Shown here piece after piece: positions 1 to 50,314 of a stretch of DNA of 50,314 nucleotides (positions within the stretch are counted from its first letter, which is position 1; each line of letters begins with the position of its first letter). The position numbers and the translations under genes were made by a program. Source of the stretch: Candidatus Venteria ishoeyi. Lineage in GTDB: Bacteria > Pseudomonadota > Gammaproteobacteria > Beggiatoales > Beggiatoaceae. The stretch is from contig NZ_JAUCGJ010000035.1 in assembly GCF_030378065.1 (NCBI RefSeq), positions 1-50,314 on the forward strand, given 5' to 3'. A model generated the notes under the pieces. The model saw only the letters and a list, made by a program, of their open reading frames with translations. It was not told the origin of the DNA and made no database searches.

Positions 1-151
1 CCTAAAAATGCTACTTTAGAGCATTTCTTACTGAGTTAGCTGAGTATCCTCAATAGCTTTGGTTGGAAGAAATTTTTTCCTTCTTGAAGAAAATCGGATA
101 CTTATTAAAATAGCTTTTTATTCAAAATAAATTAGAAGACATCCATAAAAT

Positions 152-179
152 TTGAAAAAAATACCATTTCTGTTATTCT
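152..179 (+). promoter_or_regulatory. Candidate sigma70 promoter of the transposase gene
   Basis: A -35-like TTGAAA (152-157) and a -10-like TATTCT (174-179) are 16 nt apart. A TG dinucleotide at 171-172 makes an extended -10. It lies about 35 nt upstream of the ATG at 214. This is motif matching only. Confidence 0.4.
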
Positions 180-213
180 GTCCTAAAACCTAAATTTAAA
201 GAGGGATAAAGCC

Positions 214-1239
214 ATGCCCACACCACGCAAAGAACAAGTCAGTAAACACATTAACGGTCATTATCATTGCATCAGTCGCGCTGTGCGCCGCGCTTTTTTA
301 TGTGGTGTTGATAAGCAAAGTGGCTGCAATTATGAGCATAGACGGCAATGGATACTGGACAGGCTGGAAGTGCTTGCCAAGCAGTTTTCAGTTGAGGTTT
401 GCGCTTATGCCATTATGAGTAATCATTATCATCTGGTGCTGCATGTGGATTATGAGCAGAGTTTGACCTGGGATGCTGAGGAAGTGGTCAAGCGTTGGTG
501 TACCTTGTTTCCACCACAGGCGTTAAAAGATTCTGATGACAAACAAATTGATACTGAAGTGGTCAACGCTTATTTTGCGCGTCTGACAGCAGATGAGGAA
601 AAAGTGACCTTGTGGCGGGAACGTTTGGCAGATTTAAGCTGGTTTATGCGTTGTCTAAACGAGCCGATTGCACGCCAGGCCAACAAGGAAGATGAGTGTA
701 CCGGGCGCTTCTGGGAAGGGCGTTTCAAATCCCAGGCTTTGCTTGATGATGCCGCTTTAATTAGCTGCATGGCCTATGTTGACCTTAACCCGGTACGAGC
801 CGCCATTGCACAAACCCCGGAAGATTCTGAATTTACTTCTTTTGCAGCAAGAGTTGAGATTCAAAAAAAATCAGTCTCAAAACCAGAACCACAAAGCCAA
901 TGGCTTTTACCTTTCGCTGAGTCTAAAAAGACCGGGAAACCTCAAGCCACGCAAAATGCACATATTTGCCTGCCCATCAGTCAGAAAGAATACTTTGAAC
1001 TGGTCGATTGGACTGGGCGTTGTATTCGTGATGGTAAGCGTGGCGCTATTCCTGCGCATATTCGACCCATTTTGCAACGTCTGGAAATTAAGCAAGACAA
1101 CTGGATAGATGGCATACAGCATTACGGTAATCATTTTTATAAGGTTGTTGGTATCATGCGGCATTTGCTGGAAGAAACTGAAAGGCAGGGGCGTAAATGG
1201 TTTAAGGGGCAGAGTGCTGCCCGCTTGTTATACCAATAG
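214..1239 (+). CDS. REP-associated tyrosine (Y1/HUH) transposase
   Basis: This 341-residue protein belongs to the Y1_Tnp/RAYT family, single-strand DNA nucleases related to IS200/IS605 TnpA that are linked to REP palindromes. The HUH-type metal site is visible as SNHYHLV near residue 70. The probable nucleophilic tyrosine lies in AYVDLNPVRA near residue 193, the usual RAYT context for that Tyr. The start ATG follows a GAGGG ribosome site at 201-205. No TnpB or accessory IS gene is adjacent and no flanking direct repeats were recognised, so it is a domesticated or solitary transposase rather than a complete IS. The C-terminal 120 residues extend beyond the catalytic domain and resemble the DNA-binding tail of long RAYTs. 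It may relate to the palindromic repeats elsewhere in the window, but that link is inferred. Confidence 0.88.
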   Translation: MPTPRKEQVSKHINGHYHCISRAVRRAFLCGVDKQSGCNYEHRRQWILDRLEVLAKQFSVEVCAYAIMSNHYHLVLHVDYEQSLTWDAEEVVKRWCTLFPPQALKDSDDKQIDTEVVNAYFARLTADEEKVTLWRERLADLSWFMRCLNEPIARQANKEDECTGRFWEGRFKSQALLDDAALISCMAYVDLNPVRAAIAQTPEDSEFTSFAARVEIQKKSVSKPEPQSQWLLPFAESKKTGKPQATQNAHICLPISQKEYFELVDWTGRCIRDGKRGAIPAHIRPILQRLEIKQDNWIDGIQHYGNHFYKVVGIMRHLLEETERQGRKWFKGQSAARLLYQ

Positions 1240-1408
1240 CTGATATTTTCATTTCTCATTAAGTTATATTTATGGCACTAAACGACTTGCCATAGGTGGG
1301 TTATGGCTGATTTCTGGTTTTTTTCATATGATCGGGCTGTTTTTCCTGGTTTATCTCTGAATTTTATAATTTGACTTGGCTGAGGAAATAGAATGATAGT
1401 GTTTTTTT
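1240..1408. other. Non-coding spacer after the transposase
   Basis: No convincing ORF or terminator is visible here. The stretch is AT-rich and leads into the tandem repeat array. Confidence 0.5.
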
Positions 1409-1757
1409 ATTTTTTTAATTTATTGGCTGTCTGGTAATTTTGGCTATTTTTTTAATTTATTGGCTGTCTGGTAATTTTGGCTTTGTTTTATTTTTTTAAT
1501 TTATTGGCTGTCTGGTAATTTTGGCTTGGTAATTTTGGCTTGGTAATTTTGGCTTGGTAATTTTGGCTTGGTAATTTTGGCTTGGTAATTTTGGCTTGGT
1601 AATTTTGGCTTGGTAATTTTTTGTCTGGTAATTTTGTCTGGTAATTTCCTCTGGTAATTTTGGTCTGGTAATTTTGTCTGGTCTGGTAATTTCTGGTTTG
1701 GTAATTTCTGGTTTGGTAATTTCTGTCTGGTAATTTTGTCAGTCGTCTGGTAATTTG
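1409..1757. repeat. Tandem TGGTAATTT array (37-bp and 14-bp units)
   Basis: Three 37-bp units start at 1409, 1446 and 1490, each ending in TGGTAATTTTGGCT. The array then becomes eight copies of TGGTAATTTT spaced exactly 14 bp apart (starts 1513, 1527, 1541, 1555, 1569, 1583, 1597, 1611). Nine more irregular copies of TGGTAATT follow up to about 1757 (for example at 1626, 1639, 1652, 1666, 1684 and 1748). The total is about 19 copies. An open frame on the minus strand through this array is a 14-residue periodic artefact of the 14-bp unit. Confidence 0.93.
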
Positions 1758-1857
1758 GTCTAGGCGCGCTTGCAGCGGTTGCCGTGGAAAAATGCTAAAA
1801 TCGGCTTTCAAAAAGCGGCAACACAATAAGGAACAAAATGGCCAGGAAAGCAGGCAA

Positions 1858-1926
1858 GTAGGGTGGGCAAAATTCCGTCCACTGAATTTTGGAATTTCAC
1901 TGAGCGTTCACGGAATTTCGCCCACC
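1858..1926. repeat. Inverted-repeat element GTAGGGTGGGC, copy 1
   Basis: Arms of 17 bp (1862-1878 and 1910-1926) are complementary with one mismatch. The left flank AGGCAAGTAG recurs in the second copy near 2763. The element follows a possible truncated reading frame (ATG GCC AGG AAA GCA GGC AAG TAG, with an AAGGA upstream), so it may have inserted into a small gene. The remainder, 1927-2016, contains no gene that I can name. Confidence 0.7.
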
Positions 1927-2016
1927 GTTTACCAAGTCTGGCACATTGGTGGGCTTCTCTTCGGTCAACTCCGTATCCCCGATGCCAAAAAACTCATAGC
2001 AGAGGTACTCTGATCC

Positions 2017-2667
2017 ATGTCATCCGTTAAGCTGGTCTTCATCTCCGATACCCACGGCCTGCACCGCAATCTAAAGCCGGGTTCCGGTGATATTCTGATT
2101 CACTGCGGTGATTTTAGCAGGCGTGACAGCCTTGAGAGCGTGGAAGACTTTGCCAGGTTCATGGCGCGGCAGGATTTCAAGCATAAAATAGTCATCGCCG
2201 GAAACCATGACTGGTGTTTTGAGGATCAGCGGCGGGAACAGGCGGAAGCTGTGTTGCGTGATCACGCTATCCACTATCTGAATGATTCCGGCATACAGCT
2301 TGACGGTCTCAACTTCTGGGGTTCTCCCGTGCAACCGGCGTTTATGAACTGGGCTTTTAACCGTGAGCGTGGCTCGGACATTCGCCGCCACTGGGCGCTT
2401 GTTCCCGATAAGACCGATGTATTGATTACCCACGGCCCGGTATTCGGGATACTGGATCGTTGTCGCGGTGGACATCGCGCGGGGTGCGAGGATTTATTGG
2501 CAACAGTGCAACGCATCAAACCGCGCATCCACGCCTGCGGTCATATTCATGAAAGCTATGGTCAAATAGAAAAAGAGGGCATCTTGTTTCTTAATACCTC
2601 CAATCTGGATGAACATTACCGTTTGGCGAACTCACCAATTCGTTACGAATTAAAATACCAATCATGA
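2017..2667 (+). CDS. Calcineurin-like metallophosphoesterase
   Basis: This 216-residue dinuclear-metal phosphoesterase is of the MPPED/YfcE-like type and its substrate is unknown. All family motifs are visible: SDTHG near residue 10 (DxH), CGD near 31, GNHDW near 62, THGP near 130 and GHIH near 171. There is no signal peptide, so it is probably cytoplasmic. The start is supported by AGAGG at 2001-2005, although the 11-nt spacing is long. Its TGA stop overlaps the ATG of a decayed type I restriction R gene (ATGA, 2664-2667). This suggests it was once translationally coupled to a restriction-modification operon, where such phosphoesterases do occur as accessory genes. Its present role is not evident. 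Confidence 0.9.
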   Translation: MSSVKLVFISDTHGLHRNLKPGSGDILIHCGDFSRRDSLESVEDFARFMARQDFKHKIVIAGNHDWCFEDQRREQAEAVLRDHAIHYLNDSGIQLDGLNFWGSPVQPAFMNWAFNRERGSDIRRHWALVPDKTDVLITHGPVFGILDRCRGGHRAGCEDLLATVQRIKPRIHACGHIHESYGQIEKEGILFLNTSNLDEHYRLANSPIRYELKYQS

Positions 2668-2763
2668 AATTTACCGAAGCCAAACTCGAACAAGCCTTCA
2701 TCACCCTGTTGGAATAACAGGGCTACCCGCACTATCCAGGCGATAGCTTCAGCCGTTCACCCA
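2664..2763 (+). pseudogene. hsdR: Remnant of type I restriction enzyme R subunit (N-terminus)
   Basis: From the ATG at 2664 the frame reads MKFTEAKLEQAFITLLE, meets TAA at 2715-2717, and continues in frame as QGYPHYPGDSFSRSP. This matches, from memory, the usual N-terminus of a class of HsdR proteins (a MKFTEAKLEQ start followed by an LLG.QGYPH-like segment). The stop can be explained by one base change in a GAA or CAA codon. The homology ends where the second GTAG-TGGG inverted-repeat element begins, so only about 33 codons remain. The ATG overlaps the phosphoesterase stop by 4 bp. The identification rests on a short match. Confidence 0.6.
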
Positions 2764-2838
2764 GGCAAGTAGTGGGTAAAATGCCGATTAAGACCGTACA
2801 AAAATTCAATGTAATGGCGGCGTTTCGTCCACCCTACC
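2762..2838. repeat. Inverted-repeat element GTAGGGTGGGC, copy 2
   Basis: The left end CAGGCAAGTAGTGGGTAAAA (2762-2781) resembles the left end of copy 1 (CAGGCAAGTAGGGTGGGCAA) with a 2-bp deletion. The right end, near 2819-2838, is CGGCGTTTCGTCCACCCTAC, whose complement begins GTAGGGTGGACG. It truncates the hsdR remnant and lies just downstream of the V-ATPase gene. Confidence 0.6.
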
Positions 2839-2888
2839 GGGCTTAAAGACCTACAAGGTTTTCAGAACTTAAGCATAAAAGAACTGCC

Positions 2889-4274
2889 TTAGTCAGAGGT
2901 TTTATAATATTTTTTAATATCCGCCTCACTGACCCGCCCCAGTGCTTCTGGTGGTAATATTGACAATAGTTCCCAGGCCAGATCCAGGGTGTCAAGAATA
3001 CTGCGCCCTGCCTCATCGCCCTGATTGACAAATTGCTGCTCAAAAGCATCGGCAAATTTCAGATAATTTTGATCCTGAGAAGAAAGTTCTTCTGCGCCGA
3101 TAATGGAAGCCAGATTACGGATTTCCAAAGCCTGCGCATAAGCAGCGTAGAGTTGGTTGGCCAGACGCTGATGATCCTCGCGGGTGTAATCCTTACCGAT
3201 GCCGTCTTTCATTAAACGCGATAAGGACGGTGGAATGGTAACTGGTGGATAAATTCCCTGGTTATTTAATTCCCGTGACAATACGATCTGGCCTTCGGTG
3301 ATATAACCGGTCAGGTCGGGAATGGGGTGGGTAATATCATCACCCGGCATGGATACCACGGGAATCATGGTGATGGAGCCGTGGCGATCCCGAATCCTGC
3401 CAGCGCGTTCGTAAATTTCTGCCAAGTCGGAATACAGATAACCGGGATAACCTTTACGGGCGGGGACATCACCTTTTGCGGTGGCTATTTCACGCAAGGC
3501 TTCGGCGTAATTGGTCATATCCGTCATCACTACCAGCACATGACGATCCAGATCAAAAGCCAGATATTCTGCTACGGTCAGTGCAGTGCGCGGTAGAATC
3601 ATGCGTTCCATCGCCGGGTCATTGGCGAGGTTGATAAACATTACCACATTGCCCAAAACACCACTATTTTCAAATTCTTCCCGAAAAAACTGGGCATCGC
3701 TGTAAGAAACGCCCATTGCCGCGAACACAATCGCAAAATTGGCTTCTTCTCCAGGCAGCTTTGCCTGTCGCACAATCTGCGCGGCAAGCCGATTATGCGG
3801 CAGACCGGAGCCGGAAAAAATCGGCAGCTTTTGACCGCGTACCAGGGAGTTCAGGCCGTCAATGGTGGAAATGCCAGTCTGGATAAACTCTCTGGGATAG
3901 GCTCTGGCGGCGGGGTTGACCGCAGAACCATTGACATCCCGACGCAGGCCGGAAATCAGCGGTGGGCGCTCATCACGCGGCGCGCCTGTGCCATTAAATA
4001 CCCGCCCCAACAAGTCTGGCGCTAAGGGCATTTCAAAAGGCTCGCCCAGAAAACGCACCCAGGTATCCTCCAGCACCAGATCCTCCGTGCCTTCAAACAC
4101 CTTGATCATCACTGCTTGCTCTGAGGTGCGAATCACCTGCCCGTTACGGATACGGTTATGATGATCCCGCACCTGTACGCGATCCCCAAAAGCCACGCCG
4201 GGAATGTCTTTTAAAAACAGCAAAGCGCCTTTGGCGGCAACGGCTTTGCGATATTCTTTATGACTGATATCCAT
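2889..4274 (-). CDS. ntpB: V-type ATP synthase subunit B
   Basis: This 461-residue protein is the regulatory, non-catalytic nucleotide-binding subunit of a V/A-type ATPase V1 head. The beta-barrel N-domain (about 1-75) is followed by the nucleotide domain with the B-type pseudo-P-loop SGSGLPHNRLAAQI near residue 155, and by conserved segments such as MTDMTNYAEALREI and IPDLTGYITEGQI. Length is normal. Its partner subunits A, D, E, I and K, normally in the same operon, are absent. Upstream, 6 bp away, lies a small membrane-protein gene, and downstream is repeat-ridden sequence. A V-ATPase elsewhere in the genome may use it, or it may be a relic of a broken operon. The sequence itself shows no damage. 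No strong ribosome site precedes the ATG, so translation may depend on coupling. Confidence 0.93.
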   Translation of the reverse strand: MDISHKEYRKAVAAKGALLFLKDIPGVAFGDRVQVRDHHNRIRNGQVIRTSEQAVMIKVFEGTEDLVLEDTWVRFLGEPFEMPLAPDLLGRVFNGTGAPRDERPPLISGLRRDVNGSAVNPAARAYPREFIQTGISTIDGLNSLVRGQKLPIFSGSGLPHNRLAAQIVRQAKLPGEEANFAIVFAAMGVSYSDAQFFREEFENSGVLGNVVMFINLANDPAMERMILPRTALTVAEYLAFDLDRHVLVVMTDMTNYAEALREIATAKGDVPARKGYPGYLYSDLAEIYERAGRIRDRHGSITMIPVVSMPGDDITHPIPDLTGYITEGQIVLSRELNNQGIYPPVTIPPSLSRLMKDGIGKDYTREDHQRLANQLYAAYAQALEIRNLASIIGAEELSSQDQNYLKFADAFEQQFVNQGDEAGRSILDTLDLAWELLSILPPEALGRVSEADIKKYYKTSD

Positions 4275-4280
4275 ATCGGT

Positions 4281-4688
4281 TTAGGTTTTTGAACGGGTGT
4301 TTTCCAGAAACTGTTTGCGTGGATACCAATATAAGGCGATAACCCCGCCATAGGCCGCCATGATAGCGGCCAATCCCATTAAACCGCTGCCGGATCCGGT
4401 AATAAATAATCTGGAAAAACCAATTTCTTGCAACAGAATGTAGGTCATGACAATCACTGCGATGAAAGAGAAGGTATTGATAAGATATCCTGTTATCAAT
4501 TTCCAGGATTTATCTATTTTTTGTTTGCGGTACATTATCAAAGTAATCAAACCTTGCGGGATAATGATGAAGGTAAGCAGCAGCATGATGCCTAATGCCG
4601 CAAACACGCCTTCATAATTACCATAAGCGTAGGCGCTAGATGGTATTAACATCAATATTGTAGATACATGTATTGCATGATTTTTCAT
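4281..4688 (-). CDS. Small exported or membrane protein, unknown
   Basis: This protein of about 135 residues does not belong to a family I can name. The first 22 residues look like a signal peptide ending at AYA-YG. Three hydrophobic segments follow, near residues 26-50, 65-87 and 98-118. The ATG at 4688 is preferred over the upstream TTG (4694) because AAGGAAG sits about 7 nt before it. It lies 12 nt after pgi and 6 nt before ntpB in the same direction, so the three are probably co-transcribed. Nothing in the sequence ties its function to either neighbour. Confidence 0.7.
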   Translation of the reverse strand: MKNHAIHVSTILMLIPSSAYAYGNYEGVFAALGIMLLLTFIIIPQGLITLIMYRKQKIDKSWKLITGYLINTFSFIAVIVMTYILLQEIGFSRLFITGSGSGLMGLAAIMAAYGGVIALYWYPRKQFLENTRSKT

Positions 4689-4700
4689 AATCAACTTCCT

Positions 4701-6332
4701 TTATTTTCTTTGTTGCTGGATATAATCCAGCAGGCCGTTGGTGGAGCCATCATATGCCATATTACTGGTCTTCCCTTCCAAGGCGGGTAATAATTCAGAA
4801 GCCATTTGCTTACCCAGTTCCACGCCCCACTGATCAAAAGGGTTGATGTCCCAGCACACGCTTTGTACAAAAACTTTATGTTCATACAAGGCCACCAGAC
4901 TGCCCAGGATCTTGGGTGAGAGTTTTTTATATAACAGCAGGCTGCTGGGTTGGTTGCCGGGAAAAACCCGATGTGGCAATAAGTCTTCATCAATGTCACC
5001 CAACGCTGCGCGGGTTTCCGCTTCATTACGACCTTGCATCAAGGCGCGACTTTGTGCCAGGGCATTTGCCAGCACTGCGTTTTGATGACCAAAATCTTCT
5101 GCCTGACTTTCAATGGCAACAATAAAATCTGCGGGAATCAACTGGGTGCCTTGATGTAATAACTGGTAATAGGCATGTTGTCCGTTATTGCCGGAAGTGC
5201 CCCAGATAACCGGGCAGGTATCCCATTTTACCGGCTCGCCATTGCGCCGTACCCGCTTGCCATTACTTTCCATTTCCAGTTGCTGAAAATAAAAGGGTAA
5301 ATATTTTAAGGAATAATCATACGGCAGAATTGCCAGGGTGGAGGCTTGCCAGAAGTTGCGATACCACACGCCCAGCAGCCCCATAATCACCGGCATATTC
5401 TCTGCCAGCGGTGCAGTGCGAAAATGTTCATCCATATCGTGCGCACCGCCGAGCAGGGCTTCAAAATTATCCATGCCTATCATTACAGCAACGGATAAAC
5501 CGATGGCTGACCACAGGGAATAGCGTCCGCCCACCCAGTCCCAGAAGGCAAACATATTGTTGGTGTCAATGCCAAAATCGCGCACTCTTTGCGTATGCGT
5601 GGAAACTGCGACAAAATGTTTGCTGACGGCTTTGTCGTCTTTGAAATGCGCCAGCAGCCATTGCCGTGCACTACGCGCATTGGTCAGGGTTTCCTGGGTG
5701 GAAAAGGTTTTGGAGGCAACAATAAATAGCGTGGTTTCGGGATCTAATCGTTCCAGAATATGATCCAGTTGAGTCGCGTCAATATTGGAGTCAAACCAGG
5801 CGCGTAGACGTGGGTGGTGATAATTATGCAGGGCTTCAACAATCATTTTTGGCCCTAAATCCGAGCCGCCAATGCCGATATTGACAATATTTTCTATGGG
5901 CTTACCGCTGAAACCCAGCCACTCTCCACTTTGCACGCGCTCACAAAAACCGCGCATTTTTTCCAGTACTTCACGCACACCCGGCATGACATCCTGCTCG
6001 GCAACATGAACAGCCTGTGAACTGCGGTTGCGCAAAGCGATATGCAAGGCTGCACGATTTTCGGTATGGTTAATTGCTTCTCCATTGAACAGTTTATCGC
6101 GCCAGTTTTCCAGTTTGGAAGCCTTGGCTAATGCCACCAGCAAATCACGGGTTTCTCCGTTTATTCGGTGTTTGGAATAATCCAGCAGTAAATCGCAAGC
6201 GTGCAGAGAAAAATGTGAAAACCGTTGTGCGTCCTGGGCAAACAGATCACGGATATGCACATCTTGCAGCGTTTGTTGATGCTCGGCAAGTTGTTTCCAG
6301 GGCGTTGAGGGAGCAGCGTGTTCATTTGACAT
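4701..6332 (-). CDS. pgi: Glucose-6-phosphate isomerase
   Basis: This 543-residue enzyme interconverts glucose-6-phosphate and fructose-6-phosphate in the cytoplasm. Visible motifs are NIGIGGSDLGP near residue 151, the signature DWVGGRYSLWSAIGLS near 266, QQLEMESNGK with the catalytic Glu near 350, a His in FGHQN for ring opening, and WGVELGKQ near 507 with the catalytic Lys. Length is typical of the long bacterial/eukaryotic form. The start is supported by AAGGA about 9 nt upstream. It heads a probable operon with a small membrane protein and ntpB and is divergent from ppiC. Confidence 0.97.
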   Translation of the reverse strand: MSNEHAAPSTPWKQLAEHQQTLQDVHIRDLFAQDAQRFSHFSLHACDLLLDYSKHRINGETRDLLVALAKASKLENWRDKLFNGEAINHTENRAALHIALRNRSSQAVHVAEQDVMPGVREVLEKMRGFCERVQSGEWLGFSGKPIENIVNIGIGGSDLGPKMIVEALHNYHHPRLRAWFDSNIDATQLDHILERLDPETTLFIVASKTFSTQETLTNARSARQWLLAHFKDDKAVSKHFVAVSTHTQRVRDFGIDTNNMFAFWDWVGGRYSLWSAIGLSVAVMIGMDNFEALLGGAHDMDEHFRTAPLAENMPVIMGLLGVWYRNFWQASTLAILPYDYSLKYLPFYFQQLEMESNGKRVRRNGEPVKWDTCPVIWGTSGNNGQHAYYQLLHQGTQLIPADFIVAIESQAEDFGHQNAVLANALAQSRALMQGRNEAETRAALGDIDEDLLPHRVFPGNQPSSLLLYKKLSPKILGSLVALYEHKVFVQSVCWDINPFDQWGVELGKQMASELLPALEGKTSNMAYDGSTNGLLDYIQQQRK

Positions 6333-6402
6333 ACAAGGATTCCTTCAAAATACCAGCAGATATGAGTTGATTTCCTGCTTGGGATGCTTAAATCTGCGCC
6401 GT

Positions 6403-6411
6403 AGTATAACA
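6403..6411 (-). promoter_or_regulatory. Extended -10 promoter of pgi
   Basis: Read on the minus strand this is TGTTATACT, an extended -10 (TGnTATACT). It lies about 70 nt upstream of the pgi ATG and has no clear -35. Confidence 0.5.
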
Positions 6412-6437
6412 CTCCCACTGTGTATATCACTTGAGTT

Positions 6438-6446
6438 TGATATAAT
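6438..6446 (+). promoter_or_regulatory. Extended -10 promoter of ppiC
   Basis: TGATATAAT is a perfect extended -10 (TGnTATAAT) 32 nt before the ppiC ATG. A -35 is not obvious, as is usual for extended -10 promoters. Confidence 0.65.
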
Positions 6447-6478
6447 GGACAACCTTTATATCATAACGGAGAACCTCA

Positions 6479-6757
6479 ATGGCTAGAGCCAGTGCACGAC
6501 ATATTTTGGTAGACAATGAAGCACTTTGTCAGGATTTGCTGGAACAATTAAAAAATGGTGCTGATTTTGCGCAATTGGCACAGCAACATTCAACCTGTCC
6601 ATCAGGCCGCCAGGGTGGTGATTTGGGAGAGTTTGGCCCGGGTGAAATGGTCAAAGAGTTCGACCAGGTGGTATTCAGTGCAGATGTGGGCGTACCTCAG
6701 GGACCTGTGAAAACCCAGTTTGGCTATCATGTTGTTGAAGTGACCAACCGAAGTTAA
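6479..6757 (+). CDS. ppiC: Parvulin-type peptidyl-prolyl isomerase
   Basis: This 92-residue protein is a single free-standing parvulin domain, the size of E. coli PpiC, without signal peptide or SurA-type chaperone region. Family motifs are ARHILV at residues 6-11, [17 protein letters not shown] near 42-58, FD near 61, [12 protein letters not shown] near 76-87 and a terminal EV. It should catalyse cis-trans isomerisation of prolyl bonds in the cytoplasm. GGAG at 6468-6471 supports the start. It has its own promoter and a strong terminator, so it is monocistronic. Confidence 0.95.
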
Positions 6758-6761
6758 GTTA

Positions 6762-6800
6762 ATCTGAGTTCGACGCAAGAATTTTATAACTTCAGAAACC
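6762..6800. repeat. Partial copies of repeat families F2 and F1
   Basis: CTGAGTTCGACGCAAG (about 6764-6779) resembles the end of family F2 (consensus CTGAATTCGGCGTAAG). It is joined to AATTTTATAACTTCAGAAAC (about 6779-6798), which is identical to part of the F1 MITE at 49851-49870. Confidence 0.6.
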
Positions 6801-6832
6801 TGACAGGTCTTCAAGACCGGTCAGGTTTTTTG
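6797..6832 (+). terminator. Rho-independent terminator of ppiC
   Basis: Stem AACCTGAC (6797-6804) pairs with GTCAGGTT (6820-6827). An inner AGGTC/GACC stem strengthens it, and a T-run follows. Confidence 0.8.
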
Positions 6833-6862
6833 GTTATTAACCCGGATATTTCATGAATTGCC

Positions 6863-7439
6863 ATGATGATCGCACAGAAAAATTTTATGTATTCTGGACT
6901 TGTTGTTCGATGGGTGCGCATAATACGACATGGCTTATTTATTTTTCATCTGCGTCTGTCTCAACGAAAATGCCGTACTACCTCATGGCTGAGTTTTATT
7001 TTGCTGGTTTTTACTTTTATGGCAACGCATCAGGATACCCCTGAAGCTTCCCGTCAGTCTGAGGCAAATGATAAAAAATCACCGACCAATACGACAAATA
7101 TTATGCCGCAGGTATCGACAACACTGTTGCCACAAGTGCAGCAATGGCCAATATTAGCCGCAGATGATTTTTCTCAGGTGAGTGGAATCTGGCAAACCAA
7201 ACCGATTGATAACCTACAGTTTCAGGCGGTGCATGTCTTACAACAGGGCCAGCAATCCATTCGCCTGCAAGCTAAAAATAAACAGGCACAATGACACTTT
7301 ATTTACAAAAATGACCTTGCCTGGCAAGGTCAGCCGTGGAAAAATGGGCTTGGCAGTTTATGTAGAGCAAAACACGCCGATGTTAAACATCAGTTTTGAT
7401 GATTTTATCTTACGCACCAAAAATGCCATCCAGGAATAA
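6863..7439 (+). pseudogene. Disrupted membrane-anchored protein of unknown function
   Basis: The frame from 6863 gives a hydrophobic anchor (SWLSFILLVFTFMA, near residue 45), a Ser/Thr/Pro-rich linker and the start of a beta-rich domain (DDFSQVSGIWQTKP). It meets TGA at 7292-7294. Translation past this stop stays sensible for another 17 or so codons (HFIYKNDLAWQGQPWKN). A +1 shift near the A5/G3 runs at about 7339-7347 is then needed to reach GLAVYVEQNTPMLN and SFDDFILRTKNAIQE, ending at 7439. Two lesions suggest a pseudogene or sequencing errors. The true start is uncertain because no good ribosome site is seen. The TAA abuts the sirtuin ATG, so it was the first gene of that operon. The domain might be a lectin-like sandwich, but this is unproven. 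Confidence 0.65.
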
Positions 7440-8231
7440 ATGCTTATGAATGATTTGTCCGAAGCTGATAATATCGCCCAGGTTGCCCAACATTTGCAAC
7501 AAGCGCAGCGGGTGTTATTTATTACCGGCGCAGGTTTATCCGCTGATTCCGGGCTGCCGACTTACCGGGGCATCGGGGGGTTATATCAGCAACAGGATAC
7601 TGAAGATCAGGTACCAATAGAAGTGGCCTTATCTTACGGTATGCTGCGTACCCACCCAGCCTTGACGTGGAAATATCTGCTGCAAATAGAACAAGCCTGT
7701 CGCGGCGTGGGTTATAATCGCGGACATGAGGTGATTGCAAAACTGGCGCAAGATAAAGAAGTCTGGGTGCTGACGCAGAATATTGATGGCTTTCACCATG
7801 CAGCAGGCAGCCCAAATTTAATTGAAATTCATGGTCGTTTGCAGCATATTCATTGCATGAGCTGCAAGCATAAAGAAGTGTGGCCGGATTTCAGCCACTT
7901 GCAATTGGAAAATTTACCCCCCGTTTGTCCTGCTTGTGGTGGAATATTACGTCCCGCAGTGGTCTTATTTGGTGAAATGCTCTCACCATTGGAAACTTTA
8001 AGTTTGACCCAGCAAGTTCAGCAAGGTTTTGATATAGTATTTAGTGTGGGTACCAGCAGTTTATTTCCTTATATCGTGGCACCTGTGCTGGAAGCAAAAC
8101 ACGACGGTGTACCTACGGTGGAAATTAATCCTGGAAAGACTGAGATTTCCAATGCCGTGGATTATCGCTTGCGCAACCGCGCTGCAAAAATTTTAGATGA
8201 TATATGGAACACATGGAAGCAGATGTCATGA
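7440..8231 (+). CDS. cobB: SIR2-family NAD-dependent protein deacylase
   Basis: This 263-residue sirtuin removes acyl groups from lysines using NAD+. Motifs in order are GAGLSADSGLPTYRG near 29, TQNIDGFHHAAG near 105, the catalytic His in IEIHGR near 125, a zinc site CMSC...CPAC near 136 and 160, FGE near 174, GTSSLFPYI near 203 and EINP near 226. The ATG at 7440 directly follows the stop of the preceding broken gene. An ATG at 7446 has better spacing from AGGA (7432-7435) and may be the true start. The 3' end overlaps the next gene by ATGA, so the two are translationally coupled. This hints at a link between deacylation and the downstream signalling protein. Confidence 0.94.
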   Translation: MLMNDLSEADNIAQVAQHLQQAQRVLFITGAGLSADSGLPTYRGIGGLYQQQDTEDQVPIEVALSYGMLRTHPALTWKYLLQIEQACRGVGYNRGHEVIAKLAQDKEVWVLTQNIDGFHHAAGSPNLIEIHGRLQHIHCMSCKHKEVWPDFSHLQLENLPPVCPACGGILRPAVVLFGEMLSPLETLSLTQQVQQGFDIVFSVGTSSLFPYIVAPVLEAKHDGVPTVEINPGKTEISNAVDYRLRNRAAKILDDIWNTWKQMS

Positions 8232-9334
8232 CACAAAAACAGATTCTGGTTGTTGATGATATTCCCAGCAATTTACATTTATTGTTCCGTTATCTAAAAA
8301 GACTGGATTTTAAAGTATTGATTGCAGAAAATGGTGAACATGCCTTAAAACAATTGGGTTATTGTCACCCTGATTTAATTTTATTGGATATCATGATGCC
8401 GGGAGTTGATGGCTTTGAGGTCTGTCGGCGTTTAAAAAAGAACCCGGCAACAGCCGATATTCCCGTCATTTTCATGAGTGCTCTAACAGAGACCATTGAT
8501 AAGGTGACAGGCTTTGAAGTGGGTGGCGTTGATTATCTGACCAAACCTTTGCAATATGAAGAAGTATTAGCCCGGATTAACGCGCATTTAAGTTTGAATG
8601 AATTGCGCCAAACGCTGACGCATAAAAATGCAGCGTTACGTCAGCAAAATAAAGAATTACAAGCATTTGGACATACCGTTGCCCATGATTTAAAAACTCC
8701 GGTTAATGGTTTGTTAGGTTCTGCGGAAGCGTTAAGAGCAAATTTAGGTGAAAATTTAACGCCCAGAGCCGATAAATATTTAAGTTTTATCAACCAAACC
8801 AGCCAGAAAATACGCCATATTATTGATGCTTTATTATTGCTCAGCGAGTCCCGTGAGGCTGAAGTGGCTTTGACACCATTGGATATGCCAAGCATTATAG
8901 ACAGTGCGATACAACGTTTGGAAACCAGGATCAATACCTTTAATGTTGAAATCACAATGGGGCAGAATTGGCCGCAAGCTATTGGTTATGCCCCCTGGAT
9001 TGAAGAAGTCTGGGTGAATTATCTGAGCAATGCGATCATGTATGGGGGTATGCCACCTCAACTGATATTGGATGCGGTGCTTGATGAACCCCATGGACAA
9101 GTACGTTTCCAGATTTCTGACAATGGTTTGGGGGTAGCACCGGAATTACAGGAGAAGCTGTTTATTCCATTTTCCAGAATCGGTTCACAGCGTTTGCCGG
9201 GGCATGGCCTGGGTTTATCGATTGTGCAGCGTATTATTGAACGTTGTGGCGGCAATACTGGTATGCACAACCGGGATAAAGGCGGCGCTTGTTTTTATTT
9301 CACCTTGCCAAGCACTTCACTGAGCAAAGGCTGA
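8228..9334 (+). CDS. Response regulator-histidine kinase fusion
   Basis: This protein of about 368 residues has an N-terminal receiver (VVDD near 7, phospho-acceptor Asp in [11 protein letters not shown] near 52, Lys in LTKP), a coiled linker, a dimerisation domain with the phospho-His in [10 protein letters not shown] near 148, and an ATPase domain (N-box [14 protein letters not shown]-boxes DNGLGVAP and GHGLGLSIV). There is no membrane segment or sensor, so it is a soluble relay component that receives phosphate and autophosphorylates. ATG 8228 is preferred over the in-frame ATG at 8204 because it overlaps the sirtuin stop as ATGA. Its 3' end overlaps that of the opposite-strand hybrid kinase by 40 bp. 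Confidence 0.92.
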
Positions 9335-11319
9335 GAAAAAAAGTTTTCAATATTTTCCGCCAGGTTTTCTGGTGCCTGATTGTCTTTAATCAATTCATTC
9401 AGGTTCTGGTGAAGGTGCTCAAATAAATCATGGTGGTTGTAATCTTTTTTACTCAGTACGCCATTGACACATCCCATCAGCTTATCTTTTTCCTCTGCTG
9501 TCAGTGGGTTTGAAGTTAATACCACCACGGGCAATATTTGCCATTGTGGATTAGCGCGTAACCGTATCAGAAATTCATAACCATCCATCACTGGCATGGA
9601 TAAATCCAGCAAAATCAGTGCTGGCAGATTTTTTGTCTCATGCAGGTGTTGCAGTGCCATCCGCCCATTCTCCGCAGACAGCACACTCCAGTTCGCATCT
9701 TCCAGCATATCAATGGTCAGTTCGCGCAGTATCATATCATCCTCCACGACCATCAAGGTATTTTGCCCGGCCTTACTGTGTTCCAATCCATATTGCCGTA
9801 ATACCTCAGATAATTGTTGCTGAGTAATGGGTTTTAAATGACACTGGGTATCATTCGGGCCGTGGTTTGATACCTTATCTGGAATCTCCAGCAAAGGCAT
9901 GCCGCTGAGTTTTTTACTGGTTTTAAAGCGGTCTTGCAGTTCTGCACTTAGGGATTTAAAGATCAGCGCATCTGGATTTAACTTATTGCTTAATTTCCAA
10001 CATGTCTCTTCATTTTCTGCGCAGGCAACCGCATAACCTTGTTGACTGAGCTTGTCATATAATAGTTTGCGCTCTTTTTCCTCTTCATGACATAAGACAA
10101 CGATGCTTTCATTGCTTTCGTTCTGTTGAGGTGATTGTGAGGCTTGTTTATTAACTGATTCAGGCAATGCTGTGGAGAGTTTTTCCAGGTTTTTATCTTC
10201 AACGACCTGCAATGGCAATTGCAGGGTAAATGTGGTGCCTTCACCAAAATGACTTTCCACCTGGAGTTTACCCCCCATCATCTCAGTAAACTCGCGTGAG
10301 ATTGCTAAACCTAAGCCCGTTCCTCCATAGCGCCGGGTGGTTGAGGAATCTGCCTGGGTAAATGGCTGGAATAAGCGACACCGTTGCTGTGGCGTCATGC
10401 CGATACCATCGTCACTGACTTGAAATGAGATTTGCTTTGCCTGGCATTGGATATTTAAACGAATCAGGCCTGCTTCAGTAAATTTTGCTGAATTGCTCAA
10501 TAAATTAAATAATATCTGGCGCAGTTTCATACGATCGGCATGAATTTCTTTGACTTCATCAGCACCAATAATTTCCAATTGGTTGTTTTTTTTACCGGCC
10601 AGCATTTTAGCGGGTGCATGAATATCCTGGATTAAATCCTTAAGCGCAAAAGTCTCCAGCGATAAGGCCATTTTTCCAGATTCAATTTTTGATAAATCAA
10701 GGATATCGTTGATCAGAGATAATAAATGGTTGGCAGCCGTTTGAATTTTGTTCAGGTCTTGAGGGAAGTCTTCAATTTCCCGTTCTTCAGCATCTTCATA
10801 CAGCATTTCGCTGTAACCGATAATGGCATTTAACGGGGTACGCAATTCGTGACTCATATTTGCCAGAAACTGGCTTTTTGTAATATTGGCCGCTTCTGCG
10901 CGTTTTTTTTCTGTTTGTAATTGCCGGGTTAATAAATATAAATTAACGTGAGTGCGCACCCGCGCCAGTAATTCTTCTTTTTCACAGGGTTTATCCACGT
11001 AATCGACTGCGCCGACATCAAAAGCCAATAAGCGATCACTGGCGGTTTTTAAGGTGGAAAAAAAGATAATGGGAATCGGGGTTAACAAGGATTCGCGTTT
11101 AATACGCCTACAGGTTTCAAAACCATCCCATTCCGGCATATTAATATCCAACAAAATTAAATCCGGCATCTGTTTTGTTGCAATTTTAAGTGCCTCGATG
11201 CCGCTACGCGCTAATAACACCTGATAGCCATTTTTAGTCAGCACTTCACTGGCAAAAGCCAGATTCAGTAATGCATCATCAACAATCAGTATGGTTGCCT
11301 GGGTTTCGCGTGATGACAT
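9295..11319 (-). CDS. Hybrid sensor kinase with flanking receiver domains
   Basis: This protein of about 674 residues has the order REC - HisKA - HATPase - degenerate receiver-like - REC. REC1 has IVDD and [14 protein letters not shown]. The phospho-His is in [13 protein letters not shown]. The ATPase has [19 protein letters not shown] and [10 protein letters not shown]. The third module (about residues 400-490) lacks the Asp of a receiver (ALIFKSLS in its place). The last REC has VVEDD and [16 protein letters not shown]. There are no membrane segments. The start at 11319 ([15 protein letters not shown]) is preferred over 11376 because it avoids overlap with the glycosyltransferase. It is probably a cytoplasmic phosphorelay hub paired with the convergent gene. 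Confidence 0.92.
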
Positions 11320-11348
11320 GATAAAATTTCCAGAATGTATTACAAATA

Positions 11349-12251
11349 TTAACGTTGCCGTGTCAGTTGATGCCATAAACTATTTTGTCGCCAGAAAGCT
11401 TTAAACTCACGGCGCAGTTTACGCGGCAATACCTGTGATGGAACGGGTTGGCGAAATGCTTCCTTGACGGCTTTCCAATACCAAGTGAATTCACGGCTTT
11501 GCAAAGCACGGATTAAACCGATACTGAGGCGGGAAAATATGAGATAAATTGCATCATGTAAGGGGAAATAACGCCGAATTAACCAGATAGTATTGCGCGT
11601 GGGATAATAAACCCGTCGCCAGTTGGGACGGTTACTGGCTTCACCACGATGAATAACCACAGTTTGCGGGTCATAATAGATGTCATAGCCGTGGCGGCGT
11701 ACTTGTATGGCAACATCTACTTCATTTTGATACAGAAAAAATGAGGCAGGATACCAACCAATATCGGCAAATAAATCGCGGCGAATCGCAAAACCACAAC
11801 CAATAAAAGACATTGATGCCCCAGCTTTCTGCTGTTTGGGTAAGTGCCAACTGCTTTGCAGTTGTCCATGCTCATTGATAATTTTGCAGGCAATCACGCC
11901 AATTTTAGGATTATGGTCTAATTGTGTGATTAAGCGCTCAATGGTATCCAGGTCTTTAGGGCATGAATCATCGTCCAATACTAAAATATAGTCGCCCCGT
12001 GCTTGTTCAAAACCCTGGTTATAACCGGCAATACCCAGATTTTTACCTGTTTCAATAAAAGTCAGGTTTTTTTGTTGCGCCAAAAAATCGGCTGTACCAT
12101 CTTCTGAACCATTATCGACGGCGATGATTTCAATATCTGGACGCTCTTTGAGCAAGCTTGATAGCTGTGAAACGGTTTGCCGGGTTTCACTCAGACGGTT
12201 GTAATTTAAAAATACGATACTTAACCGAGTTGAAGAGGTATGCTGTGCCAT
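11349..12251 (-). CDS. Family 2 glycosyltransferase
   Basis: This 300-residue GT-A enzyme transfers a sugar, probably to a cell-surface polysaccharide or lipid. Motifs are SIVFLNYNR near residue 12, VDNGSEDGT near 46 and the metal-binding LDDDSCP near 92. A rhamnosyltransferase-like segment ([21 protein letters not shown]) follows near 175, with HRGEASNR near 205. The C-terminal 60 residues are basic and may be membrane-associated. AAAGG precedes the start. The acceptor cannot be told from context because no other surface-glycan gene is adjacent. Confidence 0.92.
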
Positions 12252-12281
12252 TGGGACAACCTTTTGAAAAAATCTTAATGT

Positions 12282-12644
12282 CTACTCGCTTTTGCGACGA
12301 CCTGGCTTTAATTTTTCGACCGTTCTTAAGATGCTTAAGAACTGTTCATTATCCATTTTATCCAAAGCATGTAAACCCGCACGTAATACTTCCCCCTTAG
12401 TCAGGGACATACGCACATCCATACCGCGATCTTTCAGGGCCATTAATAATTGATAATCATCTTCAGGAATGGTGAAAGAATCCCGGATAACCTTTGGCTG
12501 TGGTTTTTGTTGAATATTTTTTTTAACTTCGCCAGTATGCAACATTTTATCCAGTTGTGAAGCCAATGCCAAGCGTGCATCAGTCACTTTTCCTTCTTTT
12601 AATAAAGTTTCCATTTCTTCGATTGTTGCAGATTTTTTATTCAT
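12282..12644 (-). CDS. Small basic protein with RHH-like C-terminus, probable DNA binder
   Basis: This 120-residue protein is not confidently named. The N-terminal half is helical and charged. The C-terminal part (DSFTIPEDDYQLLMALKDRG, then MSLTKGEVLRAGLHALDKM) resembles conserved proteobacterial proteins with a strand-helix-helix pattern like ribbon-helix-helix DNA binders. It starts downstream of a perfect 9-bp inverted repeat at 12652-12688 that straddles a TATAAT, so autoregulation is plausible. It lies 30 bp upstream of the glycosyltransferase and may be co-transcribed with it. AGGTT precedes the ATG. Confidence 0.65.
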   Translation of the reverse strand: MNKKSATIEEMETLLKEGKVTDARLALASQLDKMLHTGEVKKNIQQKPQPKVIRDSFTIPEDDYQLLMALKDRGMDVRMSLTKGEVLRAGLHALDKMDNEQFLSILRTVEKLKPGRRKSE

Positions 12645-12651
12645 AGAACCT

Positions 12652-12688
12652 ATTGTATAAAGTCAGGATTAAAATTACATTATACAAT
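12652..12688 (-). promoter_or_regulatory. Inverted repeat with embedded -10, possible operator
   Basis: ATTGTATAA (12652-12660) and TTATACAAT (12680-12688) are perfect inverted copies 19 nt apart. On the minus strand the second arm contains TATAAT (12684-12679), a -10 for the gene starting at 12644. The other arm lies just downstream of the expected start point, as an operator would. Confidence 0.5.
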
Positions 12689-12720
12689 GGAAAATAAAAC
12701 ATACAATATATATTATTCTG

Positions 12721-13263
12721 TTACTGATACAGCTTTAGTTCTTTAGTTTCGGTTTCCTGTTCTTGCAAGATAATAATGCTATTGTCATGCACGGTAATTA
12801 ACTGACTGCCATCTTGTAAGGCGGGATTATCATCGGGGTGGTGGCGTGTAATTTTTTTATCTTTTGCATTCATTGCCAACATATAACGTTTACCTTGTTC
12901 TTCGCTAATACCTACAAAAGTCCAATTGGCTTGTTGCCTGGCTTGACTGACACGCGATTTTTTTCCCGTGCTTTGCACATTATCCTCGCCCCAAATCGCT
13001 GTTTTTTGTAATTTTTGGTAAAGGGCTTTTATTTCACTGTTGTTTTTAACCATTGGTAATTGCCAGTCATTTTTATGCATTTCTGGCAGAATATCATCCA
13101 TGTTGGGTTCAGGCACCCATTTCCAGGCTGCTATGGTGCTGATGAGACCGGCAGATAATACCAGGAAGAATAGTTTTAACGGGCTTTTAGGTAACACGGT
13201 TTTTTCCTGTTTTCCTGCAAGTTTTTTAAGAGGCTGGTGAAGCCTGGAAAAAGGCTTTGACAC
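12721..13263 (-). CDS. GspC/PilP-like envelope protein
   Basis: This bitopic inner-membrane protein of about 180 residues is the third of a three-gene set. A single membrane segment (LKLFFLVLSAGLISTIAAW) lies near residue 30. A periplasmic part follows with LYQKLQKTAIWG and, near 105-180, a small beta domain (NWTFVGISEEQGKRYMLAM, then LQDGSQLITVHDNSIIIL). This layout resembles the HR domain of GspC or PilP. The start is uncertain: GTG at 13263 is chosen, and a TTG at 13314 is possible but overlaps the previous gene by 89 bp. No ATG occurs before the membrane segment. The assignment is by architecture and context rather than strong motifs. Confidence 0.6.
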   Translation of the reverse strand: MSKPFSRLHQPLKKLAGKQEKTVLPKSPLKLFFLVLSAGLISTIAAWKWVPEPNMDDILPEMHKNDWQLPMVKNNSEIKALYQKLQKTAIWGEDNVQSTGKKSRVSQARQQANWTFVGISEEQGKRYMLAMNAKDKKITRHHPDDNPALQDGSQLITVHDNSIIILQEQETETKELKLYQ

Positions 13264-13786
13264 TGAGTTTGAAACGCGGTTTGCGTTGATTATTTTGTAT
13301 ATCCAGACGCTCAACCACTAACCATTGTGGATTTTCTGCAATTTTATTCAGTAATAATTGCAAGGCTTTAGCATCAAATTCAGCATTGAGTTGGGCACTG
13401 ACCTGCCAGATATTGCTCTGTTCCGGTAGCACAAAAGCACTTTCAACATTCAGTTTGGGTTTGCTCAGCTTGCTGATTTTAATCCAACGATTCAGCCAGG
13501 CCTGCAAGTCGGCTTGCGCCAGTCCTTTGCTGGCTGACTGCCAGAGTTTATCCTCGACTTCCACGCGCAAAGCACGCGCTTGTTTTGCCCGTTCCAGCCA
13601 GAATGTCTGCTCATGAATATCTTGTAGCTGTATGTGCTGTTGCGCCGCTTGCTGATATTCCGTTTGTAGCGTCTGCTGCACTTTGCCAAGTTTTAACAGA
13701 CCATACAATAATAAAATAGCTAAAATCAGCCAGATTCCCAGACGCAGACGGGTATTATTGCGTAATTCTTCCAGTAACTCAGTCAT
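13226..13786 (-). CDS. GspM/PilO-like protein
   Basis: This 186-residue protein has a short cytoplasmic N-terminus, one membrane helix (LGIWLILAILLLYGLLKLG, residues 15-33), a coiled stretch (about 35-75) and a ferredoxin-like periplasmic domain with WQVSAQLNAEFDAKALQLLL and WLVVERLDIQ, as in GspM/PilO. These proteins form part of the inner-membrane platform of type II secretion or type IV pilus machines. The ATG overlaps the stop of the preceding GspL-like gene by one base, a sign of coupling. The family is too divergent for a firm call. Confidence 0.62.
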   Translation of the reverse strand: MTELLEELRNNTRLRLGIWLILAILLLYGLLKLGKVQQTLQTEYQQAAQQHIQLQDIHEQTFWLERAKQARALRVEVEDKLWQSASKGLAQADLQAWLNRWIKISKLSKPKLNVESAFVLPEQSNIWQVSAQLNAEFDAKALQLLLNKIAENPQWLVVERLDIQNNQRKPRFKLSVKAFFQASPAS

Positions 13787-14862
13787 CAGAAATCCATTGC
13801 TTTAACTTGCATATGCAGCGTAATTTTTTTACCTGCCGCATCCACTTCAGCGCGTACTTCTGAAAAACCGGGAATATCTTGAAATGTATTGACATAAAAC
13901 CTGGGATCCAGATTTTTAGCGACCAGAGAAAAATTCAGTTTACCGGGTTCGTAATGCCATTCCAGCACTTTAGCCTTAGTAGGTAACTTATCTGCCACTT
14001 GTGATAATAACTGAATTAAACTGGGGTAAGCGTTTAAGGCTAATAGTTTGGTAATACGCAAACGATCTGCAATCGCCTGATTACGGGCTTCCAACAAGGG
14101 AGTAATTTGCTGATTGGTATTATTATTTTGTTGCTCAACCTGGATTATGGCGTGTTGCCAGCGGTTGATAGCCACCAGTTGCCAAGCCAGCATCATCACT
14201 AAAATAGCAGCACTCATAGTGACCCATAAGCGCTCCTGACCTAACAGACCGCTGAAACTGCGCAAACCACTGCGTGCACGTCCCCAGGGACGCTCCAGTA
14301 ATTCACTGTCTTTAATGGCAGGAAGATCCGTTAAACAAGGCAGCCCCTGCGCGCGCTGAAAACGAAACCAGTTATCAGGTGTGACAGTCTCTTGTGGGTA
14401 CCAATGGCTGGCGCGTAAAACGCCATTTAGCCAGTATTGCAGTTCTAAACCTTCCCAGGTTTTCAGAATCTGGGTTGTACCCTGATCCATATTATTTGCA
14501 GCATCTAATAAGGGGGGACGCAGGATGCTTTCAGGCAAACAGGTAATGGATTTAAGTCCGGCTTCTGCCTGATGTTCCTGTTGTTGTTGCTGATTCCAGA
14601 TCCAGACCTGCACCCAAACCTGCTTTCCCGTAGATTTCCAGACGATATAAGAGGCCGTTTCAGGAAACGGACTCCATTGTTGAATTTGCAAATCGAGATT
14701 TTGTTCACGCTGGCTGGCTGGCAATTCGCTGAGATCAAAACAACGATAAAAACACAGACCCCGTGAAATCACCCATTCTCGTCGCCCTGAACCTGAATTG
14801 GGACGAATTAACTGGTTACGATACTGTAGATAACGGCGAGAAGTGAGTAACTTTTTTTTCAT
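13786..14862 (-). CDS. GspL/PilN-like assembly platform protein
   Basis: This 358-residue protein has a cytoplasmic N-terminal part (about 1-210, with QQWSPFPETASYIVW as in the actin-like domain of GspL), a membrane helix near 212-232 (LWVTMSAAILVMMLAWQLVA), a coiled segment and a C-terminal ferredoxin-like domain (PSLIQLLSQVADKLP, then IPGFSEVRAEVDAAGKKITL) typical of PilN/GspL. It probably links a secretion or pilus ATPase to the envelope. Neither the ATPase nor a secretin is adjacent, so the rest of the machine must be elsewhere. It starts 10 bp after the ferredoxin stop. Confidence 0.65.
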   Translation of the reverse strand: MKKKLLTSRRYLQYRNQLIRPNSGSGRREWVISRGLCFYRCFDLSELPASQREQNLDLQIQQWSPFPETASYIVWKSTGKQVWVQVWIWNQQQQQEHQAEAGLKSITCLPESILRPPLLDAANNMDQGTTQILKTWEGLELQYWLNGVLRASHWYPQETVTPDNWFRFQRAQGLPCLTDLPAIKDSELLERPWGRARSGLRSFSGLLGQERLWVTMSAAILVMMLAWQLVAINRWQHAIIQVEQQNNNTNQQITPLLEARNQAIADRLRITKLLALNAYPSLIQLLSQVADKLPTKAKVLEWHYEPGKLNFSLVAKNLDPRFYVNTFQDIPGFSEVRAEVDAAGKKITLHMQVKAMDF

Positions 14863-14872
14863 GTTTAAGATT

Positions 14873-15142
<270 letters not shown>

Positions 15143-15171
15143 TTAGTTTGTTAACGTCGCTTAAAAATCAA

Positions 15172-15225
15172 ATTAACCTGAATTCGATAGCACAAATCAA
15201 GCTTACATCGAATTCAGTTTAAATT
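15172..15225. repeat. Palindromic repeat, family F2 (short form)
   Basis: CTGAATTCGAT (15178-15188) and ATCGAATTCAG (15207-15217) form a perfect 11-bp inverted repeat. AAGCTTACAT is inside, as in other F2 copies. It sits between coaD and the ferredoxin gene and could form a hairpin in their mRNA. Confidence 0.75.
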
Positions 15226-15706
15226 ACCTGTTTATTTTGGTACTCAATGCTTTAATTACAATAGGATCAACAAATTGTTCTATCTCACCGCCAAGTTGCG
15301 CCACTTCTCGTACCAGACTTGAAGAAATATAAGTATACTTGGTGGAAGTGGGTAAAAAAATTGTTTCCAGGTGTGGCATTAATGCACGATTCATACTGGC
15401 CAGTTGAAATTCATATTCAAAATCAGAAACCGCCCGTAATCCCCTGATAATCACCTGCGCATGACACTGCTGGGCAAATTCTGCCAGCAGGCAATCAAAA
15501 CCGCAAGCACTGACATTGTCTAAATGTGAAAATACCTGAGAAATCAACTCAACACGTTCATCCTGGGTAAATACTGGTGATTTGGAAGGATGGGTGGCCA
15601 CAGCCACAGTCACGTTGTCAAACAGCTTGGCTGCGCGTGCAATAATATCTCCATGCCCATAAGTCACCGGATCAAATGTGCCGGGGTAAATGGCTTTTGT
15701 AATCAT
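15224..15706 (-). CDS. coaD: Phosphopantetheine adenylyltransferase
   Basis: This 160-residue enzyme makes dephospho-CoA from 4'-phosphopantetheine and ATP, the penultimate step of coenzyme A synthesis. The nucleotidyltransferase motif AIYPGTFDPVTYGHGDII is at the N-terminus (T-x-G-H site). RGLRAVSDFEYEFQLASMNR lies near 88 and the ISSSLVRE ATP site near 127. ATG 15706 is chosen over the upstream in-frame start (15733) because it gives the family's usual length and has CAGG nearby. It is divergent from the DUF2304 gene. Confidence 0.96.
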   Translation of the reverse strand: MITKAIYPGTFDPVTYGHGDIIARAAKLFDNVTVAVATHPSKSPVFTQDERVELISQVFSHLDNVSACGFDCLLAEFAQQCHAQVIIRGLRAVSDFEYEFQLASMNRALMPHLETIFLPTSTKYTYISSSLVREVAQLGGEIEQFVDPIVIKALSTKINR

Positions 15707-15770
15707 AAAATAACCTGATAAAAGGTTTTGCATTTTGTATTACAAATGCACATTTGATAATATCCCATCT

Positions 15771-16139
15771 ATGTATACATATCAATGGACTTCCGCCATT
15801 CTCGGTTTACTGATTGCTGGCACTATCATTCTACTCATTCGTCGTGATCATTTGCATACGCATCATGCGGGCTGGTGGTTATTCAGCGCACTGTGTATCG
15901 CGATACTGGGTATTTTCCCAAAACTGGTTGACAGCATTGCTATCAAGCTTAATGTTAACTACCCGCCAACCTTGCTGTTTAGCGTTGGTCTTGGCCTTAT
16001 TTTATTAAAAATGCTCAATATCGATATTTATCATTCCAGGCAAGAGCGGCAATTGCGTCGAACGATACAGCGTATTGCCTTACTGGAAGATGAAATCAAC
16101 CGCTTAAAACAAGATCAGGAACACTCAACAAACAACTAA
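15771..16139 (+). CDS. DUF2304-type membrane protein
   Basis: This protein of about 122 residues has three hydrophobic segments (near residues 6-22, 34-50 and 65-80) and a charged C-terminal coiled coil (SRQERQLRRTIQRIALLEDEI). RRDHLHTHHAGWW and YPPTLLFSVGLGLILLKMLNID are typical of the DUF2304 family, whose function is not established but which is often near glycosyltransferases. ATG 15771 is preferred over the TTG at 15735, and no clear ribosome site is present. Confidence 0.8.
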   Translation: MYTYQWTSAILGLLIAGTIILLIRRDHLHTHHAGWWLFSALCIAILGIFPKLVDSIAIKLNVNYPPTLLFSVGLGLILLKMLNIDIYHSRQERQLRRTIQRIALLEDEINRLKQDQEHSTNN

Positions 16140-16149
16140 GGAAACATAA

Positions 16150-16180
16150 AAAAACCAGTTCCTGAGTCAAGAACTGGTTT
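16150..16180 (-). terminator. Terminator of the tusA-dsrE2 transcript
   Basis: Stem AAACCAGTTC (16152-16161) pairs with GAACTGGTTT (16171-16180). On the minus strand it is followed by a T-run (complement of the A-run at 16148-16154). It lies after dsrE2, beyond an F3 repeat, and also just after the plus-strand DUF2304 gene. Confidence 0.75.
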
Positions 16181-16283
16181 GACAAAAATCGTCTAACCTG
16201 CGTGTATTACCTTAAAACTTGATGTTACGCAATCCCACTGTTTTGGTTTAGATTCCAAACCTTCCCGGACTAAGCAAAAATCA

Positions 16284-16342
16284 GTGTGAAGAAAAAGCAT
16301 TTTTTTGTGCCTTAAAGCACAAAAAAGAAGCTTTTACGCAAT
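16284..16342. repeat. Palindromic repeat, family F3, copy 1
   Basis: The perfect stem TTTTTTGTGC (16301-16310) and GCACAAAAAA (16317-16326) has outer arms GAAAAAGC and GAAGCTTTTACGC. A related copy is at 42324-42385. Confidence 0.75.
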
Positions 16343-16347
16343 ACCTG

Positions 16348-16818
16348 TTAGATATACAAGCAGATGTCAGATTCTCCTGCGAATTCAAAAAAGGTTGCTG
16401 CGCCACCGTACTCAACACCATCAATAAAATCTTTGGTATCGAATTCAAACAGGTCCACAGTCATCTGGCAGGCAATGAATTTAACTTCAGCTTCCTGACA
16501 CAATTCCCGTAAATCTTCCAGACTGGCGACCCCTTTGTCTTTCATGGTCTTTTTCATCATGCCAGTGATAAAAGATTGCATACCTGGCAGTGCCTGCATC
16601 AAAACTGGAACCGGCATTGGCATTGGCATACCGGGATTACCTAATGGACTAACTTTCAGATTCAGCTCTTTGCGCAGCATCTGCAAGCCATAAAAGGTAA
16701 AGAAAATTTGGGTTTCATAACCCAGCGCGGCTGCGGTGGATGCCAGGATAAATGGTGGATAAGCCCAATCCAGCGTTCCTTTTGTCGCAATAATTGCGAG
16801 TTTTTTGGTATCAGACAT
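16348..16818 (-). CDS. dsrE2: DsrE2-type sulfur-transfer protein
   Basis: This 156-residue protein is of the DsrE/DsrF/DrsH-like family, DsrE2 branch. Features are an N-terminal nucleotide-fold strand (KLAIIATKGTLDW), a hydrophobic stretch near 20-32, a Met/Pro-rich loop (GNPGMPMPMPVPV) and the conserved Cys in FIACQMTVDLF near residue 115, with a second Cys at about 105. DsrE2 is encoded next to TusA in many sulfur oxidisers and is proposed to help move persulfide sulfur towards rDsr or sHdr. Here tusA is immediately upstream. The rhodanese that often completes the cassette is absent. Confidence 0.88.
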   Translation of the reverse strand: MSDTKKLAIIATKGTLDWAYPPFILASTAAALGYETQIFFTFYGLQMLRKELNLKVSPLGNPGMPMPMPVPVLMQALPGMQSFITGMMKKTMKDKGVASLEDLRELCQEAEVKFIACQMTVDLFEFDTKDFIDGVEYGGAATFFEFAGESDICLYI

Positions 16819-16861
16819 ACTTGTCTCCCTTATAATGGAATTTGCTTGTCAACCTGTATGC

Positions 16862-17092
16862 TTAAGATTTTTTAATGAGGAAAGAGTATTTACCCCCTTC
16901 TTCACCAGATTCCATTAATTCGTTTCCAGTCTGTTTTGCAAAGGCTTCAAAATCCTTAACTGAACCAGGGTCTGTTGCAATGATATGTAATACCTTGCCA
17001 GATTCCATACCATTTAATGCTTTTTTGGCACGTAAGATAGGCAGAGGACAGTTCAGACCGCTTGCATCCAGTTCTTGGTCAAAATTAGCCAT
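16862..17092 (-). CDS. tusA: TusA sulfur carrier protein
   Basis: This 76-residue protein has the persulfide-bearing Cys in the family motif LDASGLNCPLPILRAKKAL (residues 8-26), then GSVKDFEAFAKQTGNEL. It carries sulfane sulfur in the cytoplasm, for tRNA thiolation or dissimilatory sulfur oxidation. The ATG at 17092 is chosen because AAGGAG lies about 12 nt upstream and the length is typical. The in-frame extension to 17191 looks like non-coding leader. It is followed by dsrE2 in the same direction with a 43-nt gap. Confidence 0.95.
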   Translation of the reverse strand: MANFDQELDASGLNCPLPILRAKKALNGMESGKVLHIIATDPGSVKDFEAFAKQTGNELMESGEEGGKYSFLIKKS

Positions 17093-17269
17093 ATCGAAAT
17101 TATCTCCTTGTTGTATATACTCTGCCCTGGCATAAACCGAGGCGGAGCATAGAAACCGTTGTGACTTTGAAAAAAATCTACGTATCATCAATGCGTAGAG
17201 CTGCGGATTTTTGGCATCATTAAATTTGCATTTTTCAGCATCAACCCAAAAAAGGGATGAGCGAGCTAC

Positions 17270-17298
17270 TTTAGAAATCCGTCCTGTTCTTATATACT
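17270..17298 (+). promoter_or_regulatory. Candidate sigma70 promoter of cysG
   Basis: TTTAGA (17270-17275) and TATACT (17293-17298) are 17 nt apart and lie about 70 nt before the cysG ATG. The rest of the 277-bp tusA-cysG gap holds no gene I can support. Confidence 0.5.
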
Positions 17299-17369
17299 AA
17301 GCAGCCGATTTTCGCAACTTTTTTGCCTGAATTTCATTTTCATTATTCCTGGATAAAGACGATAAGCCT

Positions 17370-18758
17370 ATGGATTTTCTACCTATTTTCCTGAACCTAA
17401 AAAACTACCGCTGCCTGGTTGTCGGTGGCGGAGAAGTGGCCACACGTAAAGCACAATTACTACTGGAGGCCGGTGCTCAGGTCAAAATTGTTGCGCCCGA
17501 CTTAAGTCCTGAGCTGGAAAAATTACACCAGGAAAAAGCCTTACAATATCGCTTGGGAAATTTTGAAGCCAGTGATTTAAGTGATTGTTTTTTAGTGATT
17601 GCAGCAACCGATGATGCCCAGGTTAATGCAGAAGTAGCCGGTTTAGCCAAGCAGCAAGGTGCATTGCTTAATGTTGTGGATCAGCCGGAACTGGGAAATT
17701 ATATTCTGCCTTCGATTATTTCGCGCGATCCCTTGCAAATTGCCATCTCCAGTGGCGGCGCTTCACCTGCCTTATCGCGTATGCTGCGCATTAAACTGGA
17801 AACCCTGATTCCTTCCGGTTACGGACAACTGGCACAATTATTAAGAAAATTTCGTCCACAGGTAAAAGCTTTTTTCAGTACGGGAGAACAACGCCGTCAT
17901 TTCTGGGAAAAAATACTGGGCAGTCCGATTGCCGAACTGGTGTTATCTGGACAAACCCAGGCCGCAGAACAAGCACTGGAGCAACAATTACACAATGCTG
18001 AGGATAAACTGGAAACAAAATCCGGAGAAGTTTATCTGGTCGGCGGTGGCCCCGGTGATCCTGACCTGCTCACCTTCCGTGCTTTGCGTTTAATGCAACA
18101 GGCTGATGTGGTGGTACATGATCGCCTGGTCTCAAAAGCAGTGCTGAATTTGACCCGCACTGATGCCAAGCGGGTTTATGTGGGTAAAGAACGCTCAAAC
18201 CATGCCGTGCCCCAGGAAAATATCAATAAGCTATTAGCGCGACTGGCAAAAGAGGGTAATCGGGTCTTACGCCTCAAAGGTGGTGACCCATTTATCTTCG
18301 GGCGTGGTGGTGAAGAAATTGAAACCCTGGCGGCTGAGGGTGTGCCTTTTCAGGTCGTACCCGGCATTACTGCGGCTTCCGGTACGGCAGCCTATGCCGG
18401 TATCCCACTAACCCACCGTGATTACGCGCAATCCTGCGTTTTTGTCACCGGTCATTTGAAAGATGGCACAATGAATCTGAACTGGGACTTATTGACCCAG
18501 CCACAGCAAACAGTGGTGGTGTATATGGGGCTGCTGGCACTCCCCATTTTGTGTCAGGAGTTAATGAAACACGGTCTGCCTGCAAAAAAACCCATTGCCC
18601 TGGTGCAACAGGCCACCACCAAAAATCAACGGGTATTTACCGGGACTTTGGGCACGCTGCCGGATATTATTCGGGATGCTGAAGTCAAGCCCCCCAGCCT
18701 ATTGGTGATTGGTGATGTCGTGACTTTGCAGGACAAATTATCCTGGTTTAAACCCTAA
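17370..18758 (+). CDS. cysG: Siroheme synthase (trifunctional CysG)
   Basis: This 462-residue protein has an N-terminal precorrin-2 dehydrogenase/ferrochelatase half (NAD fold VVGGGEVATRKAQLLLEAG near 17, SSGGASPALSRMLR near 126) and a C-terminal uroporphyrinogen-III methyltransferase half from about 220 (VYLVGGGPGDPDLLTFRAL, RLKGGDPFIFGRGGEE, VPGITAASG). It makes siroheme from uroporphyrinogen III. Siroheme is the cofactor of sulfite and nitrite reductases. Next to tusA-dsrE2 this fits a siroheme-dependent sulfur pathway, although the use could equally be assimilatory. Length is as in E. coli. A strong terminator follows. Confidence 0.97.
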   Translation: MDFLPIFLNLKNYRCLVVGGGEVATRKAQLLLEAGAQVKIVAPDLSPELEKLHQEKALQYRLGNFEASDLSDCFLVIAATDDAQVNAEVAGLAKQQGALLNVVDQPELGNYILPSIISRDPLQIAISSGGASPALSRMLRIKLETLIPSGYGQLAQLLRKFRPQVKAFFSTGEQRRHFWEKILGSPIAELVLSGQTQAAEQALEQQLHNAEDKLETKSGEVYLVGGGPGDPDLLTFRALRLMQQADVVVHDRLVSKAVLNLTRTDAKRVYVGKERSNHAVPQENINKLLARLAKEGNRVLRLKGGDPFIFGRGGEEIETLAAEGVPFQVVPGITAASGTAAYAGIPLTHRDYAQSCVFVTGHLKDGTMNLNWDLLTQPQQTVVVYMGLLALPILCQELMKHGLPAKKPIALVQQATTKNQRVFTGTLGTLPDIIRDAEVKPPSLLVIGDVVTLQDKLSWFKP

Positions 18759-18790
18759 AAAAACCATCCCCGCAAGGGGATGATTTTTTT
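18757..18790 (+). terminator. Terminator after cysG (bidirectional)
   Basis: CATCCCC (18765-18771), loop GCAA, GGGGATG (18776-18782), then a T-run. A-runs on the left make it work on both strands. Confidence 0.85.
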
Positions 18791-18791
18791 A

Positions 18792-19012
18792 GGTTCAATT
18801 TTACTCATATGCAACTTTACAATATGATGAACTTACTTTAAATGTTGACAACAAAACCCACGACAAGCCGTAGAGTCCACATTGCCTTCGCCTATTGAAT
18901 AAAATGACGATGCTAATGCCACTTCCCGGTCTTGTAGTAATTCGACACCTGAGCAATTCATGCAATTGACTGATGGTGAATTTCATAGCGTGGCTGATGT
19001 CATTAAATCAAA
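18792..19012. other. Inter-terminator spacer with a possible decayed small gene
   Basis: No intact gene is supported. One plus-strand frame reads NDDANATSRSCSNSTPEQF, then MQLTDGEFHSVADVIKSKK, and ends at 19029-19031. It has a natural composition but carries stops upstream (TAA near 18898), so it may be the tail of a decayed gene. A 23-codon frame from the internal ATG is not convincing. Confidence 0.3.
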
Positions 19013-19046
19013 AAAAAGCGTGAAACCGTAAGATTTCACGCTTTTT
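19013..19046 (+). terminator. Stem-loop terminator, bidirectional
   Basis: AAAAAGCGTGAAA (19013-19025) pairs with TTTCACGCTTTTT (19034-19046). It lies between cysG and glnA. Confidence 0.7.
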
Positions 19047-19056
19047 ATAAGCCACT

Positions 19057-19090
19057 AAAAAAATCATCCCCTGACAGGGATGATTTTTTT
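19057..19090 (-). terminator. Terminator of glnA (bidirectional)
   Basis: AAAAAAATCATCCC (19057-19070), loop CTGACA, GGGATGATTTTTTT (19077-19090). It begins 2 nt after the glnA stop and resembles the terminator after cysG. Confidence 0.88.
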
Positions 19091-19091
19091 A

Positions 19092-20501
19092 TTACAAGCT
19101 ATAGTACATATCAAACTCAACCGGATGCGTGGTCATACGCAGACGGGTGACTTCTTCCATTTTCAGGTCAATATAAGCGTCAATCACGTCATTGGTGAAC
19201 ACACCACCCGCAGTCAGGAATTCACGATCAGCATCTAACGCTTCCAGCGCTTGCTCTAAAGAACTGGCAACGGTTGGAATCGCTTTGCCTTCTTCTGGAG
19301 GCAGATCGTATAAATCTTTATCCAAAGCTTCACCAGGATGGATCTTGTTCTGAATGCCATCAATACCCGCCATCAGCATGGCAGCAAATGCCAGATAAGG
19401 ATTTGCGGTGGAATCCGGGAAACGGATTTCAATACGACGTGCTTTCGGGCTGGTGACAAAAGGAATACGTACCGAAGCGGAGCGGTTACGCGCAGAATAA
19501 GCCAGCATCACAGGGGCTTCAAAACCAGGTACCAGACGTTTGTAACTGTTGGTGGAAGCATTAGCAAAGGCGTTGATAGCACGCGCATGTTTAATCAGGC
19601 CGCCAATGTAATACAGTGCAGTTTCAGACAAGCCACCATACTGATCACCAGCAAACAGATTTTCACCATCTTTAGACAGAGACTGATGCACATGCATACC
19701 GTTACCGTTATCACCCACTAAAGGTTTAGGCATAAAGGTTGCAGTTTTGCCATAGCCGTGAGCAATGTTCATGATCACGTATTTCAGCAATAAGACTTCA
19801 TCGGCTTTCTCGGTTAAGGTGTTAAAATCTACACCGATTTCACACTGGCCCGCAGTAGCCACTTCATGGTGATGCACTTCGGTTTTCAGCCCCATTTCTT
19901 CCATGGTCAGACACATGGCAGAGCGGATGTCGTGCAGGGAATCAACTGGTGGTACGGGGAAATAACCACCTTTAGTGCCAGGACGGTGACCAATATTGCC
20001 GTCAGCATACACTTTTTCAGAGTTCCATTCCGCTTCGTCAGAATCGACTTTGCAGAAGTTACCGCTCATGTCTGCGCCCCAACGCACGTCATCAAACAGG
20101 AAAAATTCATTTTCAGGGCCGAAGTATGCGGTATCTGCGATACCGGTGGACTTCAGGTAAGCTTCAGCGCGTTTTGCCAGAGAGCGTGGGTCACGCTCAT
20201 AACCTTGCATGTCAGAAGGTTCGATAATGTCACAACGCAGATTCATGGTGACTTCTTCAGCAAAAGGATCAATCACCGCAGTGCTGGGATCGGGCATCAT
20301 GATCATGTCGGATTCGTTAATACCTTTCCAACCGGCGATAGAAGAGCCGTCAAACATTTTGCCTTCTTCAAACAGATCTTCGTCAACCATATGCGCAGGC
20401 ACAGTAACATGCTGTTCTTTACCAATGGTATCTGCAAAACGGAAATCCACAAATTTCACATTTTGCTCTTTAATCATATTCAGTACATCATTTGCAGACA
20501 T
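19092..20501 (-). CDS. glnA: Glutamine synthetase, type I
   Basis: This 469-residue enzyme condenses glutamate and ammonia to glutamine with ATP. Motifs are [17 protein letters not shown] near residue 50, the ATP/metal site [16 protein letters not shown] near 262, [10 protein letters not shown] near 340, and the adenylylation loop [11 protein letters not shown] with the target Tyr near 398, which marks the GSI-beta form regulated by GlnE. AGGAG lies about 8 nt before the start. Control is probably nitrogen-responsive: a sigma54 -24/-12 element and two NtrC-like boxes lie upstream. No glnL/glnG pair follows, so NtrBC must be encoded elsewhere. Confidence 0.98.
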
Positions 20502-20619
20502 TCATCATTCTCCTGAGTAATAATAGAAAATACGCGTTATACACGCAAAACCGCATCACAGTAACAGATTCTCTATAGGGTATCAATTGAGCATCTTTAC
20601 TTTATTCCTGATTGCCAAA

Positions 20620-20635
20620 AGCAGAAACAATGCCA
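20620..20635 (-). promoter_or_regulatory. Sigma54 promoter of glnA
   Basis: On the minus strand this reads TGGCATTGTTTCTGCT. The GG of -24 and the GC of -12 have the exact sigma54 spacing (consensus TGGCAC-N5-TTGC). The predicted start gives a leader of about 108 nt before the ATG at 20501. Confidence 0.75.
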
Positions 20636-20707
20636 CTTTTTTAATACAAATAACCCATTGAAAATAAAGTTTATTATTTTTTTATTTAATTTTCTTTAGA
20701 ATGATGC

Positions 20708-20752
20708 GCACCATATTGATGCATCAAATCTCTGTGCGCACCAAAACAGTGC
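20708..20752 (-). promoter_or_regulatory. Two NtrC-like binding sites upstream of glnA
   Basis: GCACCATATTGATGC (20708-20722) matches GCACCA-N3-TGGTGC with one change. GCACCAAAACAGTGC (20738-20752) matches it less well. Their starts are 30 bp apart, three helical turns, and they lie about 75-130 bp upstream of the sigma54 element, as expected for enhancers. Confidence 0.65.
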
Positions 20753-21528
20753 GCGATAGCGCATAAAATAAAAGGAAAATGATTTGCTGTAATGAGATAA
20801 CACTGTTATATTGACGATGCTATCCACAGACCTGTGTCATCCTGCCTGGATTTTGCATGACCTGGCGATGCCTGTAAAAAACGCATCCGGCATGATAAAA
20901 GGCACTCATTCACAGGTCTTCAGCAACGATTAAAAAGATTTACCGCACATGCTACGGCTTCTACATTCTCAGAATTGCCGCCAATCCGTTTATTTCACGA
21001 CAAAGCGCTGATAAAGCACGAAATAAGTATTCGGATTCAATAGCTTGTAATAAGCAGCATGAACTTGATTGAGTGGTAAAACACAGGGAAAATATGACCA
21101 GAAAAATTTATTTTCCTTATCAATCAGCGGTTTTTTCTCGCATTATCGAATGTCTGAGTGATGGGTGCTATGAGATAAAACGAACAAAAAATTTTATCAG
21201 CATCTTGGTGTGAATGGCAATGGATGTGCCTGACAACAGGACATATAAGGATCGAGAATTTTATACCTGGATTTATGGTTAAAGATACCTGAATCAGGTT
21301 AAAAAAATATCAAATAAGATTTTACAAAAGCGCATTTCAGTTGCTTAAACAAATGAATTTCTATGCAAATTTTCATATAATTTTGCGTCTTTTTCTTTTG
21401 TCACTATCCTTCCCTTATAAATTTCCTGTGCCTGGCATTTATGCTTCAAATTTTTATGCTCCCATACTGGGCCTAGCGCCTATGCATTGTGTGGTTGAGC
21501 CTATGCAATACAGGAATAAATTAAACAG
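20753..21528. other. Long intergenic region upstream of rne
   Basis: Apart from a 39-codon frame at 21094-21213, no gene is supported. AGACCTGTG (20828-20836) and CACAGGTCT (20911-20919) form a 9-bp inverted repeat enclosing further short complementary stretches, so a structured RNA is possible. A TATAAT at 21376-21381, about 150 nt before rne, could be a -10 but lacks a clear -35. A 63-codon frame ending at 21532 begins with TTG and is judged non-coding. An RNase E gene often has a long autoregulatory leader, which may be what this region holds. Confidence 0.45.
21094..21213 (+). CDS. Possible 39-residue small protein
   Basis: The ATG at 21094 is preceded by AGGGAA about 6 nt upstream. The frame encodes MTRKIYFPYQSAVFSRIIEC and 19 more residues, ending in FISILV. 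It has two Cys and no evident signal peptide or membrane helix. It belongs to no family I recognise. It stands alone in a long intergenic region and may be chance. Confidence 0.25.
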   Translation: MTRKIYFPYQSAVFSRIIECLSDGCYEIKRTKNFISILV

Positions 21529-23724
21529 ATGAAAAGAATTCTAATTAACGCGACGCAGCAGGAAGAATTGCGAGTGGCGATGGTTGATGGTCAGCGTTTA
21601 TATAATTTTGATATCGAAACGCACGCCAGACGACAAACCAAATCAAATATCTACAAGGGTATCGTAACGCGTATTGAACCGAGCCTGGAAGCGGCTTTTG
21701 TAGACTATGGCGCGCAACGCCACGGCTTCCTGCCAATGAAAGATATTGCGCCGAATACCTATTATGGCTCAAACAACACAGAACCACCGGAAAGTGGTGA
21801 GGAAGAAGCTAAAGTCCCCAGTGGTAATGCACGGCCTCAAATCCGTGACGTGTTACGCGAAGGTCAGGAAGTTATTGTTCAGATTGATAAGGAGGAACGT
21901 GGCAATAAAGGCGCTGCGCTGACCACTTATATCAGTCTGGCAGGGCGTTATCTGGTGTTAATGCCTAATAACCCCCGCGCAGGTGGTGTTTCCCGACGCA
22001 TTGAAGGCGATGAGCGCTCAGAAGCACGGGAAGCAATGGGAACGCTGGATATTCCCGAGGGCATGGGTGTGATTCTGCGTACCGCAGGCGTGGGTAAAAC
22101 CGGCGAAGAACTGGCCTGGGACTTAAATTACCTGCTACGTTTGTGGGAAGCGATTCAAAATTCTGGTCAAACCCGCAAAGCACCCTTTTTAATCCATCAG
22201 GAAAGCAATCTGATCATTCGCGCCATTCGTGATTATTTGCGTGATGACATTAATGAAATCCTGATTGATGATCAAAACGTGTATCAGGAAGCAGTGGATT
22301 TCATGACCCATGTCATGCCGCACTTCTTGGAGCGCTTGAAGCATTATCAGGATAAGGTGCCGCTGTTCAGCCGCTATCAGATAGAAAATCAGATTGAAAC
22401 CGCTTTTCAGCGGGAAGTGCGCCTGCCCTCTGGTGGTGCATTGGTGATTGACCATACTGAAGCGCTGTTATCCATTGATATTAACTCAGCACGCTCAACC
22501 AAAGGCGGGGACATTGAAGAAACCGCGCTCAGTACCAATCTGGAAGCGGTGGATGAGATTGCAAGGCAACTACGCCTGCGCGACCTGGGCGGTTTGATTG
22601 TTATCGATTTTATTGACATGCTCAGTCATCGTAATCAACGTGAAGTTGAAGCGCGCATGAAAGAGATGTTGAAAATGGACAGGGCGCGGGTGCAAGTTGG
22701 GCGCATTTCCCGCTTTGGCTTGCTGGAAATGTCACGCCAGCGTCTGCGGCCTTCGTTGGGTGAATCCAGCCAGATTACCTGCCCGCGTTGCAGTGGGCAA
22801 GGCACCATTCGTGGCGTGGAGTCTTTGGGTCTTTCTATTTTACGCTTGATCGAAGAAGAAGCGATGAAAGGCAAAACCGCCAAAGTCATCGTGCAAGTCC
22901 CTGTTGATACGGGTACTTTTCTGTTAAATGAAAAACGTCAGGCAATTTTTGATCTGGAAATCCGGCAGCGTATTGAAGTGGTTTTGATTCCCAACCCACA
23001 CATGGATACGCCGAATTATGAAATCACCCGGGTGCGGCGTGATGAGCAGAAAGACCAGGAAAGCAGCTATAAACAGGTTGAAAAGCCGGAAATGGTTGTG
23101 GAAACCCAAACCACAAAAAATCAGAATAAACCTGAGGAACCAGCGGTAAAAGGTATTATGCCGGATGTCGCGCCAATTGTGGCTGGCAATAGTCCAATGA
23201 GTTGGTTAAAAGCCTTGTGGATAAAATTGTTTGCGCCACCGAAAAAAGAAATAAAACCCACCAACAAAAGAAATACACAGAACAAAAACCAGAAAAATTC
23301 AGGGCAACGGCGCAAAGGTGGCGGCGGTAATAAAAATCGCAACCAGCGCAATCGCAATGCCACGCAGCAACGCAATAAGGACAATAGGGAAACACCCAGA
23401 GATAATAAGGATAGCCGGGATACGGGCGGTGGCACTAATAAAGACAATACGGCAACACGTCAAACGCAGCCTAAAACCGGGACTAAAGATGAAACGAATG
23501 AGCGCCAGGAAAATAATCGCGGCAGTGGCGTTAGACGCACACGGCGGGGTGGACGGCGCAGCAATAAACCACGCAGCAATCCACAAGCAAATAAAACGGA
23601 TACTAATAAAACCGACAGCAATAAACAGGATAAGCCAGAAAATAAGGCTAATCTGCCCGTTGTTGTTGCGGAGTCTGCGGCAAAACCTGCACCCAGCAAG
23701 CAGCAGAAAGAAACAACGGATTAA
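21529..23724 (+). CDS. rne: Ribonuclease E
   Basis: This 731-residue endoribonuclease processes rRNA and tRNA and degrades mRNA. The N-terminus [20 protein letters not shown] is RNase E-like rather than RNase G. An S1 domain follows (about 35-125, [23 protein letters not shown]). The DNase-I-like catalytic part has [18 protein letters not shown] near 318 and LIVIDFIDM near 358, each with a metal-binding Asp. The Zn-link CPRCSGQG is near 420. [17 protein letters not shown] near 560 looks like the amphipathic membrane-targeting helix. The last 150 residues are a very Lys/Arg/Asn/Gln-rich disordered tail, much shorter than the E. coli scaffold of 1061 residues in total, so degradosome partners may differ. 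Confidence 0.95.
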
Positions 23725-23730
23725 AAATAG

Positions 23731-23810
23731 CCTGAGTTCGGTGTAAGCTTCTTTCAGCGCTTATGGCGCTGAAAACCGCTTTCACCTTACGCTAAGTTTT
23801 TGATAGTACG
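23731..23810. repeat. Palindromic repeat, family F2 (long form)
   Basis: CCTGAGTTCGGTGTAAGCTT (23731-23750) is followed by the hairpin TTTCAGCGC-TTAT-GGCGCTGAAA and by CACCTTACGCTAAGTTTTTG. A clearly related copy lies at 44071-44150. It follows rne directly, so the hairpin may act in 3'-end formation. Confidence 0.75.
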
Positions 23811-23831
23811 TATTAGATTTAAGGTATCAAT

Positions 23832-24293
23832 ATGTTATTTGCATTGGCTTTGTTACTTCATTTAGTTTCTGTGGTTGTCTGGGTGGGGGGGATGATTTTC
23901 GCCCATCAGATACTGCGTCCGGTTGCCGTGGAACTGCTAGAACCTCCTCTGCGCCTGACGCTGTGGATTAATATTTTCAGAAAGTTCTTTTTCCTGGTAT
24001 GGCTTGCCGTGATTTTTATTTTAATCACCGGCTTGTGGATGATGTTTGCGCAACATGGCGGGTTTCAGGCTAAAATCTCCATTCATATCATGTTCACCTT
24101 AGGTCTGGTGATGACATTGATTTATCTTTATGTATTTTTTAGCCCTTACCAGAAACTGAAAGCGGCTGTTACAGCGAAAGACTGGCCCACTGGGGCGCAG
24201 GCCCTGGCAAAAATTCGTATGGCAGTGGGTTGGAATACCATTTTGGGCCTGCTGACTATCAGCGTTGCAGCACTGGGACGGTATTTGTTTTAA
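23832..24293 (+). CDS. CopD-family integral membrane protein
   Basis: This 153-residue protein has four predicted membrane helices (about 2-24, 47-71, 82-104, 130-150). His residues at LLHLVSVVVWVGG near 10 and in the second and third helices are compatible with haem or copper binding, as in the CopD/PCuAC-associated and YqiJ-like family. The specific function is unknown. AAGG precedes the ATG. It stands alone between repeat elements. Confidence 0.75.
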   Translation: MLFALALLLHLVSVVVWVGGMIFAHQILRPVAVELLEPPLRLTLWINIFRKFFFLVWLAVIFILITGLWMMFAQHGGFQAKISIHIMFTLGLVMTLIYLYVFFSPYQKLKAAVTAKDWPTGAQALAKIRMAVGWNTILGLLTISVAALGRYLF

Positions 24294-24303
24294 CCCGTAA
24301 GTT

Positions 24304-24392
24304 GGCTGAATTTAGGCGATGTCATAGTTGTTCCGGGAATGCTCTCAAGGCTTTCCCGGAACAATGAATGAAGCTTACGCCGAATTTAGTTT
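24304..24392. repeat. Palindromic repeat, family F2, with internal 12-bp stem
   Basis: The outer ends are CTGAATTTAGGCGATG and GAAGCTTACGCCGAATTTAG. The core is TTGTTCCGGGAA (24328-24339) paired with TTCCCGGAACAA (24353-24364). The right end overlaps the last codons and stop of the minus-strand gene that ends at 24375. Confidence 0.75.
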
Positions 24393-25946
24393 ATAACCCA
24401 ATTCAAGTAATACCTTGCGAAATTGTGCCACATTTTTTTCTGCAACCAGCAAACCGCGTTTATCGATCAGAGTGCACCATTTCGCCAGCTTTTTCTCTGC
24501 CATAATGCTGGCTGCCATATGCGGCGTACTGCATTCGAACAAGCGCATGGCACCTTTATCCGTTAATTTCCCAGCACGCTTCTTGAAAGTGCTTAACCGA
24601 TTTAACGCCTGCTGCGCAGCTTCGCCCGGTGTATAAGTCTTGCTAAGACCCAGGCAATATTCGCCCAGCGGCGTCAGACGTATAAACATCAAACCATCAT
24701 AGCGACTGAGAAAACTTAAATCATCCACTCCCCACAGATCTGAATAATCCGCTGCTGCATATTCCGGCTCAATATAAGCTACATCCAGTAAGCCTAGTGT
24801 TGCAACATATTCAAATAAAAAACAGCGTGCATAGCGTCCCTCTAAAATATTCCAATCCTCTCCTTCATTAATATAACCATAATTGGCATTGGTGATATAT
24901 AACGCCCAGGGGGTGCGCGTCACTTCAAAGTTTCTGCCTGTTGCATGCATCTGCCGAAAAAACTCTGTCACCTCTACCCACTGATCGGATGGTAATTGAC
25001 TCAATGCCTCAACAATAACCTTGCGACGCCCTGCGAGCGCAGTGAAACTACGTTTTGCTTTGCCCGTCTGACCTTTAATCTCATCAATGCGGCGAAACTC
25101 ATCGAAGCCGGTATATTTCAGCCAATTTTTCCACAATTTGCTAAAAGTTTTCTCCGGCGCATCACCTAAGGCTTTTTGTCCAGCAGTGCTCAGTTGCAGT
25201 TTTTTACCACTGCATTCTGCCAGTCCACCCACCTGCAATAACAGCGGCCATGCAAAGGCTTTAATAAAACCAATGCTGTTATCAAATCCATCTAATGCTT
25301 CGGGATCAGGATAAAAATCCTTGCGGGGCAGGCTTGCAGTAATTTTCCTCATGGTCGCCGTTGATGCTTGCAGGGTTTTATCGCTGACTGCAATTTTACC
25401 TTCATCAATCAGGCGCAACAGGGTGTGTAATTCTTGAATAGCCAGAGTTTCACTGTGATTTTGCAACAACGTGACCTGCTCTTTTTCCTCCACACGTTTG
25501 CCGTCTTCCCAATAGTAGGTGTCGATTTCCCAGGATTCGGGCAGTTCTTCATCACTGGTTTTTAATTCTGATTCCGCAGGTTGCGGTACAAAAGCTTTGA
25601 GCTTGTAAGCAATATCACCTGGAATTGCTGCGTTGAAAAATAACAAACTCAGTTGTTTTTCCGTGGGACGTTGACCGTATTTTGCAACAAAACACGTATT
25701 ATCAAAAATAGGATTAAAGTTATATAACATCTCTGCCACAGCCGCTTGACTGATATCATTGAGTTGTGACCAGATCGTATTTAACTGTTGCAAGGTTTGC
25801 TCAGTAACAAAATCCACCAGTTCAGCTTTGCGTCCCGGTACTTTTTTACCGTTTGCAACAAAAGTAGCCAGTTTTTTCAGGTCAGCTACCACCTGATTTT
25901 GTAAAGCGGCGCGTAAAGTAGCATAGGGTTGATTGTGATATATCAT
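24375..25946 (-). CDS. Uncharacterised protein, SAP/helicase-N-domain-like
   Basis: This protein of about 523 residues cannot be named with confidence. Residues 1-60 (ATLRAALQNQVVADLKKLAT then GRKAELVDFVTEQ) look like a SAP-type DNA-binding motif. The remainder resembles the helicase-associated (XPB/Ssl2 N-terminal-like) region found in some bacterial hypothetical proteins: winged-helix-like repeats such as WPLLLQVGGLAEC, FEYVATLGLLDVAYIEPE and LTPLGEYCLG. No helicase motifs are present. The ATG at 25946 is chosen over an upstream one because AAGGAAT precedes it and it clears the next gene. Its last six residues (YKLNSA) and stop are encoded by a family F2 repeat. Confidence 0.7.
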   Translation of the reverse strand: MIYHNQPYATLRAALQNQVVADLKKLATFVANGKKVPGRKAELVDFVTEQTLQQLNTIWSQLNDISQAAVAEMLYNFNPIFDNTCFVAKYGQRPTEKQLSLLFFNAAIPGDIAYKLKAFVPQPAESELKTSDEELPESWEIDTYYWEDGKRVEEKEQVTLLQNHSETLAIQELHTLLRLIDEGKIAVSDKTLQASTATMRKITASLPRKDFYPDPEALDGFDNSIGFIKAFAWPLLLQVGGLAECSGKKLQLSTAGQKALGDAPEKTFSKLWKNWLKYTGFDEFRRIDEIKGQTGKAKRSFTALAGRRKVIVEALSQLPSDQWVEVTEFFRQMHATGRNFEVTRTPWALYITNANYGYINEGEDWNILEGRYARCFLFEYVATLGLLDVAYIEPEYAAADYSDLWGVDDLSFLSRYDGLMFIRLTPLGEYCLGLSKTYTPGEAAQQALNRLSTFKKRAGKLTDKGAMRLFECSTPHMAASIMAEKKLAKWCTLIDKRGLLVAEKNVAQFRKVLLELGYKLNSA

Positions 25947-25966
25947 AAAATATAGATTCCTTGGTT

Positions 25967-28375
25967 TTATTTTGCGCCATAGGATAACAAAGGAAACAGC
26001 CACGCTGCCACTAGATATAAACCCAGCGCGGCAAGAATAACAAACTGAAAACCAAAATGCAGCGCCAGTAGACTGGCAAGCAGGCTGCTGATGACCGAAG
26101 CGCAGCCATTAACCGCCCAGGCCCAGGGCACGTAACCGGGCTGGTATTGGGCGATAGCCGCTAAACCCAAAGGAAAAGGCCAACCCATAAAAAATCCCAA
26201 GGGGGCAATTAAGGCAATAGCCAGGGGGAGTTTCAACCCATTGGGCAGACTTGCCAGCCAGGGTAATAATTGTGGAAATAATAACAGCTCAAGCAGCGCA
26301 CATAATAAAATACCGGCAATTGCCCAGCGCACGGGCTGGCTTCCACGCAGTTGCCAAGCTGAGGCCCAGCGACTGCCTAAGCCTGCAAAGAATAAAAAGC
26401 TGCTTAACACCAGTGCGGCGGCATACAAGGGATGAGCTAGAAACAGGCTGAATTTCTGGATAAAGGCCATTTCGATGAATAAAAAAGCCAGTCCCAGGAT
26501 AAAAAAGTACAGCAACAGCGGCCATTTACCGCCTGTCGAGGTACATTGATGACGGCGACTTAACAACAGTGGCAAAATGATAAAAACCAGACTGGCAAGC
26601 ACTGCCTGCATTAAAGTAATTATCAGCAGGGGATAACCCCATTCCAATAAACCTAAGCCACCTTGCCCACGTTGGCTGATTAATTCCGGCAGTAGACGCC
26701 ATTTGAAAAAATTAAAAAAATAAGGCTGATTATCGCTTGCTGGCGTAATTGCATATTTATAAGCCTGTTGCCATTGTCTGGCTTGCGGACTTAATAAGGC
26801 CATAGCGCCTTGATAAAAATAAGGCTGCTGCAACATATTGTACTGGTTAGTTTCCTGTACAGAAATACCGGGGTAATAGGCAATATCAAACGAGCGCTCA
26901 GCACAGAAGTCTTTGACAGTCTGAATGTCTTGTGATGTAAACAGACCGTTTTTAATCAGCAGGGTTGTGGTATGCCAGCCACGAATCAACAGCAGTTGTA
27001 AATCAGCTTGCTGGCCTTGTTGTTGTAATGCCATAACCGCTGTTGCAAACAGCTTTAGAGCATCGCGGGGTGGCAATTTCAGCCAGCGGGTAATGCTCAA
27101 TAAAGCATCGGGTTTCAAGCGTGTGAGTAATTGTGCCAAGGCTTCCTGGGTATAAAGATAATTTTCATTCAACGCTGAAAGACCGGCATTGGCAACCCCA
27201 AAATCATCAACCAGCGCCAGTTGAATCACATCATAATGCGCCTGCGTTGCTTGAATAAAATTACGCCCACTACTCAGATATAATTGCACTTCAGGACGCT
27301 GATAAAGCTGCCCGGTAAAATCACCATAATCATCTTTAACCAGTTGTATCAGTTGTGGATTAGCTTCTACCGCGTCAATGGCGCTGGCTTGATGATACAC
27401 CGCCTGTAATACATCATGCCCGCCTCCCGCGCCTAATATCAGCACTTTTGGCTGCTGACGCAGATGATATGGCAGGGCTGAAGTTAAATAATCCAGGTAA
27501 GCCAGGGTTTCTGGTTTTCCCTGGTACTGCGTAAGAATGATCGGACCTTCGCCATCATTAAAAATACCCAATTGTGGCGGCGGTTCCTGGCTGGCATTCA
27601 GGCTTAAACCCGGCGCATAACGAAACGGTACTTGGGGACTGGCAACCACGCTGAGCAGACCCAGAGGGCTGCTGGCTTGCTGTAATTGTTTACTGCCCCG
27701 GATTTGCAGCGTCTGGCTGAGACTTTTATAAGGTGAAATCTGAAAATGCAGATGGGCAGGTAAAAAAATAGCGCTTCCGGTCAACAGCACAAGCGTGATA
27801 CTGACAAACCAGAGATTGCGCCAAAGGTTTAATAAGCCAATTAATATCGCCAACACGCTTAGATAAACCAATACACTTAAAGGTGGGAAAAGCAATAATA
27901 AAACCAGTACCCCGATTGCACCGATACCAGCTCCCACGAGATCGGCACTGTAAATTTTTCCGCTGGCTTTACGAAAACGGTAAAAACTCAGCCCTATGCC
28001 ATTGGCGACAAAGAAAAAAGGCAGGGCTAAACAGAGATACATCAATGCCAGATACAGGCTCTGATCTGCATCCCAAAGCAGTTGCGGCGGATTAAACGGC
28101 AGTTGCTGCACCAGCAGAAAACACGCTGTTGCACTGAGTCCGAACAGTATGGCATTAGCACTGAATAAAACATTAAAGTGCCCTTCCAGCCAGCGTCGGC
28201 TCAATACTAAAAACGTACCGCTGGCAGCATAACCGAGTAAAGCCAGACTAATTATCATGGCAGCAAAATGTTGCCATTGGACAATGGCAAACAAACGCAG
28301 CAATAAGACCTGGTAAGCTAAAGCAGCGGCGGAGAGCAGCGCAATTGCCAATAATGGAGGCGCAGTTTTTTTCAT
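25967..28375 (-). CDS. Membrane-integral spermidine synthase-like protein
   Basis: This protein of about 802 residues has an N-terminal bundle of about seven membrane helices (residues 1-210), a central soluble Rossmann methyltransferase/aminopropyltransferase-like domain (VLILGAGGGHDVLQAVYHQA near 315, AVEANPQ, DDFGVANAGLSALNENYLYT near 395) and a C-terminal block of further helices (about 590-800). The central domain has the SpeE-like SAM-type glycine motif. No active-site Asp/Tyr set for polyamines was verified, so the substrate is unknown. The start at 28375 lies 11 nt after the pcm stop. The pairing with an exported isoaspartyl methyltransferase is notable. Confidence 0.82.
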   Translation of the reverse strand: MKKTAPPLLAIALLSAAALAYQVLLLRLFAIVQWQHFAAMIISLALLGYAASGTFLVLSRRWLEGHFNVLFSANAILFGLSATACFLLVQQLPFNPPQLLWDADQSLYLALMYLCLALPFFFVANGIGLSFYRFRKASGKIYSADLVGAGIGAIGVLVLLLLFPPLSVLVYLSVLAILIGLLNLWRNLWFVSITLVLLTGSAIFLPAHLHFQISPYKSLSQTLQIRGSKQLQQASSPLGLLSVVASPQVPFRYAPGLSLNASQEPPPQLGIFNDGEGPIILTQYQGKPETLAYLDYLTSALPYHLRQQPKVLILGAGGGHDVLQAVYHQASAIDAVEANPQLIQLVKDDYGDFTGQLYQRPEVQLYLSSGRNFIQATQAHYDVIQLALVDDFGVANAGLSALNENYLYTQEALAQLLTRLKPDALLSITRWLKLPPRDALKLFATAVMALQQQGQQADLQLLLIRGWHTTTLLIKNGLFTSQDIQTVKDFCAERSFDIAYYPGISVQETNQYNMLQQPYFYQGAMALLSPQARQWQQAYKYAITPASDNQPYFFNFFKWRLLPELISQRGQGGLGLLEWGYPLLIITLMQAVLASLVFIILPLLLSRRHQCTSTGGKWPLLLYFFILGLAFLFIEMAFIQKFSLFLAHPLYAAALVLSSFLFFAGLGSRWASAWQLRGSQPVRWAIAGILLCALLELLLFPQLLPWLASLPNGLKLPLAIALIAPLGFFMGWPFPLGLAAIAQYQPGYVPWAWAVNGCASVISSLLASLLALHFGFQFVILAALGLYLVAAWLFPLLSYGAK

Positions 28376-28385
28376 CAGCGCATCA

Positions 28386-29120
28386 TCACTCAGCCGTTGT
28401 ATGACCACCAGTTAACGGCACAAAACGCACCGGCAGAATCTGCCGGGTTTTGACTTTGCCGTTACTATCTTTTTCCACCAGCATCAATTGCTGTACCTGA
28501 AAACGCCCACCCACCGGAATCACCATGTGTCCACCCGGTTTAAGCTGTTTTATCAAAGGCGGTGGTATATGGCTGGCGACCGCCGTGACGATAATGCCAT
28601 CAAACGGCCCAGCTTCTTTCCAGCCATAATAACCATCAGCCACTTTTAATTGAATATTCTGATAACCCAGACGCTGTAAGTCTTGTTGTGCGCGCTGGCC
28701 CAATGGCTCAATAATTTCAATACTATAAACCTGGCTGACAATTTCAGCCAATACCGCAGCCTGATAACCGGAACCGGTACCCACTTCCAGTATTTTGTGC
28801 TCAGCTTCAGGCGCTAACAGTTCTGTCATCAGTGCCACAATATAAGGTTGTGATATGGTTTGACCATGACCAATCGGTAGTGGGCGATTGGCATAGGCAT
28901 TGACTCTCGTAGTTTCCGGCACCAGTTCATGACGTTTCACTTTTGCCAGAGCTGTCATTACCTTATCGCTGAAACGTTTGTGTCCGGTTTTATTCCCGGT
29001 CAATCCACTCATGGATTGAATTTCTTCTATCATATCCATGCGTTTTTGCTCGTAATCCCCTGCTGTCACGCTGCTTACCAACAACATGCTCAGCACAATT
29101 ATAAGAATCCTGAACATCAT
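28386..29120 (-). CDS. pcm: Exported protein-L-isoaspartate O-methyltransferase
   Basis: This 244-residue PIMT methylates L-isoaspartyl residues for repair of aged proteins. The N-terminus MMFRILIIVLSMLLVSSVTA is a clear signal peptide (cleavage near residue 20), so this copy works in the periplasm or is membrane-anchored. Catalytic-domain motifs are PIGHGQTISQPYIVA near 81, the SAM motif ILEVGTGSGYQAAVLAE near 107, and IIVTAVASHIPPPLIKQLKPGG near 172. AGGAG precedes the start. Classic PIMT is cytoplasmic; signal-bearing forms are known in gammaproteobacteria. SAM is not thought to be available in the periplasm, so its real activity there is an open question. Confidence 0.92.
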   Translation of the reverse strand: MMFRILIIVLSMLLVSSVTAGDYEQKRMDMIEEIQSMSGLTGNKTGHKRFSDKVMTALAKVKRHELVPETTRVNAYANRPLPIGHGQTISQPYIVALMTELLAPEAEHKILEVGTGSGYQAAVLAEIVSQVYSIEIIEPLGQRAQQDLQRLGYQNIQLKVADGYYGWKEAGPFDGIIVTAVASHIPPPLIKQLKPGGHMVIPVGGRFQVQQLMLVEKDSNGKVKTRQILPVRFVPLTGGHTTAE

Positions 29121-29298
29121 GATAAGTCTCCTGAAGTCTATAAATATTTACCCAGTTTCAGGTGTTGTAAAATCCTGATTCCTTAGTTTGATGTTAGGAC
29201 AAAATTGTACAGGATGCGAACATCTGAATAGAATTCAGGACATGCCGCCAGATTTTTTCCAGGAGGCTGTCCGAGAGCAGAGGCTGTAGTAAAATGGG

Positions 29299-30363
29299 TT
29301 ATGTCAATGATAATAAAGCCGGATGCACACACTGTCCGGCATGAATATTAATCCCGGTTTTTAACATTGGGTTTTGCTGCCAGTCATCCTGGGTTAATTG
29401 TAATAAACTTGGCAAGATAGCGGCAGACAGTGCCTGTGATGCCGTTTTCGGCACTGCCCCCGGCATATTGGTCACGGCAAAATGAGTGATGCCTTGTTCC
29501 TGATACACCGGGTCTGCGTAAGTGGTGGGGCGGGTGGTTTCAAAACACCCCCCTTGATCCACGGAAATATCTACCAGCACACTGCCTGCTTCCATGACGC
29601 TTAACATCTCCCGCGTCAGTAATTGCGGCGCGCGCGCACCAGTGACCAACACCGCGCCAATTACCAAATCAGCTTGCTGTATTTGTTGCGCCAGGGTATC
29701 CGGGTAGGCATATAACGTGGTGATATTCGGCGCAATGTCTCGCGTCTGTTGCAAACGCTCCTGACGTTTGTCAAAAACCACCACATCTGCGCCCATTGCT
29801 GCCGCTAAGCTGCTTGCAGCCTGTCCCGCCGCACCTGCGCCCAGCACCACTACCCGACTGCGCTGCGTACCGGCAAGACCGCCCAGCAGACAGCCCTTGC
29901 CACCATTTTGCGCCTGCAAATAATAACTGCCATGATGCACCGCCAATTTGCCTGCAATCTGGCTCATAGGCAATAACAAAGGCAGGCTGCCATCCTGGGC
30001 AGAGATGGTTTCAAAAGCCACTGCCGTCAGACCAATATCACATAAAGCGCGGCTTAAGTCGGGTTCTGCCGCCAAATGCAGATAACAGAACAAACGCTGT
30101 TCAGCACGTAACAAGGGCCATTCCTGTGGCTGAGGCTCTTTGACCTTAACAATCAGCTCTGAAATCATATAAAGACTTTGGGCATCAGGTACAATTTGTA
30201 CACCCTGTCGTATATAGTCAGTGTCAGGATAACCACTGGCAAGTCCTGCACCCATTTCCAGAAAAACTTCATGACCTTGCGCCACTAATGCCGAACAGGC
30301 TGGAGCAATCAAACCCACCCGCGCTTCCAGCGTTTTGACTTCTTTGGGTATCCCTATACGCAT
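29299..30363 (-). CDS. ald: Alanine dehydrogenase
   Basis: This 354-residue enzyme catalyses NAD-dependent interconversion of alanine with pyruvate and ammonia. The start MRIGIPKEVK is family-typical. The substrate-site Lys is in VKVKEPQ near 75 and the His in CYLHLAAEP near 96. The NAD fold VVVLGAGAAGQAASSLAAAMGA is near 171, and the catalytic Asp is in VDISVDQGGCFETT near 268. AAGGAAG lies upstream of the ATG. It is probably monocistronic. It ends about 180 bp before pcm with no gene between. Confidence 0.95.
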   Translation of the reverse strand: MRIGIPKEVKTLEARVGLIAPACSALVAQGHEVFLEMGAGLASGYPDTDYIRQGVQIVPDAQSLYMISELIVKVKEPQPQEWPLLRAEQRLFCYLHLAAEPDLSRALCDIGLTAVAFETISAQDGSLPLLLPMSQIAGKLAVHHGSYYLQAQNGGKGCLLGGLAGTQRSRVVVLGAGAAGQAASSLAAAMGADVVVFDKRQERLQQTRDIAPNITTLYAYPDTLAQQIQQADLVIGAVLVTGARAPQLLTREMLSVMEAGSVLVDISVDQGGCFETTRPTTYADPVYQEQGITHFAVTNMPGAVPKTASQALSAAILPSLLQLTQDDWQQNPMLKTGINIHAGQCVHPALLSLT

Positions 30364-30459
30364 ATTTTCTGCTTCCTTAATCTATTGTTTGTCCATTTAG
30401 TGATAAAATCATACTTTTTCACATTTTAATCTAATTATTCATTTCCCTTAGTTGATTAA

Positions 30460-30493
30460 AGGGATAACACCCCTTCAAAGGGGTGTTATCCCT
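30460..30493. repeat. 16-bp perfect palindrome upstream of batB/C
   Basis: AGGGATAACACCCCTT (30460-30475) and its exact complement AAGGGGTGTTATCCCT (30478-30493) are separated by CA. There is no T-run, so it is not a standard terminator. It lies 36 nt before the next ATG and could be an operator, mRNA hairpin or repeat. Confidence 0.75.
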
Positions 30494-30529
30494 ACGGGAG
30501 ATTGAATGCTTACATTTTGACATAAAACG

Positions 30530-32623
30530 ATGCCTGAACTTTTTCATTTTTTACGCCCTTTATGGTTGCTGCTGATTCCTGTTTTTTTAGTTTTACTCTG
30601 GTTTTGGCGCAAGCAAAATTACAACAATGCCTGGAATCAGGTATGTGACAGCCATTTGCTGGAACATTTACTGGAAGGCCAGCAACAAAAAATGACTATC
30701 TGGCCAGCGCTGATTATTGCGCTGGCTGGAATTTTGTCCTTGCTTGCGCTGGCTGGCCCTACCTGGTCAAAACGCCCGCAACCGGTGTTTCAAACCGAGC
30801 AGGCACAGGTGATTTTATTCGATCTATCCCATTCTATGGACGCAACGGATGTTAAACCCTCACGTTTGGCACAGGCGCGTTTTAAGTTACTGGATTTGCT
30901 GGCACAAAGTCAGGAAGGCCAAACAGGTTTGCTGGTATTTGCCGGTGAAGCACACACAGTATCGCCTTTAACCGGTGATACCCGCACCATTGCCAGTTTA
31001 GTACCTGCGCTGGAAACTGCCTTGATGCCGGTGCAGGGTGGTAAACTTACACTTGCGCTGGAAGCAGGCATGAACTTGCTCAAACAAGGCGGCGCAAACC
31101 GTGGACGTTTATTGTTAATCACCGATTCCATGCCCAATGCGGCTGCCCTGGATAAAGCAACAGCACTGGCGCGTGCAGGCTACCCGGTGTCAGTGCTAGC
31201 AGTAGGCACGGGACAAGGTGCGCCGATACCGCTGGCAAAAGGGGGATTTTTAAAGGATAAGCGAGGTGCAATTGTTTTGCCTAAACTGAATCGTAATGCT
31301 TTGCAGACACTTGCCGCTAATGGTCATGGTTTATATGTGGAAATGACTGCGGATAATCGGGACTTGAAGCATTTAAATCAAACCTTGGATAAAGACCAGT
31401 TCAGTCGCCAACAGGAAAGAGAAGCGGCTTTGGATAGCCAGGGCGCACAATGGGAAGAACAAGGCCCCTGGTTATTATTATTAGTGCTGCCTTTGCTTGC
31501 TTTGGGGTTTCGCCGTGGCTGGCTGCTTTCAGTGACATTGGTATTGTGGCCTGCCAGCTTATTATTCTCCACTAATGACGCGCTGGCTTTGGAATGGGCA
31601 GACCTCTGGCAACGACCAGACCAACGCGGTGCTAAAGCGTTGCAGGCCGAGCAGGAGGAACAGGCTGCCAGTCTGTTTAAATCCCCACAATGGCAGGGCG
31701 TGGCGAATTATCGCGCGGAAAATTATGAGGCAGCGGAACAGGCCTTTGCCAAAGTTGATACGGCTGATGCACATTATAATCGCGGCAACGCCCTGGCTAA
31801 ACAGGGCAAGTTAGAACAAGCCATTGAGGCCTATCAGATGGCATTGGAAAAACAAGTGGATTTTTCTCAGGCAAAAGATAACCTGGAACAGGTCAAACAG
31901 GCACTGCAACAACAAAAAAATCAGGACAATTCACAGTCCAGGCAGGATGGAGAAAACTCACAGGAAAACCAGGATTCCCAGCAGGCGCAGGATGGACAGC
32001 AAGGTCAGCAGCAACAGGGGGATAAGCAGCAGGAATCATCACAATCCGGTGCAGAGCAAAACGAACAACAAAAAGGCGCAGAAAATCAACAGTCAGCGCA
32101 AGCGGAACAATCTGGAGAACAGCAAGAGCAAGCTACATCCAGCCAGAATCAAAGCCAGGAAGATTCAGATAAACAGGATGAAAATGCTACGCGCCAAAAT
32201 CAACAAACAGCAGATAATCAGGAAAATGCAGCACCACAAAATGCTGGACAAGCAGGTGCAGAAACACCTCAGGAAGAAGCGCTAGAACAAGTGCGGGAAG
32301 CGCTGAAACAGGGGCAGGAAGAAGCAACCGAAGCGGCTGAACAGCAACAGGAAAATATTCAGGCCAATGCACAGCAGCAAGCCCAGAAAACAGCAGAAAA
32401 CAATCAGGCGCAAGCCTCGCCAATGCAAGCAGAGCTGAGTCCCGAACAACGTCAGGCACAGGAACAACAAATTGCGCTGGAGCAATGGCTGAAGCAGGTG
32501 AAAGATGATCCTGGCGGTCTATTGCGGCGTAAATTTGCCGTGCAATCCCAGCAGCGTCAATTACAGCAACAGCGGTTTACAACATCATCCCCCACAGTTG
32601 ATGAGTCAGAGCAAGCCTGGTGA
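30530..32623 (+). CDS. VWA-TPR protein (BatB-BatC fusion)
   Basis: This 697-residue inner-membrane protein has two N-terminal helices (about 8-25, 58-78) and a von Willebrand A domain with the MIDAS motif FDLSHSMDATD near 98 and LITDSMP near 198. Two helices follow near 305-345. A periplasmic TPR region comes next (NYEAAEQAFAKVDTADAHYN and GKLEQAIEAYQMALEK, about 398-450). A Gln/Glu/Asn-rich segment of about 180 residues leads to a conserved tail (WLKQVKDDPGGLLRRKF). This is the BatB-BatC form of the MoxR-Bat stress systems. The usual moxR, batA and batD are not adjacent. An alternating-repeat composition explains the long antisense frames here. Confidence 0.9.
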   Translation: MPELFHFLRPLWLLLIPVFLVLLWFWRKQNYNNAWNQVCDSHLLEHLLEGQQQKMTIWPALIIALAGILSLLALAGPTWSKRPQPVFQTEQAQVILFDLSHSMDATDVKPSRLAQARFKLLDLLAQSQEGQTGLLVFAGEAHTVSPLTGDTRTIASLVPALETALMPVQGGKLTLALEAGMNLLKQGGANRGRLLLITDSMPNAAALDKATALARAGYPVSVLAVGTGQGAPIPLAKGGFLKDKRGAIVLPKLNRNALQTLAANGHGLYVEMTADNRDLKHLNQTLDKDQFSRQQEREAALDSQGAQWEEQGPWLLLLVLPLLALGFRRGWLLSVTLVLWPASLLFSTNDALALEWADLWQRPDQRGAKALQAEQEEQAASLFKSPQWQGVANYRAENYEAAEQAFAKVDTADAHYNRGNALAKQGKLEQAIEAYQMALEKQVDFSQAKDNLEQVKQALQQQKNQDNSQSRQDGENSQENQDSQQAQDGQQGQQQQGDKQQESSQSGAEQNEQQKGAENQQSAQAEQSGEQQEQATSSQNQSQEDSDKQDENATRQNQQTADNQENAAPQNAGQAGAETPQEEALEQVREALKQGQEEATEAAEQQQENIQANAQQQAQKTAENNQAQASPMQAELSPEQRQAQEQQIALEQWLKQVKDDPGGLLRRKFAVQSQQRQLQQQRFTTSSPTVDESEQAW

Positions 32624-32631
32624 TAGCGATG

Positions 32632-32674
32632 AAAAGAGACCTTCCAGGTTTTTAAAACCTGGAAGGTCTCTTTT
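32632..32674. terminator. 21-bp palindromic bidirectional terminator
   Basis: AAAAGAGACCTTCCAGGTTT and the next T (32632-32652) pair with their exact complement at 32654-32674. It terminates the batB/C gene and, on the other strand, the kinase-amidase operon. The stop of the amidase gene abuts it. Confidence 0.85.
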
Positions 32675-33603
32675 CATTGGCAAGGCACATGCGCAAAACG
32701 TAATAAAGCACGCTCAACAGCGGCAATCAACAGGTATTGATACTGTGGCTGATTGAGTTTCATTTCTTCTTCACGATTGACAATGACCCCCGCTTCCAGC
32801 AATACCGCAGGCATTTCTGCATTTTTTAATAAAATCAGATTATCAAATTGATAAATGCCTTTTTCTCTGTCCACTAATGGGCGGTTTTCACCCTTAATCG
32901 CTTCAGCATGATGCAGGGTGGGTGATAATTCCAGGCTGAGCAACTCATCACCTAATAAACGCGCAAAGTGCAGGCTTTGTTCTGCCTTGGCATTTTTACC
33001 AGAAAAAAACAGGGAATGACCTTTAAAGTGGTCGCTGTAAGGCAGGGTTCGCCCCCGATATTGCCATTGTGAAAAGTATTGGAGTTGTGCGGAATCGTGG
33101 TGTATAGACAGTAATAAGTCGGCATGTTGGCGTTTTGCCTGAAATGCCCGCTCCAGCAGTCCCATGCCCGGATTGTTGGCAGTCAGTAAAAAAGCCTGGT
33201 GGAAACCTTGTTTGTGCAAGCGTTTTAATAAACGTTTTGCCAAACGCAGATTAAACTGATATTCAGAAATGCCCCGCGCACTTTTGACTCCAGATGCTTT
33301 AGGTGTATGTCCAACATCAATGGCAATCACCAATTCCATATTCAAACAACGCGATAGTCTGTCTGCCGGGAAATAAGCAGAAAAGCTTTGTCCAGGACTG
33401 GATATCTGCTGAGGTTCCGGTTGTGCGTAGGCATTGCGGGTTAAGCCCCCGTGACTTGGTAATCTACCGGTTTGTGACTGCATCAGCCAGGACATAGTAA
33501 AACTGAGCAGCAACAGCGCAATAAATAAAGGAAGCAACCAGCGACACCAAAACAACTGGGGAGCCTGGTATTTTTTCACAAAAATTTCTGCTGGTTTATT
33601 CAT
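32674..33603 (-). CDS. N-acetylmuramoyl-L-alanine amidase (Amidase_3)
   Basis: This 309-residue protein has an N-terminal membrane anchor (LFWCRWLLPLFIALLLLSF, residues 17-35) and a periplasmic zinc amidase domain that cuts the peptide from peptidoglycan MurNAc. Zinc ligands are in AIDVGH near 94, ISEYQFN near 110 and LLSIHHDS near 164. The catalytic Glu is in VLLEAGVIVN near 270. There are no LysM or AMIN domains. It overlaps the upstream kinase gene by 8 bp and is therefore translationally linked to it. This makes it a candidate kinase target or effector in wall remodelling. Confidence 0.92.
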   Translation of the reverse strand: MNKPAEIFVKKYQAPQLFWCRWLLPLFIALLLLSFTMSWLMQSQTGRLPSHGGLTRNAYAQPEPQQISSPGQSFSAYFPADRLSRCLNMELVIAIDVGHTPKASGVKSARGISEYQFNLRLAKRLLKRLHKQGFHQAFLLTANNPGMGLLERAFQAKRQHADLLLSIHHDSAQLQYFSQWQYRGRTLPYSDHFKGHSLFFSGKNAKAEQSLHFARLLGDELLSLELSPTLHHAEAIKGENRPLVDREKGIYQFDNLILLKNAEMPAVLLEAGVIVNREEEMKLNQPQYQYLLIAAVERALLRFAHVPCQ

Positions 33604-35068
33604 CTTTGTTCTGGTGTTTGCGTTTATAAACGGTTTGTCTTTCTTTAATGATTTTCAGCCCGTCTGCGTCTTTGCGTAACAACCATTCCTGTTCCGCTTT
33701 ACCACGACTGGTTTTACCCACTTTTTTTGCACTAAAGGTCACATGTAAAAAAACCCGTTTTTCATTGACCTTATCCGTATCAACCAGTTCTGGTGGGCTG
33801 ATTAATTGATAAGTAACACTGCGCCAATTCTTGAAATAAGCCGTTTTATCTTCTTCAATAATCGCTTTGCCGACCAGACCAAAACGATAATAGTCCACGC
33901 GATTGCCATAAAGTGGCATCAACATATCGACATCACCTTGCTCATAACCAGCAAAATATCTGCCAATTAATGTACTCAAATCGGCTTGGGTGATTTGCAA
34001 CTGGGACTGTGGATGCTCAAATCCCGCTAAATGACGAATAGTGCCGGGGTGTTGGGCTTCCTGATACAGCAGATAAATACCTGGAATACCCAATACCAAA
34101 GTAACCAATATCCATAAAAAATAATGATACCAACGATCTGCTTCAGCACGAGTGGCTTTGGCATGGGCAGATTTTGTGGATAAACCAGACAATGGCGGCG
34201 CAGTTATCATTTCCTGCCATTGTTGAATAGTTTGTGGACGCGCTTCCTCATCCAGCGCCAAGGCCCAGTCTATGGCCTGCAACAGCGATTTATTATAGTG
34301 TTTTGCGCCCACCTCAACGGCACGCGGCATGTCATCTTGCTTCAGGCGTCCCACCACTTCTCGCGGTGGCGCACCCGTGACAGCATGATACATCACCGCA
34401 CCCAGCGCATAAATATCCGTCCACGCACCTTGTTCACTCTTATCATCATATTGTTCAAATGGTGCATAACCAGGCGTTACGATACTGGTCAGGGTGGTAC
34501 TGCGCTGCCCCAACGCAAAACGTGCCGCACCAAAATCGAGTAACACAGGATGACCATCTTTACGCAGCAGAATATTACCCGGCTTAATATCACGGTGTAA
34601 AAATCCTGCGCGATGCACCGTTTCCAGTCCATCCATCAGTGGCAGAATGATGTCCAGCAAGGCCTGTTCATCCAGTGTACCCTGTTTTAAGCGCTCAGAC
34701 AGGGTTTCGCCTTCATGATATTCCATCACCATATAAGCGGTATGATGCGCCTCAAAAAAATCCAATACCTGCACCACATTGGGGTGATGCAATTTTGCCA
34801 GAGTTTGCGCCTCCTGAATAAAACGCTCCATGCCCCAGCGAAAGCTGGTTTCATCCAGTGTTGATTTGGGGTAAACCGTACTCACACCTTCGCGCACGGC
34901 AGTATCATTAGGCAGATATTCTTTAATCGCAACCCAGCGCTCCAGACTGTTATCCCGAGCCAGATAAGTGATGCCAAACCCTCCATGCCCCAGTATGGAA
35001 TCAATATGATATTTCTCCAGTTGAAAACCGGCAGGCAAGGCATTGCGATGAGCATGTAGTTCAGACAT
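33596..35068 (-). CDS. Transmembrane Ser/Thr protein kinase with NTF2-like C-domain
   Basis: This protein of about 490 residues has a complete Hanks-type kinase domain (about 18-270): the glycine loop LGHGGFGITYLA, the ATP Lys in VAIKEYL, HRDIKPGN, DFG in LLDFGAAR and PGYAPFEQY. A cytoplasmic linker leads to one membrane helix near 313-333 (FLWILVTLVLGIPGIYLL). The periplasmic C-terminus (about 355-490) looks like a SnoaL/NTF2-type domain (IGRYFAGYEQGDVDMLMPLY). It is not the PASTA domain of Gram-positive kinases. ATG 35068 is preferred to the GTG at 35077. It is followed by an overlapping amidase gene, which suggests a role in envelope control. Confidence 0.93.
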   Translation of the reverse strand: MSELHAHRNALPAGFQLEKYHIDSILGHGGFGITYLARDNSLERWVAIKEYLPNDTAVREGVSTVYPKSTLDETSFRWGMERFIQEAQTLAKLHHPNVVQVLDFFEAHHTAYMVMEYHEGETLSERLKQGTLDEQALLDIILPLMDGLETVHRAGFLHRDIKPGNILLRKDGHPVLLDFGAARFALGQRSTTLTSIVTPGYAPFEQYDDKSEQGAWTDIYALGAVMYHAVTGAPPREVVGRLKQDDMPRAVEVGAKHYNKSLLQAIDWALALDEEARPQTIQQWQEMITAPPLSGLSTKSAHAKATRAEADRWYHYFLWILVTLVLGIPGIYLLYQEAQHPGTIRHLAGFEHPQSQLQITQADLSTLIGRYFAGYEQGDVDMLMPLYGNRVDYYRFGLVGKAIIEEDKTAYFKNWRSVTYQLISPPELVDTDKVNEKRVFLHVTFSAKKVGKTSRGKAEQEWLLRKDADGLKIIKERQTVYKRKHQNKDE

Positions 35069-35231
35069 AAGTGGCACTTTAATTTAATTTTTATGGAGGC
35101 TGGGAAGACTTGCCATAAGACTTGAATCCTCTATTATAACTGGATAAAAACAATATTTAACACTTTTAATAATAAGGAAAATAACGTGTCCTGGATGCCT
35201 GTCCGAATTTTCATTTCATCAACTTTTCCCC
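35069..35231. other. Non-coding spacer upstream of the kinase gene
   Basis: No ORF with a credible start is seen. The stretch is AT-rich and presumably holds the promoter of the kinase-amidase operon, but no clear -35/-10 pair stands out. Confidence 0.4.
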
Positions 35232-35297
35232 CAGAGGTGCAAAGGTGCAGAGATTCAGGATTATCTTCAAACTTTTCTCTGCCTCCCTGCACCTCTG
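35232..35297. repeat. Inverted repeat of CAGAGGTGCA arms
   Basis: CAGAGGTGCA-N6-CAGAGA (35232-35253) pairs with TCTCTG-N6-TGCACCTCTG (35276-35297) around a 22-nt loop. It is similar in kind to CTCTGC-rich intergenic repeats seen in other bacteria. Confidence 0.65.
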
Positions 35298-35307
35298 CGG
35301 GAGACAT

Positions 35308-35343
35308 AAAAAAACCACCATTTAAAAAATGGTGGTTTTTTTA
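35308..35343 (-). terminator. Terminator of ftsH (bidirectional)
   Basis: AAAAACCACCATTT pairs with AAATGGTGGTTTTT around a short A-rich loop, flanked by A- and T-runs. Confidence 0.85.
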
Positions 35344-35386
35344 TTAAGCTTCTGGATAAAACATTTTATCCAGTTTTATTCCAACA

Positions 35387-37327
35387 TTAATGCAAACTGG
35401 CTGGGCCACCGATAGAACCGGTATCAGAATCTTTTTTATCAGCTTCTTTTGGCTCTTCAGATTGCTCACCATCATCGTCAGAAGAACTGTCGTTATCGCT
35501 ATCTTCTTTCCAGTCCTGTGGTGCGCCTACGGGTTTGCGCGCCATTAAATCATCAATCTGGTGCGAGTCGATGGTTTCATATTTCATCAGCGCTTCAGAC
35601 ATGGCGTGCAGAATATCTTCGTTTTCTCTTAAAAGGGTTTCTGCGCGCCGATAATTTTCATCGATCATTAAGCGTACTTCTTCATCAATGACATGCGCGG
35701 TTTCATCGGAAACCACCTTGTGCTGGGTGACGGTGTGTCCGAGGAACACTTCGCCATCATCTTCGCCGTAAGCCAGTGGCCCCAGGCGATCCGATAAACC
35801 CCATTTAGTCACCATGTTACGCGCAATTTCCGTAGCACGTTGAATATCGTTGCTGGCTCCGGTGGTTACAGCATCCGCACCAAAAATCAGCTCTTCAGCA
35901 ATACGCCCGCCAAATAAAGAAGAAATCATGCTTTTCAGGTTTTCTTTGCTCTGGCTGTAACGATCCTCTTCCGGCAGGAACATGGTTACGCCTAAGGCGC
36001 GACCGCGTGGAATAATCGTCACTTTATACACCGGATCATGTGCGGGTACCAGACGACCGACAATGGCATGTCCAGCTTCATGGTATGCGGTGAGCGTTTT
36101 TTCTTTTTCACTCATTACCATGGATTTGCGCTCAGCGCCCATCATGATTTTGTCTTTGGCCTGCTCAAAATCTTCCATATCCACAGTGCGTTTACTTTTA
36201 CGCGCTGCAAACAAGGCTGCTTCATTGATTAAGTTGGCTAAATCAGCACCGGAAAACCCTGGTGTACCACGCGCCAGCAAAGAAGCATTGACGTTATCGG
36301 AAATCGGCACTTTACGCATATGCACAGTCAGAATCTGTTCCCGACCACGAATATCCGGCAGCGGCACCACGACCTGACGGTCAAAACGACCCGGACGTAA
36401 CAATGCGGGATCCAGTACGTCAGGGCGGTTGGTGGCAGCAATCACAATCACGCCTTCATTGCCTTCAAAACCGTCCATTTCCACCAGTAACTGGTTCAGG
36501 GTCTGTTCCCGCTCATCATGACCACCGCCCAAGCCAGCGCCACGATGGCGACCAACTGCATCAATTTCATCAATGAAAATAATGCAGGGTGCGTGTTTTT
36601 TTGCTTGCTCAAACATATCACGCACACGGGATGCGCCCACGCCCACAAACATTTCCACAAAGTCAGAACCGGAAATGGTAAAAAACGGTACTTTGGCTTC
36701 ACCGGCAATGGCACGCGCCAGCAGGGTTTTACCCGTACCAGGAGAACCCACCATTAATACGCCACGCGGAATTTTACCGCCCAGTTTCTGGAACTTGCTG
36801 GGATCTTTTAAGAAATCAACCAGCTCACCCACTTCGTCTTTGGCTTCATCACAGCCTGCGACATCGTTGAAATTAATCTTGACCTGGTCTTCTTCCAGCA
36901 TCCGCGCCCGACTTTTACCAAAGGATAAAGCACCGCGACCACCGCCGCCCTGCATCTGGCGCATGAAGAAAATCAACAGGCCAAACAGCAATAACATGGG
37001 GAACCAGGAAATAAAAATCTGCATCAAAATAGATTGCTGCTCAGGAGCGCGCGCTTCAATTTTGACACGATTGGCCAGCAAATCATCAATAATTTGTGGG
37101 TCACCCGGACTATAGGAGGTGAAATTTTCACCCGCTTTCATCTGTCCGCGAATCGTGCGCCCTTCAATAATAACCTTATCGACCTGCCCTTGTTTGACCG
37201 CAGTGAAAAATTCAGAATAATCTAATTTTTGACTATTTTGCGGGTGGGTGCCAAAACTATTAAAGACCGTCATCAGCACCAACGCGATTACGACCCACAG
37301 TAACAAGTTTTTCAACATGTCATTCAC
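35387..37327 (-). CDS. ftsH: ATP-dependent zinc metalloprotease FtsH
   Basis: This 646-residue inner-membrane AAA+ protease degrades membrane and regulatory proteins. Features are a membrane helix near 8-20, a small periplasmic domain, a second helix near 108-125, Walker [12 protein letters not shown] near 195 (Ser replaces the usual Pro), Walker [13 protein letters not shown] near 252, [24 protein letters not shown] near 302, and the zinc motif HEAGHAIVG near 421 with a third ligand in [11 protein letters not shown]. The acidic C-terminus ([19 protein letters not shown]) is disordered. The GTG at 37327 is kept because the VNDM-type start occurs in relatives and AGAGG is upstream; ATG 37318 is the alternative. 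The rlmE-ftsH order is standard. Confidence 0.97.
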
Positions 37328-37360
37328 AGTGTTATGCCTCTGTATAAAAATAAAAAATTA

Positions 37361-37433
37361 AGCGTGAGGCGGAAGTACTTTTCACCCTGTCACTTGCTAA
37401 GTGGTGAAAAAAGCTTCCGCCGAACTCAGGTTA
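37361..37433. repeat. Palindromic repeat, family F2, between rlmE and ftsH
   Basis: GGCGGAAG (37368-37375) and TTTTCACC (37379-37386) pair with GGTGAAAA (37403-37410) and CTTCCGCC (37414-37421). The right flank GCCGAACTCAGG is the F2 end. It lies within the likely rlmE-ftsH transcript. Confidence 0.75.
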
Positions 37434-37434
37434 T

Positions 37435-38055
37435 TTATTGGCCTCGATACCCTATGCCAACAAGATACACTTCTCGGGATTGGGGACGGGAGGCTTTGGG
37501 TTTACGAATAATGACTTTCTGAAAATGGGGGCGCAAAGCGCGTACATAGGCGTCAAAACCTTCACCCTGGAATATTTTCGTCAGAAATACGCCACCTTCG
37601 TTTAATAAATCATACGCCGCATCGCGAGCCAGCTCAGCGAGCAACATGGCGCGCGGCTGATCAACCGCTTTCATCCCTGAAATATTGGGTGCCATATCAG
37701 ACATTACAAGGTCAACAGGATTTCCCGCAAGCACCTGTTGCAATTGTTCAAATACGCTCTGTTGGGTAAAGTCGCCATGAATGAAAATAACATCGGGCAA
37801 GGCGTCCATGGGTAGAATATCCAGCGCAATGATCTTGACCTTATCATGCAGGCGTTGTTGCACCCATTGCGACCAACCACCCGGCGCTGCGCCCAGATCA
37901 ACAATGGACATACCGGGCCGAAACAGGCGGTTGCGTTGATCCAGTTCCGCCAGTTTATACACCGCTCTGGAGCGATAACCTTCCTTTTGTGCTTGCTTAA
38001 CGTAGGGGTCTTTATCTTGCCGCTTACGCCAGCGGTTACTGCTACCTTTACTCAT
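37435..38055 (-). CDS. rlmE: 23S rRNA 2'-O-ribose U2552 methyltransferase
   Basis: This 206-residue SAM-dependent enzyme (FtsJ) methylates 23S rRNA U2552 late in 50S assembly. Catalytic K-D-K-E residues are in YRSRAVYKLAELD (Lys near 34), VMSDMAPNISG (Asp near 120), VFLTKIFQGEGF (Lys near 160) and SREVYLV (Glu near 195). The SAM loop is VDLGAAPGGWSQW near 52. The basic N-terminus is typical. A TATAAT lies only 8 nt before the ATG and no ribosome site is seen, so the mRNA may be leaderless. It is followed by ftsH in the same direction. Confidence 0.97.
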   Translation of the reverse strand: MSKGSSNRWRKRQDKDPYVKQAQKEGYRSRAVYKLAELDQRNRLFRPGMSIVDLGAAPGGWSQWVQQRLHDKVKIIALDILPMDALPDVIFIHGDFTQQSVFEQLQQVLAGNPVDLVMSDMAPNISGMKAVDQPRAMLLAELARDAAYDLLNEGGVFLTKIFQGEGFDAYVRALRPHFQKVIIRKPKASRPQSREVYLVGIGYRGQ

Positions 38056-38063
38056 AAGCGGGC

Positions 38064-38069
38064 ATTATA
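38064..38069 (-). promoter_or_regulatory. -10 element very close to the rlmE start
   Basis: TATAAT on the minus strand ends 8 nt before the ATG at 38055. A start point 6-8 nt downstream would fall at or within 2 nt of the ATG. The -35 is weak. Confidence 0.45.
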
Positions 38070-38106
38070 CTGAATTACTCAGTAAATTTTGTTCTTTTTC
38101 TCTGAT

Positions 38107-38925
38107 TTATGGGGTATTCGTTTGTTTATGCTGGGCGCTACTGCGTTTTTTACGGGTATTCAAAAATGAAATCGCCACGCCGTCACTGATTACCCCACTT
38201 TGGCGATCCAAGGCGATAAGATAATCTTTAGTGCTACAACTTAAAGTTAAAAAAGCCAGATGTTCAATACCTTGCGGGTGGCGTTGCAGCAGTTGTTGCC
38301 ATAATTTTTGATAGTCTGGGTTTTTATCCAGAGCAGGCTGAACATCAAGTTCTTCATTTAATAACTGTGGCAGATTTTTGGCATTGACTGGCTGAAACAA
38401 ATCCCCCAACACATAAGCCCCTACGCCAGGCAGATTCTTAGGCGAGTTGATAATGCGCTGTTGGCGGGTATATTCTGCTTCCACATTCTCGGCAAAGGGT
38501 AAATAAGCCAACGGCAAAAGATTCGTTGATGTTGAAAAAGAACTTAAATCCGCCTGATTGGCTTTAACATGCATGGGGCCTAAGCAATACACGACACCTT
38601 CATCAAATACAGCCAGCACCGGACGTTGGGAATATAACACCCAGCTTCCCCAGATCAAGGCAGAAAGCTGAAATACCACAATCATGCCTAAATCAAATTT
38701 CAGCCCCGGTTTTCCCGGCTTATATAAAACCAGCATTAACAACGGGCCTAAACCGACATCAACAAAGGCCATGGTATATAAAGCCTGCCACACATCGCTG
38801 GCATCGGCAAAAAATCCAGGATACCAAATCCAGGTAATCAGACCTAAAGCAATACAGAAAATGCTGATACTGAATAGTAAATGAATAGAAAATGCGATAA
38901 GTTTAATTTGATATAAGGGTTTCAT
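38107..38925 (-). CDS. TfpZ-like type IV pilin accessory protein
   Basis: This 272-residue protein has four N-terminal membrane helices (about 8-33, 45-68, 78-98). It carries the TWIWYPGFF and MAFVDVGLGPLLMLVLYKPGKPGLKFDLGM segments typical of the TfpX/TfpZ family, then a periplasmic or cytoplasmic C-terminal domain of about 165 residues with FDEGVVYCLG. Such proteins modulate minor-pilin or pilin export and are encoded near pilin genes in other bacteria. No pilin is adjacent here. It may be linked functionally to the GspC/M/L-like set earlier in the window, but this is speculative. Confidence 0.75.
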   Translation of the reverse strand: MKPLYQIKLIAFSIHLLFSISIFCIALGLITWIWYPGFFADASDVWQALYTMAFVDVGLGPLLMLVLYKPGKPGLKFDLGMIVVFQLSALIWGSWVLYSQRPVLAVFDEGVVYCLGPMHVKANQADLSSFSTSTNLLPLAYLPFAENVEAEYTRQQRIINSPKNLPGVGAYVLGDLFQPVNAKNLPQLLNEELDVQPALDKNPDYQKLWQQLLQRHPQGIEHLAFLTLSCSTKDYLIALDRQSGVISDGVAISFLNTRKKRSSAQHKQTNTP

Positions 38926-39006
38926 TGGTCAATACTTTTGCCAAAATGCGTTTGCGGCAAGGCCGGTTAGGTATAAAAAACAGCTATTTTAACTTAAATT
39001 CGGCGT

Positions 39007-39060
39007 AATGAATAAAAATCCTGCACCCAGTTTCTGCATTTATTTCATCCTCACTCCTTA
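39007..39060. repeat. Family F1 MITE, half copy
   Basis: The sequence AATGAATAAAAATCCTGCAC through to CTCACTCCTTA matches the right half of the element at 49840-50003. The preceding AAATTCGGCGTAA is an F2 end, so two elements abut here. Confidence 0.8.
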
Positions 39061-39083
39061 GCCTGGATAGACACGCGGTAAAA

Positions 39084-40718
39084 TCAACTGACTTTCAGGT
39101 TGGCAACTTCCGTTTGCAATGCTTGCGCGGTGTGCTTCAACTGTTCGATAGTCACGTTGGTTTCATGGAGGGAACTGGCATTGTCCTCAATTTCTTGTGT
39201 GAAATTCTGCATGAGATGATGAATCTGCGCAGCATTGTCGGATTGTTTCTGTACCGTGTGATTGACCTTATCGAAGTTCGGGGTCAGTGCTTGCACGCCC
39301 TTGATTATCTCGCTCAACTGGATGCCGACTTGCTGAACTTCTTCTACATTATGGTGGACTTCTGCAACGAACTGATTGATATTTTGTACACCACTGGCAA
39401 CCGCCTCCAGCATTTCCCCGGTCATTTGCTCAATATCCAGGGTCGCAACCGCAGTTTGATCCGCCAGGCGGCGTATTTCATTGGCTACGACCATAAATCC
39501 ACGTCCATATTCTCGAGCTTTTTCCGCTTCAATGGCGGCATTCAGAGACAACAGGTTGGTTTGATCGGCGACTTTGGTAATAGTGGTGACCACTGAAGTG
39601 ATGTTGCCCGCTTTTTCGTGGATTATCGCCAAACGCGTGGAAATGGACTGAGAGCCTTCTTCCATACGCAGCATGGCTTGTTTCATGGTCGTTAGTTTGC
39701 CTTGACCATTGCCAGCCCGTTGCGCTGTTTCGTCCAGCATCGCGGTAATCCGTTCCATTGTCCCCACCAGGCCGGAAGATAATTCAGAAATCTCCGTAAT
39801 GGCATGGAGCACATTGTTTACATCATCCAGTTCCGTATTCATGACCGATTCCTGTTGGCGGGAAGTGGATGCGAGTTCATTGACGGAAGAATACAGTTGT
39901 ATGCCGCTGAGTTGAATCTGTCCAACCAGCGCATCAAGTTGACTACCCATTGTGCTCAAAACTGAAACCATTTCACCCAATTCATCACGCTGTGAAAGGT
40001 GTAGACGGGCAGTGAAGTCGCCCTGGGATATAGCCGTGGCAAAGTTAATAGCTTGTTTGAGGGGGTGCAGAATCCAGCGTGTCAGCAAAAACATCAGACT
40101 GCCCACGAACAAAAGCATCGTCGCGGCTATCGCCCATGCGCTGTGCTCCGCGCTACGGGCCATAGCGGTGGTTTGCTCCACTGTGGTGGCGATGGTTTGC
40201 CGGGTAAGTTTTGACTCCAGCAGCAAAAGGTTCTGGAACTTTGTTTTCAGTGTTTCGTGATGCTGTTTGAGTGTTGGATACTTTTCACTTGCTGAATAGG
40301 CATCCGCGTTCACGCACAGTTCAAGCATTTCGTCGAACAATGGATGATAGCGTGTAAGTGCTTCAAGCAATCCGTTAATGGCTTGTTTTTCCTGAGTATC
40401 AACGGCATGTTTCAGAATTTTATTTAAGCCCACCTGCACCTGTTTCAGACTTTGCTCAGCTTTTTTTCCAGTTTGGTGCATGGATTCCGGGGTGTCTCCC
40501 ATCATATTACGGACAATCAACTCTGAAATCACCGTATGGGCTTCAGTAAAGCGATTAGCAAGCTTGAAGACTTCTTTTTCGACACTGAGATGGGAGCTAT
40601 AAAATGCTTGCAGGGATTGAGTTTGGCTCTTAAAAGCCAGCGCAAGAAAAATAAACATACCGATGACCACGGCGCTGAATATCCCGGCGGGAATAAAAAA
40701 TTTCTTGCTCAGTTTCAT
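39084..40718 (-). CDS. Methyl-accepting chemotaxis protein
   Basis: This 544-residue chemoreceptor has helix 1 at residues 9-29, a long all-helical periplasmic domain (about 30-185, four-helix-bundle-like), helix 2 near 190-210, a HAMP domain ([24 protein letters not shown], about 215-265) and the cytoplasmic signalling hairpin with [20 protein letters not shown] near 390. The glutamine pattern for methylation was not examined. It lies 2 nt after the stop of a small periplasmic Cache protein, so the two are surely co-translated. The C-terminus lacks a CheR-binding pentapeptide. Confidence 0.95.
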
Positions 40719-40720
40719 AA

Positions 40721-41230
40721 TCAGTCGATGTAAATGCCAGCACAGACGATGTATTTTTTGCCGTCATGCGTTACCAACTTACCGTAGACTTTTTTACGGT
40801 GAATACCGGACTTCCCTGGCTTCTGGTAATGGTATTCCGTCCAGCCATCATTATTTTTGAGGGCCTTGCTAACAATCTCATCCCGAAACATATTCCCCCG
40901 AACATCTGGTTTGCCTTTGTAGGAACGACCGATCAAGGTGGGTTTGTAAGGATGGGCACGAATCACCACATTTTCATCATAAACAAAAGTATACAAGGAT
41001 TTATCCTTGAAAAAAAATCCCCCTTCCGGAGCAGTGATACGCTTGAATGCAGCCTCTCCTTGATCTTGAATCAATAAAACAGCCTTATCCACCAAAGCAA
41101 TTGCCTGTGCTTCCATTGTCGGTGCATCTGCTTTTACTGCTGTACTGTTGTTTTCTGCCCCAACCGATAATACGGAACTGAAATATAACAAAATAAAAAT
41201 GAGTCCAGTTTGCATATTCAATATTTTCAT
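40721..41230 (-). CDS. Secreted single-Cache domain protein
   Basis: This 169-residue protein has a signal peptide (residues 1-25, cleavage near VGA-EN) and no other membrane segment. The rest is one small Cache domain (sCache_2-like): [33 protein letters not shown], then [19 protein letters not shown] and [12 protein letters not shown]. It probably binds a small carboxylate or similar ligand in the periplasm. AGAGGA precedes the ATG. Its stop is 2 nt before a chemoreceptor gene, so it may deliver a ligand signal to that receptor as a separate subunit. Confidence 0.88.
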
Positions 41231-41296
41231 GAGTAATCCTCTAAAATTTTTCCTGAAAATTTCATGGTTTTTATAACCCTATCGCATTCATTATAG

Positions 41297-41412
41297 TTAG
41301 GAAATGAAATAAAAACAGAAACTGGGTGTAGGATTTTTATTCATTTTCACAACACAGAAAATGGAGAAAAAGACCAGCCCAGTTTCTGAAGTTATAAAAT
41401 TCTCACTCCTTA
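41297..41412. repeat. Family F1 MITE, inverted copy
   Basis: This is an inverse copy of 49840-50003 lacking about 42 internal bp. One end is the intact CTCACTCCTTA (41402-41412); the other (TTAGGAAATGAAAT) is decayed. The intact end provides the TAA stop of the acyltransferase gene (41410-41412). Confidence 0.85.
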
Positions 41413-42306
41413 ATAGACGTTTTCCTCCTCTGACGGTCGGTGCTTAAAACGTCGATGCACCCAGTAATATTGTTCTGGTGCACGTTTTACACCACTTTCT
41501 ATGGCTTGATTAATCATAGTTGTAGCACGGGTTTCATCTGCCTGGGCAAAATCTTCCAACGGTGATGATAACCACAAATGATATTGCCCACTTTCTCTTT
41601 TTTGTACAAAAAACGGCACTACTACGGCACCGGTACGTTTCACCAGCAAACTCAATAATGTCGTTGTTGCCGCAGGCACGCCAAAAAATGGTGCAAAAGT
41701 ACTATTGCTGCCGGCATAACTCTGGTCGGGCGCAATCCACAATACGCCACTCTGTTTTAGCACCCGCAACATTTCGCGAATGTTATTACGACTGACTGTA
41801 TGCTTACCGCGACGTTGACGGCTTTGGGTAATCACATAATCTAATAGCGGATTTTCATGTGGCCTGAAAGTCAATCCCGCACCAGGAATATCCACCAGTA
41901 AAGACAATTCCACCGGGGTAAAATGCGCACTGAGTAAAATCACCGGTTTGCCAGCCTGCTGTGCCTGCTGTACATATTCCAGACCCGTGGTATCAACATG
42001 GCGTGCCAGCCATTGTGGTGAAGCCCACCAGGCAATACCCACTTCCATCAAGCCTTGCCCTAATGCACTGAAATGCGCTTGTAACAAGGTTTCGCGTTCA
42101 TTATCCGGCATCTCAGGAAAACACAGTTGTAAATTGCGACGGACAATATGTGCGCGGCGTTTACTCAAACGCCTAAATAGTTGCCCCAGTCCGGTGCCGA
42201 CAGCCATTTGCCAGGCATAGGGCAGCAGCGTAAGGAGGCGCAATAAAGCAATTGCTGCCCATAGCAGCCAATAACGGGGATGTCGTAAATTACGAGGTAC
42301 AGTCAT
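41410..42306 (-). CDS. LpxL/LpxM-type lipid A acyltransferase
   Basis: This protein of about 298 residues has an N-terminal membrane anchor (YWLLWAAIALLRLLTLLPYA) and the catalytic H-x4-D/E motif in LLSAHFTPVELSLL (near 125). FRPHENPLLDYVITQSRQRR, APDQSYAGSNSTFAPFFGVP and RTGAVVVPFF are conserved in the family. It adds secondary fatty acids to the lipid A precursor at the inner membrane. Whether it is LpxL, LpxM or LpxP is not resolved. ATG 42306 is preferred over the TTG at 42318. The stop codon lies within an F1 repeat end. Confidence 0.92.
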   Translation of the reverse strand: MTVPRNLRHPRYWLLWAAIALLRLLTLLPYAWQMAVGTGLGQLFRRLSKRRAHIVRRNLQLCFPEMPDNERETLLQAHFSALGQGLMEVGIAWWASPQWLARHVDTTGLEYVQQAQQAGKPVILLSAHFTPVELSLLVDIPGAGLTFRPHENPLLDYVITQSRQRRGKHTVSRNNIREMLRVLKQSGVLWIAPDQSYAGSNSTFAPFFGVPAATTTLLSLLVKRTGAVVVPFFVQKRESGQYHLWLSSPLEDFAQADETRATTMINQAIESGVKRAPEQYYWVHRRFKHRPSEEENVY

Positions 42307-42323
42307 GTATTCAGCCAAAAATT

Positions 42324-42385
42324 AGCGTGGAGCAAAAAGTCATTTTTTTGTACTTCAAAGCGTAAAAAAGAAGCTTTTGCGTAAC
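42324..42385. repeat. Palindromic repeat, family F3, copy 2
   Basis: AGCGTGGAGCAAAAAGTCAT, a T-run hairpin and AAAAAAGAAGCTTTTGCGTA parallel the copy at 16284-16342. It lies between the acyltransferase gene and guaA. Confidence 0.7.
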
Positions 42386-42489
42386 CCCAATTTATAACAT
42401 ATTTTAGTGTATACTTTCCCATTTTTAATGGTGATGACCACATTTCTGGAAATCAGCCACTCTTTCAGCTTTTAGTGACGACGTATTCC

Positions 42490-44064
42490 ATGCAAAACAT
42501 CCATTCACAACGTATACTTATTCTTGATTTCGGCTCCCAATATACCCAGCTTATCGCCCGTAGAGTGCGCGAGGCCGGGGTGTATTGTGAAATTCACAGC
42601 TATGAAATGGAAGCGGCAGACATTCATGCATTTCAGGCCAATGGCATTATTCTATCCGGTGGCCCGGAATCTACGCAGGAAGCACCCCATATTCGTGCGC
42701 CACAAATTGTATTTGAACTGAATACGCCAGTGCTGGGAATTTGCTACGGTATGCAAACCATGGCGGCGCAATTAGGCGGTGAAGTGGGCGCGGGCGCAGT
42801 GCGGGAATTCGGTTATGCGCAGATACGCGCGCGCGGTCATTCGCATTTGTTGCGCGATATTGAAGATCACGTCAGCGCCGAAGGTTTTGGTCTGCTGGAT
42901 GTGTGGATGAGTCATGGCGATAAGGTCGATGCGCTGCCACCGGGCTTTAAGGTGATTGCCAGTACGGAACACGCGCCCATTGCCGGTATGGCTGATGAAT
43001 CACGCAACTTTTACGGGGTGCAGTTTCACCCGGAAGTGACACACACCACCCAAGGCGAGCGCATTATTAACCGCTTTGTACATGAAATTTGTGCTTGTGA
43101 GTCCTTATGGACTGCCAGCAATATCATTGAAGACAGCATCACGCAAGTGCGGGAACAGGTGGGAGAAGACGAAATTTTGCTGGGTTTATCCGGCGGGGTG
43201 GATTCTTCCGTTGTGGCGGCTTTGTTACACCGCGCCATTGGTGAGCAGTTGACTTGCGTGTTTGTGGATAACGGCCTGTTGCGCTTAAACGAAGCCCAAC
43301 AAGTGATGGCAACCTTTGCGCAACACATGGGCGTTAAGGTGATTCATGTGGATGCTGAAGATCGTTTTCTGAATGCCTTAAAAGGCGAGAGCGATCCTGA
43401 GAAAAAACGTAAAATTATTGGTAATTTATTTATTGATATTTTTGAAGAGGAAGCTGCCAAACTCAGCAACGCCAAATGGCTGGCACAAGGTACGATTTAC
43501 CCGGATGTCATCGAATCCGCCGGAGCAAAGTCCGGTAAAGCCCATGTCATCAAATCGCATCATAATGTGGGCGGTCTGCCTGATTATATGAAGCTTAAGT
43601 TAGTTGAGCCTTTACGCGAATTATTTAAAGATGAGGTGCGCAAACTGGGGGTTGAGTTGGGTCTGCCCGCAGAAATGGTCTACCGCCACCCCTTCCCTGG
43701 CCCTGGCCTTGGCGTGCGCATTTTAGGTGAAGTCAAAAAAGAATATGCTGATATTCTGCGCCAAGCAGATGCAATTTTTATTGAAGAGTTGTATAAAAAC
43801 GATTGGTACGATCAGGTCAGTCAGGCTTTTGCTGTGTTTTTGCCAGTCAAATCCGTAGGCGTTACTGGTGATGCGCGCCATTATGAATTTGTCGTCAGTT
43901 TGCGCGCAGTGCAAACCATTGATTTTATGACCGCACGCTGGGCGCGTTTACCTTATGACTTGCTGGATCATTTGTCACATCGTATCATCAACGAAGTCAA
44001 AGGTATTTCTCGGGTGGCTTATGATATTTCCGGGAAACCGCCAGCGACGATTGAGTGGGAGTGA
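42490..44064 (+). CDS. guaA: GMP synthase (glutamine-hydrolysing)
   Basis: This protein of about 524 residues converts XMP to GMP with glutamine and ATP. The N-terminal class I amidotransferase has the nucleophile Cys in LGICYGMQ near 88 and the His/Glu pair in [10 protein letters not shown] near 180. The ATP-pyrophosphatase has [19 protein letters not shown] near 232. The C-terminal dimerisation part has [17 protein letters not shown] near 400 and ends in ATIEWE. ATG 42490 aligns with relatives ([18 protein letters not shown]); the GTG at 42475 is an alternative. guaB is not adjacent. The upstream space holds an F3 repeat. Confidence 0.98.
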
Positions 44065-44070
44065 TAAATC

Positions 44071-44150
44071 TAAATTCAGTGTAAGCTTCTTTTGCTCGCT
44101 CTACGAATAAAAACCGCTTCCACATCATGCTAAGTTATTGATAGTGTATA
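44071..44150. repeat. Palindromic repeat, family F2 (long form), copy after guaA
   Basis: TAAATTCAGTGTAAGCTTCT, an irregular loop, CCGCTTCCACATCATGCTAAG and TTATTGATAGT parallel 23731-23810 base by base apart from the loop. Confidence 0.75.
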
Positions 44151-44271
44151 TTTTATTTTGATATTTTTTATTATAGATGTTCAGAACAATAATTTCGTAA
44201 GTAGCAATAGTTTTACAGAGTACTAAAATACAGAAATTTAGCATCTGAAAATCTATAAGGAGGAGAGGAAA

Positions 44272-45198
44272 ATGATTATAAATGGTGTTTGGGGCGTAGT
44301 TATCGGCCTGATTGTCGTTGCAGTTATTTTATTGCTTATGGGTATAAAGTCAGTGTCACAGGGGCGGCAATATACCGTGGAGCGTTTTGGTAAATATACC
44401 AACACCCTCACACCGGGCTTGAATTTCATTATTCCGTTTATGGATGTGGTCAGCCATAAACTGAGCATGATGGAAGAAGTCATGGATGTGCCGTCACAAG
44501 AAATTATCACCAAGGATAACGCCATGGTGACAGTGGATGGCGTAGTATTTTTTCAGATTATGGATGCCGCAAAAGCGGCTTATCAGGTTAATCAGCTCAA
44601 TAATGCGATTCGTAATCTGACCATGACTAATATCCGTACCGTCATGGGTTCGATGGATCTGGATGAATTATTATCACGGCGTGACCATATTAACCAGCAA
44701 TTATTACAAGTGCTGGATGATGCTACTAATCCCTGGGGTGTGAAGATTTTACGTGTAGAAATCAAAGACATCAGCCCACCTGAGGATCTGGTGGATTCTA
44801 TGGCGCGGCAAATGAAAGCCGAGCGTGATAAACGTGCGGCGATTCTTGAAGCCGAAGGCAAGCGTCAGGCAGAGATTTTAAGCGCGGAAGGTGAAAAACG
44901 TGCAGCAGTGCTGGAGGCGGAAGGCCGTAAAGAATCGGCATTTCGTGACGCAGAAGCGCGGGAGCGTCTGGCACAGGCAGAAGCTGAAGCCACCCGTATG
45001 GTTTCAGAAGCTATCAGTGCAGGTAATGTGCAGGCACTGAATTATTTTGTGGCGCAAAAATATGTCGAAGCGCTGGGTAAAATTGCCACGGCAGATAACC
45101 AGAAACTGGTGATGATGCCATTGGATGCTTCCGGCGTGATTGGCTCGATTGGCGGTATCGGAGAAATTGCCAAAGAGGTCTTAAAATCTGCAAAATGA
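44272..45198 (+). CDS. qmcA: SPFH/stomatin-family protein (QmcA-like)
   Basis: This 308-residue protein has an N-terminal membrane anchor (residues 5-25), an SPFH/prohibitin domain ([27 protein letters not shown], about 35-190) and a long Ala/Glu-rich coiled coil ([20 protein letters not shown], about 190-250). It forms membrane scaffolds linked to protease control (the QmcA/HflK type). A very strong ribosome site (AAGGAGGAGAGG) precedes the ATG. The NfeD partner often adjacent to slipins is missing. An FtsX-type permease gene follows after an F2 fragment. Confidence 0.93.
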
Positions 45199-45227
45199 AC
45201 CTGAGAAGCTTACATTAAATTCAGGTT
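45198..45227. repeat. Short F2-derived inverted repeat
   Basis: AACCTGA (45198-45204) and TCAGGTT (45221-45227) flank GAAGCTTACATTAAAT, the F2 end sequence. It fills the gap between the SPFH gene and the permease gene. Confidence 0.65.
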
Positions 45228-45231
45228 AAAC

Positions 45232-46458
45232 ATGACTCACGGTCTTCTGTTGCTGCGTCTGGCATGGCGTAATCTCTGGCGGCGTCCGCATCGCACCATG
45301 ATTATATTACTGGCGGTGGCGCTGGGGATATGGTCCATGCTCACTATCTCGGCCCTGATTCGGGGCATGAGTACACAATACGTAGAGCAATGGATTAACC
45401 AACTCACCGGTCACGTATTGATTCATGCCCCTGGCTACCGCCAGGATCCGGTGATTGACTATCGTATGCCGGTTGCCGATGCAGAACTGGAAACTGCGCT
45501 GAACCAACAAAATATTATCGGCTGGACCCAACGCTTACGCATACCCGCCGTCATCAACAGCGAGCGCGAATCTGCCGGGGTGACGATGGTAGGTATTATT
45601 CCCCAGCAGGAAAACGGTCTGTCTTTTATTGCGCAAGCCGTCAGGCAGGGGCGCATGTTACACGATGAGAATGATCGTGGCATTGTGCTGGGTTTACATC
45701 TGGCCAAACAACTGGAAACTCGCATTGGCAAACGCGTGGTGCTGATGACACAGGACAGCGCGGGCAATGTTGCCGAGCGTGGGTTTAAGGTGGTGGGTTT
45801 ATACCGTAGCCGCTTACAGGACACTGAAAAACAATTTGCTTTTGTCGGTCTCAAAGTAATGCAGAAATTGCTCAAAGTGGAAGGACAGGTTTCAGAAATC
45901 TCTCTGCGCAGTGATGCTTTGGAATTATTACCAGCAATCTTAAAACAATTACAGCAACTGCGCCCACAACTGGATATTGTCGATTGGAAAACCAGTAACC
46001 CCTTATTGAATGCCATGATCAGTATGTTGCACGGCTTTTTAATGATTTGGTTTGTGGTGGTATTTATTGCGGTTGCCTTTGGCCTGATTAACACCCTGCT
46101 GATGGCAATTTTTGAACGCAGCCGCGAAATGGGCCTGTTGCGCGCTTTAGGTATGCAGCCCCGGTTGCAAGTGCTGCAAATTCTGCTGGAATCCCTGTTT
46201 TTGTTGCTGTTGGGTGCTTTGCTGGGTAATCTTTTAAGCGGTTTGACACTGCTGTTAACCGCAGGCGGCCTGGATTTTTCCCGGTTTGCCCAGGGTTATG
46301 AAATGATTGGTTTAAGCAGTCGTATTTATCCGGTGTTACAAAATGAAGACTGGATTATGGCAAATCTTTTAGTCCTGGGACTGGGTCTGCTTGCCAGTTT
46401 TTATCCGGCCTGGCGCGCCAGTCGTATGTCGGTGTTAAAGGCTTTGGGGCAGGGATAA
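45232..46458 (+). CDS. FtsX-like ABC transporter permease
   Basis: This 408-residue protein is of the MacB/LolCE-like permease family. One N-terminal membrane helix (near 24-43) is followed by a large periplasmic domain (about 45-255). Three C-terminal helices sit near 268-290, 312-345 and 375-395, with the FtsX segment NTLLMAIFERSREMGLLRALG near 285. It would act with an ATPase in mechanotransmission or lipoprotein handling. No ATPase gene is adjacent, so the partner is elsewhere. Twelve residues of ALGMQPRLQVLQ are typical of the coupling helix. Confidence 0.88.
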   Translation: MTHGLLLLRLAWRNLWRRPHRTMIILLAVALGIWSMLTISALIRGMSTQYVEQWINQLTGHVLIHAPGYRQDPVIDYRMPVADAELETALNQQNIIGWTQRLRIPAVINSERESAGVTMVGIIPQQENGLSFIAQAVRQGRMLHDENDRGIVLGLHLAKQLETRIGKRVVLMTQDSAGNVAERGFKVVGLYRSRLQDTEKQFAFVGLKVMQKLLKVEGQVSEISLRSDALELLPAILKQLQQLRPQLDIVDWKTSNPLLNAMISMLHGFLMIWFVVVFIAVAFGLINTLLMAIFERSREMGLLRALGMQPRLQVLQILLESLFLLLLGALLGNLLSGLTLLLTAGGLDFSRFAQGYEMIGLSSRIYPVLQNEDWIMANLLVLGLGLLASFYPAWRASRMSVLKALGQG

Positions 46459-46466
46459 AAGCTGCA

Positions 46467-46985
46467 ATGCCCAAAACCTTATCCACTATTTTCCCCGGTG
46501 TTTTACCCGATCTCCTGACTGAGGACCTGAAACTGGTCTTCTGCGGCACAGCGCCCAGTCGCCGCTCAGCGCAGGACAAAGCCTATTACGCCCATCCTGG
46601 CAATTTATTCTGGCCCACATTATTTGCTGCCGGTTTTTTACCACAACGCTTGCAAGCTGCGGAATATCCCTTATTACTAAAATATGCTATCGGCCTGACC
46701 GATTTAAATAAACAGCAAAGCGGAGTGGACGCAACGCTGGATAAAGACTGTTTTGACAGTCAGGCACTGCGGGAGAAAATACTGTTTTACCACCCCAAAA
46801 TCCTGGCATTTACCAGTAAATATGCCGCCTCACAATTTTATGGGCGCAGCAAACTGGAATATGGCCCCCAAGCTGAAAGCATTGCCGATACCCGTATCTG
46901 GGTATTACCCAGCACTTCCGGAAATGCCCGTCCGCATTGGGCGCGATTAAAACATTATTGGTATCAACTGGGTGACTGTTATTAA
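46467..46985 (+). CDS. Mug-like mismatch-specific DNA glycosylase
   Basis: This 172-residue protein is of the UDG superfamily family 2/related mismatch glycosylase group. Motif 1 reads VFCGTAPSRRSAQDKAYYAH (E. coli Mug has GINPG here, with a catalytic Asn), followed by PGNLFWPTL. A second motif is VLPSTSGNAR. The GTA-type motif matches the branch with GTAxG in other bacteria. The protein should remove U, hypoxanthine or related bases from mismatches, but the exact specificity is not predicted. It starts 9 bp after the permease stop and may be in the same transcript. Confidence 0.85.
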   Translation: MPKTLSTIFPGVLPDLLTEDLKLVFCGTAPSRRSAQDKAYYAHPGNLFWPTLFAAGFLPQRLQAAEYPLLLKYAIGLTDLNKQQSGVDATLDKDCFDSQALREKILFYHPKILAFTSKYAASQFYGRSKLEYGPQAESIADTRIWVLPSTSGNARPHWARLKHYWYQLGDCY

Positions 46986-47041
46986 ACCTGGCGCAGCTTT
47001 ACCCACCACTTTTTTACAATTCAAACTAAGGAATACAACTC

Positions 47042-49099
47042 TTGAATCCATTGCTTGACTGGCAAGGTGATTTGCCGCCTTTTGCAAAAATTCGCACGGA
47101 ACATATTAAACCTGCGGTGACGCAATGCCTGCAACAAAATCGCGCAGAAATTAAAACACTGATTGCGGCATTAAAAACCAAGCCGGAAACCTGTACCTGG
47201 GAAAATACCCTGGCAGTTCTCGAAGCACTTGAGGATCGTCTGGAGCATGTCTGGTCACCCGTGCAACATCTACATAATGTGGCTGACAGCGAAGCCTTGC
47301 GCGTGGTGTACAATGATTGCCAGACCGCTATTAGTGAATATTATCATGAGCTTGAGCAAAATCCTGATTTGTACAAGCTGATTAAAACACTGTCAGAAAG
47401 CCCAGCAGCTCAAAATTTTGAAGCAGCACAACAACAAATTATCAAAAACCAGTTGCGGGACTTCCACCTTTCCGGGATTGACCAACCCCCGGAAAAACAG
47501 AAAAAACTGTTAGAAATTCAACAACAGATGTCAAGCTTACGCACCCGCTTCAGTGAAAACCTGCTGGATGCTACGCATGGCTGGACGAAACACATTACGG
47601 ATGAAAATCAATTGCAGGGTATTCCTGAAAATGTGATTCATCAAGCTGCACTCAGCGCAGAAAAAGCCGGAAGAACAGGTTGGCTGCTGACGCTGGATGC
47701 GCCTTGTTATCTGCCAGTGATGAAATATGCCAAAGATGCCGAACTGCGCCGGGAAATGTATCGGGCATTCAGTACCCGCGCATCCGATCAAGGCGACCAT
47801 GCCGGACGCTGGGATAATACTGAAACCATGCAAAAATTGCTGGGCCTGCGTCAGGAATTATCACATTTGCTGAGTTTTAAACATTATGCTGAATATTCTT
47901 TAGCCCGGAAAATGGCGCATGAACCAGAACAGGTGCTGGAATTTTTGCATGATCTGGCGCATCGGGTACGCCCTTTTGCAGAACGGGAATTAGCTGCATT
48001 GCAGCACTTTGCCCGTGAGCGCGATGGCCTGGAGCAGCTTGGCGCTGAAGATATGTATTTCTATTCTGAAGCTTTGCGTGAACATCATTACGCGATTTCA
48101 CAAGAAGCTTTACGCCCCTGGTTTCCACTGCCGCAGGTATTAGCCGGTTTATTTCAGGTGGTGCAGCGTTTGTATGGCTTGAACATTCGACAAAAGCCGG
48201 TGGAAAATACGATTGAAGTCTGGCATTCCAGTGTTTCTTTTTATGAAATTTATGATGCAAAAGACAATTTACGTGGCGCATTTTATCTCGATCCCTATGC
48301 GCGTAAAGGCAAACGTGGTGGCGCGTGGATGGCTGATTGCCGCAACCGTCGTAAAACTGCTACGGGCATACAATATCCTATCGCGTATCTGGTGTGTAAT
48401 TTTCCACAACCCGTCAAAGATCACCCTTCTCTGCTCAGTCATGAAGAAGTGCAAACCCTGTTTCATGAATTTGGTCACGGTCTGCACCATCTGCTGACCC
48501 GGATTGATTATGCCGGTGTTGCCGGTATTAACGGCGTGCCTTGGGATGCGGTGGAATTACCCAGCCAGTTTATGGAAAACTGGTGCTGGGAAAAAGAAGC
48601 CCTGCAATTATTTGCCCGGCATTATGAAACCGGCGAAGTCCTGCCTGAAGCCACTTTGGAAAAAATGCTGGCAGCCAAAAACTTCCAGGTGGGTTTGTTT
48701 ATTCTGCGACAACTGGAGTTCGCCTTATTTGATTTTCGCCTGCATTGTGAATATCAGGCAGGTAAAACAGATATTCAGCAGTTATTAGGTGAGGTACGTG
48801 AAGAAGTTGCTGTGATGATTCCCCCGGCTTTTAATCGCTTTCAGCACAGCTTTGGGCATATTTTTTCCGGTGGCTACGCGGCAGGTTATTACAGTTACCA
48901 ATGGGCGAATGTACTCGCCGCTGATGCTTTTTCCCTGTTTGAAGAAAACGGTATTTTTGATAAGGAAACCGGTCAGAAGTTTTTGCAGAATATTTTAGAG
49001 CTTGGTGGTTCACAAGACCCCGAAGATCTGTTTATTGCATTTCGGGGCCGCGCACCAAAACTGGATGCTTTGTTAAAACACAGTGGCTTGCAGACATAA
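47042..49099 (+). CDS. prlC: Oligopeptidase A (M3 metallopeptidase)
   Basis: This 685-residue cytoplasmic zinc peptidase degrades peptides from protein turnover and cleaved signal peptides. The thermolysin-like HEFGH motif is in TLFHEFGHGLHHLL near 475, with the third ligand Glu in VELPSQFMENW near 504. Further family segments are GRDGLEQL-like helices and FSGGYAAGYYSYQWANVLAAD near 612. The start is a TTG codon with AAGGA 9 nt upstream; no ATG gives the conserved N-terminus NPLLDWQGDLPPFAKIRTEH. It is followed by a terminator-like stem. Confidence 0.96.
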   Translation: MNPLLDWQGDLPPFAKIRTEHIKPAVTQCLQQNRAEIKTLIAALKTKPETCTWENTLAVLEALEDRLEHVWSPVQHLHNVADSEALRVVYNDCQTAISEYYHELEQNPDLYKLIKTLSESPAAQNFEAAQQQIIKNQLRDFHLSGIDQPPEKQKKLLEIQQQMSSLRTRFSENLLDATHGWTKHITDENQLQGIPENVIHQAALSAEKAGRTGWLLTLDAPCYLPVMKYAKDAELRREMYRAFSTRASDQGDHAGRWDNTETMQKLLGLRQELSHLLSFKHYAEYSLARKMAHEPEQVLEFLHDLAHRVRPFAERELAALQHFARERDGLEQLGAEDMYFYSEALREHHYAISQEALRPWFPLPQVLAGLFQVVQRLYGLNIRQKPVENTIEVWHSSVSFYEIYDAKDNLRGAFYLDPYARKGKRGGAWMADCRNRRKTATGIQYPIAYLVCNFPQPVKDHPSLLSHEEVQTLFHEFGHGLHHLLTRIDYAGVAGINGVPWDAVELPSQFMENWCWEKEALQLFARHYETGEVLPEATLEKMLAAKNFQVGLFILRQLEFALFDFRLHCEYQAGKTDIQQLLGEVREEVAVMIPPAFNRFQHSFGHIFSGGYAAGYYSYQWANVLAADAFSLFEENGIFDKETGQKFLQNILELGGSQDPEDLFIAFRGRAPKLDALLKHSGLQT

Positions 49100-49139
49100 A
49101 AAAACTTTGGGCTTTGGACAAAATTTGTCCAAAGCCCAA
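49100..49139 (-). terminator. Terminator of the minus-strand restriction-like gene
   Basis: TTGGGCTTTGGACAAA (49107-49122) pairs with TTTGTCCAAAGCCCAA (49124-49139). On the minus strand it is followed by a T-run (complement of 49098-49105). It may also shield prlC mRNA. Confidence 0.85.
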
Positions 49140-49163
49140 GCCGTTTATAACAGGTATATCAGC

Positions 49164-49763
49164 TTAGCGTGCTTTTGCCGCAGCAAACAGCCAATGCAGA
49201 CAATTAAACAATTTCTGCAAGTTTTCAAGCGCGGAATAGCTCACCACATCCAGCGTTAAGATTTTTCCCTGCAACTTGCCAAACTGCCAGATGCTGCCTG
49301 TTGAGACAATGCCAAAAATGCTCATGGCCTCATCCTGGTTAAAACGTTGCGCGGCAATCATTTCCGACAGCGCCTGCGCCCAGCCTTCATTGAAATTCTC
49401 TTTTTTAGCCTCCGCCACGCAAATCACGGGCCGGGTAAAAGTCGTGCCAATGGGCGAAGCCTGTGCAATGAGGAAATCTGGCACACCTATCAAACCTGCC
49501 TTTTCGTCCACATCAAAACGCACATGTGACCAGACAGGCAAGTCATTGGCATCCGCTGCAAGATTCAAAATGGGGGAAATCATGGTTTCGCAAATAGCAC
49601 TTTCACTGATGTAGTTGCGCCGATGTTGCAGGTTCTTCTGGATGAAACAGAAAATTTCCGGACTGATAGTGATCGGCTTTTGCTGAATGAAGTTTGTTTC
49701 CTGCATTTGGATTTCAAATTTGAAAGCAACTTCTTCGTAGGTTTTTAGGGTTCCGTAAGACAT
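49164..49763 (-). CDS. PD-(D/E)XK nuclease-like protein (HsdR_N-type)
   Basis: This protein of about 199 residues resembles the N-terminal nuclease domain of type I restriction R proteins. The PD-(D/E)XK signature is visible as GVPDFLIA (Asp near 101) and CVAEAKKENFNEGWAQAL (Glu and Lys near 119-121), followed by QLSEMIAAQ-like helix residues. No helicase part follows. Many small free-standing proteins of this type occur in filamentous sulfur bacteria and cyanobacteria with unknown roles. The ATG at 49763 follows AAGGAAG and is preferred to the upstream start at 49820. Nuclease activity is inferred from the motif only. Confidence 0.8.
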   Translation of the reverse strand: MSYGTLKTYEEVAFKFEIQMQETNFIQQKPITISPEIFCFIQKNLQHRRNYISESAICETMISPILNLAADANDLPVWSHVRFDVDEKAGLIGVPDFLIAQASPIGTTFTRPVICVAEAKKENFNEGWAQALSEMIAAQRFNQDEAMSIFGIVSTGSIWQFGKLQGKILTLDVVSYSALENLQKLFNCLHWLFAAAKAR

Positions 49764-49839
49764 GTTTGGCTTCCTTTGGTGGCCATTGACAGCAAATAGA
49801 GGGATTGCCATTCTGTGCAAAAAAGCGTCTGGCTGTCAC

Positions 49840-50003
49840 TTAGGAGTGAGAATTTTATAACTTCAGAAACCTGGCTGGTCTTTTTCTCCATTTTCTGCGT
49901 TGTGAAAATAGTTACATAGCTTGCTATGCGCCTGTTTTCACGCCTTGAAAATGAATAAAAATCCTGTGCCCAGTTCCTGCACTTATTTCATCCTCACTCC
50001 TTA
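49840..50003. repeat. Family F1 MITE-like element, full copy (164 bp)
   Basis: The ends are TTAGGAGTGAG (49840-49850) and CTCACTCCTTA (49993-50003), inverted repeats with one change. It encodes no protein. It contains an inner hairpin (GTGAAAA ... TTTTCAC with CATAG-CTTG-CTATG) absent from the copy at 41297-41412. Other partial copies are at 6779-6800 and 39007-39060. Confidence 0.85.
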
Positions 50004-50314
50004 TCATATTGTCCTCAATTTGCTCTCTGTTTTATTTAGAGTTTATCATAGGGGGTATCCGCATCAGCAAAAGTTTAATCCAGCAGATACTGCAATTGGT
50101 GGGGGAAACGGATTAAATGGTAGCGTCCCCTGTCATAACATCTCCATTTTCCCTACTAAAAATATACAAACTGCGATAGAATCCCAGAGAGATGTTGCCA
50201 AATAACCTAAATTAAAAAAACTCCCGCCCCATGCCCGTTTACCCTATGAATTACCCTCTACATTCCAGATTGAAGTTCCATAATCCAGCCGCTAGAAAAA
50301 TAAATTTATCATCT
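50004..50314. other. Right-end non-coding sequence
   Basis: I see no gene I can support in the last 310 bases. A long open frame over the MITE and this region (49921-50205) has a composition unlike a real protein and starts inside the repeat. Confidence 0.4.

Follow-up and report, generated by a model that had tools for sequence, protein, structure and literature searches.

The region examined lies in a window of 50,314 nucleotides, the whole stretch of a Candidatus Venteria ishoeyi contig that was analysed, and its best explanation, to which we give a probability of about 70%, is that two separate mobile things stand there side by side. One is an insertion sequence (IS) at 129–1440, of the TIR-bounded branch of the superfamily of REP-associated tyrosine transposases (RAYTs), a "TIRtron", whose transposase would act on its own ends; the other consists of GTAG REPIN pieces at 1858–1954 and 2762–2838, whose cognate enzyme is likelier a canonical RAYT such as one found on another contig (C19) of the same genome. 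Within this explanation, the closeness of the REPIN pieces to the IS is coincidental. The original prediction had seen a RAYT next to palindromic repeats and had proposed the latter as its substrates. The kinds of parts were recognised correctly, as motifs, fold and a 161-nt relative point to a RAYT-superfamily transposase and to GTAG-tagged relatives of REPs and REPINs; the relation between them is considered below.

By its motifs, copies and predicted fold, the ORF at 214–1239 encodes a HUH/tyrosine transposase of the RAYT superfamily, of TnpA_Y1 subclass 2.3 type as judged by motifs, length and copy number. It carries NHYH at residue 70, FWEGRF at residue 166 and YVDLNP at residue 188, and among 22 aligned relatives H71, H73, E168 and Y188–P193 are invariant and W167 nearly so. 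Its own genome harbors nine full-length copies (92–100% identity) and about 18 fragments, several of them at contig ends, and some copies are nested or in tandem (C65:9828 and 11488; C57:4305 and 4956). The NCBIfam model NF047646 (REP-associated tyrosine transposase) gives a partial match of 44.4 bits for a cut-off of 80, and neither a Pfam search at E 0.001 nor a sequence search of the PDB returned any match. The predicted fold lies nearest to 4er8, the RAYT-REP complex of E. coli (Foldseek E 4.1e-4, the sole match below 0.001); the model, from AlphaFold, has moderate confidence overall (mean pLDDT 69.6) and mostly low confidence beyond about residue 220, and the C-terminal domain was therefore left uninterpreted. 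Of 16 plasmid records with a match, 12 were used (all save H8 and H14–H16).

The transposase gene lies between inverted cores that recur around its relatives. Of 89 elements, 74 have GACANCC in the 150 nt upstream of the ORF (wrong orientation in 1/89) and 56 have GGNTGTC in the 350 nt downstream (wrong orientation in 5/89), compared with 3 and 1 for the reversed letters and 3/80 and 5/76 for the same motif 1 kb farther out; these counts come from the same sequences in which the motif was first noticed, and elements that share a genome are not independent. The upstream core is absent within 150 nt in 15 elements and the downstream core within 350 nt in 33, for which decay, contig ends or other ends are possible causes; the innermost core was picked automatically and is apparently a neighbouring false match at a few loci (e.g. 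L144, L152, L209). A left-end query gave 27 matches in the own genome at E<=1, the weakest of them short, and a 217-nt right-arm query gave 44 at the same threshold, many of the weak ones being short; the ends are also present in records labelled complete. The left end of the IS, folded as single-stranded DNA and compared with shuffles, showed no hairpin (z +1.64). Flank searches yielded one approximate empty site (L278), 80–89% divergent and unable to fix the base, and small nonautonomous elements are barely above the control pattern (5 vs 2 in the second genome carrying the transposase, G002, and 2 vs 1 in the own genome). A literature search, with most subscription papers outside its reach, found no published description of subclass 2.3 ends, and GACANCC/GGNTGTC ends of a subclass 2.3-type transposase are, as far as we found, undescribed before.

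Table 1. Features of the IS and of the adjoining REPIN pieces (all on the + strand; positions are those of the window)
Positions	Feature	Basis
129–144	IS left end: tip AAATTAGAA (129–137) and core GACATCC (138–144)	Core upstream in 74/89 elements
214–1239	HUH/Y1 transposase, TnpA_Y1 subclass 2.3 type, 341 aa	ORF intact; motifs, copies, fold; motifs as in Table 1 of PMC6006769
1240–1424	IS right arm, noncoding	Right-arm query matches in own genome
1425–1440	IS right end: core GGCTGTC (1425–1431) and tip TGGTAATTT (1432–1440)	Core downstream in 56/89 elements
1441–1756	Array of right-end copies in tandem, each with GGTAATTT and shortened from its inner side; 2 long, then 16 short plus filler	TRF, tip count
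1858–1926	5' part of GTAG REPIN: GTAG tag and hairpin	Relative positions 1–77, 81% identity; fold z -4.23
1945–1954	ATTGGTGGGC, resembling a second-hairpin start; the 5' piece breaks off beyond it	Visual comparison with the 161-nt relative
2017–2667	Calcineurin-like phosphoesterase gene, intact, 216 aa, between the REPIN pieces	PF00149, E 1.7e-12
2762–2838	Degenerate 3' part of a REPIN of that kind (second hairpin and CTAC end), preceded by AGGCAAGTAG	Relative positions 88–161, 76% identity, E 5.2e-8

The GTAGGGTGGGC elements downstream of the IS are best read as worn pieces of a two-hairpin GTAG REPIN, and this REPIN as a long variant of the GTAG REP/REPIN, with half-units of about 69–77 nt that exceed the 20–40 bp of a short REP unit. 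Whole GTAG...CTAC relatives were found at L003 and L122 (161 nt, in different genera) and at L002 (154 nt), where the GTAG tag at the hairpin foot and the inverted pairing typical of GTAG REPs and REPINs are present; whole elements in other genera measure 55–76 nt. The two pieces had been described as paired inverted repeats with a common flank. This holds for 1858–1926, the 17-nt arms of which are 94% complementary and which folds better as single-stranded DNA than 200 of 200 shuffles, but 2762–2838, although related to the family, has a degenerate hairpin (z -0.62; 41/200 shuffles fold equally well). The flank AGGCAAGTAG is likewise present, but its GTAG belongs to the element as a tag, and AGGCAA stands before GTAG in 0 of 6 other contexts examined, two of the six being both ends of one element. 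The 4.41-Mb genome contains 7 occurrences of GTAGGGTGGGC compared with one of the reversed pattern; in the window taken by itself, the 11-mer pair lacks significance (2 matches with <=1 mismatch, a number that 12/100 shuffles reach). That one element truncates a decayed restriction gene, as originally read, depends on a short frame with an internal stop (2665–2760), which to us may resemble a type I restriction N-terminus.

The 341-aa transposase probably does not move these adjoining palindromic repeats. That it mobilises both GTAGGGTGGGC elements was suggested by a distance of less than 1.6 kb and by the fact that enzyme and elements alike belong to the RAYT/REP world, but we regard this as very improbable, and as mover of the GTAG elements the enzyme was rejected on distribution. 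The transposase (E<=1e-10) was found in 2 of 42 genomes of the order, the own genome and G002, whereas the REPIN motif is present in 30 of 42, with up to 359 matches in one genome, and is missing from G002; because of this independent distribution the 341-aa enzyme is not taken as the REPIN mover. Moreover, GTAGGGTG[GC]GC lies near 0 of 80 relatives (the best 80 of at least 555 confirmed relatives listed; 430 kb of their DNA) and near 1 of the 9 own full copies, the one in the window, while the transposase has its own, different ends. The original prediction had named the occurrence of the elements in relatives without a RAYT as an argument against itself: such relatives exist if the 341-aa RAYT is meant, and the presence of the elements without any RAYT is not established, because other RAYTs are common in these genomes (NF047646 match above cut-off in 34/42 genomes). 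G004 has 16 REPIN motif matches, yet no NF047646 match at E<=1e-5. In the own genome, a canonical RAYT above the NF047646 cut-off (C19:12649–13098) adjoins a 3' REPIN part (C19:12522–12615) situated about 35 bp upstream of the RAYT match; additionally, a RAYT lies between such GTAG hairpins in G007, and GGTGGGC occurs within 300 nt of 6 of 30 RAYT loci. Canonical RAYTs such as that of C19 thus appear likelier REPIN partners than the 341-aa transposase, and the link between REPIN and canonical RAYT is no more than suggestive.

The IS itself has a high copy number and a shared terminal core, outside which copy-specific tips travel with the element and tandem end copies extend outward. Derivation of the tips from the target was rejected, because one and the same tip is shared by separate loci of the own genome (L011/L023, L009/L029 and L008/L017). 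The array beyond the right end in the window (TRF period 37 x3.0 and period 14 x15.8) holds 18 extra tip copies, the most among 44 ends measured, with inward matches of 0–27 nt and outward matches of 9–14 nt, and 19 of the 22 GGTAATTT occurrences of the window (both strands) fall in the array or at the true end. At 47 of 132 ends (133 were found and one, with less than 140 nt outside, was omitted), an exact repeat of the tip 8-mer lies no more than 100 nt outward, against 7 for the reversed tip, 2.9 for the shuffled tip, 0.8% for the flanks of other elements and 18/390 for 8-mers farther out; recurrence is lower in records labelled complete (3/15 ends vs 0.07 shuffled and 0 reversed). For 90 extra tip copies at 44 ends, the outer limit is steady (outward match median 10.5 nt, quartiles 9–12, at least 7 by construction) and the inner limit variable (inward match median 2 nt, quartiles 0–4, maximum 27), at both kinds of end. 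One element of G002 has long tip arrays on both sides, and L273 and L010 each show several consecutive end modules. Left and right tips of the same element resemble each other over the whole tip (4.82 vs 3.88 of 10; reached by 0/5000 permutations) and less so over the outer 8 positions (3.49 vs 3.21 letter-shuffled; reached by 192/5000), with 6.43 within vs 5.95 between elements in the own genome alone; most of the likeness comes from the two bases next to the core, which weakens the case for matched tips, and strikingly matched tips were seen at a few elements (L178, L187 and L016, 9/10 each). Judged by eye at L150, left tips may also pair with sequence immediately inside the core.

We infer that repeated nicking and re-copying at the terminus may lie behind the tip arrays. 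The transposase would act on its own inverted GACANCC/GGNTGTC ends and nick at the tip's outer edge, on the strand with its 3' end at that point, a position deduced from the array edges; the freed 3' end would then slip back onto an inner stretch of the end, be copied out to the terminus again and be rejoined, so that each round would leave one more end copy truncated on its inner side. More speculatively, the two inverted ends might pair and one tip be copied from the other. If so, TIR-bounded RAYT relatives would keep a running record of their own nicking, in which each tip cleavage can add an end copy that is whole on the outer side and cut short on the inner one. Paired ends could then take tips from each other, and the arrays would be an observable intermediate toward free, amplified REP-like repeats; this is a tentative proposal that may well be wrong.

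Ordinary minisatellite slippage at A/T-rich ends, with the transposase uninvolved, could account for some of this, since the tips are A/T-rich, A/T runs are slippage-prone and the window array includes a stretch in which a regular 14-mer is repeated about 8 times, which could be slippage after one founding event. As an explanation of the arrays in general it is doubtful: the outer limit stays at 9–12 nt from the core (quartiles) while the inner one varies between 0 and 27 nt, just 18/390 of the 8-mers farther out recur, and arrays are present at both kinds of end, at a small nonautonomous element and at L038 and L265, two RAYT-type elements that are shorter and have GGGG[AT]C ends. The arrays might instead stem from repeated self-targeted insertion of the whole element into its own ends followed by interior deletion, or from recombination between nested copies, as the nested and tandem transposase copies and the rows of end modules at L273 and L010 would suggest; we hold this unlikely, because many copies consist of the tip plus 0–4 nt of core (median 2), for which very many deletions ending a few bases from the terminus would be needed. 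Assembly artefacts of repeats in draft genomes come to mind where loci stem from MAGs or contig ends, as many do, but this reading is scarcely credible given arrays in the interior of long contigs (L142, on one of 1.45 Mb), in the record of a 6.6-Mb chromosome (L161) and in entries labelled complete (L267, L270 and L277). This transposase subclass is spread through many Gammaproteobacteria and was published without recognisable ends; once its ends are defined, it can be annotated as a mobile element whose substrates can be tested. The end arrays also bear on the birth of REP-like repeats from insertion-sequence ends, a question that they make accessible to tests on short single-stranded oligonucleotides, and such runs of repeated end fragments may show the origin of palindromic repeats such as REPs.

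Among known systems, IS200/IS605 elements (IS608, ISDra2; subclass 1.1) share the HUH-Y1 core and a mobile multicopy gene; they are characterised by a short protein limited to the core, a Y---Q motif and subterminal hairpins, but the present transposase has a C-terminal extension (341 aa), YVDLNP instead of Y--NQ and a left end, the only end folded, that is hairpin-free. The RAYT/REPtron/REPIN systems are alike in the HUH-Y1 fold, predicted to be nearest 4er8, and in the REP kind of the adjoining 1858–1926 and 2762–2838 pieces; they differ in that the transposase here is multicopy, has inverted ends that are not GTAG hairpins and is distributed independently of the GTAG motif. GTAG-tagged flanking hairpins of its own, a REPtron feature, were not found, the motif lying near none of the best 80 of at least 555 relatives listed and near one own copy of nine, with no fold at the left end.

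The accessible part of Quentin et al. (2018, PMC6006769) reports for subclass 2.3 no identifiable REP-like structures flanking the gene and, for TnpA_Y1 outside the IS200-like subclass, an absence of typical IS features; subclass 2.3 has a median length of 325 aa, a median HuH-to-Y distance of 110 and several copies per genome with a mean identity of 74.8%, in mostly gammaproteobacterial hosts, whereas the rest of class 2 shows low copy number and low identity between copies. The present transposase matches that description in length, in NHYH, WE and YVDLNP, in the H71-to-Y188 span, in its multiple copies and in its mostly gammaproteobacterial hosts, but its own copies are more alike (92–100%), and conserved inverted ends and tandem end copies accompany it in the own genome and in many relatives examined. 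TIRYTs or TIRtrons, in the accessible part of Di Nocera et al. (2013, PMC3733652), carry copy-specific tips or outward arrays of end fragments in no description given there; their GGGGWSAS core, a majority feature and not a universal one, overlaps GGACACCC, and GACANCC overlaps GGGGACAC of the shorter element L265 but is not identical to it. Facing GGGG[AT]C[AG][CG] motifs occur in five of nine shorter RAYT-type loci (L038, L259, L260, L262 and L265) and are lacking in four (L258, L261, L263 and L264); from ends and length we guess these loci to be subclass 2.1, in which 20 of 26 published TIRYTs fall, the other 6 belonging to 2.2 and 2.5 (PMC6006769, same part). What the IS shares with the TIRYTs, whose TIR repeats also occur as small families (PMC3733652, same part), is a RAYT-like gene set between inverted repeats that are unrelated to GTAG REPs.

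The transposase gene encodes an intact HUH/tyrosine transposase carrying NHYH at residue 70, FWEGRF at residue 166 and YVDLNP at residue 188. It matches the NF047646 profile partially and under the profile's cut-off, and the structure nearest to its AlphaFold model (mean pLDDT 69.6) is the E. coli RAYT-REP complex 4er8, followed by the ISDra2 and IS608 transposases. The genome of Candidatus Venteria ishoeyi harbors 9 full copies of the transposase (92–100% identity) and about 18 fragments, several of them cut by contig ends. Downstream of the gene lies a tandem array of fragments of the right end of this insertion sequence (IS), which the original prediction did not mention and which became the main result.

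Coordinates of the features (L-numbers, individual loci; C-numbers, contigs; G000, Ca. V. ishoeyi; G002, another genome of the Beggiatoales)
Feature	Location	Locus or size
Insertion sequence	window, ~129 to ~1440	
Transposase ORF	window, 214-1239	341 aa
Tandem array of IS right-end fragments	window, 1408-1756	
First REPIN piece	window, 1858-1926	
Short frame with internal stop	window, 2665-2760	
Second REPIN piece	window, 2762-2838	
Complete REPIN relative	G000:C44:47405-47565	161 nt
RAYT over the NF047646 cut-off	G000:C19:12649-13098	
REPIN 3' part	G000:C19:12522-12615	
IS copy beside CRISPR-like repeats	G000:C60:1410-5432	L009
IS copy beside CRISPR-like repeats	G000:C86:80112-84134	L011
Shorter RAYT-type gene	G000:C21:53840-57175	L038
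Nonautonomous element	G002:C1:143007-143052	L253, 46 bp
Row of left-end cores	P. shioyasakiensis plasmid p1, upstream of 1501	L273

The ends were found by comparing the genome's own copies and 80 named relatives, and consist of an inverted core, GACANCC upstream of the gene and GGNTGTC downstream. Among the 89 elements counted, whose relatives are the best 80 of at least 555, 74 carry the core in the 150 nt before the gene and 56 in the 350 nt after it, compared to 1 and 5 for the wrong orientation, 3 and 1 for reversed letters, and 3/80 and 5/76 when the motif is sought another 1 kb away. In 12 records labelled complete, the left core was present in 8 and the right core in 7. The left end forms no hairpin (fold z +1.64). 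Outside the core lies a tip of about 8–11 nt that varies from copy to copy; since an identical tip was found at different loci, the tip is part of the element. Within an element, the left tip resembles the right one more (4.82/10) than between elements (3.88/10), a value reached by 0 of 5000 permutations. Most of this likeness comes from the two bases next to the core; when only the outer 8 positions are compared, the values are 3.49 vs 3.21, and 192 of 5000 composition-keeping shuffles do as well.

At 47 of 132 ends, an exact copy of the last 8 bases of the tip stands in the next 100 nt outside it (controls: reversed tip 7, shuffled 2.9, flanks of other elements 0.8%), and 8-mers farther out recur in 18 of 390 cases. 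The 90 extra tip copies (44 ends) share a steady outward limit (median 10.5 nt, quartiles 9–12; at least 7 by construction) and a varying inward limit (median 2, quartiles 0–4, maximum 27). The right end of the IS copy in the window carries 18 such copies, the maximum among the 44 ends measured; tandem repeat finding resolved 37-nt and 14-nt arrays there, and 19 of the 22 occurrences of GGTAATTT in the whole window (both strands) belong to the array or to the true end itself. Tip recurrence is also present in the records labelled complete, where it is rarer than in the first set (3 of 15 ends vs 0.07 shuffled and 0 reversed). In the Pseudoalteromonas shioyasakiensis plasmid, five left-end cores stand in a row at a spacing of 36–45 nt, followed by one transposase gene.

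The sequence itself establishes the copy number, the ends, the tips and the arrays, whose copies keep a steady outer limit while the inner one varies. We infer a process in which a nick would be made at the outer boundary of the tip, the free 3' end would slip to an inner position, and re-copying to the terminus would be followed by rejoining; copying between paired ends is more speculative. Additionally, some arrays can have been lengthened later by ordinary slippage.

The pattern GACANCCA...TGGNTGTC with a middle of 15–45 nt occurs 5 times in G002 (control 2) and twice in Ca. V. ishoeyi (control 1), counts that by themselves are hardly informative beside the controls. The full GACACCC/GGGTGTC is present in five of the seven matches. 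One of the seven, the 46-bp nonautonomous element L253 of G002, carries, by eye, long arrays of its own tip on both sides. In Pseudoalteromonas, the element stands beside an isocitrate dehydrogenase gene in two records and is missing from a third whose flanks match (L269, L273, L278). Judged by eye, the inserted DNA extends beyond the left end of the element by no more than ~16 nt and beyond its right end by no more than ~23 nt, limits that are approximate because the flanks are 80–89% alike, and no clear target duplication was seen by eye at this site. Two IS copies adjoin, by eye, CRISPR-like repeat arrays; at one (L011) the repeats on either side have opposite orientations, and the spacers compared are different.

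The original prediction took the two inverted repeats as candidate substrates of this transposase. Its parts, a RAYT-type transposase and inverted-repeat elements, are real; the pairing is unsupported, as their distributions do not track each other. The transposase is found in 2 of the 42 genomes of the order, Ca. V. ishoeyi and G002, and GTAGGGTGGGC in 30 (up to 359 matches per genome), with zero matches in G002. GTAGGGTG[GC]GC occurs near one of the nine full copies, that of the window, and in none of the fetched DNA of the 80 named relatives (best 80 of at least 555). The first repeat is genuine and folds as ssDNA (z -4.23); the second is a degenerate hairpin (z -0.62), yet aligns to the same genomic family. 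They match positions 1–77 and 88–161 of one complete relative, ordered GTAG, hairpin, spacer, hairpin, CTAC, and thus, judged by alignment, both are worn remnants of the same type of element, a long GTAG REPIN. The short frame, which may resemble the N-terminal part of a type I restriction subunit, ends at the second piece. A 161-nt version is present in another genus (L122), and 55–76 nt elements with the same ends in further genera (L128, L129, L136).

Other RAYTs are common, with matches above the NF047646 cut-off in 34 of 42 genomes. One in Ca. V. ishoeyi has a REPIN 3' part directly upstream, and another in the genome G007 is flanked on both sides by such hairpins, of which four follow one another on one side. 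Within 300 nt of the 30 RAYT genes examined (17.5 kb in total) there are 17 occurrences of GGTGGGC or its complement, at 6 of the 30 loci, vs 22 in 63.8 kb farther off. A further genome, G004, has 16 motif matches but no NF047646 match at E ≤ 1e-5, which counts against a simple REPIN-RAYT pairing; a link of the REPIN to canonical RAYTs is therefore suggestive only. Of more interest than the predicted pairing is the neighboring array, the amplified right end of the IS.

A further RAYT-type gene, with a shorter frame of 227 aa, is present in two tandem copies with ends GGGGACGC, followed at the right end by copies truncated inside that stop at the same TTTTAATC. In nine shorter RAYT-type loci, GGGG[AT]C[AG][CG] stands at facing places in five and is absent in four. 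Regarding known systems, TnpA_Y1 subclass 2.3 is reported in PMC6006769 to be without identifiable REP-like flanking structure, and the transposase agrees with this subclass (Table 1 there) in length, three motifs and high copy number. Additionally, the core of the element overlaps, but is not identical to, the GGGGWSAS of the published TIRtrons (PMC3733652).
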